Assembly (NCBI RefSeq): GCF_000010425.1
Contig: NC_008618.1
Span: 1,295,946-1,359,945 of the forward strand
DNA length: 64,000 bases
Reading direction: 5' to 3'
Origin: Bifidobacterium adolescentis ATCC 15703
Lineage (GTDB): Bacteria > Actinomycetota > Actinomycetes > Actinomycetales > Bifidobacteriaceae
The translations under genes were made by a program, and so were the position numbers. Of this stretch, positions 1-64,000 are shown piece by piece (position 1 is the stretch's first letter; the number at the start of each line of letters is the position of its first letter). The notes beneath the pieces are model-generated. The model did no database searches. It worked only from the letters and a program-made list of their open reading frames with translations, and was not told the origin of the DNA.

Positions 1-561
1 ATCAACGTAGTGACGATGACGCAGGCGAATCTTTCGGCTTTGGGTGTCCGCCGTTCCGTTTCGCCGCTTCCGAAATCGCAGCAACTGCTGGCTGGATTCC
101 TGTCCAGTTGGCTGTGTTCGTTCCTGAGCCTGACCGTGGCCATGCTGTATATCCGGTTCGTCTGTCATATTTCGTTGGGCGGACGTGAATGGGCTGGTGT
201 GGGAGCATGTCTCATGGCTTCGTTCGCGGCGAGCGCATTCGGCACGTTGCTTGGCGCGCTGCCGAAGATTCCAACCGGCGCCAAGCAGGGGCTGTGCACG
301 GCGATCGCCTGCACGTTGTCATTGTTCTCCGGACTGTACGGTTCGTTCGCCATGCAGTTGAGCGACTTGATCGCCCAGCGCACACCGGTGCTGAGTCTGC
401 TCAATCCGGCGCAGCAGATCACGAACCTGTTCTACGACATCCTCTATTACGACAATTTCAAACCGTTCTTCACCACCGCCGGCATCCTTGCCGCGATGAG
501 CCTGGTCTGCCTTGCTGCGGCGACCGTTCTGTTGAGGAGGCAACGCTATGAATACCTGTAA
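1..561 (+). CDS. ABC-2 type transporter permease, C-terminal part (cut by window start)
   Basis: Reading frame is open from the first base, so the true start lies upstream; the GTG at base 10 is only the first in-window candidate. About 186 residues are visible. Several hydrophobic segments (roughly in-window residues 27-50, 65-85, 98-118 and 160-178) and a short basic C-terminus are typical of the membrane half of ABC-2 exporters. The last codons overlap the start of the next permease by 14 bases, so the two are translationally coupled and probably form a heterodimer exporting a drug, lipid or peptide. The matching ATPase is not visible and would be expected upstream. Substrate unknown. Confidence 0.7.
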   Translation: MNVVTMTQANLSALGVRRSVSPLPKSQQLLAGFLSSWLCSFLSLTVAMLYIRFVCHISLGGREWAGVGACLMASFAASAFGTLLGALPKIPTGAKQGLCTAIACTLSLFSGLYGSFAMQLSDLIAQRTPVLSLLNPAQQITNLFYDILYYDNFKPFFTTAGILAAMSLVCLAAATVLLRRQRYEYL

Positions 562-1837
562 GACGGCGCTGAGAATTCTCAAATCACGCAAGATGTACCT
601 GGTCATCTATTTGGGGTTCATCGGCATCATGATGTTCGCCATCAGCTGGCAGATCATGCGTGGCTCGATGACGGGTGGCGATGAGGTGTTCCATCCCGAT
701 ACGGCACGTGTGGCGGTGATCGACCGCGATGGCGATGCCGATGGTATTTCATCCGCGCTGCGTTCCTATCTTGCGTTGGATGGCGAGATGGTGGACCTTG
801 CCGACGATTCCGAAGCGTTGCAGCAGGCCGTCGCTTCGAACTATGTCGATTTGATCGCAATTGTGCCGCACGGCTTCGCTTCGGATTATCAGAAATATCT
901 GGATGGTTCGTCAAATGACCAACCGACTGTCGAAACCGTTGTCAGCTACACTTCCGGAGCAGGCTCCCTTTCGCAGCTGGAAGTCAACGAATTCCTGTCA
1001 TTGACACGCACCGCGTACTTGGGTCAAGCCGGGAAGCAGCAGTCGATGGAAACGGCCATGCGGACGGCGTTGGATACCGCGAAAGCAGATGCCAAGACGT
1101 CGAAAATAGCGGTGGTGCAATCGCCATCCGCAGATACTGATAATACCAAGCCGGCGGCATCCGCATTCGCCGGCACCATCAAAACGGGACTCTATCCGTT
1201 GCTGCTGGTCATGCCGATCTGCACGTTCCTGGTGATTGGCACCTTCAATGACAGTGAGATTCGTCGCCGCCTGTATTCGTCGCCGACGCGTCTGGTGTCG
1301 TTGCAGATGCAGGAGATGCTCACCTGCGCCGCCTTCGGCTTGGTGGTGTGCGTGGGTTACACGGCGGCGACATTGGTCTTGATGGTGGCCGCAGGAGTGC
1401 CGTTCGACGGGATTACATCCACGAATGTGGCTTTGACGTTCGTGTCGCTGCTGGCGTACACGTTGATGGCAATCGCCTGCGGTTTCCTTCTGGGGTCGGT
1501 TGGTTTCTCGGAAATGGCGGTCAATGCGTTCGCCAACGTATTCGGTCTGCTGTGCATGTTCACGTCGGGTATGGCATTCCCCATCGATATGATGCCCGAA
1601 CCGATGATCATGATCGGCAAGCTGCTGCCGGGATGGTGGCTGTGCGTGTCCATCGACAACGTGTTCGGGCTTGGCACGGCGGCTGCAACCGGTGTGGATT
1701 ATGGTTCTTGGGCATCGTCGGTCGGCTTGGTGGCATTGTTTGCAGTGGCGTTCATCTGCCTTGGTCTGGCATTGGGGCGTATCCGTCGCACACGCCCGTC
1801 CTTGGCCTCCCCCACCACCACGCAGTTGGCCAAGTAA
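548..1837 (+). CDS. ABC-2 family transporter permease (YhgE/Pip-like topology)
   Basis: 429 residues. One membrane helix near residues 16-34 is followed by a soluble extracellular domain of about 160 residues, then a cluster of five or six helices from about residue 215 to 415. This is the usual plan of ABC-2 membrane subunits. It starts inside the end of the preceding permease, overlapping by 14 bases, with GAGG just upstream of the ATG. The last gene of its operon: a strong hairpin follows 10 bases after the stop. It is expected to work with the upstream permease and an ATPase outside the window. Substrate cannot be read from sequence. Confidence 0.75.
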   Translation: MNTCKTALRILKSRKMYLVIYLGFIGIMMFAISWQIMRGSMTGGDEVFHPDTARVAVIDRDGDADGISSALRSYLALDGEMVDLADDSEALQQAVASNYVDLIAIVPHGFASDYQKYLDGSSNDQPTVETVVSYTSGAGSLSQLEVNEFLSLTRTAYLGQAGKQQSMETAMRTALDTAKADAKTSKIAVVQSPSADTDNTKPAASAFAGTIKTGLYPLLLVMPICTFLVIGTFNDSEIRRRLYSSPTRLVSLQMQEMLTCAAFGLVVCVGYTAATLVLMVAAGVPFDGITSTNVALTFVSLLAYTLMAIACGFLLGSVGFSEMAVNAFANVFGLLCMFTSGMAFPIDMMPEPMIMIGKLLPGWWLCVSIDNVFGLGTAAATGVDYGSWASSVGLVALFAVAFICLGLALGRIRRTRPSLASPTTTQLAK

Positions 1838-1846
1838 ATCCCCAAG

Positions 1847-1885
1847 TGTTCCGTTCCATCGGCCGAGTCCCGATGGAACGGAACA
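1847..1885 (+). terminator. Terminator after ABC-2 permease operon
   Basis: Perfect 16-base inverted repeat (1847-1862 with 1870-1885) around a 7-base loop, directly after the permease stop codon. There is no long T-run, which is common for terminators in this window. Confidence 0.75.
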
Positions 1886-1952
1886 TCCGCCTTTGCCGTA
1901 GGCTCTCAATCAAATCGGATGGAACCGGACGAAATCGGACTAGGCTGAAAGC

Positions 1953-2345
1953 ATGATCGACCACATTACACTTCATGTTTCGAACGCGGAACGCAGCATC
2001 GCATTCTATACGAAAGCTCTGTCTCCGCTCGGATACATTCCCAAAGCCCATCACGAACCGACCATCGGTTTCGGCGTGGATGACGGCACGCCCCGTTCGG
2101 ATTTCTACATCTCCCCGATGGACGATCCGGCGCAACAGCCGATTCCCACGCATATCGCCTTCCGCGCAACGAACGAACAAGCGGTACGCGACTTTTATGA
2201 AGCCGCGATCACGGCAGGCGGAATGGATAACGGCAGACCCGGACCACGTGCCTACCATTCCGGGTATTACGCGGCCTTCGTGCTCGACCCCGACGGCAAT
2301 AACATCGAAGCTGTCACAGACTGGTCGCACACAAGCCAATCATGA
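1953..2345 (+). CDS. VOC (glyoxalase/bleomycin-resistance fold) family protein
   Basis: 130 residues, the normal size of a single-domain vicinal-oxygen-chelate protein. The N-terminus reads MIDHITLHV with a following SIAFYTKAL, and the C-terminal metal-ligand region reads LDPDGNNIEAV; the His and Glu positions fit the family. It stands alone after the ABC-2 operon terminator and converges on the MATE gene. No strong ribosome-binding site precedes the ATG. Members include lyases, dioxygenases and resistance proteins; which one cannot be told here. Confidence 0.8.
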   Translation: MIDHITLHVSNAERSIAFYTKALSPLGYIPKAHHEPTIGFGVDDGTPRSDFYISPMDDPAQQPIPTHIAFRATNEQAVRDFYEAAITAGGMDNGRPGPRAYHSGYYAAFVLDPDGNNIEAVTDWSHTSQS

Positions 2346-2369
2346 AATCGGCCGCCGAATCGCAAAAAG

Positions 2370-3731
2370 TCATCGGGTGACATTGCGCAGCCAACGGTAC
2401 TTGCGGTAGTGCAACAACGCGGGAACCATTTTGATGCATTCGTCGGTGTTGAGCAGCGCATACACCACCAACACGGGCAGTTTGAACACGAACGCGGCCA
2501 ACAGCCCGACCGGCACCACAATCAGCCACATGACGATGGCATCGCACATGAGACCGAACTTCGCATCGCCGCCGGCTGGAAAAAGACCGGCGATCGTCAG
2601 ATTCGTCATGCATCCGCATGCCGCGTAATATGCGCAGACGAACAGCATGACCGACAGGTACCGTGTGGCTTCGGGCGTAAGGTTCGCCCATTGCAAAGCC
2701 AGCGGACGCGCCGCGACAATCAACAGTCCCGTCGCGGTACCGACCACGGCCACCAGCACGCACATCCTGTCGCCCATCACCTTCGCCTGTCGGAAATCTC
2801 CACGTCCCAGCAGATTGCCGACCAAAATGCCGCCGGCATTGCCCAGACCAAGGGACAGGCACACCAGCAGATCCTTGACGATATTGGCGATGGAATTGGC
2901 GGCGACGGCGTCCGCACCCAAATGTCCCATGATCACGGTGTACATGGTGAAACCACATCCCCACACCAATTCATTGCCAAGCACCGGCAGGCTGTATTTC
3001 CAGAAATCCTTCTGCAACGGCCCATCGGGATGCAGCACATGGCCAAGTCGCAGGTGGGGGCCACGACGGGTCGCCACGACCGACCATGCCAGCTCAATCG
3101 CACGCGAAATCACCGTGGATATAGCCGCGCCGAAAATGCCAAGCGCGGGAATGCCGAGGCTGCCGATACCGTAAATCAGCGCCGCGTTCAACACGACGTG
3201 CACGATCACGCCAACCGTGCTGACCGTCATGCCCATCACCGCGGAACCGGTGTTCTTCATCAGACACAGGTACATCTGGGACAGGCCGATGAACAAGTAC
3301 GACAATGACGAAATCCGCAGATATCGCGCGCCAAGCATGATCAGCGTGCCGTCATTGGTCATGATGGACATCAACTGTTCCGGCACGAGCAGTGCCGCCA
3401 GGAAGAACGCCGTCGACAGCATTCCGGCATACAGCATGACGAATCCCAGCACGCGTTCCACCGCGTCACGGTTGCCGGCACCCCAATACTGCGCCACGAG
3501 AATGCTCATGCCCAGGGTCAGGGCCGCAGTGAACAGGCTGAACAGGAACTGGAACTGCGTGGCGAGCGAGACGGCGGCCAACTCGTTTTGCCCTACCCCC
3601 GACAACATCAGCGTGTCGGCGCAGGACGACAACGACAGCATGAGCTGTTGGAAAGCGATAGGCAAAGCCAATTTGAATACATGGCCGAGGAATTCCCGGT
3701 CCGGCATGATGGTGCGCACGATAGTCTCCAT
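2370..3731 (-). CDS. MATE family multidrug/metabolite exporter
   Basis: 453 residues from the ATG at 3731; a longer open frame continues upstream but would run into the neighbouring acetyltransferase. About twelve hydrophobic helices in two related halves. The first begins with the family-typical pattern of a polar residue-rich helix (FKLALPIAFQQ) and LSSCADTLMLSG, and the middle has VLGNELVWGCGFTMYT. MATE proteins expel cationic drugs or metabolites by H+ or Na+ antiport at the cytoplasmic membrane. It lies downstream of the acetyltransferase on the same strand but is separated by a hairpin, so it may be only partly co-transcribed. Confidence 0.88.
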   Translation of the reverse strand: METIVRTIMPDREFLGHVFKLALPIAFQQLMLSLSSCADTLMLSGVGQNELAAVSLATQFQFLFSLFTAALTLGMSILVAQYWGAGNRDAVERVLGFVMLYAGMLSTAFFLAALLVPEQLMSIMTNDGTLIMLGARYLRISSLSYLFIGLSQMYLCLMKNTGSAVMGMTVSTVGVIVHVVLNAALIYGIGSLGIPALGIFGAAISTVISRAIELAWSVVATRRGPHLRLGHVLHPDGPLQKDFWKYSLPVLGNELVWGCGFTMYTVIMGHLGADAVAANSIANIVKDLLVCLSLGLGNAGGILVGNLLGRGDFRQAKVMGDRMCVLVAVVGTATGLLIVAARPLALQWANLTPEATRYLSVMLFVCAYYAACGCMTNLTIAGLFPAGGDAKFGLMCDAIVMWLIVVPVGLLAAFVFKLPVLVVYALLNTDECIKMVPALLHYRKYRWLRNVTR

Positions 3732-3768
3732 TGGAATACAAGCCCGTTTCAGACGACGGGCAAACGAA

Positions 3769-3809
3769 AACGTCGGGATATGTAGGCCGACCAGCCTTAT
3801 CCCGACGTT
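3769..3809 (-). terminator. Hairpin between acetyltransferase and MATE gene
   Basis: Perfect 12-base arms (3769-3780 and 3798-3809) plus a small inner stem in the 17-base loop. It lies just downstream of the acetyltransferase stop. It is a likely terminator or attenuator for that gene. Confidence 0.6.
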
Positions 3810-3831
3810 GGGCCGAATATTGGGCGAGGTT

Positions 3832-4497
3832 TTACAGCGAATCCTTCCATGCGCGGTATTCGGCGGCCTTGCCCTCCCAGTATTCACGGTCCGCATCAGT
3901 GATCTTGCGAATCACATGGCACGGGTTGCCCACGGCCACCGAATGGGATGGGATATCCTTGGTCACCACGGAGCCTGCACCGATCACCACATCATCGCCG
4001 ATGGTAACGCCCGGACAGACCACCACGCTGCCGCCGAACCACACGTCATTGCCGATGGTGATCGGACGGGCGCCTTCCGGACCGGAAGCGCGTACGGCCG
4101 CATCGATTGGATGGTATGGCGTGTACAGGCCGACGCGCGGGCCGAAGAAGACACGGTCGCCGATGGTGATTCTCGCCACGTCGAGGAAGATGCAGTCCAT
4201 ATTGGCATAGAAGTTGTCGCCGATATACGTGTTGCAGCCGTAATCGCAGTTGAATGGCGGTTCAAGGAACGCGCCTTTGCCGAGTGAACCGAACAGTTCG
4301 CGGAACAGCCTGTCACGTTCCTCGAACGCGTCGTATGCGGACGTGTTGATGGCGTGCACCAAGCGGCGTTTACGCATGTTCGCTTCACGCTGCATATCAC
4401 CGCAAATATACAATTCGCCGGAAAGCATGCGTTCCCACTCGTTCGTAGGCACCGCCGCATTATCCACGGCAACGGCCGCACCTTCATTCTCCGCCAT
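3832..4497 (-). CDS. maa: Sugar O-acetyltransferase, maltose/galactoside type (left-handed beta-helix)
   Basis: 221 residues from the ATG at 4497, which has an AAGGAG ribosome-binding site; upstream codons in the same frame have none. The N-terminal region (ERMLSGELYICGDMQ... then the AYDAFEERDRLFREL helix) is the maltose-acetyltransferase N-terminal domain. Residues about 90 to 200 form hexapeptide repeats (ITIGDRVFFG, ITIGNDVWFG, VTIGDDVVIGAGSVV). The catalytic His lies in YTPYHPID. It transfers acetyl from acetyl-CoA to a sugar. It is divergent from an AraC-type regulator across 140 bases. The natural acceptor sugar is unknown. Confidence 0.88.
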   Translation of the reverse strand: MAENEGAAVAVDNAAVPTNEWERMLSGELYICGDMQREANMRKRRLVHAINTSAYDAFEERDRLFRELFGSLGKGAFLEPPFNCDYGCNTYIGDNFYANMDCIFLDVARITIGDRVFFGPRVGLYTPYHPIDAAVRASGPEGARPITIGNDVWFGGSVVVCPGVTIGDDVVIGAGSVVTKDIPSHSVAVGNPCHVIRKITDADREYWEGKAAEYRAWKDSL

Positions 4498-4521
4498 TGA
4501 AAGCTCCTTGTGAATCTGTTT

Positions 4522-4535
4522 GTCAATCGTTTGAC
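4522..4535. promoter_or_regulatory. Inverted repeat in the acetyltransferase/AraC divergent region
   Basis: GTCAA and TTGAC separated by four bases, with a further TTGAC at 4541-4545. It lies between the two divergent genes and could be an operator for the AraC protein. A TAGAAT box at 4590-4595 may be the -10 element of the AraC gene. Confidence 0.35.
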
Positions 4536-4637
4536 GTCCTTTGACACCATTCAACACCACCAACATCGACGGTAGCACTCGCAATGTTGTAGAATCATCC
4601 TTGTTCTTTGCATTATCTACCGTTTATTAGAGTAGTC

Positions 4638-5660
4638 ATGAACACTGCCGATGAAGACGCACAGATGGAACGGGACGAATGGGCCTCCCGTGAGGTGATG
4701 CCCATCACTAATTGGGGTCGCCGACCCGATGGTTCGGAGATAGTGCAGTATGACGCGCCGATGTTCTTCTCCTTCACCGAGCATTCGCTGCTCCACCAGT
4801 ACCCCCATATGCGTGCGGAATGCCATTGGCATGTCGACCTTGAACTCACCTACATCATCCATGGGCATATGTGGTATTTCGTCAACGGAGAAACAGTCCG
4901 GCTCGATGAGGGGCAGGCGATTTTCGTCAACTCACGTCAGCTGCATTACGGTTTCACCAAGGACGGTTCCGATTGCGAATTCTCCTGCACGTTGCTCAAT
5001 CCGGCTAAAATGTGCGCCTCATTCGAAGTGTACGACCGTTTCATCGCGCCGTTGATGGCGGAGAACACGATGCCATATGCCGTCATCACCGACGACACGG
5101 CCCCCGGTCGGCGGCTGCTCGCCACCATCCGACAGCTTCATGCGGCGAAATTCGGTCCGCTGGAGCGGTCAGAGCGGTCAGCCGAACCGTTGCCCGCCGA
5201 CGATATGACGCTAACCGACAATACCGAGGCGTTGACGGTGCTCAGCTGTTTCTATGCGGTCGTCCGCGACATACTGGCGATCGCCGGCAGTCATTGCGCG
5301 ACTTCCACAGCGCCGCACCCCCGCATCGTGACGCTACGCAAGATGATCGATTACGTGCAGAGATATTACGTGCGTCCGATCACCTTGAAGCAAATCGCAT
5401 CGGCCGGATCGGTGGGACGCACCACTTGCGCATCGATATTCCGCGAATCGCTCAACCAGTCGCCAATCGAATTCGTCAACGACGTGCGCGTGCGCGCCGC
5501 AGCCAACCTGCTGGTAACGAGCTCGCTGCCTATCGCCACGGTCGCCAAACAGACCGGTTTCTCATCCGCCAGTTTCTTCTCCCGCACCTTCCACCGGTTC
5601 ATGGGCGTCACCCCCATCACGTACCGAACCACGCATACCAAGCGGAAATCCGAGGAATAA
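4638..5660 (+). CDS. AraC family transcriptional regulator with cupin sensor domain
   Basis: 340 residues from the ATG at 4638; a TTG 30 bases earlier is possible but weaker. The N-terminal part holds a cupin with HWHVDLELTYII, a GEAxxF-like core and NSRQLHYG, the usual ligand pocket. The last about 100 residues hold the two AraC helix-turn-helix motifs, including ITLKQIASAGSVGRTT and the signature QTGFSSASFFSRTFHRFMG. It probably controls the divergently transcribed acetyltransferase, and perhaps the MATE gene beyond it, in response to a sugar. It ends at a terminator shared with the GH32 remnant. Confidence 0.88.
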   Translation: MNTADEDAQMERDEWASREVMPITNWGRRPDGSEIVQYDAPMFFSFTEHSLLHQYPHMRAECHWHVDLELTYIIHGHMWYFVNGETVRLDEGQAIFVNSRQLHYGFTKDGSDCEFSCTLLNPAKMCASFEVYDRFIAPLMAENTMPYAVITDDTAPGRRLLATIRQLHAAKFGPLERSERSAEPLPADDMTLTDNTEALTVLSCFYAVVRDILAIAGSHCATSTAPHPRIVTLRKMIDYVQRYYVRPITLKQIASAGSVGRTTCASIFRESLNQSPIEFVNDVRVRAAANLLVTSSLPIATVAKQTGFSSASFFSRTFHRFMGVTPITYRTTHTKRKSEE

Positions 5661-5663
5661 AAA

Positions 5664-5714
5664 CAATCGGCTGCGTGCCCCACGCCGTCACGCATAAGGA
5701 CACGCAGCCGATTG
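5664..5714. terminator. Bidirectional terminator, AraC gene and GH32 remnant
   Basis: Perfect 14-base arms (5664-5677 and 5701-5714) with a 23-base loop, sitting between two convergent genes. It serves both directions. Confidence 0.75.
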
Positions 5715-5742
5715 CGTCACATCAAGCCGGAAACGGACACGT

Positions 5743-5947
5743 TCACTTCCTCTTCAGTCCGCGGGCGATGGAGGCGTTGCGCACCTCGACCGTGCCGTCG
5801 GTGGCGAAGACGCCCAACGACTCGCCCGGACGCTCGTACATGCGCACGTTCAACGCCACCCCATCCACGTACAACGTGCCGATGGTGTCGTCGACGACGA
5901 GACGGATGTGGTACGTATGCCCCGCCTCGAGGCCGATGTTCATACCC
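5743..5947 (-). pseudogene. 3' remnant of a GH32 beta-fructofuranosidase gene
   Basis: Only the last 67 codons survive, ending in a normal stop. They read like the C-terminal beta-sandwich of GH32 sucrose/fructan hydrolases: LEAGHTYHIRLVVDD, TLYVDGVALNVRMY and GESLGVFATDGTVEV. The catalytic five-blade propeller (about 450 residues) is missing. The coding frame is cut exactly at the terminal repeat of the IS element. It cannot make an active enzyme. With the truncated LacI gene on the other side of the IS, it marks a lost sucrose/fructo-oligosaccharide operon. Confidence 0.72.
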
Positions 5948-5974
5948 TGGATTGGCAACGGTGTGTTGGACGGT
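5948..5974 (+). repeat. IS terminal inverted repeat, GH32 side
   Basis: 27-base end starting TGGATTGGC. It matches the other end at 21 of 27 positions. Five of the six differences have G here where the other end has A. Confidence 0.85.
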
Positions 5975-5977
5975 TTC

Positions 5978-7103
5978 CTAGAGGACGAGTCCCTGTCCGG
6001 TGAATTCCTTCGGACTCCGGTATCCAAGGGTGGAGTGGAGCCGCCGGTCGTCGGACCACCACACGTAGTCGTCGGGGCCGCGCCTCGGCTGCTCGATCGT
6101 GGTGTAGTGGTTCCGGTACACGAGCTCCTTCCTCAGCAGCCTGTCCGTCGATTCGACCACGGCGCTGTCGTAGAGGTCGCCCTTGCGCGACAGCGATCTT
6201 TTGATGCCGAACACGTCGAGCGGCTCGTCGATCCCCGTGTCGTCGAACCCGCCGCCCCGGTCCGTGCGGAACACCTGGACGTCCGCCGGCGGGAAGTCGG
6301 GGGGTGGCGAACGCGCCCAATACCAGGCCCGCGTCCCGGGCCCGCCCGGCGGAATGGCCGACGATGCCCCTGTCCGCCAGGCCGGCCAGCAGGCACACGT
6401 ACGCCCATCCGCTCCCTACCCTCACATACGTCAGGTCGCTCGCCGGACGCGTGTGAGGGGCGTAGCCGTCGGACCCGCGGTCCGGCAGGTTCGCGAGCCT
6501 GGCCTCGTCGGCCCGCGTCCCGTGCGGTTCGGACCGTCCGCGCGCGTACGCGCCCGCATGCCCTGTTCACGCATGATGCTGCCGATGCGTCTCCTGGACG
6601 CGGTGACGCCCCCTTCCCTTCCAGGGCGGCCTTGATCTTCCCGGCGCCGTAGCGTCCGCGGCCGTCGCGCCGGACCGCGCGCACGTCGCCGGCGACCGGA
6701 TCCGCACGCTCCGTCCCGGGACGCCCGGTCATCCAGTAACAGGTGGGGCGGGGAACGCCCGGTATCCCGCATCGCGCCGATATCGGGCAGCGGGCGGCGT
6801 TGGCCCGTATCACGCCTGCCTTCGTGCGAATACCGGCGCCGCTTGTTCTGAAACGTCCACCTCCATCTCCAACTGTCGGTCGCGCCTCCCCGGCTCGACC
6901 GGCTCGTTCCGCCCGGGCGTGCGGTTGTCCGCGGCCCGGGTGGAGCCGCTGTCGCGGATGCCTTGGACCCAGCGCCGCGGGGTCGATCGCGCGATGTCGT
7001 GCCTGGCCCTGATCTCCCGGGATGGCTTGCCGCTCTCGCACGACTGCGCGATCTGCCGTTTGAACGCCTCGTCGTGGTGGCGGGGATGCTTCGGGTCGGC
7101 CAT
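5978..7103 (-). pseudogene. IS3-family transposase orfA/orfB, multiply frameshifted
   Basis: orfA starts at the ATG at 7103 and reads MADPKHPRHHDEAFKRQIAQ, an IS3-type helix-turn-helix protein of about 98 residues ending near 6810. The orfB part begins around 6815 (KAGVIRANAAR). It is then spread over all three frames: one ends near 6650, the next carries GVTASRRRIGSIMREQG, a third carries SDLTYVRVG and HSAGR, and the last carries FRTDRGGGFDD, AVVEST and HSTLGYRSPKEF to the stop at 5978. The DDE catalytic residues are all recognisable but lie in different frames. At least three frameshifts beyond the normal orfA/orfB slip mean no active transposase. Confidence 0.85.
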
Positions 7104-7141
7104 CGTCGGCCTCCAATCCCATGTCATTCGTCCCTCATCGG

Positions 7142-7168
7142 ACTGTCTAATACATTGTAGCCAATCCA
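7142..7168 (-). repeat. IS terminal inverted repeat, LacI side
   Basis: 27-base end, TGGATTGGC read on the minus strand, which runs directly out of the LacI remnant. It is the partner of the repeat at 5948-5974. Confidence 0.85.
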
Positions 7169-7531
7169 ATGATGCCCTCGACCTGGTGTTCGAACATGAA
7201 CGAGAAGGTTCTGCGCTCCACGTCTTTTCTGCCGTCGGTATCCACCACCAGCAGAATTTTCCCATTACGCCAGGCTTCATCCTGCGCGCCTTGGATCACC
7301 TGGCCGGCGAAGGGCGATGTGGCCACTCCGTCGCTGATGAAGCCGATGATGTCGGAGCGGCCTCGGGCCAATCCGCGGGCGAGCGCGTTGTGATGGTAGC
7401 CGAGTTCGTCAGCGGCCCTGCGCACCTTGCGGCGTGTGGATTCCGTGATCCGCACGTCCCGGTTGTCGTTCACCGCCCATGAGGCGGTTGCGATGGAGAT
7501 CGGCCACGTCCCGCAATGTCACTTTCGCCAT
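7169..7531 (-). pseudogene. 5' remnant of a LacI family regulator, frameshifted and truncated
   Basis: The ATG at 7531 begins MAKVTLRDVADL, the classic LacI helix-turn-helix start. The frame is then lost and the protein resumes in another frame as SIATASWAVNDN, TRRKVRRAADELGYHHNALARGL and IIGFISDGVATSPFAGQVIQG. Compared with the family, 11 bases covering the turn of the DNA-binding helix are missing. Sequence stops at about residue 109 of some 340, where the IS begins. The gene is 26 bases downstream of acn on the same strand. It probably once controlled the GH32 operon. Confidence 0.85.
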
Positions 7532-7557
7532 GCCCGCGTATCAGCCCCGTCCGACGC

Positions 7558-10257
<2,700 letters not shown>

Positions 10258-10335
10258 GCTACCTCCGAGCTTTTGTGGCTGGTTGAAACTTTCCAGCAGC
10301 CGATTATCCGTTGCCAACGATACAGCCACGTTACT

Positions 10336-12810
10336 TCAGCACTGGCGTGTCTTCTTGAAACGTGAGAAAATGGCGACTATTTTCGGCACGCACCACAGGC
10401 ACAGCACGAAAACGATGGCGGACACCACAAGCGCGACGCCCGTCGCCGCGAGCATTTCGCCGGACGGTATCACGAGCGCGAAGAAACGCGCGACGGGCGG
10501 AATGAACATGCCGGCCACGCCCGCCACGGCGAACGCCAATACCAGACCGCCTCTCCACGAGTTGAGTGGACGGGCCACGCGCGCCAGTACGAAGATGCCC
10601 ATCATCAGCAGGATAATCGCGTTGACGCCACGAAGCATGCCCAGCTGCGCGGCGGAATGCTGTGCGTCCCAGCCCATGAACTTCGGCAACAGCCACGAAT
10701 CGGCGAGAATCGACAGAGCCGTGGCGATGCCTCCCGGCAATGCGAAGTGCACCACGCGCCTGAGGAAGCCCGGAATGTAGCGGCGCGTGTTCGGCGCAAG
10801 CGCGAGGATGAACGCCGGCATGCCGATGGTGAGTGCGCCGATGTAGGTGATATGGCGGGGCAGGTATGGGAATGGGATCTGCGTCAGCACCACGCCGAGC
10901 GAGATCAGCGCGGAATATACGGTTTTGACGAGGAACAGGCTGGCCACGCGTTCCATGTTGGCCATGACCTGGCGTCCACGTGCCACCACATCGGGCAGAT
11001 GCGAGAATTTCGAATCGACGAGCACCACTTGTGCGACGGCTTTGGTGGCGGGTGCCGCGTTGCCCATCGCGATGCCCAGGTCGGCCTCCTTGATGGCGAG
11101 CGCGTCGTTCACGCCGTCGCCGGTCATCGCCACGACATGATCGCCTAGGTGCAGCGCCTGGACGATCGCCTTCTTCTGGTCGGGCAGGACACGGCCGAGC
11201 ACGTCCACGTTCTCCAGTACTTTCGCCAGTTCCGTGATGTCGGCGGGCAGTTCTCGCGCGTCCATGAACCGTGGCTCCTCGTCTCCGGTGAGCCGTACTT
11301 TTCTTGCGATCGCACCGACGGTGACGGGATTGTCGCCGGAGATGATGCGGCAGCGCACGCCCTGTTCGCGGAACCAGGCGAGTGTGGCTTCGGTGTCGTC
11401 GCGAATGTGCTCGGAGCATAATACCAGCGCGACGGGCCGCGATGCGGGGTCGATGGCGGGATCGCTTTCGTAATCGGCGGGCGCCTTGCCGTCATGCCGT
11501 GCGATCAGCAGCACGCGGTTGCCGTCGTGTGCGGAATCGTTGACCAGTCGAAGAACGTCGGCGTAATCGCCATCCAAGTGGGACAGCACGACTTCCGGCG
11601 CGCCCATCGTCCATACCGCGCCGTCATCGGCAATCGAGCTCCATTTGCGTGCCGACGAGAACGGAACGCGCGCCGCGACGGGACCGGCGGAGAATCCCTG
11701 CTTGCCCAGTCCGTTGAGAATCGCCAATCCGGTGCCGTTCGGCTGTCCTTCGTTCGACAGGTCGTACAGCGCCTGTTTCACGGCATGTTCGTCAACGGTA
11801 TTGGCTCCGATGCCATCCAGCATGCGTATTTCGTTGAGCATGATGCCGCCGTCGGTGACGGTGCCGGTTTTGTCGAGGTTCAGGCAGTCCACGCGTGCGA
11901 GGGTCTCCACGGATTCGAGCTCCTGCACGAGCGTGTTCTTGCGTGCCAAACGGATGGCGGCGAGCGCGAAGTTGAGCGAGGTGAGCAGTACGAGGCCTTC
12001 GGGGATCATGCCGACCACGCCAGCCACGGCGGACACCACGGCGGAACGCCATTGGCCGGTGGAGATGGCTACGTCCCAACCGCCGACCGCGTGCACCTGC
12101 GACCAGATGAGCAGCACGCACAGCGGCACGACGAGGAAGGTCATGAATTTGAGGATGGTGTTGATGCCCTTGTTGAGGTCGGACACGGTCTTTTTGTAGA
12201 CCTTCGCCTGCGCGGTCAAGGTGGCGGCATAGCTGTGCGCGCCGACCGCGTTGACCTTGACCAAGGCCATGCCGGAGACCGCGGTGGATCCGGAATAGAT
12301 GTCGTCGCCTTCGTTCTTGCGCACGGTGCGCGATTCGCCAGTGAGCATGGATTCGTCGAGTTCCAGGCCCCAGGTGCGCACGATCTGCGCGTCGGCGGGA
12401 ACCTGTTCGCCGGAGCGGATCCACATGAGGTCGCCGAGCACGATTTCGTTGTGCGGCACTTCGACGTCCTTGCCGTCGCGTCGTACGAGATAGTCGGAGG
12501 CTACGAGGATGGAAAGCTTGTCGAGCGTTCGTTTGGCTTTCAGCTCGGTGACGATGCCAATGCCGGTGTTGATGAGGATGACGAGGCCGAACACGGCGTC
12601 TCTCCATGATCCCGTGACCAATACCATGACCATGGCGGCGAAGACGATGCCGTTGAACAGGGTGAACACGTTGGCTCGCACGATGTCGGCGAACGAACGT
12701 GACGTGGACGATTTGACGGCGTTGACCTGCCCGCTTTCCGTAAGGGCGGCGACTTCCGCTGCGGTGAGCCCCTTTTCACTGGTTTCAGGCATGGTTTGAC
12801 TTTCACTCAT
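10336..12810 (-). CDS. P-type cation-transporting ATPase, CtpE-like (probably Ca2+)
   Basis: 824 residues. Motifs: TGES in the actuator domain (LTGESRTV, about residue 158), the PEGL helix (MIPEGLVLLTS), phosphorylation motif DKTGT (about 312) and hinge GDGVNDALAIKEADLGIAMG (about 563). C-terminal membrane helices follow. The order and spacing, with a short N-terminus starting RSFADIVRANVFTLFN and no heavy-metal-binding domain, resemble mycobacterial CtpE, which transports Ca2+. It acts in the cytoplasmic membrane. Upstream of acn on the same strand; a functional link is not evident. Mg2+ or another cation is not excluded. Confidence 0.85.
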   Translation of the reverse strand: MSESQTMPETSEKGLTAAEVAALTESGQVNAVKSSTSRSFADIVRANVFTLFNGIVFAAMVMVLVTGSWRDAVFGLVILINTGIGIVTELKAKRTLDKLSILVASDYLVRRDGKDVEVPHNEIVLGDLMWIRSGEQVPADAQIVRTWGLELDESMLTGESRTVRKNEGDDIYSGSTAVSGMALVKVNAVGAHSYAATLTAQAKVYKKTVSDLNKGINTILKFMTFLVVPLCVLLIWSQVHAVGGWDVAISTGQWRSAVVSAVAGVVGMIPEGLVLLTSLNFALAAIRLARKNTLVQELESVETLARVDCLNLDKTGTVTDGGIMLNEIRMLDGIGANTVDEHAVKQALYDLSNEGQPNGTGLAILNGLGKQGFSAGPVAARVPFSSARKWSSIADDGAVWTMGAPEVVLSHLDGDYADVLRLVNDSAHDGNRVLLIARHDGKAPADYESDPAIDPASRPVALVLCSEHIRDDTEATLAWFREQGVRCRIISGDNPVTVGAIARKVRLTGDEEPRFMDARELPADITELAKVLENVDVLGRVLPDQKKAIVQALHLGDHVVAMTGDGVNDALAIKEADLGIAMGNAAPATKAVAQVVLVDSKFSHLPDVVARGRQVMANMERVASLFLVKTVYSALISLGVVLTQIPFPYLPRHITYIGALTIGMPAFILALAPNTRRYIPGFLRRVVHFALPGGIATALSILADSWLLPKFMGWDAQHSAAQLGMLRGVNAIILLMMGIFVLARVARPLNSWRGGLVLAFAVAGVAGMFIPPVARFFALVIPSGEMLAATGVALVVSAIVFVLCLWCVPKIVAIFSRFKKTRQC

Positions 12811-12947
12811 GCTGCCAGCCTACCGCTTGGCGATGCGCACCCGCAGGCTTTTCCCGTAAAGCTCCGGCAAAATTCAGGGTTTTCTCAGGGTGCGTTCAGC
12901 GCCACTCATCCGAACCGATTCGAACTCACCCGAATGCGTGGAGCGGT

Positions 12948-13541
12948 TCACTGTTTGCCGCCGTGGCTGATGGTGGTGACGAGGATTGTTCTGTCGTGCG
13001 GGTCATTGTTGGCTATGCCGGCTACCGCGTCGGCAAGCGGCGTCGCATCCGTCATGCGGTCGTTGATTGTGAGCGTCGCAGCGAACAGCGTGCTGTCGGT
13101 CGGCGTGGCGATCGGGTTGAGCAGTGCCACTGGAATGCCCGCCTGTCTTGCGGTTGTCAGCGTGTCGTACCAGCCGTCATGGTTCACGCCGGACATGTCG
13201 ATTCCCGAAATGACGATGATGCTGACCATGCGTTGCGCCATATCCTCGACCGCTTGCCGGGCGGTGTCCTGCATGTCGACCGTGCCGGCGACCGGCAGAT
13301 ACACCGGCCTGAGCCCGCCCGCCTCCATGGCATCCAACGCCAGGCGATCGGTCTGTTCGTCTTGGGAGCCGATCATGGCCACGTCGAGACTGTTGCGGTC
13401 CTTCATGCTGTGGGCGACCGCATCGCCTGCGGACTGCGTATCTCCCACCGCGGCATTGTTCGGCGTGCAGCCGGCCAGCATGGAGATGCCGAAGACGGCT
13501 GCAAGGAGACCGGCTGCGGCACGCCGCGCGAAACCGGTCAT
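12948..13541 (-). CDS. Small lipoprotein resembling one lobe of a periplasmic sugar-binding protein
   Basis: 197 residues from the ATG at 13541, which overlaps the stop of the upstream methyltransferase gene by four bases (ATGA). A signal peptide ends in the lipobox LAGC with lipidated Cys25. The mature part reads LDVAMIGSQDEQTD, then MEAGGLRPVYLPV, MVSIIVISGID and AGIPVALLNP. These are the alternating strand/helix elements of type-I periplasmic binding proteins. It is about half the usual 300 residues, so a second lobe is missing. No transporter genes are adjacent. Function unknown; the fold is inferred. Confidence 0.6.
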   Translation of the reverse strand: MTGFARRAAAGLLAAVFGISMLAGCTPNNAAVGDTQSAGDAVAHSMKDRNSLDVAMIGSQDEQTDRLALDAMEAGGLRPVYLPVAGTVDMQDTARQAVEDMAQRMVSIIVISGIDMSGVNHDGWYDTLTTARQAGIPVALLNPIATPTDSTLFAATLTINDRMTDATPLADAVAGIANNDPHDRTILVTTISHGGKQ

Positions 13542-14803
13542 CGTGTGGCTTTCCTGAATAGCGCCACCGTTTCGACATGGTGGGTGGTCGGATAGATGTC
13601 GAATGCGCGAATATCGGCAAGATCGTATCCGAGCGAGGCCAATGTGGCGGTGTCGCGTGCCAGCGATGCCGGGTCGCAGGCGATGTATACGACGCTTCGC
13701 GCGCCGGATTCGGCGATCTGCCTGCATACCTTCGCACGTGCGCCGGCACGCGGCGGATCAAGCACCACGATATCGGGTTTGGCCAAATCGTTGCGTACGT
13801 TGGCAAGCGTCTTGGCCACATCGCCCACACGGGCGTCGACATTGCCCAAATGGATGGCCCTCAGATTGCGTTGCGCGTGTTTGACAGCGGTCTTGCCACC
13901 TTCCACGCTCAGCATGCGCGTGCGGCCGGCGCTTAACGTGGCCAACGGCAGCGTGAACAGGCCGGAACCGGAATACAAATCCCACAGGCATGCGGAAGTG
14001 GCGCCGTCAAGCTCGCCATGCACCAAGGACATCACATGGCCGGTCAACGCGATCGGCGCGTGACGGTGCATCTGCCAGAATCCGCCGGCGTCCACACCAT
14101 ATTCGAATTCACGTCCGCACACCGTCACCTTTTCGGTAAGCTCGCGATTGCCCGCCGTCACCTCGCCATCGACGAGCACGGCGTAGTTGTCGGCGATTTC
14201 GGCATTGCCGCGAGGCTCGGGAACAGACAGACGAATCTGCGATCCGGGAGTGAATCCCCCATCCCACACGTGTTCCTTCTCGGCCACGTTAAGCAACGCG
14301 CGACTGGCCAACGGCATGGTGTCGATCGGCACACGCACGTGGGTGCCGCGTCTGCGCATGGACGGTCGGCCGTTCTCGTCCGCGATCATCTCGATGCGGG
14401 TACGCCAGTGCAGCCCCTGCTCCGCCTCATCCTCGGGCATGCGCTCGATCGGCACGTCAACGTCGACATGGCCGAGACGTCTCATCTGTTCGGCGATGGA
14501 CGTGGATTTCCATTTAAGCTGTCCGGGCAGTGAGACGTGCACCAAATCGGCACCGCCGACGCCGCCGCCCATGGCAAGCGGACCCGCCAACGGCCATACG
14601 GGTTCGACGCGGTCCTCGCTGGCTTCCAGCACTTCCGTCACTTCGCCAGTCCAAAAACGGTCCTCGCGATCATGTGGCTCGTCCAACACGACGCGTACCA
14701 GCTCGCCCGGCAACGCGAATCGCACGAACACGACGCGTCCGTCGATGTGGCCGACGCAACGGCCTTGGTCGGCATATCGTTCGATGCGGATGGTCGATTC
14801 CAT
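13538..14803 (-). CDS. TrmA/RlmC/RlmD family RNA (uracil-5-)methyltransferase
   Basis: 421 residues. The N-terminal TRAM-like OB domain (ADQGRCVGHIDGRVVFVRFALPG) is followed by the SAM-binding region LWDLYSGSGLFTLPLA, the motif LDPPRAG and the catalytic Cys in YIACDPASLARD, ending in THHVETVALF. These are hallmarks of enzymes that make 5-methyluridine in rRNA or tRNA. The exact target (23S rRNA or tRNA U54) cannot be told, and the iron-sulphur cysteines of RlmD are not obvious near the N-terminus. It overlaps DUF3159 upstream by one base and the lipoprotein downstream by four, so it is part of a tight operon. Confidence 0.9.
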   Translation of the reverse strand: MESTIRIERYADQGRCVGHIDGRVVFVRFALPGELVRVVLDEPHDREDRFWTGEVTEVLEASEDRVEPVWPLAGPLAMGGGVGGADLVHVSLPGQLKWKSTSIAEQMRRLGHVDVDVPIERMPEDEAEQGLHWRTRIEMIADENGRPSMRRRGTHVRVPIDTMPLASRALLNVAEKEHVWDGGFTPGSQIRLSVPEPRGNAEIADNYAVLVDGEVTAGNRELTEKVTVCGREFEYGVDAGGFWQMHRHAPIALTGHVMSLVHGELDGATSACLWDLYSGSGLFTLPLATLSAGRTRMLSVEGGKTAVKHAQRNLRAIHLGNVDARVGDVAKTLANVRNDLAKPDIVVLDPPRAGARAKVCRQIAESGARSVVYIACDPASLARDTATLASLGYDLADIRAFDIYPTTHHVETVALFRKATR

Positions 14804-15543
14804 CAGTGCTGTTCCTCCGTTTCGTTGTTGTCGTCCATCGCGTCGGCGTTTGGTTCGGCCAACGTCTTATGCCGATGCATGGGGGTGGCCACGATGAGGT
14901 ACGACACCCAGATGGCCAACGCCCAGAACGGAATGCCCATGAGCAGACGTGCAGTGCCGAGCCAGCCGACCTGGTTGGACAGGTACAACGGCACCTGCAC
15001 CACCAGTCGCAGTGAGAACACACCGATCCACAACGCGGTGATGATGGTGTACGCGCGGTTCAATGCCTTGTCGCCACGCCAATCGGCAAGCCATGCGCGC
15101 AGATGCTCGGTTGGCAGTGTCCGGATGAATTCGATCACCAAGCCAAGTCCCGGTACACGTACCATCAACGAAATGGCGAGCAGCACGATGTAGAAGGCGT
15201 TGGTCAGGAATCCGAACATGTAGTAGTTGCGCGCCTCGTGGCTGTTCCATGCCCAGATCAGGCAGATGCCGACTGCCAGAAGGCCGGAGACGGCGCCCAT
15301 GACGGATTGGCGTTGGCATAGGCGGACGATCACCTGCAGTACGGCGAGGGCTGCGGATACGCCGATGGTCAGATGCAGGTCGGAGGTAATGACGAACATC
15401 ACCACGAACACCACGCCCGGCAGCATCGATTCGACGACGCCGCGCGGACCGCCGATCGCGTCAATGACGGAGAAATCGTCGGCATCGCCGGCGTCGGCGA
15501 GCGCGCCGAGGCCGGTTCTTTTCTTGATTTCGGTTTCAGCCAT
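14803..15543 (-). CDS. DUF3159 membrane protein
   Basis: 246 residues with about six hydrophobic segments between residues 40 and 225 and a charged, acidic C-terminal tail. The opening region (DFSVIDAIGGPRGVVESMLPG) and the middle (RNYYMFGFLTNAFY) match what I recall of the actinobacterial family DUF3159. Function is unknown. It lies between DUF3710 and the RNA methyltransferase in one operon; a similar grouping of these families occurs in other Actinobacteria such as mycobacteria (from memory). Confidence 0.8.
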   Translation of the reverse strand: MAETEIKKRTGLGALADAGDADDFSVIDAIGGPRGVVESMLPGVVFVVMFVITSDLHLTIGVSAALAVLQVIVRLCQRQSVMGAVSGLLAVGICLIWAWNSHEARNYYMFGFLTNAFYIVLLAISLMVRVPGLGLVIEFIRTLPTEHLRAWLADWRGDKALNRAYTIITALWIGVFSLRLVVQVPLYLSNQVGWLGTARLLMGIPFWALAIWVSYLIVATPMHRHKTLAEPNADAMDDNNETEEQH

Positions 15544-15572
15544 GCGTTTGTGTTTTCGTGGTCGTCGTTCGC

Positions 15573-16421
15573 TCAGCGCACTTCGGAGAACATCGGTCCA
15601 CGCGACAACGTGGTCTTGACCTCGACCTGCTGGTCGGAGTCAAACGGTCCCTTCGGCTGGCCTGGAATGTCCATCGTCCTGCCTGCCTGTTCGGCTTCGG
15701 CGGCTTCCTTGGCGGCCTTGCGTTCGGCCGGGGCGACCGGCGGATGCATCGGGATGAGGTCACGCGGGGCCAGCGGGTCCTCGCCGCGTTCCACGACGAT
15801 GTTGGAGAAAAGCTGGTTCAGCGCCTTGGTTTCGGCGTGGTCCGGATCGGTGGCGGCTTTGCCGGAGAAGATGCCGCGCAGCATCCACCGCGGTCCGTCC
15901 ACACCGACGATGCGGGTGACGACCTTGCGTCCGCCCTTGACCACGACCGGCAGTGTCAGTTCGGTGCCGAACACGCCGTCGGTCTCCTTGGCGTCTTTGT
16001 TGGCCTCAACCAAGTCGGCGCGCACGTCATCCCACAGTCCCATGGTCTTCGGCGCGGCGAAGGCTTCGATCTCCACGCTGGAGGATCCGTAGGTGATGGT
16101 GGTGCCGAGCACCTGCTGGGTGGCGCGGTTGGCCTTCACGCGCAGTTCGATGCCTTGGAGGAACGGCAGATAGTAGGCACCCATGTCGAGGTATTCGTCA
16201 TAGTCGGGCACGTTCTCGTCGTCGACGTCCCACGGACCGTGCTCATCGCCACGGCCGTCGTACTCATCGGACGGTTCCGGAAGGATGGTTTCCTGAATTC
16301 CACCGGCGGGCGCCTCGGCGGTTTCGGAGATGGCCTCATCGGCCTTGTCGTTCTCTTCGGCGGCGGCTTCAGCGGCTTCCTCGCTCTGACGCTTCTTCTT
16401 GCCGAATCCAAACAGTCCCAT
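15573..16421 (-). CDS. DUF3710 protein
   Basis: 282 residues from the ATG at 16421, which has GAGGAA six bases before it; an ATG four codons earlier has no such site. It begins MGLFGFGKKKR, then an Ala/Glu-rich low-complexity stretch to about residue 60. The conserved domain has YDEYLDMGAYYLPFLQG and FAAPKTMGLWDDVRADL, then VVVKGGRK and GVDGPRWMLRGIFSG. These match the actinobacterial family DUF3710, whose role is unknown. It heads an operon with DUF3159, the methyltransferase and the lipoprotein. Confidence 0.82.
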   Translation of the reverse strand: MGLFGFGKKKRQSEEAAEAAAEENDKADEAISETAEAPAGGIQETILPEPSDEYDGRGDEHGPWDVDDENVPDYDEYLDMGAYYLPFLQGIELRVKANRATQQVLGTTITYGSSSVEIEAFAAPKTMGLWDDVRADLVEANKDAKETDGVFGTELTLPVVVKGGRKVVTRIVGVDGPRWMLRGIFSGKAATDPDHAETKALNQLFSNIVVERGEDPLAPRDLIPMHPPVAPAERKAAKEAAEAEQAGRTMDIPGQPKGPFDSDQQVEVKTTLSRGPMFSEVR

Positions 16422-16543
16422 GATGTTCCTCATTTCATTACGGTTGCAACCGTGACTAGCCTAGCACCCATGCTTAATACGGGCTGGGAATCGGAGTGTG
16501 TCCTCCCGTTGCCCGGCATTGGCCGGATGACGGCCGCAAAAAC

Positions 16544-17404
16544 TCACACGTCGTAGGTGATGCTCAGCGGCGCATGATCCGACCATCGCAGGTCGTAGGT
16601 CGGAGCTTTGTCGATGACGAATCCGCGGGCCGTTTCGGCGAGTTCGGGTGTGGCGAACTGGTAGTCGATCCTCCAGCCGACGTTGTTGTCGAAGGCGCGG
16701 CCCCGCTGGCTCCACCAGGTGTACGGTCCTTGGATGTCTCCGCACAGGGAACGCATCACATCCACGAATTCCAACTCCCCCAGCCATTTGTCCACGTAGG
16801 CGCGTTCCTCGGGCAGGAAGCCGGCGTGCTTCTCGTTGGCTTTCGCGTTCTTGATGTCGAGCGGCGTGTGCGCGATGTTGAAATCGCCGCACAATACCGC
16901 CTGCTTGCCGCCGTGCGCCGCTTCATCGCGCAGTTGTCCCATACGTACCAGCATGGTGTCGAGGAAACGGTATTTCTGCTTCATTTTCTCCGGATCGTCA
17001 GTGTTGCCGGCGTGCACGTACACGCATACGACAGTGACGGTGTACCCTTGCGGGGTCTTCACATCCGCTTCGATCCAACGGCCGGAATCGACGTCCTCGG
17101 CAAGTCCCGGCAGTCCGTAGCGCTTGTCGATGACGGGCAGCGCGGAGAGCAGACCGACGCCGGCGCGTCCCTTGATACGGCAGATCTCGTTCATGCGATC
17201 AAGCCCGCTTTGGTCGGCGATGCGTCCGGCGGTCGCGTATTCGAAGCCGAATTCGTCGAAGATGGGGTCGATTTCGTTTTGCGGGGCGCGTACTTCCTGC
17301 ATGCACCACACGTCCGGCGTGTTCTTCGCGGCCCATTGCTCGATGCCTTTGCGTTTCGCCGCGCGGATTCCATTCACATTCGATGTCGTGATTGTGATCG
17401 TCAT
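16544..17404 (-). CDS. xth: Exodeoxyribonuclease III / AP endonuclease
   Basis: 286 residues, full length for the XthA family. Motifs: TSNVNGIRAAKRKG at the N-terminus, metal-binding Glu in CMQEVRAP, AGVGLLSALP, CGDFNIAHTPLDIKN and the terminal RWSDHAPL with the catalytic Asp-His pair. It cuts DNA at abasic sites and removes 3' blocking groups in base excision repair. Single gene, divergent from none; 110 bases separate its stop from the DUF3710 operon and I see no clear terminator there. Confidence 0.95.
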   Translation of the reverse strand: MTITITTSNVNGIRAAKRKGIEQWAAKNTPDVWCMQEVRAPQNEIDPIFDEFGFEYATAGRIADQSGLDRMNEICRIKGRAGVGLLSALPVIDKRYGLPGLAEDVDSGRWIEADVKTPQGYTVTVVCVYVHAGNTDDPEKMKQKYRFLDTMLVRMGQLRDEAAHGGKQAVLCGDFNIAHTPLDIKNAKANEKHAGFLPEERAYVDKWLGELEFVDVMRSLCGDIQGPYTWWSQRGRAFDNNVGWRIDYQFATPELAETARGFVIDKAPTYDLRWSDHAPLSITYDV

Positions 17405-17430
17405 AGCGCCTTAGCCTAGCCGGAATACAA

Positions 17431-17461
17431 GAAAACCTCCCTTGTGGGAAGGGAGGTTTTC
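17431..17461 (-). terminator. Terminator of the first peptide ABC operon
   Basis: Perfect 13-base arms (17431-17443 and 17449-17461) around a 5-base loop, with T-rich outer ends. It lies 16 bases beyond the ATPase stop and upstream of xth. Confidence 0.85.
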
Positions 17462-17477
17462 CAGATGGCTGACGCGA

Positions 17478-19487
17478 TCAGTCGAGTCCGAGCTGCAGCT
17501 TGCCGCCTGGGATGGCGTCCAGCAGGTCGCGGGTGTACTGCTTCTTCGGATGGTCGAAGACCTCGTCGGTGGTGGCATGCTCCACCAGCTTGCCGTGCTG
17601 CATCACCACGACCTCATCGGCGATCTGACGCACCACCGCCAGATCATGGGTGATGAACAGGTAGCTCAGTCCCTTTTCCGCCTGCAGGTCGTTGAGCAGG
17701 CGAAGCACCTGGTCCTGCACCAGCACGTCCAATGCGGAGACGGCCTCGTCGCAGACGATCACATCCGGATCGAGGGCCATGGCGCGCGCGATGGCGATGC
17801 GCTGCCTTTGGCCGCCGGAAAGCTCGTTCGGATAACGGCTCATCACCGATTCCGGCAATTCCACCATGTCGATGAGCTCGCGCACACGCTTGGCACGGCT
17901 CTTCTTGTCTCCGATGCCGTGGATGCGCAGCGGCTCCTCGATGGACCGGTAGATGGAGTACATGGGGTCGAGCGATCCGTACGGGTTCTGGAACACCGGC
18001 TGCACATGACGTCGGAAGTCAAGCAACTCCTTGCCCTTGAATCCGGAGACGTCTTTGCCGTCGTAGGTGACGGTGCCGGCGGTCGGCTCAAGCAGTTTCA
18101 GCACCATGTTGGCCACGGTGGATTTGCCGGAACCGGATTCGCCGACGATGGCCAATGTGGTGCCCTTCTTGATGGAGAAGCTCACATCGTCGACCGCCTT
18201 GAACATCTCCTTCTTGCGCGGCAGTTTAAATTCCTTGGTCAGGTGATCCACCGTGATGATGGCTTCGCCCTTCTTCAGGGAATCCTCGTTCACCGCGTGC
18301 TCCATGACCGCGGTGGCGTCGCCGCCATGCTCCTTGACGGAGATGATGCGCTGCGATGCCAAGGACGGCGCAGCGGCGACCAAACGCTTGGTGTACGGAT
18401 GCTGCGGATGCTGCAGCACTTCCAGTGAAGGACCGGATTCCACGACCTGGCCCTTGTACATGACCACGATATGCTGGGCGCGTTCCGCGGCCAGACCGAG
18501 ATCGTGGGTGATGAACAGCACCGCGGTTCCCAGGGAATCGGTCAGCATGTGCAGATGGTCGAGGATCTTCTTCTGCACGGTCACGTCAAGCGCGGAGGTC
18601 GGCTCGTCGGCGATGAGCAGTTCCGGACGGCAGGCCAGACCGATGGCGATCAGCGCACGCTGACGCATGCCGCCGGAGAATTCGTGCGGGAACTGGCGGG
18701 CACGGGTGGCGGCGTCAGGCAGACCGGCCTCGGACAGCAGACCGGCGATGCGGTCGTCCATGGTGGAGCCGACCACATACTTCTTGGCGATGTACCATGC
18801 GTCATCGTCCTTCACCCCGGCCTTGATCAGGCCATCGGCCACACGCCAGCGGGTTTCGGATCCCGGAACCCATTCCTCGGCGAACCGGGCCATGATCTTG
18901 TCAAGCTCGTCACCGCTCTTGCCGATCTTGACAAGAGCCTCCTTGGCCGCGGCGATCAGATCAGGCAGTTCCTTGGAACCAAGGAAGGTCTCATCGTCAT
19001 TGCCCTTGAGCTCCACTTCGTCACCGGCCAGGGCCTTGGCGAATTCGGAACGCTTTTCGTGGTCGATGTCCATGTTGTTGGCCACCAACGCTTCCTTGAC
19101 CTGGGTGCCGATGCGCCACACCGGGTTCAGGTTGCTCATCGGATCCTGCGGGACAAGACCCATCTTGCTACCACGGAGCTTGTCGAAATCCTTCTGCTTG
19201 AAGCCGGAGATCTCCTGGCCATCAAGCTTGATGGAGCCGCCGACCACATGGCCGGTTCCCGGAAGCAGGCCAAGCACGGCCATGGCGGAAGTGGATTTGC
19301 CGGAACCGGATTCGCCGACGATGGCCACCCACTGGCCGGGATACACGCTGAAGGACGAGTTGCGCACGGCATGCACGGCCTTGCCTTCATCGGTGGTGAA
19401 GTCGACCTGGAGGTTCTTGACCTCCAACAGCGGCCCGTGGGCGCGCTGCATGGCCTCGAGGTTGTTCTCGGTATTCATTTCAGTCAT
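17478..19487 (-). CDS. Peptide ABC transporter ATPase, two nucleotide-binding domains fused (DppD-DppF type)
   Basis: 669 residues from the ATG at 19487 (AAGGGA upstream; an in-frame GTG lies five codons earlier). The first NBD has Walker A GESGSGKST (58-66), Q-loop near Gln114, signature FSGGMRQR (about 270) and Walker B LLIADEPTSALD. The second has its own GESGSGKST, SGGQRQRIAIARA and VIVCDEAVSALD. Each domain ends with a peptide-transporter C-terminal extension (QHPQHPYTKRL, DHPKKQYTRDL). Unusual: about 100 charged residues (140-245) are inserted between Q-loop and signature of the first NBD. It powers the two permeases encoded just upstream; gap 21 bases. Confidence 0.93.
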   Translation of the reverse strand: MTEMNTENNLEAMQRAHGPLLEVKNLQVDFTTDEGKAVHAVRNSSFSVYPGQWVAIVGESGSGKSTSAMAVLGLLPGTGHVVGGSIKLDGQEISGFKQKDFDKLRGSKMGLVPQDPMSNLNPVWRIGTQVKEALVANNMDIDHEKRSEFAKALAGDEVELKGNDDETFLGSKELPDLIAAAKEALVKIGKSGDELDKIMARFAEEWVPGSETRWRVADGLIKAGVKDDDAWYIAKKYVVGSTMDDRIAGLLSEAGLPDAATRARQFPHEFSGGMRQRALIAIGLACRPELLIADEPTSALDVTVQKKILDHLHMLTDSLGTAVLFITHDLGLAAERAQHIVVMYKGQVVESGPSLEVLQHPQHPYTKRLVAAAPSLASQRIISVKEHGGDATAVMEHAVNEDSLKKGEAIITVDHLTKEFKLPRKKEMFKAVDDVSFSIKKGTTLAIVGESGSGKSTVANMVLKLLEPTAGTVTYDGKDVSGFKGKELLDFRRHVQPVFQNPYGSLDPMYSIYRSIEEPLRIHGIGDKKSRAKRVRELIDMVELPESVMSRYPNELSGGQRQRIAIARAMALDPDVIVCDEAVSALDVLVQDQVLRLLNDLQAEKGLSYLFITHDLAVVRQIADEVVVMQHGKLVEHATTDEVFDHPKKQYTRDLLDAIPGGKLQLGLD

Positions 19488-19508
19488 CGAATATCCCTTC
19501 ACTTACAC

Positions 19509-20477
19509 TCAGGCCGTACGGCTCTTCGGATCGAGCGCGTCCTTGACGGCGTCGCCCATCATGATGAATGCCAGCACGGTGATGGCCAGCGCGGCGGACG
19601 GGTAGAACAGCACCATCGGGTCAGTACGCAGGATGGACTGCGCGTTGGAGATGTCTCCGCCCCAGCTGACCGTGGTGGTGGGCAGGCCGACGCCCAGGAA
19701 GCTCAGCGTGGCCTCGAGCACGATGTAGGTGGCCAGCGAGGTGGTGCCGACCACGATGATCGGAGCCAGCGAATTCGGCAGGATGTGGCGGAACAGGTTG
19801 CGGATCGGGGTGGATCCCAGAGCGGTGGACGCCGTGTTGAATTCAAGGTTCTTGGCTTCCATCACAGCACCTCGCGCGATTCGTGCCACGGAGGTCCAGC
19901 CGAACAGCGTCATCACCAGAATGATCTTCCAGATGGAGCTGCTCGTTTTGAACATCTGGAGCACCACGATGGCGCCAAGCAGAATCGGCAGCGCGAGGAA
20001 GATATCGGTCAGTCGGCTCAGCACGGCGTCGACCCATCCTCCGAAGAAGCCGGCGATTGCGCCGATCAGCGTTCCGAGCAGCACCACCAGCAGTGTGGCG
20101 AACACGCCGACGCTCAGCGAGGTGCGGGTGCCGTAGACCACACGGGAGTATACGTCGCAACCTTGCAGGTCGAAGCCGAACGGATGGCCTGAGGAAGCCG
20201 GCTCAAGGGAATTGTCGAGCGTGCAGTAGTTCGGGTTCTGCTTGGTCAACACGCTCGGGAACAGCGCCACGAACACGATGAAGATGATCAGCAGTCCGGA
20301 GATGATGAACAGCGGGTTCTTACGCAGGGTTCGCCATGCGTCGGCCCACATGTTCGAAGCCGGTGCGGATTCGTCCATCGAGTCGACGGCCTTCAGGGGC
20401 GTCTCATCGAGCGGTGCCACATAGCGTTCCTGTCCCGGAAGCACGGTGGAAGGATTGGTCTCATTCATTTCGGTCAT
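19509..20477 (-). CDS. Peptide ABC transporter permease (DppC type)
   Basis: 322 residues from the ATG at 20477, preceded by GGGAAC. The N-terminal about 50 residues are soluble, then a helix (PLFIISGLLIIFIVFVALF), the DppC loop GHPFGFDLQGCDVYSRVVYG and five further helices. The EAA coupling motif is FGWTSVARIARGAVMEAKN. It forms the channel with the DppB partner upstream. The Cys-containing loop is part of the usual GTDxxGRDxxSR region. Third of four genes in the operon. Confidence 0.92.
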   Translation of the reverse strand: MTEMNETNPSTVLPGQERYVAPLDETPLKAVDSMDESAPASNMWADAWRTLRKNPLFIISGLLIIFIVFVALFPSVLTKQNPNYCTLDNSLEPASSGHPFGFDLQGCDVYSRVVYGTRTSLSVGVFATLLVVLLGTLIGAIAGFFGGWVDAVLSRLTDIFLALPILLGAIVVLQMFKTSSSIWKIILVMTLFGWTSVARIARGAVMEAKNLEFNTASTALGSTPIRNLFRHILPNSLAPIIVVGTTSLATYIVLEATLSFLGVGLPTTTVSWGGDISNAQSILRTDPMVLFYPSAALAITVLAFIMMGDAVKDALDPKSRTA

Positions 20478-20497
20478 TTCTTGTTCCCTCCCTCGAC

Positions 20498-21424
20498 TCA
20501 CGCGTAACGGATTCGCGGATCAAGCGCGGCGTACAGCATGTCGACCAGCAGATTGCAAACCACGAAGATCAGCATGAGCAGCGTCACGATGGACACCACC
20601 AGGTTGCCTTCTCCCTTGAGGATGCTCTGATAGGTCAGGTAGCCGATGCCATGCACGTTGAAGATGGTTTCGGAGATCATCGCGCCGCCCATCAGTGCGC
20701 CAAGATCCTGGCCCAGATAGGTGACGACGGGGATCATGGAGTTGCGCAGCACGTGGCGCAGCATGACGGATTTGTTGTCCATGCCCTTGGCGCGCGCGGT
20801 GCGCACATAGTCGAGGGCGATGTTGGACGAAATCTCCGTACGGCTCAGACGGATGATGTACGCCATCGATACAGAGCCAAGCACCATGGCCGGCATCAGC
20901 AGATCAAGGAATCCTGGATTCGTTCCGGCGGTGACCGGCAGCAGATGCCACTTCACACCGAGGAAGTACTGGCAGAGGAAGCCGGTGACGAAGGTCGGCA
21001 CGGAGATGAGCAGCAGGGAGAAGATCAGGATGACGGTATCGCACCACTTGCCCTTCTTCAGGCCGGAGATCACACCGAAGATCACGCCGAAAACCGCTTC
21101 GAACACGAAGGCCATCAGGGCGAGCTTGATGGTCACGGGGAAGGCGCGGCCGATCACGTCGATGACAAGCTGTCCGGAGAAGGTCTTGCCGAAGTCGAGG
21201 GTCAGCGCGTTCTTCAGGAACAGCAGATACTGGACGATGAACGGCTTGTCCAGATTGTATTCGGCACGGATCTGGGCCGCGACCGCTTCGTTGACCGGCT
21301 TGTCGCCGAACATCGCCTTGACCGGGTCGCCCGGCAACGCGAACACCAGGGCATACACCAGAAGCGTCGTGCCGAGAACCACAGGGATCATCTGCAGAAT
21401 GCGTCGCAGAAGATACTTGCCCAT
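20498..21424 (-). CDS. Peptide ABC transporter permease (DppB type)
   Basis: 308 residues from the ATG at 21424 with AAGGAG upstream. The start LLRRILQMIPVVLGTTLLVY, the loop GDPVKAMFGDKPV and the EAA-type motif DYVRTARAKGMDNKSV are typical of DppB/OppB. Six membrane helices. It pairs with the DppC protein encoded 20 bases downstream. The receptor gene lies 327 bases upstream, beyond a hairpin and a palindrome, so the permease genes may also have their own promoter. Confidence 0.92.
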   Translation of the reverse strand: MGKYLLRRILQMIPVVLGTTLLVYALVFALPGDPVKAMFGDKPVNEAVAAQIRAEYNLDKPFIVQYLLFLKNALTLDFGKTFSGQLVIDVIGRAFPVTIKLALMAFVFEAVFGVIFGVISGLKKGKWCDTVILIFSLLLISVPTFVTGFLCQYFLGVKWHLLPVTAGTNPGFLDLLMPAMVLGSVSMAYIIRLSRTEISSNIALDYVRTARAKGMDNKSVMLRHVLRNSMIPVVTYLGQDLGALMGGAMISETIFNVHGIGYLTYQSILKGEGNLVVSIVTLLMLIFVVCNLLVDMLYAALDPRIRYA

Positions 21425-21751
21425 TGGTTTCTCCTTTTGATTACTCACTCGTTCGCCAGCCGTTTGCGGCTTCGTCCCCTACGCTCACGCGTATAGGACA
21501 TGAGGCCCGGGGCGGCCGGCGCTTGCCCCATTACGTATCAGTGATACTGCACCACAATGCTTTATATTGCAGTTTCATGAAAGACAGCTGAAAATATACC
21601 CCACGCGCGGACATCTTCTGTTGATGTCGCATGTCCAGCCGTCATGGACCTCCGATGGAAGCCCCGTTTATTACGCGGAAAGGAAGGAACGGATATTCGA
21701 ATCCGTTCCTTCCTTCATGTCGATCCTACGAAATCAAAATCAGAGAACGGC
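21425..21751 (-). promoter_or_regulatory. Intergenic region between peptide-binding protein and permease genes
   Basis: 327 bases without a gene. It contains a perfect hairpin at 21680-21715 (listed separately) and the perfect palindrome GTATCA-G-TGATAC at 21535-21547, about 110 bases before dppB. An AT-rich stretch (TATAAA-like on the minus strand near 21566) could hold a second promoter. No coding potential seen. Confidence 0.4.
21680..21715 (-). terminator. Hairpin after the first peptide-binding protein gene
   Basis: Perfect 15-base arms (21680-21694 and 21701-21715) with a 6-base loop, 36 bases past the binding-protein stop. It probably terminates or attenuates transcription so that the receptor outnumbers the permeases. 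Confidence 0.75.
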
Positions 21752-23413
21752 TCACTTGCCGGACTTGGTCATGTTCTCGTAGACCGGCAGGTTCTGCCAG
21801 TTCATCTCGAAGCCGGAGACACCGGTCGAGGCCACACCATAGGCATTGGCGTAGTACAGCGGAACGGCCGGCAGGTCGTTGAGCAGCACTTCCTGTGCCT
21901 GCTGGTACAGCTTGTTGGCGTCTGCGACGGACTTGGAGGCAGCGGCCTTGTCGCACAGCGCATCGAACTCCGGGTTCTTGTAGTCGCCATCGTTGGAGCC
22001 GTTGCCATCGGCAGCGGCGGAGGCGAAGTTCTGCACCAGGTAGTTTTCGGCGGACGGGTAATCCGGCTGCCAGCCGCTACGGAACGCGCCGTTCACCTTG
22101 CGGTCGGACACGGCGGTGCGGAAATCGTTGAAGGTCGGGTACGGGTTGGTGGCGGCCACGCCGGCGCCCAGCACGTTGTTGATGGAGTTGACCACGGCGG
22201 TGTAGATGACTTCGTGGCCACCATCGGCGTTGTAGGCGAAGGTGAGCTTGTCATCGGAGGTCCACGGGCTGATGGCGTTGGCCTTCGCCCACAGTTCCTT
22301 GGCTTTCTTCTCGTTGTACTTCAGGTTGCCGGAACCCTTGAGGGAATCGGAGTAGCCCGGGGTCAGCGGGGAGGTGAAGTCGGCGGCCGGGGTGCCGGTG
22401 CCGTTGAGCACCTTCTTGCAGATGTTCTCGCGGTTGATGGCCATGGAGACGGCCTGGCGACGCAGGGTGCCTTCCTCGGTGTCGGCTTCGAAGTGCTTCA
22501 GCTTGGCCGGGATGGTGAACTGCTGGATGACGGAGCCGGCCTTGTTGTAGGCCTGTACGGTGGAGTCCTTCTGGAAGGTCTTGGTGGCGGAGGCCGGGAC
22601 GGACTCCATCACGTCGAGGGAACCGGACTGGATGTCGGCGTAGGCGGCCTCATCCTTGGTGTAGACCTTGAAGGTCACGCCGTCGTTCTTGGCGACGCGG
22701 TTGCCCTTGTAGTCGGGGTTCTTCACCAGCACGATCTGGTTGTCGTGGTCCCAGGACTGGAACTTGTACGGGCCGTTGCCGACCGGCTTCTCGCCGAAGG
22801 CCTTCGGATCCTTGAAGAAGGATTCCGGCAGCGGAGCGAATGCGGTGTAGCCGACCTTGATGGCGAACACGGAGTCGGAACGGTTCAGGTCGACGGTGAA
22901 TTCATGGTCGTTGACGACCTTCAGGCCCTCGAGCTGTTCGTCGCCCTTGAGCTTGTCTCCATCCTGGAGCTTGTCGTAGCCCTTGATGGTGGAGAAGAAG
23001 GAGGAGCCGAGCTGTGCGTTCTTGGCGTTGGCCGTGTAGCTCCATGCCTTGGTGAAGGATTCGGCGGTCACCGGGGTGCCGTCGGTGAACTTCCAACCAT
23101 CCTTGAGCTTGATGGTGTACTGGGTGGCGTCATCGTTGGACTTGATGGACTCCGCCACTTCGTTGGAGGCGTTGCCCTTGGCGTCGAAGGAAATCAGACG
23201 TGCGAACAGCAGGTCGAGCGGCTTGCCGCCGCCGGTCTCGTTGCAGTCGCCCGGGATGAGCGGGTTCTGCGGTTCGGAATTGTATGCGGTGATGACGTTG
23301 GAACCCTTGTCAGCGGTGGAGTCACCGTTGGAAGAGCCGCAACCGCTGAGCAGCATGCCGAATGCGCATGCGGCCGCAGCGAAAGCCAGAGCTTTCTTCT
23401 TCATGGAATTCAT
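21752..23413 (-). CDS. Peptide ABC transporter substrate-binding lipoprotein (family 5)
   Basis: 553 residues from the ATG at 23413, preceded by AAGGAG. The signal peptide ends in LLSGC with lipidated Cys25. The mature protein has the family-5 layout: NSEPQNPLIPGD near the start, LKDGWKFTDGTPVTAESF (the family signature), FTIPAKLKHFEAD, AVSMAINRENICKKVL and DYPSAENYLVQNF near the end. It binds oligopeptides outside the membrane and delivers them to the permeases encoded downstream. Codon use is strongly biased, suggesting high expression. The exact peptide range is unknown. Confidence 0.93.
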   Translation of the reverse strand: MNSMKKKALAFAAAACAFGMLLSGCGSSNGDSTADKGSNVITAYNSEPQNPLIPGDCNETGGGKPLDLLFARLISFDAKGNASNEVAESIKSNDDATQYTIKLKDGWKFTDGTPVTAESFTKAWSYTANAKNAQLGSSFFSTIKGYDKLQDGDKLKGDEQLEGLKVVNDHEFTVDLNRSDSVFAIKVGYTAFAPLPESFFKDPKAFGEKPVGNGPYKFQSWDHDNQIVLVKNPDYKGNRVAKNDGVTFKVYTKDEAAYADIQSGSLDVMESVPASATKTFQKDSTVQAYNKAGSVIQQFTIPAKLKHFEADTEEGTLRRQAVSMAINRENICKKVLNGTGTPAADFTSPLTPGYSDSLKGSGNLKYNEKKAKELWAKANAISPWTSDDKLTFAYNADGGHEVIYTAVVNSINNVLGAGVAATNPYPTFNDFRTAVSDRKVNGAFRSGWQPDYPSAENYLVQNFASAAADGNGSNDGDYKNPEFDALCDKAAASKSVADANKLYQQAQEVLLNDLPAVPLYYANAYGVASTGVSGFEMNWQNLPVYENMTKSGK

Positions 23414-23706
23414 ATTCTCCTTATCCATTATTTCCAGAGCCGTAAGACCCTGCTCAAAAAGAAGGCGGGCGTCAATACCGTGGCATCAACGTCCGTCTTC
23501 GTTCTGATGGTGGGTTCATTATCGCTCGATTGAGGGACAACCGCTCCATATCCGAGGGAGGCCCATGCAAAATAGCCAAATCAAAACTCATCATCTGATA
23601 AAACAATCCGTTTTTCCCTCTTATCGCCGGGACAACTTATCCGCATCGTGTGTATGGACGGACGCGGACATATCCGTTCGCTGTCAGCGTACTTTGCCAA
23701 TCCGCG
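23414..23706 (-). promoter_or_regulatory. Region upstream of the first peptide-binding protein gene
   Basis: About 290 bases between the binding-protein start and the end of xerC. AT-rich compared with the surroundings and presumably holds the promoter of the transporter operon. I see no gene, no clear xerC terminator and no convincing operator. Confidence 0.35.
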
Positions 23707-24633
23707 TCACGCCCGTGGAAACGCCTGCCCGTATCGTGCCTTCAACTGTTCGATGGACACGTGTGTGTAACGCTGCGTGGTCTTCAGCGAGGAATGCCCC
23801 AGCATCTCCTGCACCTCACGCAGGTCCGCTCCCCCGTCGAGCATATGGGTCGCCGCACTGTGGCGCAACGCATGCGGACTGATGTCTGGCACGCCGGCCT
23901 CCCGTGCCCGGTCGTGCACCACCTTGCGCACCATACGTTGATCGATCCGCCCGCCCTGCGATCCCAAAAAGAACGCGTCGTCCGACATGTCACCGCATAG
24001 TACGGGACGGCCATGTTCCAGCCAATCGCGCAAGGCCTTGTCGGCTGGTGCGCCGAATGGCATGACACGCTGCTTGTCGCCTTTGCCGGTCACTTTCACC
24101 GTGCGGTTGCCGAATGTCACGTCGGCCACGTCGAGTCCGACCAGTTCCGCCACACGCATGCCGGTGGCATAGAGCAGTTCCAGCATGGCCGCGTCACGCA
24201 GCGCGATCGCCTGTTTTTTCATATTCGGTTCCTGCGATCGCGCCTCCATGCCGTCCTCATCAACGCGGTCCATCAGCTGCTGCGCCTGCGTTTCGTTCAA
24301 TACCGCCGGCAGCGTATCGGGGATTTTCGGCGTCTGCAACGAAGCCGCCGGGTTGGCGGACGCCATGTCATGGTCGTACGCCCATGCGAAGAATCCACGC
24401 ACGGCGACGGTTTTGCGCGCCATGCTGCTGCGTGCGTGATTTTTGGACGATTCGGCCATCCACAGGCGCAAATCCTCGATGGTCACCTCATTCAGATCCA
24501 CGCAACCCTGTTTCCGCAACGCCACCAAGCATTCCTCGACATCGCTGCGGTACGCCCTGCGGGTGTTTGCACTCAATCCACGGTTGGCTTTCAGATAGGC
24601 GTCGAATCCGTCCAACGCATCATCGAAACACAT
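23707..24633 (-). CDS. xerC: Tyrosine recombinase XerC
   Basis: 308 residues from the ATG at 24633 (AAGGTGG upstream); longer frames lack a binding site. The N-terminal SAM-like core-binding domain (FDAYLKANRGLSANTRRAY) is followed by the catalytic domain with Arg in YATGMRVAELVG, Lys in KVTGKGDKQR, the HxxR box HALRHSAATHML, LGHSSLKTTQ and nucleophile Tyr in RYTHVS. With XerD (at 37 kb here) it resolves chromosome dimers at dif. The length and lack of phage genes argue against a phage integrase. Confidence 0.93.
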   Translation of the reverse strand: MCFDDALDGFDAYLKANRGLSANTRRAYRSDVEECLVALRKQGCVDLNEVTIEDLRLWMAESSKNHARSSMARKTVAVRGFFAWAYDHDMASANPAASLQTPKIPDTLPAVLNETQAQQLMDRVDEDGMEARSQEPNMKKQAIALRDAAMLELLYATGMRVAELVGLDVADVTFGNRTVKVTGKGDKQRVMPFGAPADKALRDWLEHGRPVLCGDMSDDAFFLGSQGGRIDQRMVRKVVHDRAREAGVPDISPHALRHSAATHMLDGGADLREVQEMLGHSSLKTTQRYTHVSIEQLKARYGQAFPRA

Positions 24634-24799
24634 GCAAACCACCTTCCGCTTCGTCTGAAATGAACAGACACCACGCAGACACCGTATAAATGCCATTCCG
24701 CAACGCGATCGAATGTCATCTCACGCGATGGCACGATTCCATTATGTCCCCATACCGATAGACTGATGACGATTAGGCATCCTACGAACAGGCGGTATT

Positions 24800-25645
24800 A
24801 TGACTCGTCATTCCATTCATGACGTACAGCATCCGACAGCCGAAAACCCCGATGATGGGATTGTGGCCCGCGCCATCGACCTGACCAAGGTCTACGGCTC
24901 AAAAGACAACGAAGTGATGGCGTTGGATCATGTGAATGTGGAATTCAAGCGCGGTGAAATGACCGCCATCATGGGCCCTTCCGGTTCCGGCAAGTCCACG
25001 CTCATGCATTGCATGGCCGGACTCGACGCCCCTTCGTCCGGCAAGGTGATGGTGGAGGGCCTCGAGGTCTCCTCCATGAACCAGAAGCAGCTGACGGATC
25101 TGCGCCGCGAACAGATCGGGTTCATTTTCCAGTCGTTCAATCTGGTGCCGACGCTGTCCGCCGAGGAGAACATCCTGCTGCCATTGCAGATAGCGAAACG
25201 TCCGATCGACCGCGACTGGTTCAACCAAGTGGTCAAGGTGGTCGGTCTGGAGAAGCGGCTCACGCACCGTCCAAGCCAGCTGTCCGGCGGCCAGCAGCAG
25301 CGTGTGGCCTGCGCCCGCGCCATCATGGCACGACCGTCCGTGATCTTCGCCGACGAGCCGACCGGCAACCTCGACTCGCGTTCCAGCCGTGAAGTGCTTG
25401 GCTTCCTGCGCGATTCGGTACGCGACTACGGCCAGTCGATCGTCATGGTCACCCACGATCCGCGTGCGGCCTCCTTCGCGGACCGTGTGCTGGTGCTCGC
25501 CGACGGCAACATCACCCGCGACATGCAGCATCCGACGTACAACGAGATTCTTGAGGTGTTCGCCGGCGACGACGACATCGACGATGTTTCCAAGTACGCC
25601 GCCTCCACCGCCGTTCCGACCGTGACGGAGGACTCGCAGGCATGA
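24800..25645 (+). CDS. ABC transporter ATPase, MacB/LolD family
   Basis: 281 residues. Walker A GPSGSGKST (59-67), Q-loop in FIFQSFNLVPTL, signature LSGGQQQRVACARA and Walker B VIFADEPTGNLDS, followed by VTHDPRAAS. The PTGNLDS form and ENILLP segment are typical of the MacB/LolD/FtsE group, which drive mechanotransmission rather than transport through a pore. The stop overlaps the start of the FtsX-type permease (ATGA), so they make one complex. The last about 30 residues form an extra acidic/Thr-rich tail. Confidence 0.93.
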   Translation: MTRHSIHDVQHPTAENPDDGIVARAIDLTKVYGSKDNEVMALDHVNVEFKRGEMTAIMGPSGSGKSTLMHCMAGLDAPSSGKVMVEGLEVSSMNQKQLTDLRREQIGFIFQSFNLVPTLSAEENILLPLQIAKRPIDRDWFNQVVKVVGLEKRLTHRPSQLSGGQQQRVACARAIMARPSVIFADEPTGNLDSRSSREVLGFLRDSVRDYGQSIVMVTHDPRAASFADRVLVLADGNITRDMQHPTYNEILEVFAGDDDIDDVSKYAASTAVPTVTEDSQA

Positions 25646-28488
25646 TTCGCATAGGATTGCGCGACGCGCGCAGCCATTTCGGCCGTTTCATCATGTCGAT
25701 CGTGGCCATCGCGCTCGGCGTGAGTTTCGTGGTCGGCTCGTTCTGTTTCCGCGAAATGCTCAACAACCAGGTTTCACAGATGATGTCCACCAATGCGGAC
25801 CATGACGTGTACGTGCGCGGTTCGCAGGAGAAGAAAAAAGATTCGTCGGCGATGTCGATGGGATCGACGAAAAACTACAACGATGTCGACGTCGATCTGG
25901 CGGGTACGATAGCCAAGGTCGACGGTGTTTCCTCGGCACGCGTCGTGCACATGCTGTCCGGCGTAGTGCTGCTCGACAAGCATGGCGATGCGGTGACCAC
26001 CATGGGGTCTCCGACGCTCGCCATAGGCATGGGCAAGTCGTCGCCGTGGCGGTCCGCCAAGTTCACGACCGGCACGTGGCCGAAGAACGGCGATGAGATC
26101 GCCCTTCATTCCTTCGCCGCCGAACAGTCGGGTCTGAAGGTCGGCGATAAGACGAAAATCGTCTATCCGGACGGCGCTCATAAGGTGACCGTCAGCGGCA
26201 TCTTCACCACCGATGCCAGCCAGGCAGGCGCCATCATCATCGCCATCGATCCCGCGACGGCCAAGGAACAGGCGAACAAGCAATCGGACGATCCGGACAA
26301 GACTGCGTTGATCAGCGTCTACGGCAATAAGACCACGCCGCTTGACGACAACGCGCAGCAGCAGCTGGCGGACCGTATCAACAAGGCGCTGCCGAGATCG
26401 GCGAAGGCACATGCCATCACCGGTGATGAATACCGTGACGAATCAACCAAATCCACGCAGGACGCGCTCGGCTTCATCCAACCGCTTATTCTGATTTTCG
26501 CGGTGATCGCATTGTTTGTCGGCTCGTTCATCATCGCCAACACGTTCTCCATGATCGTGCGCGAGTCGATGCGCGGCTATGCGCTGCTGCGTTCCATCGG
26601 CGCTTCTCCCCTGCAAGTGTTCTCCACGGTGATCGTGCAAGCTCTGTTGCTGGGCCTGGTAGGTTCGCTCGCAGGCATCGGGCTCGGCTGGGGCATGGTC
26701 AAACTCATCGCATCCGGTTTGGCGAATATGGGTATGCCATTGACCGGCGCCACCAATCCGACCGTTTCCGACATGCTCGTCGGCCTTGTGGTCGGCATTG
26801 TGGTGACGTTGATCGGTGCGGCCCTGCCGGCGCGAAATGCGGCGCTTGCCCCGCCGATTCAGGCGATGAACGAAACCGTCAATCCGGAAAAGTCTGTCCT
26901 CGCACGTGGCATCCTCGGCACCGTCATGGTGCTGTTGGGCTTCCTGAGCTGGGGCTTCACCTACGCTTTGGCCGCCGCGGATGGTGACGGCGGTCCGACG
27001 CCGTGGAAGGCGCTCAACAGTATCGCTGTCGGCTGGCCGCTCGGTATTGGCGCGGCGCTGGCCGTGATCGGCGTGATTGTGGCGGGACCGGCATACGTGT
27101 CCACCGCGGGCGCGGTGCTCGGCTGGCTGCCATCGAAGGTCTTCACCGTGACCGGGCGTCTCGCGCAACGTAACATTTCTCGTTCGAAACGTCGCACGTC
27201 CAACACCGCAGCCGCCCTGTTCGTGGGAGTGGCGATTGTCAGCTGTCTGGGCGTGGTGGCCACGTCGGCGAAGGCTTCGGTCAATTCGCTGGTGGATACC
27301 GGGCTCAAAGCCGATTTCGCCGTATCTTCGGCTTCGGCCGGGCAGATTCCCGACCAGGCCATCAAAGACATCAAAAAGGTCGATGGCGTGAATCATGTGG
27401 TGTCGAACCGTGTGGTGCTTGGTGTGAAATATGACGGCAAAGCCATCAACGGGTTCACGTTCGCCACACAGCCGGAACTGTTCACCAAGATCTTCGCCGC
27501 CGAAACCACCGAAGGTGATGCCGCTGCCGCGTTGAAGGATGGCAAGCTGCTCGTCGGCAAGACCATTGCCGACGATCGTGGATGGCATGTGGGTCAGAAG
27601 GTCAAGGCCACGGCCGAGAACATCGTGGTAGACAAGGAGGCCACAGCCAAGGCGCAGGCCGATTACCAGGCCAAGGTGCAGGCGCATGTGCAGGAATTGC
27701 AGTCGCAGGCCCAGCAATTGGCCGCATCCGGCGACTTGACAGGAGCGCAGGCCAAGGCTTCGGAAATCGAACAGTACACGAACGACGCCAAGAACGTCGA
27801 TCCGAAAACGCTGGTCAAGACGAAGAAGGTCACCACCGGAAAGACGCTGACCATCGGCGCGATCGTGTCGAATTCCGTATACCGCGATTTCGCGATCGTC
27901 AACGACGATTTGGCCGAGCAAATCGGCAACAAGCAGACCATGTTCGTCATGCAGGCGTTCGTCACGGACAAGCGGGGCGCCGACACGGCCCAAGTCAAGA
28001 AGGCCCTGAAGAAAACAATCAAGAAATACTATACAATCGTCGTGTTCGATCGTGACGAGTACAAGTCCACGATGAGCTCGATGATCGATCAGATGCTCAT
28101 GGTCCTGTACGCGTTGCTGGCTTTGTCCATCATCATCGCCATTTTCGGCATCGTGAACACGCTGGCGTTGAGCGTGTCGGAACGCACCAAGGAGATTGGT
28201 CTGCTCCGTGTCATCGGCACGTCACGTGGCCAGGTGCGTGGCATGCTTGGCATCGAAGCGGCGATCATCTCCGTGTTCGGCACGGTGTTGGGTTTGATCG
28301 TCGGCGTCGCCGCGGGAGTGGTGATTCGTGCGGTCTACGCGTCCGAAGGTTTGGAGACGCTGGCGATTCCGTGGTTGCAGCTGCTCGTGTTCCTGCTGCT
28401 ATCGATTGTGGTCGGTCTGGTGTCCAGCATCTCCCCCGCCTCCCGCGCGTTGAAGCAGCCGGTCCTTGACGCCGTGGCGAGCGAGTGA
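25642..28488 (+). CDS. ABC transporter permease, FtsX/MacB family with two FtsX domains
   Basis: 948 residues. One N-terminal helix (about 14-36), a large extracellular domain (37-270), three helices with the first FtsX domain (about 275-400), helices around 420-500, a second extracellular domain (about 530-810) and a last FtsX domain ending in VSSISPASRALKQPVLDAV. In the second outer domain, residues about 665-719 form an Ala/Gln/Lys-rich coiled coil (QAKVQAHVQELQSQ). It works with the ATPase encoded just upstream to move a substrate, possibly a peptide or lipid, or to act on the cell wall. Substrate unknown. Confidence 0.9.
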   Translation: MIRIGLRDARSHFGRFIMSIVAIALGVSFVVGSFCFREMLNNQVSQMMSTNADHDVYVRGSQEKKKDSSAMSMGSTKNYNDVDVDLAGTIAKVDGVSSARVVHMLSGVVLLDKHGDAVTTMGSPTLAIGMGKSSPWRSAKFTTGTWPKNGDEIALHSFAAEQSGLKVGDKTKIVYPDGAHKVTVSGIFTTDASQAGAIIIAIDPATAKEQANKQSDDPDKTALISVYGNKTTPLDDNAQQQLADRINKALPRSAKAHAITGDEYRDESTKSTQDALGFIQPLILIFAVIALFVGSFIIANTFSMIVRESMRGYALLRSIGASPLQVFSTVIVQALLLGLVGSLAGIGLGWGMVKLIASGLANMGMPLTGATNPTVSDMLVGLVVGIVVTLIGAALPARNAALAPPIQAMNETVNPEKSVLARGILGTVMVLLGFLSWGFTYALAAADGDGGPTPWKALNSIAVGWPLGIGAALAVIGVIVAGPAYVSTAGAVLGWLPSKVFTVTGRLAQRNISRSKRRTSNTAAALFVGVAIVSCLGVVATSAKASVNSLVDTGLKADFAVSSASAGQIPDQAIKDIKKVDGVNHVVSNRVVLGVKYDGKAINGFTFATQPELFTKIFAAETTEGDAAAALKDGKLLVGKTIADDRGWHVGQKVKATAENIVVDKEATAKAQADYQAKVQAHVQELQSQAQQLAASGDLTGAQAKASEIEQYTNDAKNVDPKTLVKTKKVTTGKTLTIGAIVSNSVYRDFAIVNDDLAEQIGNKQTMFVMQAFVTDKRGADTAQVKKALKKTIKKYYTIVVFDRDEYKSTMSSMIDQMLMVLYALLALSIIIAIFGIVNTLALSVSERTKEIGLLRVIGTSRGQVRGMLGIEAAIISVFGTVLGLIVGVAAGVVIRAVYASEGLETLAIPWLQLLVFLLLSIVVGLVSSISPASRALKQPVLDAVASE

Positions 28489-28522
28489 GACAGTTGGAGC
28501 GGAACATCGAAAGGAGGCAGCA

Positions 28523-28780
28523 ATGCCTATTCCCAATGAGATTCCAGTAGGAGCGCGCATCGTGGTGCGCACCTTGGAAGGCGTCGATCCTACCGATCAT
28601 CGTATGAAGTTCCGCGATTACGTAGGCCACGTGCGTTCGTGGGACGGTCAGAAACTGGAGATGACGCGCGATGCGGCGGCGAACGGCTCACGTCCCGAGC
28701 AGCGTGTCACGATTCCCGCCGACGAAATCGTGACGATCAAGCCGGTGCCGGAACGTTCCATGACTCGGCCACGTCCGTAG
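28523..28780 (+). CDS. Small conserved actinobacterial protein (DUF6725-like)
   Basis: 85 residues from the ATG at 28523, which has AAAGGAGG. Reads IPVGARIVVRTLEG, then KFRDYVGHVRSWDG and RVTIPADEIVTIKPVPER. I recall such proteins as DUF6725 in bifidobacteria but cannot confirm. The short beta-rich sequence, charged and without Cys or membrane segments, suggests a small barrel. It follows the ABC exporter by 34 bases and may be co-transcribed. Function unknown. Confidence 0.7.
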   Translation: MPIPNEIPVGARIVVRTLEGVDPTDHRMKFRDYVGHVRSWDGQKLEMTRDAAANGSRPEQRVTIPADEIVTIKPVPERSMTRPRP

Positions 28781-28814
28781 TCGCATACCTCCCCCTACCG
28801 CGCGCAAAGACAAG

Positions 28815-28856
28815 AGCGCCGCAATCGCACTGATTTTCTGCGATTGCGGCGCTTTT
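28815..28856. terminator. Bidirectional terminator, DUF6725-like gene and tyrA
   Basis: Perfect 15-base arms (28815-28829 and 28839-28853) followed by TTTT on the plus strand. It separates convergent genes. Confidence 0.88.
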
Positions 28857-28877
28857 GCATAGCGATGGCGTCAGTCG

Positions 28878-29915
28878 TCAGACCACGGAACGCGCCTGCG
28901 CGATCGCGGTACGCTCGCCGTCGAATCGCACGATATGCTCGCCTCTGCGGGCGGATTCCAGCAGCGTGCGCTGCCAATCGTTTTCGGGAATCGACAGTTC
29001 GACCGTCGCGCAATGTTCGGCGTACTCCGGCTGCCTGCTGGCGGCCTTGTAGTCGCGGAACGGTTGGCCTTGGGCGAAGAAACGGTCCATTTGCTTCACG
29101 TCGCCTTCCGTAGGGCGCACGCCGGTATCGGCCATGTCATGCAGCACGTTGGCCACCAACGTCAATCGGTTGGCCATGTTGCGTAGCAAGGTCTCCACGT
29201 TGGCCGCGTCCTCCTCCACCATGGCACGTGTGCGGTTCGGATCGGTCAGCGCCACGCGCGTCATGTCACGCCAGGACCCGGCTGCGAGCGCGGCCGCGAT
29301 GTTGCGGTTCGGGTTGGCCACCAGCTCGTTGATCATGGCGGTGGCGATGACGTGAGGCATATGTGAGATGAGCGCGGCGCAACGGTCATGGGTGGCGTCG
29401 TCAAGTACGATGAGCCGGTTGCCGCAACGGTTCACGATCATGTCGGCCACGGCGCGGAACCGGCGGTATTCGGTGTGTTCGTCGACGGTGATGGCCCAGA
29501 GCGCGTCGTCATAGAGTGTCGGGTCGGATGCCTCCCAGCCGGACAGTTCGTTGCCGGCCATCGGGTGTGCTCCGACGTAGCAGCCGTCAAGACCAATGGC
29601 TTTGACTTGGTCGCGGACCATGCCTTTGACGCTGCCCACGTCGGTGAGCGTGGTTGTTTCCGTGTCGATCAATGGTTTCAATGCGCCGAGGATTTCGGGC
29701 ATGGCCTTGAGCGGGTTGCACAGTACGAGCACGTTCGGTTTGGTTTCGGCGAGTGCCGCCAAGGTGGGTTTGCAGATGATGCCGTCGGCTTCGGCGGTGG
29801 CGTAGGGGCGGTCGTTGTGGTTCCATGCGGTCACTTCGCAGCCGGCGTTGACGAGTCGGCGTGCCAGTGATCCTCCGATGAGGCCGAGTCCTACGATTGC
29901 GATGCGTGGCTTCAC
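28878..29915 (-). CDS. tyrA: Prephenate dehydrogenase
   Basis: 345 residues from a GTG at 29915 that overlaps the pheA stop; AAGGGAG lies eight bases upstream. A second GTG one codon earlier is also possible. The Rossmann start reads KPRIAIVGLGLIGGSLARRL. Catalytic region: GAHPMAGNELSGWEA and ATHDRCAALISHMPHVIA, with SWRDMTRVALTDP. It oxidises prephenate to 4-hydroxyphenylpyruvate in tyrosine synthesis with NAD(P)+. No separate ACT domain; the last 60 residues are a poorly conserved extension. Translationally coupled to pheA. Confidence 0.92.
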   Translation of the reverse strand: MKPRIAIVGLGLIGGSLARRLVNAGCEVTAWNHNDRPYATAEADGIICKPTLAALAETKPNVLVLCNPLKAMPEILGALKPLIDTETTTLTDVGSVKGMVRDQVKAIGLDGCYVGAHPMAGNELSGWEASDPTLYDDALWAITVDEHTEYRRFRAVADMIVNRCGNRLIVLDDATHDRCAALISHMPHVIATAMINELVANPNRNIAAALAAGSWRDMTRVALTDPNRTRAMVEEDAANVETLLRNMANRLTLVANVLHDMADTGVRPTEGDVKQMDRFFAQGQPFRDYKAASRQPEYAEHCATVELSIPENDWQRTLLESARRGEHIVRFDGERTAIAQARSVV

Positions 29916-30892
29916 CACATCAGCTCCCTTCTGACGGTTTCGTCGTTCTGCCAATCGTCCGGCAGGTGGCTGTCGTCGAGTCGTACGCCGCCTTGCGGCA
30001 GCATCCATGAGGTGACGGGCGGGTTGGGGTGTTCCCTCCGCGGGTAGACGGCGAGTGTTTTGGCCCAGTCGCCATGTTCTGCGATTTCCACAAGCGCGTC
30101 GCGGAAACGTTCCTCCCAAGGGGCGGCGTCGAGGGTGACGATGAAGCTGTATGTGCCGGTGCGTCCTTTGATGGGCCGTGAGATGAAGCTGGTCATGTTC
30201 AGTCCCGCGTCACGGAACACGTCGAGCAGGTTGGCGAGCACGCCTGGGCCGGTGACGAGCGGGATGAGCGTCAATACCGATTCGTATTCGACGTTAGCTT
30301 CGGCGCGTGGTTTGGCGAGCAGCCGTGCGACTTCGGCGCGTGGCGAGAGCACGAGGAAGTCGGTGGCGGCTCCTTGGTAGTCCTGGATGGCGGTGCCGAT
30401 GCGGGTGATGTCGTACAGTTCGCCGCAGATGGCGGGACCGAAGGCGATTTCACCTGGGATAAGGTCCCGGCAGGCCGCCGCGTTGGATGTGGCCGGCTGT
30501 GTGGAGAGCCGATGTTCGGCGATGAATCGTTTGCATTGCGCGAGACCGTGCGGATGGGCTGTGGCGATGCGCGCTTCGGCTGGATCGGCTCCTTGCGCCA
30601 CGTATGCGTCGAATTCGACGTTCACACCGACGCGTGCGAATCCGACAAGGTCCTTCGCGTCGATCAGCGCGTCGAGGTTGGGCACCACGTACCCTTCGAC
30701 GTTGTTCTCCCAGGCCACGATTCCCCAGCCGTCGCCGTGCTGTGCGGCGTCGAGAATCTGCGGCACATCGTCCATGGGCATCAGGTCGAAGCCTTGCGGT
30801 TCGAACCGTGCCAACTCTTGGGCGGCATTGACGGCCGCCTGATGGGTGAAGGTGCCTTGTGGCCCCAGATAGAACAGCTTGCGTGCGCTCAT
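29912..30892 (-). CDS. pheA: Prephenate dehydratase
   Basis: 326 residues from the ATG at 30892 (AAGGAGG eleven bases upstream). The start KLFYLGPQGTFTHQAA, the middle WENNVEGYV (the family has ENSxEG) and the C-terminal ACT domain with GVLANLLDVFRDAGLNMTSFISRP are diagnostic. It converts prephenate to phenylpyruvate for phenylalanine synthesis and is normally feedback-inhibited through the ACT domain. It overlaps tyrA, making a Phe/Tyr branch operon. A region after the ACT domain, about 50 residues, is not assigned. Confidence 0.93.
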   Translation of the reverse strand: MSARKLFYLGPQGTFTHQAAVNAAQELARFEPQGFDLMPMDDVPQILDAAQHGDGWGIVAWENNVEGYVVPNLDALIDAKDLVGFARVGVNVEFDAYVAQGADPAEARIATAHPHGLAQCKRFIAEHRLSTQPATSNAAACRDLIPGEIAFGPAICGELYDITRIGTAIQDYQGAATDFLVLSPRAEVARLLAKPRAEANVEYESVLTLIPLVTGPGVLANLLDVFRDAGLNMTSFISRPIKGRTGTYSFIVTLDAAPWEERFRDALVEIAEHGDWAKTLAVYPRREHPNPPVTSWMLPQGGVRLDDSHLPDDWQNDETVRRELMW

Positions 30893-30961
30893 TGCCGCCT
30901 GTGCCTCCTTGTTGCGGGTCATCCTAAGCACCTTAGCGCATTCGCGAGGCTGTGGAGGGGT

Positions 30962-31531
30962 CTAGTCCACCGGTTGGGCGGTGTCATGGTCCGGTTCAGA
31001 CGATTCGTTCTGGTCATATTCCGTGGAGTCATCCTCAGTGCGCGGCGGCATCGTGAACCAGCTCTTGGGCAGCGCCAGCATGATCAATGGAATCAGCACC
31101 ACGCCGTATAGCCAGAAATAGCCGGCGTTGTTGCTGAAATACGGCAACGTCGCCGTCTCGCCGAATCCGACGGGAATCATGGCGTCCCCGCCCGGACCGT
31201 AACCGGCCATGACGGTCCAGACCACCAGTGATGAACTGATCAGATGCAATGCGAGGCCCGACACGCCATCACGTGAACGCGCCGACCATGTCGAGATGAT
31301 GACCAGAGCATATGCGATCACAAGACCGTAGGGAATATTCGCCGACGCGCCCATGCGGTGCGCCATCGTGCCGATCACGCCGACGACGGCACCGGCGAGC
31401 AGGTCAACCAAAAACCGCGCCCATACCGGTAGACGATGCGACCACGGCAGCAGCCTGCGGTCGATGCCGTCCTGTGATTGCGATTGCGGTTCCGGCTGTG
31501 TTTCCTGCGTGCGTTGCGTCATGTCCTCCAC
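30962..31531 (-). CDS. Integral membrane protein of unknown function
   Basis: 189 residues from a GTG at 31531; the ATG at 31522 is an alternative, but its GGAGG is only two bases away. Gln/Glu-rich N-terminus (about 30 residues), four or five membrane helices (about 38-60, 66-85, 92-112 and 135-155) and an acidic C-terminal tail. I recognise no family with certainty; topology recalls the small actinobacterial DUF6113-type proteins. It lies between typA and pheA on the same strand. Confidence 0.6.
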   Translation of the reverse strand: MEDMTQRTQETQPEPQSQSQDGIDRRLLPWSHRLPVWARFLVDLLAGAVVGVIGTMAHRMGASANIPYGLVIAYALVIISTWSARSRDGVSGLALHLISSSLVVWTVMAGYGPGGDAMIPVGFGETATLPYFSNNAGYFWLYGVVLIPLIMLALPKSWFTMPPRTEDDSTEYDQNESSEPDHDTAQPVD

Positions 31532-31558
31532 TATGCCCTACGTTCCTTACAAAACAGC

Positions 31559-31608
31559 AAGAAAGGCAAGAGATACGCGGAAAACCGCCGACATCTCTTG
31601 CCTTTCTT
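31559..31608 (-). terminator. Terminator of typA
   Basis: Perfect 16-base arms (31559-31574 and 31593-31608) with an inner GCGG-AAAA-CCGC stem in the loop. It lies 65 bases after the typA stop. Confidence 0.85.
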
Positions 31609-31672
31609 AAGCGTTTAGCTCACTAGCGGAACACACTACCGTTCCCGCGAAGCGCCAAAACAATGCGAAGAA

Positions 31673-33604
31673 TCACTTGTTATTCTGAGCGTTGTTCTGG
31701 CGACGCTGCTTGGCGCGCCACTTGTACCAATCCTCACGGCTCAGAATGATCTTGCGCACGCGGATGGACTCCGGAGTGACTTCCACGCACTCGTCCTCGT
31801 TGGCGAAGTCCAGGGACTCTTCGAGGCTCATCTTGATCGGCGGGGTCAGGGTTTCCAGCACGTCCGCGGTGGCGGAACGCATGTTGGTCATGTGCTTGGC
31901 CAGCGTGATGTTCACATCCAGCTCGTCCGGCTTGTTGTTGATGCCGACGACCTGGCCCTCGTACACCGGGGACTGCGGCTCGACGAAGAAGTTGCCGCGT
32001 GCCTGCAGACGCTGCATGGCGTATGGGGTGGCGACGCCCTGACGGTCGCAGACCATGGAGCCGTTCTGGCGGGTCACGATCTGGCCGGCCCACGGAGCGT
32101 AGCCAGCGGAGATGGAGGAGGCGATGCCGGTGCCGCGGGTGGCGGACAGCAGCGCGGTGCGGAAGCCGATCAGACCACGGGACGGCACAGTGAACTGCAG
32201 ACGGACCCAGCCGGTGCCGTGGTTGGTCATGTTGTCCATGCGGCCCTTGCGGTCGGCGAGCAGCTGGGTGACGGCGCCCATGTACTCTTCCGGCACGTCG
32301 ATGGTGGTGTTTTCCATCGGCTCGTTGACCACGCCGTCGATGGTCTTGGTGACCACCTGCGGACGGCCGACGGTCAGTTCGAAGCCTTCACGGCGCATCT
32401 GCTCGGCAAGCACGGCCAGTGCGAGTTCGCCACGGCCCTGCACTTCCCAGGCATCCGGACGGTCGGTCGGCAGCACCTTGATGGACACGTTGCCGATGAG
32501 CTCGCGGTCGAGGCGGTCCTTGATCATGCGGGCGGTGAGCTTGTGGTCCTTGCCTTCGGTGCCGGCAAGCGGGGAATCGTTGATGCCGAAGGTCATGGAG
32601 ATGGCCGGGTCGTCAACGTGGATGAGCGGCAGCGGACGCGGATCGTCCGGGTCGACGATGGTCTCGCCGATCATGATGTCGTTCACGCCGGCGACGGCGA
32701 CGATGTCGCCAGGACCTGCGGATTCGACCGGGGTGCGCTCCAGGCCCTGCGTACGCAGCAGCTCGGACACGCGGAAGTTCTCGATGGAGCCGTCCACACG
32801 GGACAGGCCGTAGGTCTTGCCCTTCTCAAGGGTGCCGTTGTAGATACGGACCAGACCGAGTCGGCCGAGGAAGTCGGAGGAATCGATGTTGGCGACGTGG
32901 GCCTGCAGCGGAGCGCCCTCCTCGTATTCCGGAGCCGGAATGTTCTTGATGATGGCCTCGAACAGCGGCTCGAGGTTGTCGTTGTCCGGCAGACCGCCGT
33001 TTTCCGGCTGGTTTTCGGAAGCGTAACCGGCCTTGGCGGCGCAGTAGATGACCGGAAGGTCGAAGAGGGAATCCTCATCGAGGTCGATGCCTTCCTCGAT
33101 GACGTCCTGGGCCAGGCCGAGCAGCAGGTCGGAGGATTCACCGACGACTTCGGAGATTCGGGCGTCCGGACGATCGGTCTTGTTCACGCACAGGATGACC
33201 GGAAGCTTGGCTTCGAGGGCCTTGCGCAGCACGAAACGGGTCTGCGGCAGCGGGCCTTCGGAAGCGTCGACGAGCAGCACGACGCCATCGACCATGGAGA
33301 TGCCGCGCTCCACCTCGCCACCGAAATCGGCGTGGCCAGGGGTATCGATGATGTTGAGGGTGATGCCTTCCGGATGGCCGTACTTGGCGGCCAGCGGGCC
33401 GGTGTACTGCACCGCGGTGTTCTTGGCGAGGATGGTGATGCCCTTCTCGCGTTCCAGATCGTTGGAATCCATCACACGGTCCGGGACTTCCTCACGCTCG
33501 TTGAACACGTGGGACTGGGCCAGCATCGCGTTGACCAGGGTGGTCTTACCGTGATCGACGTGTGCCACAATCGCTACATTTCGGATATCGCCGCGAACCG
33601 CCAT
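31673..33604 (-). CDS. typA: Ribosome-associated GTPase TypA/BipA
   Basis: 643 residues, full length. G1 motif AHVDHGKTTLVNAM, G3 DTPGHADFGGEVER, G4 NKTDRPDAR. The EF-G-like domains follow, with the BipA-specific C-terminal region GDRxGVATPYAMQRLQARGNF-like sequence and NxRSATADVLETLTPP. It binds ribosomes and helps 50S assembly and growth under stress or cold. Transcribed alone; its upstream region has a 10-base near-perfect direct repeat (33661-33684). Confidence 0.96.
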   Translation of the reverse strand: MAVRGDIRNVAIVAHVDHGKTTLVNAMLAQSHVFNEREEVPDRVMDSNDLEREKGITILAKNTAVQYTGPLAAKYGHPEGITLNIIDTPGHADFGGEVERGISMVDGVVLLVDASEGPLPQTRFVLRKALEAKLPVILCVNKTDRPDARISEVVGESSDLLLGLAQDVIEEGIDLDEDSLFDLPVIYCAAKAGYASENQPENGGLPDNDNLEPLFEAIIKNIPAPEYEEGAPLQAHVANIDSSDFLGRLGLVRIYNGTLEKGKTYGLSRVDGSIENFRVSELLRTQGLERTPVESAGPGDIVAVAGVNDIMIGETIVDPDDPRPLPLIHVDDPAISMTFGINDSPLAGTEGKDHKLTARMIKDRLDRELIGNVSIKVLPTDRPDAWEVQGRGELALAVLAEQMRREGFELTVGRPQVVTKTIDGVVNEPMENTTIDVPEEYMGAVTQLLADRKGRMDNMTNHGTGWVRLQFTVPSRGLIGFRTALLSATRGTGIASSISAGYAPWAGQIVTRQNGSMVCDRQGVATPYAMQRLQARGNFFVEPQSPVYEGQVVGINNKPDELDVNITLAKHMTNMRSATADVLETLTPPIKMSLEESLDFANEDECVEVTPESIRVRKIILSREDWYKWRAKQRRQNNAQNNK

Positions 33605-33660
33605 CGAAACCTCTCTTAGTGTTGCTGTTCTCTTACGTAAACGTTCGGTACGTACATGCT

Positions 33661-33684
33661 ATCGGTACTTAAAAATCCGTACTT
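33661..33684 (-). repeat. Direct repeat upstream of typA
   Basis: ATCGGTACTT and ATCCGTACTT spaced by four bases, next to GTACGTAC at 33648-33655. They lie 56-80 bases upstream of the typA start and may be a regulator site or promoter elements. Confidence 0.3.
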
Positions 33685-33731
33685 ACACACAAACCGAGCC
33701 AATTCTAGCGAAGCATTACGACACATGGAAA

Positions 33732-33769
33732 ACGGCGGACCTGTCAGATCATGCCGACAGGCCCGCCGT
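33732..33769 (-). terminator. Terminator of the nrtR-niaP operon
   Basis: 14-base arms (33732-33745 and 33756-33769) with a single mismatch and a 10-base loop. It is 26 bases beyond the transporter stop. Confidence 0.75.
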
Positions 33770-33795
33770 CAATCGCGCGAAGAGACGCGCGGACC

Positions 33796-35151
33796 TTAAT
33801 CCTCAAGCTCCTTGCCAGTGCGTTCAGGCAGGCACAGGGCCGCCACGCAGGCGAGAATGAACGCCACGGCGAAAACGATGAATGCCACGGCCTTGTTGCC
33901 ACCGGACAAGGTCAGGAACCATGGCATCAGCAGCGGCGCGATGATCGCGGCCACACGACCGCAAGCCGCGGCTGCACCGGAGGCGGCGCCGCGCAGACGC
34001 GTCGGATAGATTTCCGGAGTCACCGCGTACAACACGCCCCAAGCGCCAAGGTTGGACGCGGACAGCAGCATGCCGAAGCCCAGCACAGCGGCCACGGAAC
34101 CGGCTTGGGAGAAGGCGAACGCGGCCACGGCGGACACGGCGAGGAACACGCTCAGGGTCTTCCTGCGGCCCCAGATCTCCACCAGCCATGCCGCGAGGAA
34201 GTAGCCGGGCAGCTGTGCGATGGCGATGGCGAGCGTGTAGCCGAACGACTTGGTCAGCGAGCCGAACTGGTCGGCCAGCAGAGACGGCATCCACGTGAAC
34301 GCGCCGTAGTAGGAGAAGTTCACGAAGAACCATGTGGCCCAGATGGCTGCGGTGCGCGCAAGATACTTCTTGCCGAACAGCTCGCGGGTTTTGATCTTCG
34401 GCAGCGGCTCGCCCTTCGGGGATGCGACCGGTTCGACGCCTCCGGCCTGTTCGAAGTAGCGCACGGCCTGCTCGGCCTCATCCTCACGTCCCTTGGATTC
34501 GAGGAATCGCACGGACTCAGGGATATGAATGCGCGTCACGATGGCGTACAGCAGCGGCAATGCTCCGATGAGCAGCGCCCAGCGCCATCCCCAATCGCCG
34601 GTGTTAGGAATGACGAAATAGCCGATGCAGGCGGCGATGATCCAGCCGATTGCCCAGAAGGATTCCAGCAGCACCGTCATACGGCCGCGTTGTTTGGTCG
34701 GAGAGAATTCCGAGACCAATGTGGAGGCGACCGGCAGCTCGGCGCCCAGGCCGAGGCCGATGACCAGTCGAGCGATCAGCAGAGCCGCCAGCGACCATGA
34801 CAACGCCATACCGCCATTGGCCAGACCGAAAATCACCAGCGTCGCGGAGAAGACCGTCTTGCGGCCAACGCGGTCGGCCACGAAGCCGCCAAGCGCGGCG
34901 CCGATCGCCATTCCGACGAAACCGATGGACAGCACCCAGCTTTTCTCGGTCGGCGTCAGATTGAAATGCGGGTCGGCCGCGATGGCGGCCACGACGAACG
35001 ACACCAGACCAACGTCCATCGCGTCGAACGCCCATCCAATACCCGAAGCCACCAACAGCTTCCTGTGCGCCTTGTTGAACGGCAGTCGGTCAAGACGCTC
35101 GTTGCGAGTCAGCGAGACCTCTCCCCCAACAGTTTGTTGCGATGCGGACAT
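33796..35151 (-). CDS. niaP: MFS transporter, NiaP-like (probable niacin uptake)
   Basis: 451 residues from the ATG at 35151 (AAAGGGG five bases before it). Twelve helices. MFS signatures DRVGRKTVF after helix 2 and a sugar-porter-like PESVRFLESKGR after helix 6; the start reads FDAMDVGLVSFVVAAI. The architecture and the upstream NrtR regulator fit NiaP, the nicotinate/nicotinamide importer, but aromatic-acid or sugar-acid transporters look similar. Gap to nrtR is 67 bases with no terminator, so they form an operon controlled by the palindrome at 36077-36105. Confidence 0.7.
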   Translation of the reverse strand: MSASQQTVGGEVSLTRNERLDRLPFNKAHRKLLVASGIGWAFDAMDVGLVSFVVAAIAADPHFNLTPTEKSWVLSIGFVGMAIGAALGGFVADRVGRKTVFSATLVIFGLANGGMALSWSLAALLIARLVIGLGLGAELPVASTLVSEFSPTKQRGRMTVLLESFWAIGWIIAACIGYFVIPNTGDWGWRWALLIGALPLLYAIVTRIHIPESVRFLESKGREDEAEQAVRYFEQAGGVEPVASPKGEPLPKIKTRELFGKKYLARTAAIWATWFFVNFSYYGAFTWMPSLLADQFGSLTKSFGYTLAIAIAQLPGYFLAAWLVEIWGRRKTLSVFLAVSAVAAFAFSQAGSVAAVLGFGMLLSASNLGAWGVLYAVTPEIYPTRLRGAASGAAAACGRVAAIIAPLLMPWFLTLSGGNKAVAFIVFAVAFILACVAALCLPERTGKELED

Positions 35152-35218
35152 CAACACCCCTTTATCATTGTTTTCCTATTGTGTCGTGAGCTCGTTCAAG
35201 CCCGACGATGGCAGGCGA

Positions 35219-36022
35219 TCACGCCGTCATCAATGCGGATAACGCGTCGTCATCCTGGAAAGCAATTCGAGTGTCGTCCGATTCGGATGCCGTTCCGGCT
35301 TCGGTCCACAAATCCGTTCCCGGCTTCCGGCTGTACCGGTAGACCGCCGCCGGCCTGTTACGGCCGATCCGCAGTTTCTCACCGGTGTCTTCCAACAGTC
35401 CGGAAGCAAGCATTTTACGGCGGAAATTCGCCAAATCGATACGCTGTCCGGCAATCGCCTCGTACACGTCATGCAGTTGGCTCAACGTGAATCGCTCGCC
35501 CACCAATCGAGTGGCGATGTCAGGCGATTCGATTTTGCCGCGAAGCCGGTTCATGGCGTATTCGACGATGGTGCGATGGTCGAACGCAAGTTCCGGAAGA
35601 TGGTTGACGGGGAACCACTTGACGTTGTCCCCTCCGGCGAAGTCGATTCGTCCATCGGCCTCGCCCACCAGGGCCCAGTACACGATGGACACCATCGGCA
35701 GACCGCCATGCGAACGTGCCGGATCGCCGAACGTGTAAAGCTGCTCAAGATATTTCGGATGCAGCGACGTCGTCGATTCCAGTGCGGCATACGCCGACTG
35801 TTCCAATGAATGGTCGGCCCTCAGACCGCCTCCCGGCAACGCCCATTGCCCCAAAAAAGGCTGACGGACGCGTTTGACCAGCGGCATCCACAGGGTGGAG
35901 CCCATGCCGGACGAAGCGGCACCAGCGCCCACATCTGACTGCGGAACCGGTCCCAAAGCCAGAATCACCACGGATACGCCGACCTGCGGAGGCTGCTTGC
36001 GCCGTTCCGAGACATTGCCCAT
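35219..36022 (-). CDS. nrtR: NrtR family regulator (NUDIX-like sensor plus winged helix)
   Basis: 267 residues from the ATG at 36022. The N-terminal domain is NUDIX-like: GQWALPGGGLRADHSLEQSA, with the catalytic REUxEE replaced by a sequence lacking those Glu residues (ALEST). This is expected for a regulator that binds ADP-ribose or NAD derivatives instead of hydrolysing them. Then WFPVNHLPELAFDH and the winged helix FTLSQLHDVYEAIAGQ, IDLANFRRKML, typical of NrtR. It should repress NAD biosynthesis or uptake genes. The nearest target is the NiaP-like gene downstream and probably its own promoter. Confidence 0.85.
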   Translation of the reverse strand: MGNVSERRKQPPQVGVSVVILALGPVPQSDVGAGAASSGMGSTLWMPLVKRVRQPFLGQWALPGGGLRADHSLEQSAYAALESTTSLHPKYLEQLYTFGDPARSHGGLPMVSIVYWALVGEADGRIDFAGGDNVKWFPVNHLPELAFDHRTIVEYAMNRLRGKIESPDIATRLVGERFTLSQLHDVYEAIAGQRIDLANFRRKMLASGLLEDTGEKLRIGRNRPAAVYRYSRKPGTDLWTEAGTASESDDTRIAFQDDDALSALMTA

Positions 36023-36076
36023 GATCAATTGATGGCCTCTTCCAATACTTCGAATTGCTTACAGGAAAGGAGTCTA

Positions 36077-36105
36077 ACACTTATAGTCAACATGACTATA
36101 AGTGT
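36077..36105. promoter_or_regulatory. Probable NrtR operator (29-bp palindrome)
   Basis: Perfect 13-base arms, ACACTTATAGTCA and its complement TGACTATAAGTGT, around ACA. The centre has a GT-N7-AC core, which I recall for NrtR sites. It lies 55 bases upstream of the nrtR start. On the minus strand it overlaps a TATAAG that could be a -10 element, fitting autorepression. Confidence 0.7.
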
Positions 36106-36125
36106 GTCGAGTCGCTCATAAACAC

Positions 36126-36149
36126 CAAGAGCCCCCAACGGGGCTCTTG
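36126..36149 (-). terminator. Terminator of parA
   Basis: Perfect 10-base arms (36126-36135 and 36140-36149) with a 4-base loop, directly after the parA stop. It lies immediately upstream of the NrtR operator. Confidence 0.8.
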
Positions 36150-36155
36150 CAAAGT

Positions 36156-36995
36156 TCAGGCCACGATGTCGTTGGCGATCAGCTCGCGGGCCACTTCACG
36201 GTATTCCTTCGCCGTCTTGTGGTTCGGCGCGTAGATGGTGATCGGCGCGGCCGCCACCGTGGAATCCGGCAGCTTGATGGAACGCGAAATCACGGAATGG
36301 AACACCTTGCCTTGGAACGCCTCGTAGATACGCTGCAACACCTCCTCGCAATGCAGGGTACGGGTGTACATGGTGACCAGCACGCCATACACTTCAAGGC
36401 TCGGATTGATGCGCGACTGCACCTTCTCGATGGATTGCATGAGCAGCGCCACGCCACGCAGCGCGAAGAATTCGGCAGCGACCGGAATGATCACACCGTC
36501 GGCCGCGGTCAACGCGTTCACCGTCAGCAGGCCCAACGATGGCTGGCAGTCGATGATGATCACGTCGTACTCGTCCTTGACCTGGCGCAGCACACCGGCA
36601 AGCACCTGCTCACGTCCCACTTCGGTGACCAGTTGCACTTCGGCGGCGGACAGATCGATGTTGGCCGGCATAATGTCGAGATTCTCGAAATCGGTGTGGT
36701 GAATCACGCTGTGCACGTCCATGCGCGGATTGAACAACGCCGTGTACACGGTATCCTCCACCGCGTTGGCGTTGATGCCGAGACCCACCGTGGCGGCGCC
36801 TTGCGGATCGAAGTCGACGATCAGCACGCGCCTGCCGTATTGGCTTAGCGCGCCGCCGATATTGATGGAACTGGTGGTCTTGCCGACGCCACCCTTCTGG
36901 TTGCACATGGCGATGACCCTTGCCGGACCGTGCGTCTGCAGCGGCTCCGGTGCGGGAAACGTCTCATAATCACGTCCAAGCAAATCCGTAGGCAT
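36156..36995 (-). CDS. parA: ParA/Soj family ATPase
   Basis: 279 residues. Deviant Walker A CNQKGGVGKTTSSINIG, Walker A' VDFDPQGAATVGLG, Walker B VIIIDCQPSLGLLTV. The N-terminal about 25 residues precede the fold and are typical of the actinobacterial copy next to xerD. It is likely a second chromosomal ParA-like protein linked to SMC-ScpAB rather than the oriC ParAB. In many Actinobacteria xerD-parA is followed by scpA and scpB; here a terminator follows and nrtR comes next. Confidence 0.9.
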   Translation of the reverse strand: MPTDLLGRDYETFPAPEPLQTHGPARVIAMCNQKGGVGKTTSSINIGGALSQYGRRVLIVDFDPQGAATVGLGINANAVEDTVYTALFNPRMDVHSVIHHTDFENLDIMPANIDLSAAEVQLVTEVGREQVLAGVLRQVKDEYDVIIIDCQPSLGLLTVNALTAADGVIIPVAAEFFALRGVALLMQSIEKVQSRINPSLEVYGVLVTMYTRTLHCEEVLQRIYEAFQGKVFHSVISRSIKLPDSTVAAAPITIYAPNHKTAKEYREVARELIANDIVA

Positions 36996-37093
36996 ACCGT
37001 TTACCTTACCAACATCCTCGTGTCAAAAATTCCACTGTTTCCATGCTAGCCCATCATCGCCGTCAGAAACGGCAGCAACACATGCATCTCATG

Positions 37094-38047
37094 CTATCTT
37101 GCCCTTGGATGCGAGGTCAGATATGTCTCGATGAGGTTCTCCGGGCTTACATGCGTGTAGATCTGCGTGGTGGTGACGCTCGCGTGACCCAGCAGTTCCT
37201 GCACGGTGCGCACGTCGGCCCCGCCTTGGATCAGATGCGTGGCGAAGGAATGGCGCAATGTGTGCGGATGCAGGGGCTTGTCGATATGCGCGCGTTCCCC
37301 GGCCGCACGGATGATCTCCCACACCGATTGCCTTGACAGTCGTTTGCCGCGCTTGTTGAGGAACAACGCGCGTCGTTCGGTGGGCCCTTTCGCCTTCGAC
37401 TCGAGCTGCGGCCGTCCGTTTTTGAGGTATCTTGCGATCGCCTCACATGCGTAACTGCCGACCGGCACCAGACGTTGTTTGGAGCCTTTGCCCATCAATC
37501 TCGCAACGTTCGATTCCAAGTCGACATCGTCAAGATTCGCGCCGCACGCTTCCGACACGCGGGCTCCGGTGGCGTACATGAATTCCAGCAACGCCTTGTC
37601 GCGCAGCATCGCGGGATCATCGGGCATGTCCGCCATGCCTTCGGATTGAGGCCGATTCTGCGAGACGGGGATCGCGTCCAGCAAACTGGCCACCTCGTCC
37701 ACAGTGAGCACGTCAGGCAGCGTCGTCGCGCCTTTGGGAGCCTTGACCTGTGCCGCAACGTCATTGGACACCACATGTTCGTTCAGTGCGAAGCGATGGA
37801 ATGCATGGATGCTGGCCAGTCTTCGTGCCTTGCTGCGCGCGGATTCTCCGGAATCGTCAAGAAAGGCGATGTATCGTTCCACGTCCTGCGTGGTCACTGC
37901 ATTAAGGTCTTGAATGCCTTGCGTCGCAAGCCAGCCGTTGTATTTGCGCAGGTCCGAGTCATATGCGCGCACCGTGGCTTTCGCAAGTCCTCGTTCCACG
38001 TCGATGTACGCGAGGAACTGATCAATCAAGCGTTCGATATCCGTCAT
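37094..38047 (-). CDS. xerD: Tyrosine recombinase XerD
   Basis: 317 residues. N-terminal core-binding domain (IDQFLAYIDVERGLAKATVRAY), catalytic Arg in ATGARVSEACG, Lys in LMGKGSKQR, HTLRHSFATHLIQGG, LGHASVTTT and nucleophile Tyr in IYTHVSPENL. It is the partner of the XerC at 23.7 kb for chromosome dimer resolution. The parA gene follows 98 bases downstream; no terminator is visible between. Confidence 0.93.
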   Translation of the reverse strand: MTDIERLIDQFLAYIDVERGLAKATVRAYDSDLRKYNGWLATQGIQDLNAVTTQDVERYIAFLDDSGESARSKARRLASIHAFHRFALNEHVVSNDVAAQVKAPKGATTLPDVLTVDEVASLLDAIPVSQNRPQSEGMADMPDDPAMLRDKALLEFMYATGARVSEACGANLDDVDLESNVARLMGKGSKQRLVPVGSYACEAIARYLKNGRPQLESKAKGPTERRALFLNKRGKRLSRQSVWEIIRAAGERAHIDKPLHPHTLRHSFATHLIQGGADVRTVQELLGHASVTTTQIYTHVSPENLIETYLTSHPRAR

Positions 38048-38229
38048 CGTGGTCCTCCGTTTGCATCGTCATCATTTGTCGTGTCCGTTCCGTCACGCTC
38101 CCGTACGGAACGCGTTGCCCGCATGGAGGATTCCAAGGACGTTCGTTCCAAGTGGAAGCCGTCATTGGATGGAAATCAACATTCCGGAAAGTCTATTCAA
38201 AGTATCCGGTATGGGGAACGCGATACGCA

Positions 38230-38263
38230 AGAACCCCCGTCCGTTTGCCGGATCGGGGGTTCT
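38230..38263 (-). terminator. Terminator of infC-rpmI-rplT
   Basis: Perfect 10-base arms (38230-38239 and 38254-38263), 30 bases beyond rplT. Confidence 0.75.
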
Positions 38264-38292
38264 GAAGTTCACAGGTGAACCGTCGGGGAAAC

Positions 38293-38676
38293 TCAGGCTT
38301 CCTTCGGAGCGTTCACGTCAGCCGGAAGAGCGGCCTTGGCCTGCTCGACGATGGCCTTGAAAGCCTCCGGATCGGAGACGGCCAGCTCGGCGAGAGCGCG
38401 ACGATCCAGCTCGATGCCGGCAAGGTGCAGGCCCTGGATGAAGCGGTTGTAGGTGATGCCTTCGGCGCGGACGGCAGCGTTGATGCGCTGGATCCACAGC
38501 TTGCGGAAGTCGCCCTTGCGAGCCTTGCGGTCGCGGAAGTTGTAGGTAAAGGAGTGCAGCAGCTGCTCCTTGGCCTTACGGTACAGGCGGGAGCGCTGGC
38601 CGCGGTAGCCGGAAGCCCTCTCGAGAACGACGCGACGCTTCTTGTGGGCGTTTACTGCGCGCTTGACACGTGCCAT
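38293..38676 (-). CDS. rplT: 50S ribosomal protein bL20
   Basis: 127 residues, normal length. Reads [53 protein letters not shown] and [11 protein letters not shown]. Binds 23S rRNA early in 50S assembly. AGGAAT lies upstream of the ATG. Last gene of the infC-rpmI-rplT operon. Confidence 0.97.
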
Positions 38677-38728
38677 ATTTGATTCCTCAGCTTTCTATTA
38701 AGTCTTTGTTTCTAAGCTCTCGCTATGC

Positions 38729-38923
38729 TCAGCGACCGAGCAGCTTCTTCATGTTCTTGCTCTGGGAAGTGGCCAGAACACCGTCGGCCTTCAGCTCACG
38801 GCGCTTACGAGCGGACTTGTGCTCGAGGTTGTGGCGCATTGCGGAGCCGGCGTGCATCAGCTTGCCGGAACCGGTCACGCGGACGCGCTTGGAAGCGGCG
38901 GAATTAGTTTTCATCTTCGGCAT
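38729..38923 (-). CDS. rpmI: 50S ribosomal protein bL35
   Basis: 64 residues. Reads [39 protein letters not shown] and ends [16 protein letters not shown] upstream. Between infC and rplT as in nearly all bacteria. Confidence 0.97.
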
Positions 38924-38941
38924 TGCTGCCCTCCTTGTTTG

Positions 38942-39640
38942 TTACTTCGTTTCGGAAGTCTTCGGTTTGTCGGATGCCACGGCTGCCTTGGCTGCGGCTG
39001 CGGCCGCTGCCTGGGCCTCCTGCTTGGCCGCCAGACGAGCCGCCTGACGAGCCTGGCGCTCGGCACGGGACTGATCGCCACGACGACGCTGCTCGGACTG
39101 GGTATGGACCTTCTTGCCCTTCGGCGCAAGCGTCATGATGATGTTGCGGCCTTCCTGCTTCGGAGCGAATTCGACAGTGCCGTATTCCTCCACTTCGCTG
39201 GCGAGACGCTGCAACAGCTCGACGCCGCCGATCGGTCGGGACTGCTCGCGACCGCGCAGCATAATGGTGACCTTGACCTTGTCTCCGCCGTTCAGGAAGC
39301 GCACAACATGGCCCTTCTTGACCTCGAAGTCATGGTCGTCGATCTTCAGACGGAAGCGAATTTCCTTGATTTCCGCGGTGCTCTGGTTGCGGCGCGCCTC
39401 ACGAGCCTTGATCTTCTCGTTGTACTTGTACTTGCCGTAATCGATGAGCTTGGCGACCGGAGGCTTCGCGTTGGGCGCCACCTCGACGAGATCGAGGTTC
39501 GCTTCCTTTGCCAGGTTCAGTGCGACGGAAGTCGCGATGACTCCCACCTGCTCGCCGTTCGGGCCGATCAGACGCACCTGGGAGACGCGAATCTCGTCGT
39601 TAATGCGTGGTTCGTCGCTGATGATGACTCCAATCCTCAT
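38942..39640 (-). CDS. infC: Translation initiation factor IF-3
   Basis: 232 residues from the ATG at 39640. IF-3 begins with [12 protein letters not shown], then [55 protein letters not shown] and [19 protein letters not shown]. The last about 40 residues are an Ala/Arg/Lys-rich tail, common in Actinobacteria. Start is uncertain: the ATG has a poor binding site, while GGAG sits before ATC codons at 39628-39625. IF-3 genes often use rare starts for autoregulation. Confidence 0.93.
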
Positions 39641-39860
39641 ATTCCATGCAACGGAACATCCTTTGATTGGCAGTTTTCCAAAGTCTCGATTGTTCAAGGC
39701 ATGCCAAAACGCATCACAACGCGCCGTAAACCCGTAAGAGCGGCTTACATATCTCACCGAGACGACCGGTGGAAGGCATCTGCCTGAACCCGAGGCCCTG
39801 AAAGGCTTCCAGGTGGGGATATCCCGCTTTCTTGATTTCTCAAGCCTTGTAGATAATACC

Positions 39861-39901
39861 ACACCCCGGGACCAGCGCGTGTCGCACCGGTCCCGGGGTG
39901 T
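39861..39901 (-). terminator. Terminator of asnB
   Basis: Perfect 13-base GC-rich arms (39861-39873 and 39889-39901), 28 bases past the asnB stop. The 220 bases from here to infC have no gene and presumably hold the infC promoter and leader. Confidence 0.85.
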
Positions 39902-39928
39902 TCGTCACCATTCGGACGGCATCCGCCG

Positions 39929-41815
39929 TCAGGCGATGGCGATGACGTCTGGCTTCTCGCCGTCGTGCACGAAGTAGACGTCGTACCACGTCAGGAACGA
40001 GTACACGGTCCAGATCTTGCGGCGATCGTCGGTTTTGCCGGCATAGTTGTCATCGATCATCTTCAGCAGCGCGTCCTGGTCGAAGAACTGGCTGACGTAA
40101 TCGCGTTCGAACACGGAACGGACGTACTTGTAGAACTTCTCCTCACGCAGCCACTTCTTGATCGGCACCGGGAAGCCAAGCTTCTCACGGTCGTACCATT
40201 CCTTGGGCAGATGACGTCCCGCCGCCTGGCGGAACGCGTATTTCGTGTTCTCGTCGGTGATGAGGTACTTGGTCGGCACCTGCTCGGCCACGCCCATGAG
40301 CTCCTTGTCGAGCAGCGGCACACGCAATTCCAGCGAATGCGCCATGGTCATCTTGTCGGCCTTGAGCAGAATGTCACCCGGCATCCACTGATGCATGTCA
40401 AGGTACTGCTTCTTCTTCAGTTCGCTCAGACCCTTGCCTTCCACACGCGCATACGTCTTGTCGACGATGCTTTGCACGCTCGGCGCCTTGCGGTATTCAG
40501 GCTTGAGCAGCTGTTCGGACTGCGATTCCTCAAACACACGTGCCTGTCCGATGAAGCTTTCCTCGGCCGGCGCAAGATTGGCGTACAGATGCCATGCGCC
40601 CGGGAAGGTCTTGCCCTTGCAGAACCGGGCGATCGCCTTGCGCGCGCCGGCTGGCAGATGCGTGAGCCAGCGAGTCACCACCTTGATGGGCTTGAATTTG
40701 GTGTGCACGCCGTAGTCGATGTATCCGGCGAACAACTCGTCGGCGCCTTCGCCGCTCAGCACCACCTTCACGTCTTTGGCGGCCAATGCGGACAGGAAGT
40801 ACAGCGGCACGCAGCTCGGATTGGAGTCCGGCTCGTCGAGATGCCATTGGATGCGCGGGAACGCGGCGAACGCCTCCTCGTCGGTCAACGACTCGGCGGT
40901 GTTGTTCAGTTTGAGCAGTTCCGCCAGTTCGCCGGCCTGCTGCGATTCGTTGTACGTGCCTTTGCCAAAACCGATCGAATACGTGTGCTGCGGACGCGCC
41001 ACGGCGGCGACGTAGCTGGAGTCGACACCGCTCGACAGGAAGGAGCCGACCTCCACATCGGCGATCTGGTGCGCCTTGACGGAATCGCACACCGTCTGGT
41101 CGATCGAGTTCACCAGCTCGCCCAGCTTCTGCTTGCCTTCGCGGAAATCCTCGTCGTAATACCGGTGGATGTCCATCTTGCCATCCCGGTACGTGAAATA
41201 GTGCCCTTCCGGCAGCTTGTAGACGCCTTTGAAGAAGGTCTCACCGATCGCCGGATACTGGAAGGTCATATACGGCTTCAACGCCTCGGCGTTGAGCTCC
41301 TTGACGAAATCGGGGTGGCGCAACAGGCTCTTGATCTCCGACGCGTACATGAACGTGCCGTTCATCTTCGCATAGTAGAAGGGCTTGATGCCGAAATGGT
41401 CGCGCGCGCCGAACAGTTCCTGCTTGTTCTTGTCCCAGATCACGAAAGTGAACATGCCACGTACGCGCTGCAGCAAATCCACACCCCACTGCTCATAGCC
41501 GTGCAGCAGCACCTCGGTGTCGCTTTTGGTGGTGAAGGTGTGTCCGGCCGCGATCAATTCCTCACGCAGCGTCTGATAGTTGTAGATCTCGCCGTTGAAG
41601 GTGATGACCTTCGAACCATCCTCGTTGTAGATGGGCTGCTGGCCGCCGCCGAGGTCGATGATGCTGAGCCTTCGATGGCCGAGCGCCGCATGCTCGTCGA
41701 TGTAATGGCCTTCGCTGTCCGGCCCGCGATGCGCGATCATGTCGGTCATACGTTGGAGGACCGGGCATTTCACGTCAATGGGCATATCGTTGACGAAACC
41801 AGCAATTCCGCACAT
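39929..41815 (-). CDS. asnB: Asparagine synthetase (glutamine-hydrolysing)
   Basis: 628 residues from the ATG at 41815, which places the nucleophile Cys at position 2 (MCGIAGFVND). The class II glutaminase domain shows RGPDSEGHY, GHRRLSIIDLGGGQQP and NGEIYNYQTLREEL. The synthetase domain has the ATP pyrophosphatase loop FLSSGVDSSYVAA, and LSGEGADELFAGY. It makes asparagine from aspartate with ATP and glutamine. AAGGGA is eight bases upstream of the ATG. Stands alone between infC and divergent thiN. Confidence 0.95.
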   Translation of the reverse strand: MCGIAGFVNDMPIDVKCPVLQRMTDMIAHRGPDSEGHYIDEHAALGHRRLSIIDLGGGQQPIYNEDGSKVITFNGEIYNYQTLREELIAAGHTFTTKSDTEVLLHGYEQWGVDLLQRVRGMFTFVIWDKNKQELFGARDHFGIKPFYYAKMNGTFMYASEIKSLLRHPDFVKELNAEALKPYMTFQYPAIGETFFKGVYKLPEGHYFTYRDGKMDIHRYYDEDFREGKQKLGELVNSIDQTVCDSVKAHQIADVEVGSFLSSGVDSSYVAAVARPQHTYSIGFGKGTYNESQQAGELAELLKLNNTAESLTDEEAFAAFPRIQWHLDEPDSNPSCVPLYFLSALAAKDVKVVLSGEGADELFAGYIDYGVHTKFKPIKVVTRWLTHLPAGARKAIARFCKGKTFPGAWHLYANLAPAEESFIGQARVFEESQSEQLLKPEYRKAPSVQSIVDKTYARVEGKGLSELKKKQYLDMHQWMPGDILLKADKMTMAHSLELRVPLLDKELMGVAEQVPTKYLITDENTKYAFRQAAGRHLPKEWYDREKLGFPVPIKKWLREEKFYKYVRSVFERDYVSQFFDQDALLKMIDDNYAGKTDDRRKIWTVYSFLTWYDVYFVHDGEKPDVIAIA

Positions 41816-42003
41816 TATCTGCAATCCCTTCAAAACAAACTCGGTGTCAGTGTACCAGCATCCGCATGTCGAAAAACCGCCGCCGCGCCTCCGAACCGAT
41901 TCATGCGTGACAATCTCCACAGGTTTCAGACATTTTAGGTATGCCGCATAGCCATGAAAATGACGATTCTTTCCTTTCGTCCGTCACGGCTACACTACCG
42001 GGT

Positions 42004-42750
42004 ATGGATTTCCACGATGCCCGCACCTGCGTGATCTTCGGCGCAGGCGATTATTACGATGAGACCCCTGCGATTCCGGATGACGCCTTCGTCGTCGCCG
42101 CGGACGGCGGCCTCGACCACGCCCGCGCCTTCGGCATCGACGCCGATTTCGTGGTCGGCGACTTCGATTCGATTACCGGCGACCGCCCCACGCAAAACGA
42201 CCGCACCATCGCATTGCCTTCGGAAAAGGACGATCCCGACCTGCTGTCGGCTTTGAAGATCGGCTGGCTGCGCGGCGCGCGCACGTTCCACATATACGGC
42301 GCGCTCGGCGGACGAATCGACCATACGATTTCCAATATCCAGCTTATGGCGCTACTGGCCGACCGTGGCGCGACCGGCTACCTGCACGGCGACGGATCGA
42401 TCGTCACCGCGATCTGCGACGGCGCGCTCGATTTCCCGGCGGACGACGCCGTTGCGGGACGCATGGTCTCCGTGTTCTCCCACAGCGATATCTCGACCGG
42501 CGTAAGCGAAACGGGATTGAAATACGAGCTGCACCACGCCGACATGAGCAGCACGCGCGTCAACGGACTGAGCAACGAGTTCCTTGCCGGCAGGCCGTCC
42601 CGCATCACGGTGGAGCATGGCACGCTCATCGTCACGTTCCCCATCGAGGCTCCCCTGCCGCACGTGGCGCGATGGCATGGCTTCTCCGGAGATCTCGGTG
42701 CATTGGACACGGACGTATCCTCCGCGCTGGTCGAGCCAAGCGGCCGTTGA
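42004..42750 (+). CDS. thiN: Thiamine pyrophosphokinase
   Basis: 248 residues from the ATG at 42004; a longer start at 41941 is open. N-terminal motif CVIFGAGDYYDETP, then VVAADGGLDHARAFG, VVGDFDSITGD, LPSEKDDPDLLSALK and GALGGRIDHTISN. The C-terminal domain shows the thiamine pocket pattern TGLKYELHHADMSST, GLSNEF. It converts thiamine to thiamine pyrophosphate in the cytosol. Divergent from asnB across 188 bases. Single gene, with gap 171 bases downstream on the same strand. Confidence 0.88.
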   Translation: MDFHDARTCVIFGAGDYYDETPAIPDDAFVVAADGGLDHARAFGIDADFVVGDFDSITGDRPTQNDRTIALPSEKDDPDLLSALKIGWLRGARTFHIYGALGGRIDHTISNIQLMALLADRGATGYLHGDGSIVTAICDGALDFPADDAVAGRMVSVFSHSDISTGVSETGLKYELHHADMSSTRVNGLSNEFLAGRPSRITVEHGTLIVTFPIEAPLPHVARWHGFSGDLGALDTDVSSALVEPSGR

Positions 42751-42821
42751 ACGCATGCGGGACATGCATGTGAGCGTTCACTGAAAATCGCACTGCATTT
42801 TGGAACACGCGCCTCGGAACG

Positions 42822-42851
42822 TTGCCCTAAGTACAGGTGACGCACTACAGT
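42822..42851 (+). promoter_or_regulatory. Candidate promoter of gap
   Basis: TTGCCC (42822-42827) and TACAGT (42846-42851) with an 18-base spacer. This would start transcription about 64 bases before the gap ATG, leaving a leader with the palindrome at 42879. Confidence 0.4.
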
Positions 42852-42878
42852 GGACGGTGTTGGTAAACAATGGCTTCA

Positions 42879-42893
42879 GTGTGCCTGGCACAC
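42879..42893. promoter_or_regulatory. Palindrome in the gap leader
   Basis: GTGTGCC-T-GGCACAC, perfect 7-base arms with one central base, 28 bases before the gap ATG. It could be a repressor site or a short RNA hairpin. Confidence 0.4.
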
Positions 42894-42921
42894 GCGTGGC
42901 CTACCCTAAAGGGAGAATTAC

Positions 42922-43977
42922 ATGACAGTTAAGATTGGTATTAACGGCTTTGGTCGTATCGGTCGTCTGGCTTTCCGCCGTATCTTCGAGCTGCAGGCTC
43001 GTGGCGGCCAGGCCGGTGACATTGAGGTCGCTGCAATCAACGATCTGACCACCCCGTCCATGCTGGCCTACCTGCTGAAGTACGACAGCACCCACGGCAC
43101 CTTCCGTCATGACGATGGCACCCCGGTCGAGGTCACCTCCACCGACGACTCCATCGTGGTCGACGGCAAGGAATACAAGGTCTACGCCGAGAAGGATGCC
43201 AACAACATCCCGTGGGTCAAGAACGACGGCGTTGAGTTCGTGCTCGAGTGCACCGGCTTCTACACCTCCGCTGAGAAGTCCCAGGCCCACATCAACGCTG
43301 GCGCCAAGAAGGTCCTGATCTCCGCTCCGGCCAAGGACGAGACCACCCCGACCATCGTGTTCGGCGTGAACCACGAGACCCTCAAGGCTTCCGACGTGAT
43401 CGTGTCCGCCGGCTCCTGCACCACCAACTCCATGGCCGCCATGGTCAAGCTGCTGGACGAGAACTGGGGCATCAAGGCTGGCTTCATGACCACCATCCAC
43501 GCCTACACCGGCACCCAGATGATTCTCGACGGCCCGCGCTTCCCGAAGGCTCGCAACAACCGCGCCGCCGCCATCAACACCATTCCTCATTCCACTGGCG
43601 CCGCCAAGGCCATCGGCAAGGTCGTTCCGTCCGTGAACGGCAAGCTGCAGGGCCACGCCCAGCGCATCCAGGTTCCGGATGGCTCCGTCACCGAGCTGAC
43701 CACCGTCCTGAACAAGGAAGTCACCGCCGATGAGATCAACGCCGCCTTCAAGGCCGCCTTCTCCGACACCGACTTCTACGGCTACAACGAGGATGGCATC
43801 GTGTCCTCCGACATCATCGGCGACACCCACGGTGGCGTGTTCGATCCGACCCAGACCGATGTCAACACCGTTGACGGCCTGACCATGGCTCGCACCGTCT
43901 CCTGGTACGACAACGAGTACGGCTTCACCTGCAACATGGTGCGTACCCTGCTGTACTTCGCCGAGATCTCCGAGTGA
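42922..43977 (+). CDS. gap: Glyceraldehyde-3-phosphate dehydrogenase, type I
   Basis: 351 residues. NAD-binding start [17 protein letters not shown], catalytic Cys in the [11 protein letters not shown] segment, [24 protein letters not shown] and SWYDNEYGF. It oxidises glyceraldehyde-3-phosphate in the lower part of glycolysis, which in bifidobacteria receives triose phosphate from the phosphoketolase (bifid) shunt. Very strong codon bias (almost only C-ending optimal codons) shows high expression. Ribosome-binding site AAGGGAG. Ends in a strong terminator. Confidence 0.98.
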
Positions 43978-44022
43978 ATCGGCGCGGAGTAATCCGCACG
44001 GTTCGTCTCTGAACCTCAGAAC

Positions 44023-44055
44023 AAAGGGGCTTTCGCTTCGGCGGAAGCCCCTTTT
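44023..44055 (+). terminator. Terminator of gap
   Basis: 14-base stem (44023-44036 with 44041-44054, one G-U pair) with a TTCG tetraloop and a following T-run. Confidence 0.92.
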
Positions 44056-44095
44056 CGTATCCGAAACGCCGCAACGGACACGTGGAAGGCTTATT

Positions 44096-44611
44096 ATGGG
44101 CGGCATGGCAAAGAAAAAGCATGAGAAGGGCGCCGGTTCCACACCGGCCACCGTGCAGTTGGAAAAAGCCGGAGTTCCGTTCAAAACCTACGAATACGCG
44201 CATTCGAACGATCACATGGATGACGGTTATGGGGTTGAGGCCGCCACCAAGCTCGGTTTCGACGAGCATCAGGTGTTCAAGACGCTGATGGCGGACACCG
44301 GCTCCGAACGCGTGGTCGGCGTGGTGCCGGTCAGCGGACATATGGATCTGAAGGCGCTGGCCGCGGCAGTCGGCGCGAAGAAGGCGGCGATGGCCGATCC
44401 GAAGGTCGCCATGCGCGAATCCGGCTACGTGGTCGGCGGCATCTCCCCTCTTGGCCAGCGCACACACCACAAGACGGTGCTTGACGAAAGCGCGCTGCAA
44501 TACGACGAAATCCTGCTGTCGGGCGGCAAACGCGGTTTCTCAGTCGGCGTCAATCCCAACGATCTGCTCAAGGTGCTCGACGCGGTAGCGGCGCCGATCG
44601 GCACTTGGTAA
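44096..44611 (+). CDS. ybaK: Cys-tRNA(Pro)/Cys-tRNA(Cys) deacylase YbaK/EbsC
   Basis: 171 residues from the ATG at 44096 (GGAAGG six bases before); the ATG at 44105 is an alternative. The catalytic Lys lies in the family segment VFKTLM, followed by VVPVSGHMDLKALAAAVGAKK, the GYVVGGISPLG loop and LSGGKRGFSVGVNP. It removes mischarged cysteine or related amino acids from tRNA. Basic N-terminal extension. It is transcribed after the gap terminator and ends at a terminator shared with ispH. Confidence 0.9.
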   Translation: MGGMAKKKHEKGAGSTPATVQLEKAGVPFKTYEYAHSNDHMDDGYGVEAATKLGFDEHQVFKTLMADTGSERVVGVVPVSGHMDLKALAAAVGAKKAAMADPKVAMRESGYVVGGISPLGQRTHHKTVLDESALQYDEILLSGGKRGFSVGVNPNDLLKVLDAVAAPIGTW

Positions 44612-44641
44612 AAAACACGCCGATACATCACACCAATACAT

Positions 44642-44683
44642 AAGTGGGTGGTCGGAACAACACGATGTTCCGACCGCCCACTT
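44642..44683. terminator. Bidirectional terminator, ybaK and ispH
   Basis: 18-base stem (44642-44659 with 44666-44683, one G-U pair) and a 6-base loop, between convergent genes. Confidence 0.88.
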
Positions 44684-44703
44684 GCGTAAGCGAAAGGTTC
44701 GCG

Positions 44704-45708
44704 CTATTTGCGCAGTTCCGCAGGAAGCACGAAATGCATGTTCTCCTTGATGGTTTCGATGGTGCTCACATCCTGGTAGCCAAGTTCTTGCAACGCTGCG
44801 ACCACGCCGGAAACCAGCTCGTCCGGCACGGAGGCACCCGAGGAAATACCCACGGATTCGACACCTTCAAACCATGCGGGGTCAAGTTCCGAAGCATCAT
44901 CAACACGATGGGCGCGACCAGCGGCGCCAACAGCCGTTTTTGAGGCGTACCGCGCGCTAAGTCCCTCCTGAGCGACTTCCATCAACCGCACGGAATTCGA
45001 GGAATTCGCGGAGCCGACAATCACCACGCAATCGGCTTGCTCGGCAACGAGCTTGACCGCCGCCTGACGATTCGACGTGGCATAGCAGATATCGGAGTTC
45101 GGCGGCATTTCAAGCCATGGGAAACGAGCTTTGAGCGCGGTGATCGTGCCAGCGGTCTCATCGACGCTCAACGTGGTCTGCGTAAGCAGCACCAATTTCG
45201 TGTCAGGTTGGAAATCCAACGAGTCGACGTCGGACGCATGCTCGATCAAATGCACATGTTCCGGCGATTCCTCCACCACGCCAACGGCCTCATCGTGGCC
45301 TTTATGCCCAATGTAGATGATCTCGTAACCTTCCTTGACAAAACGCAGCACCTCGCGATGCACTTTGCTTACCAGCGGGCAGGTGGCATCGACCACATGC
45401 ATGCCGCGCGCCGTGGCCTCGGCTTTGACCGCCGGAGACACGCCGTGGGCGGAAAATACGATTGGGATGCCGGCTTCGGCGGCGGCATCGGGGATCTCAG
45501 CCAATTCCTGCACGAACACCGCGCCCTGCGCGGCCAAATCCTCGACGACATGCTTGTTGTGCACGATCTGGCGGCGCACATACACCGGCGGCAATCCGTC
45601 GGCACGTGGCGTATCGGCGGATTTGAGAATCGTCCGCACCGTCAGAATCGCCCTATCCACGCCGGCGCAGAATCCGCGCGGATCCGCCAGCACGATGCGT
45701 TTGCCCAT
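44704..45708 (-). CDS. ispH: 4-hydroxy-3-methylbut-2-enyl diphosphate reductase
   Basis: 334 residues from the ATG at 45708 (AAGGCGG upstream). The three cluster-binding Cys are in ADPRGFCAGVDRA, DATCPLVSKVH and ICYATSNRQ. Also GHKGHDEAVG, LTQTTLSVDET and SANSSNSVRL. Final step of the MEP isoprenoid pathway, using a [4Fe-4S] cluster. The last about 30 residues are a short extra tail. Single gene. Confidence 0.95.
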   Translation of the reverse strand: MGKRIVLADPRGFCAGVDRAILTVRTILKSADTPRADGLPPVYVRRQIVHNKHVVEDLAAQGAVFVQELAEIPDAAAEAGIPIVFSAHGVSPAVKAEATARGMHVVDATCPLVSKVHREVLRFVKEGYEIIYIGHKGHDEAVGVVEESPEHVHLIEHASDVDSLDFQPDTKLVLLTQTTLSVDETAGTITALKARFPWLEMPPNSDICYATSNRQAAVKLVAEQADCVVIVGSANSSNSVRLMEVAQEGLSARYASKTAVGAAGRAHRVDDASELDPAWFEGVESVGISSGASVPDELVSGVVAALQELGYQDVSTIETIKENMHFVLPAELRK

Positions 45709-45894
45709 GTCAAGCCGCCTTCCAATCGTATCCATCCATCACAACAGCAATCACCAATATTAAGGCACGGGCGCCGTCAATCGACATCGGCCGTCTTCAT
45801 CCGCAGAATTTCCACACGACAAACGCATCCACCACCACATCGTGAGCGGTAACATAGTAGCGGAAACACAGTCGACAACACTATGGAGTGATTT

Positions 45895-46845
45895 ATGACC
45901 TGCACCAATCTGCCGCCACGCACCGGACAGCAATTTTCCATTTCGCATGGCGATTACCATGCCGTCGTCACCGAGTTGGGCGCGACGCTGCGCAAACTGA
46001 CCTACCAGGGCGAGGACATCATCGTCTCCCCCGGTCCGGATGACATGGTGACCTGCTGCCACGGCCAGCTGCTCATCCCGTTCCCGAACCGCATCGAGAA
46101 TGGCGAATACACCTTCGAAGGCAAGACCTACACGCTGCCGATCGACGAGCATGAGCGCCACAACGCCATCCACGGCTACGGCAAGCGCGCGTTCTGGAAG
46201 CTTGTCTCCCTTAAAGAGGATGCCGTGACCCTCAGCTGGCGCGCCCCCAACATGGAGGGATATCCGTTCGACATCGTGGTGACCGCGACGTACAGCCTCG
46301 CCGACGATGGCCTGCATCTGAACATCAGCGCCTACAACAACGGCGATGCGGACGCACCGTGGGCCTTGGCCATCCACCCGTGGCTCGCCAACGGCTTCAA
46401 CGGATACGGCGATGAGATCGACGCCCACAACGCCAAGTGCAGCCTGACCGTGCCGGGGCGCACGCATGTCACCGTCAACGAGAACCTCATTCCGACCGGC
46501 ACCGAGCCGGTGGACGGCACCAAGTACGACCTGCGTAAGGACACGCTGCTCACCGAGCAGCCGTTCGACGACGCTTGGACGGATCTGGAGCATGCCGAAG
46601 ACGGCACCGTCACCGCGGTGTTCACCCGTCCGGACGGCAAGAAGGTGCGTGTGGGCGGCGACGAGACCGTCACCTCGTTCCAGGTGTGCACCGGCACCGG
46701 TTTCCCGGCCATCAAGCATCCGGCCGGCGTGGCGGTGGAACCGCAGACGGCATACGCGAACGCGTTCAACACCGGCAAGGACCTCATCGTCATCAAGCCG
46801 GGCGAGACGTCAAGCACGGCGCTGTTCATCGGGATGCTCGACTGA
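45895..46845 (+). CDS. galM: Aldose 1-epimerase family protein
   Basis: 316 residues. Reads VTELGATLRKLTYQGED, IPFPNRIENGEYTFEG, HNAIHGYGKRAFW with the conserved His residues, AIHPWLANGFNG and the catalytic Glu in VAVEPQTAYANAFN. This is the bacterial GalM-like class that interconverts sugar anomers. In bifidobacteria it could support galactose or glucose use, but there is no sugar operon around it. Divergent from ispH across 186 bases. Confidence 0.88.
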   Translation: MTCTNLPPRTGQQFSISHGDYHAVVTELGATLRKLTYQGEDIIVSPGPDDMVTCCHGQLLIPFPNRIENGEYTFEGKTYTLPIDEHERHNAIHGYGKRAFWKLVSLKEDAVTLSWRAPNMEGYPFDIVVTATYSLADDGLHLNISAYNNGDADAPWALAIHPWLANGFNGYGDEIDAHNAKCSLTVPGRTHVTVNENLIPTGTEPVDGTKYDLRKDTLLTEQPFDDAWTDLEHAEDGTVTAVFTRPDGKKVRVGGDETVTSFQVCTGTGFPAIKHPAGVAVEPQTAYANAFNTGKDLIVIKPGETSSTALFIGMLD

Positions 46846-46892
46846 TATAATCACCATCGGAATAAGTCCCGGCCACACAGCGGACGCCGAAT

Positions 46893-46922
46893 TTGGCAAA
46901 CGTCTCGCTCGTGTGCGATAAT
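46893..46922 (+). promoter_or_regulatory. Promoter of the bL37 gene
   Basis: TTGGCA (46893-46898), 18-base spacer and GATAAT (46917-46922) with an upstream TG, making an extended -10. It predicts a 30-base leader before the small gene. Confidence 0.55.
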
Positions 46923-46960
46923 CCCGAAGGCTTATTAATCGCAAGTAAAGGAGTCCAATC

Positions 46961-47035
46961 ATGGGCATGCGCGGACGTAAGCGCAAGGATCGTCGTAAGA
47001 AGGCCGCCAATCACGGCAAGCGCCCGAACGCCTGA
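46961..47035 (+). CDS. 50S ribosomal protein bL37 (24 residues)
   Basis: A 24-codon gene, ATG to TGA, with AAAGGAG eight bases upstream. The product starts MGMRGRKRKDRRKK and ends ANHGKRPNA. It is extremely basic and ends like the actinobacterial ribosomal protein bL37 seen in mycobacterial 50S structures (the NHGKRPN ending is the part I recall). Its own promoter and terminator fit an independently expressed ribosomal protein. It is easily missed by gene callers because of its size. Confidence 0.85.
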   Translation: MGMRGRKRKDRRKKAANHGKRPNA

Positions 47036-47067
47036 TCCCTGCCGGCGCGAATAGCGTCACAGAGCAT

Positions 47068-47107
47068 GGAAAACCCCGCGGAATCATTACGGTTCGCGGG
47101 GTTTTCC
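47068..47107. terminator. Bidirectional terminator, bL37 and anti-sigma gene
   Basis: Perfect 13-base arms (47068-47080 and 47095-47107) with a 14-base loop. It follows bL37 and faces the convergent sigma-factor operon. Confidence 0.85.
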
Positions 47108-47191
47108 CATATTCAGACGCTGATGCGGCGGGCACGCCTCGCGTCACATCAGCGTGGCACTTGGCGCATGAAACGCCGCACGTCCTTCCAA

Positions 47192-47443
47192 TTACTCGTC
47201 ACAACAGTGGTCGAGTGTCGCCTCAAGCCTGTCGATCAGGCTTTGCGGCGCGTGTTTCGGCCGCAGGTACGCGCGCATCGCTGCGATCAGCGCACGTTCG
47301 CGTTCATCGCAACAGGTCTCCGGGTCGAAGCAGTCCCCGGAGGCCACGACATGCACGCTGGCATGCGTCACCTGCGTCACCACACCGTTCGTGTTGGTGG
47401 TGGTCGAAGTAATGGAGATGTGCCGTTCCATTGGTTCGCTCAT
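47192..47443 (-). CDS. Small Cys-rich protein, candidate redox-sensing anti-sigma factor
   Basis: 83 residues; the ATG overlaps the stop of the sigma-factor gene (ATGA), the position taken by RsrA-type anti-sigma factors. It has HVVASGDCFDPETCC and a terminal HCCDE, that is five Cys in two clusters with nearby His. This could bind zinc or form disulphides, but it lacks the standard HxxxCxxC arrangement and the usual RsrA helices are not clear. The central stretch ALIAAMRAYLRPK and LIDRLEATLDHC is helical. Anti-sigma function is inferred from position and Cys content only. Confidence 0.6.
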   Translation of the reverse strand: MSEPMERHISITSTTTNTNGVVTQVTHASVHVVASGDCFDPETCCDERERALIAAMRAYLRPKHAPQSLIDRLEATLDHCCDE

Positions 47444-48045
47444 GGTCGATCCTTCCCGGCAGTGGCATAGCCACGTTCCTTGGCGTAATTGGCAAGCTCA
47501 CGTTTCAGCTGTGTGCGGGCGCGGTTGAGCCGGCTCATCACAGTGCCGATTTTCACGCCTTGTTCCTCAGCTACCTGGCTGTATGATTTGCCGTCGATCG
47601 CGGCGTCGATGAAAACCTGCCTGCGTTCCGGGGAAAGCCGGTTCAAAGCGGCCATGATCTCCTCCGGCGCGTAGGCGTCCAAGTATTCCTGTTCGGCGGA
47701 TTTGAGCTGTTCGGAGGAATGTTCGGACGCGGAATACAGGTCCCAGTCGTCGTATTCGCCGGTGGAATCGTTGGCGCGTTGCGGCCGTCGCTTGGCTTTG
47801 GCGTACTGGTTGAAATAGGCGTTGCGTTCGATGGTGGTCATCCAAGCCGCGAAATTCGTTCCTTCTTTGAAGGAGTCGAACGCCTTGAATCCACGTTCGA
47901 AGGTGTCCTGCACCAGATCCTGCGCGTCGTCGGGATTGTTGGTCAGTTTCATCGCCTGCCGGTACAGCGAGTCCACAACGGGCATGGCAAGCTTCTCAAA
48001 CCGCGCGCGCCGGCCCGCCATGGATTCCATTTCTTGTTCAGTCAC
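47440..48045 (-). CDS. sigH: ECF RNA polymerase sigma factor, SigR/SigH-like
   Basis: 201 residues from a GTG at 48045. Region 2 reads DSLYRQAMKLTNNPDDAQDLVQDTFERGFKAF with KEGTNFAAWMTTIERNAYFN. Region 4 reads LNRLSPERRQVFIDAAIDG, SYSQVAEEQGVKIGTVMSRLNRARTQLK. The extended acidic linker and the Ser/Glu-rich middle resemble SigR/SigH, which turn on thiol and heat stress genes. It is co-transcribed with the Cys-rich protein, fitting a sigma/anti-sigma pair. Divergent from murE with a palindrome between. Confidence 0.9.
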   Translation of the reverse strand: MTEQEMESMAGRRARFEKLAMPVVDSLYRQAMKLTNNPDDAQDLVQDTFERGFKAFDSFKEGTNFAAWMTTIERNAYFNQYAKAKRRPQRANDSTGEYDDWDLYSASEHSSEQLKSAEQEYLDAYAPEEIMAALNRLSPERRQVFIDAAIDGKSYSQVAEEQGVKIGTVMSRLNRARTQLKRELANYAKERGYATAGKDRP

Positions 48046-48064
48046 ACCCTCATTGTAACTTCCC

Positions 48065-48079
48065 CGACGTCACACGTCG
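48065..48079. promoter_or_regulatory. Palindrome between sigH and murE
   Basis: CGACGT-CAC-ACGTCG, perfect 6-base arms, in the 106-base divergent region. A candidate regulator site; no known consensus recognised. Confidence 0.3.
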
Positions 48080-48151
48080 TGCACATGGTTGCCGCTAAAA
48101 TGGCTCTTCGGTATCCGCTCGGCGTCTCATACACAGGGAGAACACGAAAAC

Positions 48152-49705
48152 ATGGCTTTGACTCTGGAATCGGCGGCCCGACTGCTCGATAGGCACGGAC
48201 TGCTGCGCGAAATCATCCGCGGCGATGTCTGGACGCTTGATCCGCACGACATCAAGGGATTCGACGAGCCGTTCTCCGCAATCACCTACGACACCCGCAA
48301 GGTGGAGCCGGGCACGTTCCTGTGCTGCAAGGGCCGTTTCAAGGCCGAATATCTGCAGGGCATCGACGAACGCGGCCTTGCCGCCTATGTGTCGGAGAAC
48401 GACTTCTCCGACGCCACGCAAGCTCCGGGCCTTATTGTGGATGACGTGCGCAAGGCCATGGCTTTGCTATCGGCTGAATTCTATGGTCGTCCGCAGGACC
48501 AGTTGAAGGTGGTCGGCATCACCGGCACCAAAGGCAAGACCACCACCGCCTATCTCACGCAGGCGATGCTCAATGGCTGTTCCGGCGGCAAGTGCGCGCT
48601 GTTTTCCTCCGTGGACAATTGTCTTGACGGCCACACCTACGTGGAATCCGATCTGACCACGCCGGAATCCATGGATGCGTTCCGCATGATGCGCGAGGCC
48701 GTTGATAACGGCATGGAATATCTCGTCATGGAGGTCTCCTCGCAGGCCTACAAGGTGGACCGCGTGTTCGGTCTCACATTCGACGTGGCCGCGTTCCTCA
48801 ACATCAGCCCGGACCATATCAGCCCGATCGAGCATCCGACGTTCGAGGATTATCTCCACTGCAAGCGTCAGATCGTCAAGAACTGCCGTGCCCTCGTATT
48901 GGGTGCCGATTGCGCGCGCGCCGACCTCATCCGGCAGGACGCACGTCATACCAGCGTTCCCGTCACCACGTTCGCGCTTGGCGGCGATTCCATGGCAGAC
49001 GTCATGGCCGCGCCGGCGAATGACGATCACAGCCGCTTCTCCATCGTCATCGACGGCACCTCGATCGGCGAGTTGAGCCTGACATTGGACGGCGATTTCA
49101 ACTATGCGAACGCGGCGGCGGCCGTCGCGATCGCCCGTGCGGCCGGTTTCGATTTCGGTTCCGCACAGGCCAAGGACGCGTTGCGTGAGATGGAGCCGGT
49201 ACGCATCGCCGGACGTATGGAGCATTTCAAGGACACGCGGTCGAACACCATCGCCATTGTTGATTACGCGCATAACTACGCGTCTGTCACCGCGTTGCTT
49301 GACTACGTCGATCAGCGTTACGGCAGCGAAAAGCCGGAAATCACGCTCATCACCGGCTCCGCTGGAAACAAGGCATACGATCGTCGCGCCGAAATCGTCC
49401 ACGCCGCGCAGGACCGCATCGACCATCTCGTGCTTACTTTCGAAGACACCGACGACGAGCCTGTGGAACAGGTCTGCGCGGACATGAACGACAGCGTCAC
49501 CAACCCGCAGCTTGACGTGAAGACCATTCTCGACCGTGCCGAAGCCGTGGAGACCACGGTAAGCCGCGATCGCAAGGATCCCGAGCATCTGCACATCATC
49601 CTCATCATCGGCAAGGGCAACGAACGTTGGTTCAAAGACCACGGCAAGCACATCCCTTACGAGGGCGACGACCGCATCGTGGAACGTGTGTTCCGTCTCA
49701 AATAA
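48152..49705 (+). CDS. murE: UDP-MurNAc-tripeptide synthetase (MurE type, probably Lys/Orn-adding)
   Basis: 517 residues from the ATG at 48152 (GGGAG eleven bases upstream). N-terminal UDP-sugar domain (ITYDTRKVEPGTFLCCKG), P-loop GITGTKGKTTTAY (about residue 122), EVSSQAYKVDRVFGL, NISPDHISPIEHPT and the C-terminal AHNYASVTALLDYVDQR. The region that reads DNPR in meso-Dap-adding enzymes here has TFEDTDDEP, so it should add L-Lys or L-Orn. It heads an operon with a D-aspartate ligase (19 bases downstream) and a racemase, so it likely belongs to cross-bridge wall synthesis. Whether it is the only murE of the genome cannot be seen. Confidence 0.85.
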   Translation: MALTLESAARLLDRHGLLREIIRGDVWTLDPHDIKGFDEPFSAITYDTRKVEPGTFLCCKGRFKAEYLQGIDERGLAAYVSENDFSDATQAPGLIVDDVRKAMALLSAEFYGRPQDQLKVVGITGTKGKTTTAYLTQAMLNGCSGGKCALFSSVDNCLDGHTYVESDLTTPESMDAFRMMREAVDNGMEYLVMEVSSQAYKVDRVFGLTFDVAAFLNISPDHISPIEHPTFEDYLHCKRQIVKNCRALVLGADCARADLIRQDARHTSVPVTTFALGGDSMADVMAAPANDDHSRFSIVIDGTSIGELSLTLDGDFNYANAAAAVAIARAAGFDFGSAQAKDALREMEPVRIAGRMEHFKDTRSNTIAIVDYAHNYASVTALLDYVDQRYGSEKPEITLITGSAGNKAYDRRAEIVHAAQDRIDHLVLTFEDTDDEPVEQVCADMNDSVTNPQLDVKTILDRAEAVETTVSRDRKDPEHLHIILIIGKGNERWFKDHGKHIPYEGDDRIVERVFRLK

Positions 49706-49724
49706 CAACTAAGGTGAAGGCATT

Positions 49725-50969
49725 ATGACACGATTCCAACCGATTCTGCTGGGCAGCGACATCAACGTCTACGGCATGGCCAGGGCGTTCCATGAGGAGT
49801 ACGGCATCGTTTCCGAGGCGTATGCGTATTTCCAGCTGAGCCCCACGAAATTCAGCCGTATCGTCAACGTGCACATCGTCGACGATTTCAACAACTTCGT
49901 CACGTTCCGTAATTTCATGCTCAAGCTCGGCAAGCGTATGAAGGCCGAGGATCCGGAACGCGTGCTGCTGCTCATCCCCTGCGGCGACGTGTACGCCAAT
50001 CTGCTGAGCCAGTGCGGCGACGATCTTCGCGAATATTTCGTATACAACACGCTTGACGTGAACCTTTCGCGCCGGCTCGCCTACAAGTCCACGTTCTACC
50101 AGATCTGCGAGCAGTATGATCTGCCCCATCCGAAGACGCGCACCGTCACCGCCGATGAGGTGAAGGCAGGAGCCTACTGTGATTTGCCGTTCAGCTATCC
50201 GGTGGCCATGAAGCCCGCGAATTCGGTGGAATGGCTCAACATCGATTTCGAGGGCCGTCGCAAGGCCTACATCTTCAACGATCCGGCCGAATTGGAGACC
50301 ATCATCAAGCGTGCGTACGATGCCGGATACACGTCCGAAATGGTGATTCAGGACTTCATCCCCGGCGACGATTCCCGTATGCGTGTGCTGAACGCCTATG
50401 TGGACCAGCATCATCGCGTGCGTATGATGTTCCTCGGCCACCCGCTGCTGGAGGATCCCTCCCCTGTCGCCGCGGGCAACTATGCGGCCATTCTGCCCGA
50501 CTACAACGAGGGTGTGTTCCGTCGTATCAAGGCTTTCCTCGAGGACATCAAGTACGAGGGCGTGGCCAATTTCGACATGAAGTACGACGAACGCGACGGC
50601 GAGTACAAGCTGTTCGAAATCAACCTTCGCCAGGGACGTTCCAGCTATTTCGTCACGCTGAACGGCTTCAATCTGGCGAAGTATTTCGTCGACGACCTCG
50701 TCGAGGACACGCCGTTCGACGGCAACACCCTGTTCGGCCGCGGTTCGAAGCTGTGGCTTGAGATTCCGAAGTCGATTTTCCTTGATTACGTCGCAGAAGG
50801 CGCTGACAAGGAAACCGGCAAGCGCATGCTCAAGTCGGGCGATTGGGGTACCACCTTGGAGTATTCCAAGGATATGAATCCGCTGCGTTGGCTGATGATT
50901 CGGCACATGTTCTCGATTTACAAGAAGAGCTATGCCAAGTACTTCACCAAGAAGGGCGAGCTTAAGTGA
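49725..50969 (+). CDS. ATP-grasp D-aspartate ligase (Asl/Aslfm-like), cell-wall cross-bridge
   Basis: 414 residues. Strong resemblance to the Enterococcus faecium enzyme Aslfm that joins D-Asp to the Lys of UDP-MurNAc-pentapeptide: ILLGSDINVYGMARAFHEEY, SPTKFSRIVNV, FYQICEQYDLPHPKTR, MKPANSVEWLNIDFEGRRKA, GYTSEMVIQDFIPGDDSRMRVLNAY, PLLEDPSPVAAGNYAAILP and FEINLRQGRSSYFVTLNG with the Mg/ATP residues. Cytoplasmic. It sits between murE and an aspartate racemase, which supplies D-Asp, and overlaps the racemase by four bases. This arrangement makes D-Asp bridge formation very likely. Confidence 0.88.
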   Translation: MTRFQPILLGSDINVYGMARAFHEEYGIVSEAYAYFQLSPTKFSRIVNVHIVDDFNNFVTFRNFMLKLGKRMKAEDPERVLLLIPCGDVYANLLSQCGDDLREYFVYNTLDVNLSRRLAYKSTFYQICEQYDLPHPKTRTVTADEVKAGAYCDLPFSYPVAMKPANSVEWLNIDFEGRRKAYIFNDPAELETIIKRAYDAGYTSEMVIQDFIPGDDSRMRVLNAYVDQHHRVRMMFLGHPLLEDPSPVAAGNYAAILPDYNEGVFRRIKAFLEDIKYEGVANFDMKYDERDGEYKLFEINLRQGRSSYFVTLNGFNLAKYFVDDLVEDTPFDGNTLFGRGSKLWLEIPKSIFLDYVAEGADKETGKRMLKSGDWGTTLEYSKDMNPLRWLMIRHMFSIYKKSYAKYFTKKGELK

Positions 50970-51691
50970 AACGACCGTTTTTCGCCGTACTGGGCGGCAT
51001 GGGCACGCTGGCCACCGAAAGCTACATCCGCTTGGTCAACCGCGCCACGCATGCCCATTGCGATCAGGATTATCTGGACTACATCGTCTTCAACGATTCC
51101 TCCGTGCCGGACCGCACCGCGTACATTCTCGGCGAATCCGACGAGAATCCCTTCCCCGTACTCGCCGACGATATCGAGAAGGCAACGGCGATGGGCGCGA
51201 GTTTCATTGTGCTCACCTGCAATACCGCGCACTATTTCTATGACGATTTCCAGGCGTTGACGACGGTGCCGATTCTGCATATGCCACGCGGCGCGGTGGC
51301 ACGCATGGCTCAGCGTTATCCGAAGGATCGTTTTCCGCGGGTCGGTTTCCTCGGCACCGTGGGTTCGCGCAAATCCGGCGTGTACAAGCGTGCCGTCGAA
51401 GAGGCCGGGTACACGTTCGTCGAACCGACCGACGAGTTGCAGGCCCGTATCACTTCGTTGATTTATGACGATGTGAAAGGTAGTGGCGAGCTCAATCTGG
51501 AACGCTACGAATCGGTGTTGCGCGATATGCTCGATCCGGCAGGCCCCTGCGCGTGCGACACGCTGATATTGGGCTGCACCGAGCTGAGCGTGCTCAACGA
51601 GGCGTTTCCGCTGCCCCAGCTGCCGGTCATCGACGCGCAGGCCGTGCTGGTGGAAGATACCGTGGCGCGGGCCGAAGCGTTGCGCGCGTAG
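50966..51691 (+). CDS. racD: Aspartate/glutamate racemase
   Basis: 241 residues; the ATG overlaps the ligase stop. The two catalytic Cys are in VLTCNTAHYFY and LILGCTELSVL. It starts KRPFFAVLGGMGTLATESYIRLV, the aspartate-racemase pattern, and has GFLGTVGSRKSGVYKRA. It makes D-Asp from L-Asp for the cross-bridge ligase. Glutamate racemase (MurI) is the alternative, but the operon context and the LGGMGTLATESY start favour aspartate. The operon ends at the following terminator. Confidence 0.88.
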   Translation: MKRPFFAVLGGMGTLATESYIRLVNRATHAHCDQDYLDYIVFNDSSVPDRTAYILGESDENPFPVLADDIEKATAMGASFIVLTCNTAHYFYDDFQALTTVPILHMPRGAVARMAQRYPKDRFPRVGFLGTVGSRKSGVYKRAVEEAGYTFVEPTDELQARITSLIYDDVKGSGELNLERYESVLRDMLDPAGPCACDTLILGCTELSVLNEAFPLPQLPVIDAQAVLVEDTVARAEALRA

Positions 51692-51744
51692 CTATTATTT
51701 GTCACGCCTATCTTCGACTGCTTAGGCGTCGGACGATAAAACAA

Positions 51745-51793
51745 GATTGTGGGTGGCTTCCCATTGCCTGGGGAGCCACCCATAATCTGTTTT
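51745..51793. terminator. Bidirectional terminator, cross-bridge operon and folC
   Basis: 19-base stem (51745-51763 with 51771-51789, two G-U pairs), 7-base loop, followed by TTTT on the plus strand. Confidence 0.9.
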
Positions 51794-51849
51794 ACATGGA
51801 CGGTGTACGCCGCACGTATGGCGTCATCGTCCGATGTTGTTTCGCTTCG

Positions 51850-53484
51850 TCACTTCGTTTCGTTTTCCGAAGCCGTTTCCGCATCCGCCGGTTCGTTGGC
51901 ATCCGCCGCCTCATCCATTTCATCCGCATCGGCGTCTGCTAAAACGGAATCGTCCGGACCGACGCTGCCGAAATCGTTGATGTTGAAATCAGGGTTGGCG
52001 TCGGATTCGAAATCCACGTCAGCCTCGTCCTGCTTTTTGCGCGGTTCCGGATCGACGGCTTCCTGGAACACACGTTCGGCCTTTGGCTTCTTCAGGTCGG
52101 GGTTGATCTTCTCCTCCAGCATGAGTCGCGCATCACCGGCGGTTGTGAAGCTGCCACAGACGAGCACGCCATGACCGTAGCCGACGCCCAGTTCGTCATC
52201 GGCATCAACCATGTTGACGGCTTCCTGGATGGCGTCCGGCAATTCGGGAATGCAGGTGACGCGTTCCGGCCCGAAAACACGGTCCGCGATCTTCTTCAGA
52301 TCCTCAGCCGGCATCACTCGGTCACGCCACGAGTTCTCGGTGACGATCACATGGCTCAGCAACGGTTCGAGCACGCCCAGATACTCCTCGACCTGCTTGT
52401 CCCCCATCATGGCGACCACGCCGACGAGCTGCTGGAAATCATAGTTCTCTTCAATGGCGGCACGCAGCGATTCGGCCGCGTTCACGTTGTGCCCGCCATC
52501 AAGGATGATGGTAGGCGAGGTACGAATTTGTTCGATACGTCCCGGAATGCGTACGCTGCTCAACGCTTCGGCCACCAAATCGCCGTCCAACGCGCCGTTG
52601 ACGGGAATCACCACTTCCGCCGCGCACAGTGCGGCGAGCGCGTTGTGTGCCTGATGCTCGCCGAATTTGGCGATCGGCACTTCCGTGTAGGTGCCGTTCG
52701 GGGTGCGCAGGGTGGCCACCTGGCCGCCGACGGCCGGCACTCGGGTAACGACTTCCGATTCGACGCCGTCGCGCACCAAGCTGGCGTGGTTCTCCTTGGC
52801 CGCGGCCTCGATAATCGGCATGACCTCGTCCTCGTGTGGCTGGCGGCCGATGATGACGGTGCAGTTCGGCTTGATGATGCCGACCTTTTCCGTGGCGATT
52901 TCCTCCACGGTGTCGCCGAGCCATGCCATGTGGTCCATGTCGACCGGGCCGATGATGGCCGCGTCCGCGTCGAGCACGTTGGTGGCGTCCCATCGGCCGC
53001 CCATGCCGACTTCCACGATGGCGACGTCGACCGGCGCGTCGGCGAATTTCCAGATGGCCATGGCGGTGAGCACTTCGAAGAAGCTCATCTTCGGCTTGCC
53101 CAGCTCGTCCATTTTCATGTCCACGATGGCGACAAGGTCCTTGACCTGGTCCCAGGTGTCGACGAAATCGTCGTCGGACAGCTGCTGGCCGTCGATGGCG
53201 ATGCGCTCGTTGACGTGTTCCAGATGGGGCGAGGTGTATAGGCCCGTACGCATGCCGTAGGCGCGGCAGATGGCTTCGGCCATGCGTGCCGTGGAGCCTT
53301 TGCCGTTGGTGCCGGTGATGTGGATGACGCGGAACGACTGCTCCGGATGGCCCATGATGTCGAGGATCATCTTCATGCGTTGCAGGTCGAGATTGGTGGT
53401 GTTGCGTTCCGATGGACGGCTCATGATGTCGCGTTCGACGTCGATCATGCTTTCGTTGTTGCGATTGGGATGTTCGAATGACAT
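51850..53484 (-). CDS. folC: Folylpolyglutamate synthase / dihydrofolate synthase with acidic tail
   Basis: 544 residues from the ATG at 53484. P-loop region VIHITGTNGKGSTARMAEAI, YTSPHLEHVNERI, EVGMGGRWDATNVLD, GPVDMDHMAWLGDTVEEIATEKVGI and ILDGGHNVNAAESLR. It adds glutamate to folates (and pteroate). The catalytic part fits the usual 420-450 residues. The remaining about 90 residues (from near 455) are a very acidic, Asp/Ala/Glu-rich tail not found in E. coli FolC. Divergent from pepP. Confidence 0.93.
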   Translation of the reverse strand: MSFEHPNRNNESMIDVERDIMSRPSERNTTNLDLQRMKMILDIMGHPEQSFRVIHITGTNGKGSTARMAEAICRAYGMRTGLYTSPHLEHVNERIAIDGQQLSDDDFVDTWDQVKDLVAIVDMKMDELGKPKMSFFEVLTAMAIWKFADAPVDVAIVEVGMGGRWDATNVLDADAAIIGPVDMDHMAWLGDTVEEIATEKVGIIKPNCTVIIGRQPHEDEVMPIIEAAAKENHASLVRDGVESEVVTRVPAVGGQVATLRTPNGTYTEVPIAKFGEHQAHNALAALCAAEVVIPVNGALDGDLVAEALSSVRIPGRIEQIRTSPTIILDGGHNVNAAESLRAAIEENYDFQQLVGVVAMMGDKQVEEYLGVLEPLLSHVIVTENSWRDRVMPAEDLKKIADRVFGPERVTCIPELPDAIQEAVNMVDADDELGVGYGHGVLVCGSFTTAGDARLMLEEKINPDLKKPKAERVFQEAVDPEPRKKQDEADVDFESDANPDFNINDFGSVGPDDSVLADADADEMDEAADANEPADAETASENETK

Positions 53485-53630
53485 ATTTCCCGTTTTCCTC
53501 CCGTACCTTGCGGACAGCACACTAAACTTTTCCCATTCTAGATGTCCGCATGAACGTTGCGCGCCGGGAAAAGTTATAGGATGGGTTGCGGTAATTTCCG
53601 TACGTTACGAATGCATGTTCAGGAGATGTG

Positions 53631-55232
53631 ATGGGCGAAGTCATTACTGACAAGGACAAGGAATACGAGAAGATGGAGCGGGAGTCCGCTCCGGGACCGG
53701 ATCAGGCCATGAGCGATCGTGTGAACAATCGTTCGCTGCGTCCGCGTTCCGAGGCGTTCAAGGAGTTCATGACCACCGGTTGGGATGACAACGAGCCGCA
53801 GATCGAGCCGTTGGAGTCCTCCAAGTACACGCCGGCGCGTCTGGAGGCGTTGGGCAAGGCGTTCCCGGGCGAGCGTATCGTGATTCCGGCCGGACAGCCG
53901 AAGGTGCGCAACAACGATTGCGATTACGCGTTCCGTCCGGATACGACGTTCTCCTACTACACCGGTTTGGGTGAGGATTTCGAGGCCGGCGCGGTGCTGG
54001 TGCTGAATCCCGTCGATCCGGATTCTCCGGAAGCGAAGGCCGGCAAGACGCATGTTCCGGAACTGTTCGTGGCTCCGCGTGCCAACCATTACACGCAGGA
54101 CTTTTTCATGAACGCCCATTATGGCGAGTATTGGGTGGGTCCGCGTGCCGGTGTGAAGGAAATGACCGCGATGACCGGCATCGAAACCAACGACATCGCG
54201 CAGCTGCCCGACGCGTTGAGCAAGGATGTCGGCACTGAGGCCGGCGCGGTGCGCGTGCGCGTGATTCGTGAAGCCGATCCGGCGATTACCAGCATGGTCG
54301 AGGAGATCCGTGAAGCCAACGGTTTCGCTGATCCGGACAATAACACCGCTGCCGATGACAAGCTGCACGAATTCGCCGCCGAGGCACGCATGTGCAAGGA
54401 TGAGTATGAGGTTCGCGAGATGCGCAAGGCCGTGGCCGCAACCAAGCACGGTTTCGACAACATTCTGCGCAAGATTCCGTCTTCCCTTGGCAAGCCGCGT
54501 TCGGAGCGCATGCTGGAGGGCGCGTTCAACGCCATCTCCCGCGAGGAGGGCAACGAGGTCGGCTACGACACCATCATCGCTTCCGGCGCCCACGCTCCGA
54601 TTCTGCATTGGATGCGCAATACCGGTACCGTGGAGTCGGGCGAGCTGCTGCTCATCGACGCCGGTGTGGAGGTCAACAGCCTGTATACCGCCGACATCAC
54701 CCGCACGTTCCCGACCAACGGCAAGTTCACCGATTTCCAGAAGAAGCTGTACCAGGCCGTGTTGGATTCCCAGCAGGCCGGTTTCGAGGCGGCCAAGCCG
54801 GGCGCCACGTATTCGGACATCCATCATGCGTGCATGCGCGTGATCGCCGAACGTCTGCATGACTGGGGTATTCTGCCGGTCGATGTCGAGGAGTCGCTCT
54901 CCCCTGAAGGCCAGCAGCATCGCCGTTGGCTCGCCTGCGGCGTGGCCCACCATCTGGGTCTCGACGTGCATGATTGCGCGCAGGCGCGTTATGAGTCGTA
55001 TCAGAACGCCAAGATTCGTCCGGGCATGATCTTCACCATCGAACCGGGCCTGTACTTCCGTGAGGATGATCTGCTGATTCCGCCGGAATACCGTGGCATC
55101 GGCATTCGTATCGAGGATGATGTGCTCATGACGGAGGATGGTCCGGAATGGATTTCCGCGGGCATTCCGAAGCGGATCGACGATGTCGAGGCGTGGATGG
55201 CCGATATGGCCGCCGAAGGTGCGAAGGCCTGA
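53631..55232 (+). CDS. pepP: Xaa-Pro aminopeptidase (aminopeptidase P)
   Basis: 533 residues from the ATG at 53631 with AGGAG five bases before; a GTG one codon earlier is also open. N-terminal creatinase-like domain, then the M24 pita-bread domain. Metal ligands are seen in LLIDAGVEVNSLYTADITRTFP (two Asp), VAHHLGLDVHD (His), TIEPGLYF (Glu) and RIEDDVLM (Glu). It removes the first residue from peptides with proline in second place, useful for the peptides brought in by the two transporters in this window. Co-directional with the NUDIX gene, 9 bases downstream. Confidence 0.95.
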   Translation: MGEVITDKDKEYEKMERESAPGPDQAMSDRVNNRSLRPRSEAFKEFMTTGWDDNEPQIEPLESSKYTPARLEALGKAFPGERIVIPAGQPKVRNNDCDYAFRPDTTFSYYTGLGEDFEAGAVLVLNPVDPDSPEAKAGKTHVPELFVAPRANHYTQDFFMNAHYGEYWVGPRAGVKEMTAMTGIETNDIAQLPDALSKDVGTEAGAVRVRVIREADPAITSMVEEIREANGFADPDNNTAADDKLHEFAAEARMCKDEYEVREMRKAVAATKHGFDNILRKIPSSLGKPRSERMLEGAFNAISREEGNEVGYDTIIASGAHAPILHWMRNTGTVESGELLLIDAGVEVNSLYTADITRTFPTNGKFTDFQKKLYQAVLDSQQAGFEAAKPGATYSDIHHACMRVIAERLHDWGILPVDVEESLSPEGQQHRRWLACGVAHHLGLDVHDCAQARYESYQNAKIRPGMIFTIEPGLYFREDDLLIPPEYRGIGIRIEDDVLMTEDGPEWISAGIPKRIDDVEAWMADMAAEGAKA

Positions 55233-55241
55233 GGATGCATC

Positions 55242-55763
55242 ATGCCCACGCCTGAATTCGTACTCGAACTTCGTAAGAAGATAGGCCACGATCTGTTATG
55301 GCTCATGGGCGTCTCCGGCTATGTCGAGGACGAGCAGGGCCGTGTGCTGTTGGGACGGCGCTCCGACACCGGCGAATGGGCCATGGTGTATGGCATCAAC
55401 GAGCCCGGAGAGGAACCGGCCGATACCGTTGCCCGCGAGGTCAAGGAGGAGACCGGCGTGGATGTGGTCGTCACCGATCTGGTGTCGGTCAAATCGTCCA
55501 GAAAGGTCCTCACCTATGCGAATGGGGACAACACCATGTACATGGATCACCTGTTCATCTGCAGGCCCGATCCGAATGGCAACACGGAGCCGTTCGTCGG
55601 CGATGAGGAAAGCCTCAGCGTAGGCTGGTTCTCCCCTGATGCTCTGCCCGAACCGTTGGCAGCCACCACGGTGGAACGCATGGCTTACGTACGCGAATAT
55701 CTGAAGGCCAAGGCGAATGGTGATTCCCATGCCCAGTTTGCCTTCAACGGCACCATCCGCTGA
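55242..55763 (+). CDS. NUDIX hydrolase
   Basis: 173 residues. The complete NUDIX box GINEPGEEPADTVAREVKEETG fits GX5EX7REUXEEXGU, so it should be catalytically active on nucleoside diphosphate derivatives. N-terminal LRKKIGHDLLWLMGVSGYV and GRRSDTGEWAMVYG are typical of the ADP-ribose or (d)NTP-cleaning group. Co-transcribed with pepP. The true substrate is unknown. Confidence 0.9.
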   Translation: MPTPEFVLELRKKIGHDLLWLMGVSGYVEDEQGRVLLGRRSDTGEWAMVYGINEPGEEPADTVAREVKEETGVDVVVTDLVSVKSSRKVLTYANGDNTMYMDHLFICRPDPNGNTEPFVGDEESLSVGWFSPDALPEPLAATTVERMAYVREYLKAKANGDSHAQFAFNGTIR

Positions 55764-55788
55764 AATCGCCTTCCATACATCATAAAAT

Positions 55789-55830
55789 GGAATCCCCGCA
55801 ACGTTTCAAGCGTTGCGGGGATTCCTTTTT
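55789..55830. terminator. Bidirectional terminator, NUDIX gene and second peptide ABC operon
   Basis: Perfect 15-base arms (55789-55803 and 55811-55825) with a 7-base loop and TTTTT. Confidence 0.93.
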
Positions 55831-55850
55831 ATTAGATTCCGTGGATCAGC

Positions 55851-57563
55851 TCACTGCTGGGCGGCAAGCAGCTCATGCAGATGCTCGCGATGCTTGCGCT
55901 GTTCGCGCGGATCGGGCACCGGCAGGGAGGCCAGCAGCTTCTGCGTGTACGGGTTCTGCGGATTCTGCATGATCTGGTCCGCATCGCCATGTTCCACGAT
56001 CTGGCCCTTGTGCATCACCATGATGCGGTCGGCGAGCATGTCGACCACGGCGAGGTCGTGCGTGATGAACAGGCATGCGAAGCCGATTTCGGCCTGCAGC
56101 TTCTTGAACAGTTCCAGCACCTTCGCCTGCACCGACACATCCAACGCGGAGGTCGGTTCGTCGGCGATGAGCAGGCTTGGCTTCAACGCCAACGCGCGTG
56201 CCAAGGAGGCGCGCTGGCGCTGGCCGCCGGACAGCTCGTGCGGGAAACGGTTCATATAGGCGCGCGGAAGCTGCACCATCTCAAGCAGATCGCCCACATA
56301 CTTGCGGGCGTCTGATACCGACGAAAACTTCTTGTGCACGATCAACGGTTCGGCCACGTTTTCCGCGATGGTCATCAGCGGATTGAACGAGCTGCCCGGA
56401 TCCTGGAACACGAAGCCGATGTCGGCGCGTTTGGGTTTGAAGTCGCGTTCCTTCACACCGTTCATTTCTATGCCTAGAACGTTCAGGGAACCGCCGGAAA
56501 TCTTCTGCAGGCCTGCGATGGCACGGCCAGTGGTGGATTTGCCGGAACCGGACTCGCCTACCAGACCGAGCACTTCGGAACGGTGGATGGTGAAGTCGAT
56601 GCCGTCCACGGCCTTGAAATCAGGCTGCATGAGATGACCCGGATACGTGATGGTCAGTCCCTTGGCCTCGACCGCGATGGGCTGATCGCGCCAATCCTTC
56701 TCACGTTCGATGACCTTGCCATCGGCATCCTTGACGACCAGTTTCTGGCCAATACGCGGCACGGCGGCAAGCAGACGCTTGGTGTAGTCGTCCTTCGGCG
56801 AGTAGAAGATCTGCTCGACGCTGCCCTGTTCGACGACGTGGCCGCGGTACATGACCACGACCTCATCGGCGATGTCGGCGATCACGCCCATGTTGTGGGT
56901 GATGATGAGCACGGATGCGTCGAACTCGTCGCGCGCCAGACGCAGCAGGTCGAGGATTTCGGCCTGCACGGTCACGTCGAGGGCGGTGGTCGGCTCGTCG
57001 GCCAGAATCAGGCCGGGGTTGAGCACCAGGGCCATGGCGATGACGATGCGCTGCTTCTGGCCGCCGGAGAACTGGTGTGGGTAGTAGTCGATGCGGGTTT
57101 CCGCGTCCGGAATGCCGACCTTCTTGAGAATGTCGATGGACTTGGCACGGAGTTCCTTCTTGTCCTTCATGCCATGGGCGCGAAGGCCTTCCTCGATCTG
57201 CCATCCGATGGTGTACACCGGGTTGAGCACCGAATTGGGCTCCTGGAACACCATGGCCGCTTCGGCGCCGCGCATTTCGCGCAGCTGTTCGCCGGACAGC
57301 GACAGCACTTCCAGCTCTTCGGTGCCCGCGCGGTTCGACAGGTACACCGCGCCGGAGGTCGTAGCGGTCTCCGGCAGCAGCTTGATGAGGGAGCGTGCGG
57401 TCACGGACTTGCCGGAGCCGGACTCGCCCACCACGCCGATGACCTTCTTACGGGGAATTTCGAAGCTGATCTTGTCGATGGCTTTGATGGAACCGGCGTC
57501 GGTCATGAACGAGACGCTGAGGTCCTTGATCTCGGCGAGATTGCCTTCCTTGATTTCACTCAT
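55851..57563 (-). CDS. Peptide ABC transporter ATPase, two nucleotide-binding domains fused
   Basis: 570 residues from the ATG at 57563 with AGGGGAG upstream. First NBD: Walker A GESGSGKS (46-53), FSGGQKQRIVIAMA, LILADEPTTALD. Second NBD: GESGSGKSTTGRA, LSGGQRQRASLARAL, LLIADEPTSALD. Unlike the ATPase at 17.5 kb, its first domain has the normal size between Q-loop and signature. Each half ends with a DppD/OppF C-terminal extension. It energises the permeases encoded upstream; the gap to the DppC stop is 4 bases. Confidence 0.94.
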   Translation of the reverse strand: MSEIKEGNLAEIKDLSVSFMTDAGSIKAIDKISFEIPRKKVIGVVGESGSGKSVTARSLIKLLPETATTSGAVYLSNRAGTEELEVLSLSGEQLREMRGAEAAMVFQEPNSVLNPVYTIGWQIEEGLRAHGMKDKKELRAKSIDILKKVGIPDAETRIDYYPHQFSGGQKQRIVIAMALVLNPGLILADEPTTALDVTVQAEILDLLRLARDEFDASVLIITHNMGVIADIADEVVVMYRGHVVEQGSVEQIFYSPKDDYTKRLLAAVPRIGQKLVVKDADGKVIEREKDWRDQPIAVEAKGLTITYPGHLMQPDFKAVDGIDFTIHRSEVLGLVGESGSGKSTTGRAIAGLQKISGGSLNVLGIEMNGVKERDFKPKRADIGFVFQDPGSSFNPLMTIAENVAEPLIVHKKFSSVSDARKYVGDLLEMVQLPRAYMNRFPHELSGGQRQRASLARALALKPSLLIADEPTSALDVSVQAKVLELFKKLQAEIGFACLFITHDLAVVDMLADRIMVMHKGQIVEHGDADQIMQNPQNPYTQKLLASLPVPDPREQRKHREHLHELLAAQQ

Positions 57564-57567
57564 CGGT

Positions 57568-58743
57568 TCACTCCCCTTCCTCGGAAGCCCATTCGGAAGC
57601 CACGAATGACGGATCACGGTCGGTGACGGTCACCGGTTTGTCGCTGGCTCCCATCGGATTCTTCGCCGCCTCAAGTTCGGCGACGACCTCGTTGCGCTTG
57701 CCTGGCTCCTGGCTGGGGTCCACGGACGTGTCCTCGATGGAACCCACCACTTCGCCTGCGGACTTGCGGGCGCGCAGACGCGGATCGGCCAGATCGTTCA
57801 GCGATTCGCCCACCAGGGTGATGCCCAGCACGATGAGCACGATGGCCAGACCCGGGAACACGGCGGTCCACCAGATGCCGGCGGTCACATCGGAGACGGC
57901 GCGGTTGAGGTCGTATCCCCATTCGGCGGCCGCGGTCGGTTCGATGCCGAAGCCCAGGAAGCCCAGGCCCGCAAGGGTCAGGATAGCTTCGGAGGAGTTC
58001 AGCGTCAGGATGACCGGCAGGGTTCGTGTGGAGTTCTTGAACAGGTGCTTGGTCATGATGCGCCACGTGGAGGCGCCGACCACGCGGGCGGATTCCACGT
58101 ACGCGGATTCCTTGATGCGGATCACTTCGGCACGGATGGTACGGAAGTATTGCGGAATATAGACCACGGTGATGGAGATGCCGGAGGCGAAGATGCCGCT
58201 CCACAGGCCGGACTGGCCGTGGGAGATCATGATCGCCATCAGAATCGCCAGCAGCAGCGACGGGAAGGAGTACACGGCGTCGGCGATCATGACGAGCACA
58301 CGATCGACCCATCCGCCGAAATAGCCGGAGACCAGGCCGAGCAGCACGCCTGCGAAAATCGACAGCAATACCGCGACGACGATGGCGATGACGGCGGTGC
58401 GGGCACCCCAGACCACACGGCTGAACACATCGTAGCCACCTGCAGTGGTGCCCCAGATGTGTTCGGAGGACGGTGCCGCCTGGGCCGGGAAGGAAACGCC
58501 GTCGGCGCCCTTGAGCTGCGCGTAGCTGTATGGCGCGATGAGCGGCGCGAAAATGGCGACCAGCAGGAAGAACGCCGTGAGCACGAGGCCCGTGATCAGC
58601 ATGCCTTTCTGCCAGCCGACTGCGACGCGCAGTTCCTTGATGATCGGAATCTTATGCCAGAATGGCGTCTTGTTGCCGAGCTTGAGCTCGTCCAGACGAT
58701 TGTCGCCTGGAACGGTGACCTTGTTGGCAGATGCTGCGGTCAT
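57568..58743 (-). CDS. Peptide ABC transporter permease (DppC type)
   Basis: 391 residues. N-terminal about 45 residues soluble, helix KGMLITGLVLTAFFLLVAIF, loop HIWGTTAGGYDVFSRVVWGA and EAA-type coupling motif ESAYVESARVVGASTWRIM. Six helices. The C-terminal about 75 residues are a charged soluble tail that DppC normally lacks. It pairs with the DppB protein immediately upstream (one base between). Confidence 0.93.
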   Translation of the reverse strand: MTAASANKVTVPGDNRLDELKLGNKTPFWHKIPIIKELRVAVGWQKGMLITGLVLTAFFLLVAIFAPLIAPYSYAQLKGADGVSFPAQAAPSSEHIWGTTAGGYDVFSRVVWGARTAVIAIVVAVLLSIFAGVLLGLVSGYFGGWVDRVLVMIADAVYSFPSLLLAILMAIMISHGQSGLWSGIFASGISITVVYIPQYFRTIRAEVIRIKESAYVESARVVGASTWRIMTKHLFKNSTRTLPVILTLNSSEAILTLAGLGFLGFGIEPTAAAEWGYDLNRAVSDVTAGIWWTAVFPGLAIVLIVLGITLVGESLNDLADPRLRARKSAGEVVGSIEDTSVDPSQEPGKRNEVVAELEAAKNPMGASDKPVTVTDRDPSFVASEWASEEGE

Positions 58744-58744
58744 G

Positions 58745-59818
58745 TCAGTACCTCACTCTCGGGTCGACCAACGCGGCGATGACGTCGACGATGAAGTTGA
58801 CGACGGCCACGATGATGGCGATTAGGATAACGATGCCCTGCACGGCCACGAAGTCGCGTGCCTTCAGGTACTGCGACAGCATGAAGCCGAGACCCTTCCA
58901 TTCGAAGGTGGTTTCGGTGAGCACCGCGCCTGCGAGCATCAGGGCGATCTGCATGCCCATGACGGTGATGATTGGAATCAACGCCGGCTTCCATGCGTGC
59001 TTGTTGAGCAGGCGTTTCTCGGAGACGCCGCGGGAACGTGCCGCTTCGACGTAGCCGGAATTGTAGGTGGCGATCACGTTGGTACGCACCAAACGGATGA
59101 ACACGCCGGCGGTCAGCAGGCCCAACGCAAGGGCCGGCAGCACAGCGTGACGGAGCACATCAAGCAACACGGACATGTCGCCCAACTGGATCGCGTCGAT
59201 GATATAGAAGCCGGTCGGCGAGACCAGTCGGGAGAACTGCATCTCGCTGCCAAGCGATGAGCGCCCGGATGCCGGCAGCACGTTCAGCCAGATGGCGAAG
59301 ATGAGCTTCAGAATCAGGCCGAGGAAGAACACCGGGGTGGCATAGCACAGGATGGCGAAGGTGCGGATGCCCGCATCGGCCGCGTGGTCACGCTTGCGTG
59401 CGGCGATGCGTCCCAAGCCGATGCCGACGATGAGCGCGACGATGAGCGCGAGGAATGCCAGTTCGAATGTGGCGGAGCCGTAGTGGACGAGGATGCTGCT
59501 GACCTTCTGGTTGTCGGTCAGCGTGGTGCCGAGATCGCCGTGCAGCAGGCCGCCAAGATAATCGATGTACTGCACGATGAGCGGACGGTCGTAGCCGGCC
59601 GCATGGATGCGCTTCTGCAGTTCTTCCGGGGTCAGGCGGCCGCCGAGTGCGGCGGAGATCGGGTCGCCGGTGGCGCGCATCACGAAGAAAACGATGGTTA
59701 CAAGAATGAATACTGTAGGAATGATCAGCAGAAAGCGTGTGAGCACGAAACGGAAGAATCCGCTTGAAAGCTTGTTTTTCTTGGCTTTCGGCTGAGCCTC
59801 GGTTGCGCTTTGCGTCAC
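58745..59818 (-). CDS. Peptide ABC transporter permease (DppB type)
   Basis: 357 residues from a GTG at 59818 preceded by AAGGAG. Basic N-terminus, then FVLTRFLLIIPTVFILVTIV, GDPISAALGGRLTPEE and the coupling motif GYVEAARSRGVSEKRL. Six helices. First permease gene after the receptor gene of the second peptide transporter. Confidence 0.93.
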   Translation of the reverse strand: MTQSATEAQPKAKKNKLSSGFFRFVLTRFLLIIPTVFILVTIVFFVMRATGDPISAALGGRLTPEELQKRIHAAGYDRPLIVQYIDYLGGLLHGDLGTTLTDNQKVSSILVHYGSATFELAFLALIVALIVGIGLGRIAARKRDHAADAGIRTFAILCYATPVFFLGLILKLIFAIWLNVLPASGRSSLGSEMQFSRLVSPTGFYIIDAIQLGDMSVLLDVLRHAVLPALALGLLTAGVFIRLVRTNVIATYNSGYVEAARSRGVSEKRLLNKHAWKPALIPIITVMGMQIALMLAGAVLTETTFEWKGLGFMLSQYLKARDFVAVQGIVILIAIIVAVVNFIVDVIAALVDPRVRY

Positions 59819-59861
59819 GTCGGGCTCCTTTTTCCTTATTGGTGTTTCAGATACAAATTGA

Positions 59862-59892
59862 GCCCCTGCCCATCTTAAGGGTGGGCAGGGGC
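59862..59892 (-). terminator. Hairpin after the second peptide-binding protein gene
   Basis: Perfect 11-base arms (59862-59872 and 59882-59892), just after the receptor stop and before the permease genes. Same position as the hairpin at 21680 in the first system. Probably attenuates transcription into the permeases. Confidence 0.75.
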
Positions 59893-59906
59893 GATCAAAA
59901 CCTTTA

Positions 59907-61532
59907 TCAGGCCTTGGTCACGGAAGCGTAGCGGAAGCGGAAGGAGGCGTCGAGGACGACACCCTTCACGCTGGATCCGGTGACCGCGACCTGGGCACCC
60001 TGCAGCAGCGGGATGGTGGAGAGGTCTTCGGTCTCGAGCTTCTGGATTTCCTTCAGGGTGTCTTCGCGGGCCTTGGCGTCGGTCTGGCCGGCCTGCTTGA
60101 CGATCAGGTCGTTGACGTCCTTGTTGGAATAGCCGTTGTTCACGAAGTTGCCGTCACGGAAGAACGGGGACAGGTAGTTGTCCGGATCGGAGTAGTCCGG
60201 GAACCAGCCGAGCTGGTAGACCGGGTAGGAACCGTCCGAATCCTTGGTGACGTTACGGTCCTTGTTGTACTGGGTCCATTCGGTGGACTGCAGGTCGACC
60301 TTGAGCAGGCCGCCTTCCTCGAGCTGGGCCTTGATGGCCGCATACTCGTCGGCGGAGGACTGGCCGTAGTGGTCCGGGTTGTACTGGAGCTTCAGGTCTA
60401 CCGGGGTCTTCACACCGGCGGCTTCGAGGGTCTTCTTGGCCTTGGCCGCATCCGGCTTGCCGGAACCGTCGCCATAGGCTGCCTTCAGGGTGTCGTCGTG
60501 GCCGGACAGGCCATCCGGAATGAAGGAGTACAGCGGGGTGTAGGTGCTCTTGTAGACCTTGGTGGCCAGCTCGTTGCGGTCGATCAGGCTTGCGACGGCC
60601 TGACGCACGGCCTTGGCCTTGTCGGCGTTCGGCTCGCTGGACTTCTCGCCGTACGGCATGATCTTGAAGTTGAAGGCAAGGAAGCGCTCTTCGCCGCCCG
60701 GTCCCTTGACGACCTTGACCTTGTTGTCCTTGGACAGGTCCTCGACGTCGGTCGGGGTCATGGAGCGGTAGGCCACGTCGACCTGGCCCTGCTGCACGGC
60801 CATCTTCAGGTTGGAGGAATCGGCGAAGTACTTGACCTGCACAACGTCGTTCTTAGCTGGGGTCAAACCCTTGTAGGAATCGTTCTTGGCATATGCCAGG
60901 GCCTCGTTCACCTTGTAGGAGGTGAGCTTGTACGGGCCTGCGAAGGCGTTGTCCTTGACGACGGTGTTGGCATCGGTCAGTTTGTCGGCGGAGAAGGACT
61001 CTTCGTCGACGATCGGGCCGGCCGGGCTGGAGAGCACCTGCTTCAGGGTCACGTCGTCCTTGACCGCGGAGTGGAACACGACGGTGGTGTCATCCTTGGC
61101 CTCGACGGACTCGATGTTGGCCAGCAGGGAGGACGGACCGTTCTCGTCGTTGATCTTCTTGATACGGTCGAAGGAGAACTTGACGTCGGAGGCGGTCAGA
61201 TCGTGGCCGTTCGCGAACTTCAAGCCCTTCTTGAGCTTGACGGTGAACTCGGTGCCGTCGGCGCTCCAGGTGCCGTCATCGGCGGCGATGTCCGGAGACA
61301 GCTCGGAAGTGTTGTAGTTCTGCGCGTACAGGAACGGGAACACCTGAATCTGCACGGCGTAGGAACCGTTGTCGTAGGAGCCAGCCGGATCAAGGCTGGT
61401 GATCTTATCGGTCGTGCCGACGGTGATGGTGTTGCCAGTTGCGGCGCCACCGTCCTTCACGCCGCCGCAGGCGGCCAGGGAAGCCAGAGCCGCGACAGAA
61501 GCCAGAGCGGCGATAACTTTCTTGCGATTCAC
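59907..61532 (-). CDS. Peptide ABC transporter substrate-binding lipoprotein (family 5)
   Basis: 541 residues. Signal peptide ending LASLAAC with lipidated Cys22. Mature protein: TVGTTDKITSLDPAGSYDNGS, LKKGLKFANGHDLTASDVKFSFDRI (family-5 signature), AFAGPYKLTSYKV, AVASLIDRNELATKV and LGWFPDYSDPDNYLSPF. It delivers oligopeptides (or another amide/glycan ligand) to the permeases downstream. Sequence clearly differs from the first receptor, so the two systems may take different peptides. Strong codon bias. Confidence 0.93.
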   Translation of the reverse strand: MNRKKVIAALASVAALASLAACGGVKDGGAATGNTITVGTTDKITSLDPAGSYDNGSYAVQIQVFPFLYAQNYNTSELSPDIAADDGTWSADGTEFTVKLKKGLKFANGHDLTASDVKFSFDRIKKINDENGPSSLLANIESVEAKDDTTVVFHSAVKDDVTLKQVLSSPAGPIVDEESFSADKLTDANTVVKDNAFAGPYKLTSYKVNEALAYAKNDSYKGLTPAKNDVVQVKYFADSSNLKMAVQQGQVDVAYRSMTPTDVEDLSKDNKVKVVKGPGGEERFLAFNFKIMPYGEKSSEPNADKAKAVRQAVASLIDRNELATKVYKSTYTPLYSFIPDGLSGHDDTLKAAYGDGSGKPDAAKAKKTLEAAGVKTPVDLKLQYNPDHYGQSSADEYAAIKAQLEEGGLLKVDLQSTEWTQYNKDRNVTKDSDGSYPVYQLGWFPDYSDPDNYLSPFFRDGNFVNNGYSNKDVNDLIVKQAGQTDAKAREDTLKEIQKLETEDLSTIPLLQGAQVAVTGSSVKGVVLDASFRFRYASVTKA

Positions 61533-61923
61533 TATGGAATCCTCTCTTTTCTATCCGAATCGCCCCTGTGCAAGGCGATATAGTGACAAGAATCGGCGCG
61601 CAATGTTAACCGTACGTTTCATTGGAGGCCGTTTTACCCACCTACCTTATATTCGCCGTTTTCTGCTATGCATTAAAACGGCGAAATTCCAACGTTTTAA
61701 CGACTAGTGAAAGAAAATAAGAAAAACCAGCCATTTTATGAGACGGACCCAGCCAAAGTCGCATTCAAGGTCTACGTCCTTCTTTTTTACTCATTGCTTT
61801 CGCACAGAGAGACCCAGATAAGCGCGCGACACGCGGCACAACATGAATTGCATTAATCAATTAACGGCGTTAATATATTAAGAAGTTCAACGAGGGTCCA
61901 TGCACTGTCGCAAGGAGGTGAGC
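61533..61923. promoter_or_regulatory. Divergent regulatory region, peptide receptor and ROK regulator
   Basis: 391 bases without a gene, AT-rich. Contains an 11-base perfect inverted repeat (TTCGCCGTTTT at 61652-61662 and its complement at 61675-61685) with a further CCGTTTT at 61629-61635. Close to the ROK gene are TTAAT-CA-ATTAA (61853-61864) and TTAAC-GGC-GTTAA (61861-61873), which overlap. These are candidate operators; the TTAAC pair is 50 bases before the ROK start. Confidence 0.45.
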
Positions 61924-63126
61924 ATGAGTAGGTACAGCGCCCAACAGTCATCGATTTCGGAAAACAACCGTTCCCGCATCCTGCAATACCTGTACCACAA
62001 TGGCATCTGCTCACGCGCGCAGATCGCCAAAGCCATCAAGCTCACTCCGGCGGCAATCACCAAAATCACCGCGAAACTGCTGGCGCAGGGCATCATCGAC
62101 GAAACCGGCGACATGGACGGAGACAAGAACCGCCGTTCCATCGGCCTGAATCTCAATTGTGCCAAATACCACATCATCGGCGTGAAGTTCGCCCGCAGTC
62201 TGGTGCAAATCGCGGTCTTCGACCTCAAGTGCAACCGTATCTTCCTGTCCGACTTGCCTACCGTCAGCGAAGAGCACATCCCCGAAACGGTGGAGCGCAT
62301 TCGAGATACCGTACGCCAGCTCATCAAGGACGACCCCAGCATCGTGGCCGTCGGCATGGCGGTTCCGGGGCCCTATTTAAAGGACGAAGGACGCACCGCT
62401 TTGGTCTCCTCCATGCAGGGCTGGAGGCAAATCAACTTCATCGACGAATTCAGCAACGCATTCAGCGTCCCCGTGTTCGTCGAACAGGACGCCCGCGCCG
62501 GCGCGCTGGCGCAGTTCCTGTTCAATCCGGAACTGTCGGAAGGTTCCCTCGCCTACTATCTGCTTGGCGAAGGCATCGGCCTCGGAGTCATCGACAACGG
62601 CACCATCTACTACGGCGAGCACGGCACCGCCACGGAAATCGGACACGTCTCCATCGACGTGAACGGCAAGCCATGCGACTGCGGCAATGTCGGATGCCTG
62701 GAACGCTACTGCTCCGCCAACGCCATCCACGAACAACTCAACGCCAACCCGAGCATCGTTCCCGGATGCGAGACGATGACGCATGCGCAGGCTTGCGCAG
62801 CACTGTTCGCCAAGGCGAACGCGGGAGACGAGACCGCGACGCTTCTGATGCTCGATGTTGCCCGATACGTTGGGTACGGCGCGGTCACCATCATCAACGC
62901 TTTCAATCCGACACACATCGTTCTTGGAGACATCATCGCGCAAGCCGGCCAGCCGTTGCTCGACGAAGTCACACAAGTCGTGCGCGAACGCACGATCCCC
63001 GAAATCGGGCGCAACACCCGAATCACCCTGTCCGCCCTGCCCACCGACGCCACCGTTACCGGTGCCGCCGCCGTGGCCATCACCAATTTTCTGGAACATC
63101 CATCGATGTTCTTCGACGTCGCATAG
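61924..63126 (+). CDS. ROK family transcriptional regulator
   Basis: 400 residues from the ATG at 61924, preceded by AAGGAGGTG. N-terminal winged helix RSRILQYLYHNGICSRAQIAKAIKLTPAAITKITAKLL. The ROK domain has VGMAVPGPYL, VEQDARAGALAQF, YYLLGEGIGLGVIDNGTIYYG and the zinc-binding GHVSIDVNGKPCDCGNVGCLERYCS. It binds a sugar as inducer. Fructokinase follows 30 bases later, so it most likely controls fructose or sucrose use. Confidence 0.93.
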   Translation: MSRYSAQQSSISENNRSRILQYLYHNGICSRAQIAKAIKLTPAAITKITAKLLAQGIIDETGDMDGDKNRRSIGLNLNCAKYHIIGVKFARSLVQIAVFDLKCNRIFLSDLPTVSEEHIPETVERIRDTVRQLIKDDPSIVAVGMAVPGPYLKDEGRTALVSSMQGWRQINFIDEFSNAFSVPVFVEQDARAGALAQFLFNPELSEGSLAYYLLGEGIGLGVIDNGTIYYGEHGTATEIGHVSIDVNGKPCDCGNVGCLERYCSANAIHEQLNANPSIVPGCETMTHAQACAALFAKANAGDETATLLMLDVARYVGYGAVTIINAFNPTHIVLGDIIAQAGQPLLDEVTQVVRERTIPEIGRNTRITLSALPTDATVTGAAAVAITNFLEHPSMFFDVA

Positions 63127-63156
63127 CACGCCGCCCACCAAAGAAAGGAACCACCC

Positions 63157-64000
63157 ATGTCCAAGCCAATCGTCATCGCCCTCGGTGAAATCCTGTGGGA
63201 TATGCTCCCCACCGGCAAGCGCGCCGGCGGCGCTCCCGTCAACTTCGCCTACCACGCGTCCCAGAACGGCGCAGAAAGCTACGCCATCAGCGCCGTCGGT
63301 AACGACGAGCTGGGCGCCGAGCTGCTCAACGATGCGCACAAGGCCGGCATCAACACGCTGGTGCAGACCAACGAATACCCGACCGGCACCGTCGCCGTGG
63401 CACTGACCAACGGCATTCCGGAATACACCATCGTGCAGAACGTGGCTTGGGACCACATCGGCTACACCGACGAACTCGCCGAGGCCGTGTCCAAGGCCGA
63501 CGCCATCTGCTTCGGCACGCTGGGTCTGCGTTCCCAGGAATCGCATGACACCATCATCAAACTGCTCCAGCATGCCAAGGAAGGCGCGCTGAAGTTCTTC
63601 GACATCAACCTGCGCGCCAACTTCTACTCCAAGGAGCTGATCGAGGAGCTGCTGGGATACGCCAACATCTTCAAGATCAACGACGACGAGCTCATCATGA
63701 TGCGTGAGATGTTCTCCATTCCGGAGGGCAACGACGAAGAGGCCTGCAAGTGGTTCATGGATCGCTTCGATCTGGAGTACACCATCCTGACCGGCGGCGC
63801 GACCTTCAGCACCATCATCGCCAAGGACGGCGAGACCTCCACTCTGCTGACCCCGCATGTCGAGGTGGCCGACACCGTCGGAGCCGGCGATTCCTTCTCC
63901 GGCTCCTTCACCGGCAAGATCCTGTCCGGTGCCTCCCTCAAGGAAGCGCATCGCGCGGCCGTGAACACCGCCGCCTACGTGTGCACCAAGGAAGGAGGCT
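63157..64000 (+). CDS. Fructokinase, PfkB family (cut by window end)
   Basis: 281 codons from the ATG at 63157 (AAAGGAA upstream) run to the end of the window; family length is about 300-320, so little is missing. Reads VIALGEILWDMLPTG, RAGGAPVNFAYHAS, FDINLRANFYS, FKINDDEL and the anion-hole/catalytic motif DTVGAGDSFSG. It phosphorylates fructose to fructose-6-phosphate, which enters the phosphoketolase shunt. Lies 30 bases after the ROK regulator and so is in its operon. Other PfkB sugar kinases are possible, but GGAPVNFAYH is typical of fructokinases. Confidence 0.9.
   Translation, partial: MSKPIVIALGEILWDMLPTGKRAGGAPVNFAYHASQNGAESYAISAVGNDELGAELLNDAHKAGINTLVQTNEYPTGTVAVALTNGIPEYTIVQNVAWDHIGYTDELAEAVSKADAICFGTLGLRSQESHDTIIKLLQHAKEGALKFFDINLRANFYSKELIEELLGYANIFKINDDELIMMREMFSIPEGNDEEACKWFMDRFDLEYTILTGGATFSTIIAKDGETSTLLTPHVEVADTVGAGDSFSGSFTGKILSGASLKEAHRAAVNTAAYVCTKEGG

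Follow-up and report, generated by a model that had tools for sequence, protein, structure and literature searches.

The murE–ligase–racemase cluster of Bifidobacterium adolescentis ATCC 15703 very probably builds the D-Asp link that ties cell-wall strands together, judging from its sequence. We propose with high confidence that murE, aslA and racD would be co-transcribed and make an A4-alpha type cross-bridge, that the bridge may be amidated by an AsnH-like enzyme and that the module stands in place of FemX/FemAB. The D-Asp reading, already put forward in an initial annotation, holds up in substance and is of an ordinary kind. More interesting than the cluster itself are the exchangeable slot that holds its bridge genes and a candidate D-Glu ligase. 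The window, by which we mean the whole 64,000-nucleotide stretch analyzed, lies in a genome of one contig (2,089,645 bases) and contains the following features.

39929-41815, minus strand: asnH-like glutamine-hydrolyzing asparagine synthase homologue (GATase_7 and Asn_synthase domains, starting with MCGIAGF)
47440-48045, minus strand: ECF-type sigma factor gene, divergent, the conserved left flank (beside murE at 79 of 86 mapped loci)
48152-49705, plus strand: murE, UDP-MurNAc-tripeptide synthetase, predicted to add L-Lys/L-Orn (PF08245, PF02875)
49725-50969, plus strand: AslA/Aslfm-like ATP-grasp carboxylate-amine ligase, predicted D-aspartate ligase, 414 amino acids (profile, fold and homology)
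50966-51691, plus strand: aspartate racemase, RacD-like, 241 amino acids (PF01177, E 4e-42)
51744-51788, plus strand: intrinsic-terminator-like hairpin at the cluster end, between the cluster and the convergent folC (20-pair stem followed by GTTTT)
51850-53520, minus strand: folC, the conserved right flank (smc intervenes in many congeners)

The three plus-strand open reading frames of the cluster are tightly spaced. The murE stop codon TAA (49703-49705) and the ligase ATG at 49725 are separated by 19 bases that include a ribosome-binding-like AAGGTG, and the racemase GTG at 50966 overlaps the end of the ligase stop codon TGA at 50969 by 4 bases (GTGA). This spacing agrees base for base with the initial annotation, and the one terminator that it listed corresponds to the single strong 20-pair hairpin with a T-rich tail. 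Taken together, terminator-like matches do not exceed chance (3 found versus 4.8 expected from shuffles); the hairpin at the cluster end is much longer than the other matches. No prominent internal promoter was detected (2 found versus 2.3 expected). All 35 congeners whose ligase shares at least 65% identity retain the murE–ligase–racemase order together with the ligase–racemase overlap or a very short gap in its place, and the same arrangement occurs in lactic acid bacteria, where the proteins are 37-57% identical. Because order and spacing recur in this manner, the arrangement is not a product of chance. To the left, the sigma factor gene and a small downstream reading frame, possibly encoding an anti-sigma factor, occupy 47192-48045 on the minus strand, divergent from murE. 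Given that this neighborhood is conserved genus-wide, murE may share its promoter region with a stress regulon.

Which diamino acid does MurE add? The protein exceeds the cut-offs of TIGR01085 (260.9 versus 257.3 bits) and NF001129 (935 versus 762 bits). Dap-type enzymes contain DNPR, the Dap-recognition motif of MurE, at the position where residues 431-434 of this protein read EDTD. The model score and the missing motif support the prediction of an L-Lys/L-Orn type enzyme. It is hardly credible that MurE instead adds meso-diaminopimelate and that the ligase uses another substrate: the best NCBIfam equivalog is named a 2,6-diaminopimelate ligase by automatic annotation, but EDTD or EDTN replaces DNPR in all of the bifidobacterial MurE proteins aligned, and the genus Bifidobacterium has a Lys/Orn type wall by established chemistry. 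L-Ornithine is described in B. longum (PMC8660834). The predicted L-Lys/L-Orn-adding MurE is the only MurE in the genome, where a search for a second copy had been suggested; the remaining Mur-ligase matches in a scan of the genome are MurC, MurD, MurF, MurT and FolC. Tandem paralogues, murE1 and murE2, precede the ligase at loci L165-L170 and in most of the closest ligase-bearing congeners, and the window's genome has one copy. A lactic-acid-bacterial origin of murE2, the second MurE of many ligase genomes, was considered and rejected, since murE2 forms a clade inside the bifidobacteria.

The ligase sequence alone has almost no family match, and a ligase profile matches the ATP-grasp domain in carbamoyl-phosphate synthase and in VanA. 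An AlphaFold (AF2) model of the ligase (pLDDT 92.3, pTM 0.89) adopts an ATP-grasp fold in which the nucleotide and Mg residues are conserved. Its nearest structures are 2pn1 (Z 26.6), PurK and PylC (Z 22.8), and no solved D-Asp ligase structure is among the matches listed. Residues K121, K163, K180, D284, E298, N300 and R302 are invariant, with the three lysines and the E298-x-N300-x-R302 motif retained in 16 relatives. The ligase is 48-57% identical over its full length to lactic-acid-bacterial ligases, several of which are encoded in asnH-murE-ligase-racemase operons. These homologues back the likeness to Aslfm noticed in the initial annotation, and together with the fold and the genetic linkage to the racemase they support the prediction of a D-aspartate ligase of the AslA/Aslfm type. 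The ligase is strongly conserved at the protein level. A recent transfer of the ligase between genomes G000 and G005, considered because of 96% protein identity versus 78% for FolC, was rejected because identity at fourfold sites equals that of the flanks (0.59 versus 0.58). Plasmid and phage collections yielded only remote or unannotated relatives.

The racemase scores 216.9 bits with TIGR00035 (cut-off, 93.1) and falls below the cut-off for cysteate racemase. It matches the aspartate racemase 1jfl with 121 bits, and the catalytic cysteines align as Cys85 and Cys204. The protein thus combines the two catalytic cysteines and the subfamily score of a PLP-independent aspartate racemase. MurI is encoded by a separate gene (G000:1445701). 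Does the ligase use the product of this racemase? Homology leaves the substrate unfixed, and this slot holds related ligases lacking a racemase partner in B. thermophilum, among others, so the ligase could in principle add another acidic residue (D-Glu or L-Asp) or D-Asn directly while the racemase serves other needs. This alternative is very improbable, given that a racemase adjoins every ligase of at least 53% identity (37 of 37 genomes), that racemases occur in 44 of 57 ligase genomes and in none of the 55 others and that the racemase passes the aspartate model but not the cysteate one.

In the proposed D-Asp pathway, MurE would add L-Lys or L-Orn to UDP-MurNAc-L-Ala-D-Glu, and the racemase would convert L-Asp to D-Asp using a PLP-independent two-cysteine mechanism. 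The ATP-grasp ligase would activate D-Asp at its beta-carboxylate, forming an acyl phosphate, and join the activated residue to the side-chain amine of Lys/Orn in the UDP-MurNAc-peptide. Each of the three steps anticipated from the gene set (addition of the diamino acid, production of D-Asp and its attachment) finds support at the sequence level in the MurE lacking DNPR, the racemase cysteines and the ligase homology, respectively.

The initial annotation missed a likely amidase gene in the same window. The asnH-like gene is located 6 kb upstream of murE on the opposite strand and outside the cluster, and its product scores 561 bits with TIGR01536 (cut-off, 267) and contains class II GATase and asparagine synthase domains. 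Strong AsnH homologues are found in 33 of 112 congeners, all of which carry the ligase (33 of 57 ligase genomes versus 0 of 55 others). In Lactococcus lactis, AsnH amidates the D-Asp bridge after D-Asp addition (PMC4155827). By analogy with this role, the AsnH-like amidotransferase may turn D-Asp into D-Asn, and the bridge may partly consist of D-Asn. Inside the slots of G003 and B. pongonis, ligase and racemase are separated by an AsnH-like gene, and FemX-like genes are also present (L176:2558-4450 and L179:2544-4418).

Fem-type transferases, which the initial annotation had named as the contrary case, were sought in the whole genome. Neither FemAB nor FemX-like proteins were found in the window's genome using PF02388 and a direct search with the genus's own FemX-like protein; the latter search was added because PF02388 alone misses or barely scores FemX-like proteins. 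Among 112 genomes of the genus, 57 contain the ligase, 48 contain a strong FemAB and none contains both (Fisher test, 1.6e-24, which ignores relatedness). Phylogenetically independent pairs on a flank-gene tree favor the exclusion by about 8 to 0 (median sign-test p, 0.008). None of the 35 genomes whose ligase reaches 65% identity contains FemX or FemAB. The only genome of the 112 without any bridge gene is G078, which is 78% complete. Closely related Gardnerella-type genomes are split between ligase plus racemase (G035, G077, G099, G107 and G108) and FemAB (G104, G105, G106, G109 and G110), so that members of this group are predicted to differ in wall chemistry.

The exclusion has a counterpart in the locus itself. 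Nearly all of the 86 mapped loci share one frame, in which a divergent sigma gene and one or two copies of murE are followed by variable genes and by a convergent smc and/or folC. The variable position contains ligase plus racemase; FemX; FemX plus ligase plus racemase, in some cases with AsnH; FemX plus a divergent ligase; a divergent ligase alone; or nothing, the empty state being that of Gardnerella-like genomes, which have FemAB elsewhere. On the flank-gene tree of 76 genomes, the slot class changes at least 20 times, although some branches are weak and the flanks might travel with the slot. The region between murE and smc/folC is a fixed slot whose wall-bridge genes have repeatedly been exchanged across bifidobacteria. 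In the B. adolescentis genome, the ligase–racemase module would replace the aminoacyl-tRNA-dependent FemX/FemAB system that close relatives have in the same slot behind murE.

Is murE part of a dedicated D-Asp operon, as claimed in the initial annotation? The ligase–racemase part of this claim is supported, but its extension to murE is too strong. The nearest relatives of the window's murE, orthologues with 80-87% identity, reside in Fem-type genomes; murE has its own history and encodes the sole MurE of its genome. The sister genome G069 shares 87-96% identity with the window's genome in murE and in each flank, and its slot carries FemX. A closely related murE in front of FemX means that murE is not dedicated to D-Asp and that the downstream genes decide the bridge. 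The separate history of murE also agrees with the view that the genes are mere neighbors, with a housekeeping murE and a ligase–racemase pair that are transcribed and used separately. We regard this view as unlikely because the genes keep their order in each of the 35 congeners and in several lactic-acid-bacterial genera with gaps of a few bases, and the slot behind murE in the other mapped congeners contains bridge genes or is empty.

Can the slot be read for bridge chemistry? We consider it somewhat probable that the slot is a genus-wide exchange site whose contents form a readable code, including LigB as a D-Glu cross-bridge ligase. In this code, ligase plus racemase would specify X-D-Asp, and FemX plus ligase plus racemase would specify X-Ser-D-Asp. 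A divergent ligase without a racemase would specify X-D-Glu, and FemX plus a divergent ligase would specify X-Ser-D-Glu; FemX, with FemAB elsewhere, would specify bridges of L-amino acids. LigB is the divergent ATP-grasp ligase of B. thermophilum (L085:9508-10845), a 29% identical relative of the ligase that occupies the same slot without a racemase. A D-Glu bridge needs no extra racemase because MurI supplies D-Glu, and this racemase-less ligase is thus a candidate D-Glu ligase. We know of no identified D-Glu cross-bridge ligase. A divergent ATP-grasp ligase without a racemase, likewise a candidate for D-Glu bridge formation, is also present at the slot in L225, L226, L227 and L231.

Named species permit a comparison with wall types. 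B. thermophilum, B. merycicum, B. pongonis, B. cuniculi and a Gardnerella strain were matched to genomes by an identical 400-base stretch, and a MurE contig search returned about a dozen named Bifidobacteriaceae among the matches listed. B. merycicum and B. indicum contain ligase and racemase, and B. cuniculi contains FemX and no ligase. These contents and the LigB of B. thermophilum fit the wall types that we take these four species to have, namely Lys-D-Asp for B. merycicum and B. indicum, Lys-Ala3 for B. cuniculi and a D-Glu type for B. thermophilum. The murein of B. adolescentis ATCC 15703 is recorded as L-Lys(L-Orn)-D-Asp; a partial literature search returned neither a wall analysis of the B. 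adolescentis strain nor species-by-species bifidobacterial wall types. Murein type was a classical character for separating bifidobacteria, and bridge chemistry influences how hydrolases, phage endolysins and host receptors recognize the wall. If the code is true, one small exchangeable locus would make the wall type predictable from any genome of the genus, in a manner testable per species, and a candidate D-Glu bridge ligase is nominated.

The cluster resembles known D-Asp bridge systems. In Lactococcus lactis and lactobacilli, an aslA-racD pair, plus asnH, is reported to encode D-Asp cross-bridge synthesis (Veiga 2006), and a Racfm-Aslfm pair is said to act in Enterococcus faecium (Bellais 2006). 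As in these systems, the B. adolescentis genome encodes a predicted ATP-grasp D-Asp ligase beside an aspartate racemase and an AsnH-type amidotransferase. Ligases with 48-57% identity are found in Vagococcus, Enterococcus sp. 669A, Pediococcus damnosus, Ligilactobacillus murinus and others. Six loci show the asnH-murE-ligase-racemase order, with representatives in Vagococcus, Pediococcus, Secundilactobacillus and Apilactobacillus; there, the murE and ligase genes overlap or are separated by a few bases. Several lactic acid bacteria thus share the placement of murE directly upstream of the ligase; they differ in that their asnH is directly upstream of murE rather than 6 kb away on the other strand, and the present cluster has an actinobacterial host and a murE of bifidobacterial lineage. 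These lactic-acid-bacterial loci represent the aslA/racD/asnH pathway published for L. lactis (PMC4155827) with murE added, and the gene set of the cluster is therefore already known. Aminoacyl-tRNA-dependent bridge synthesis by FemABX, BppA or MurMN performs the same job, and FemX occupies the same slot in related bifidobacteria, but these enzymes have another fold and mechanism, and none is found in the window's genome. PylC is an ATP-grasp ligase that joins a D-ornithine-type carboxylate to the epsilon-amine of lysine. The B. adolescentis ligase resembles PylC in predicted fold and would likewise join a D-amino acid carboxylate to a lysine side-chain amine, whereas the two proteins are 12% identical, and PylC belongs to the pyrrolysine pathway and uses free lysine as the acceptor.
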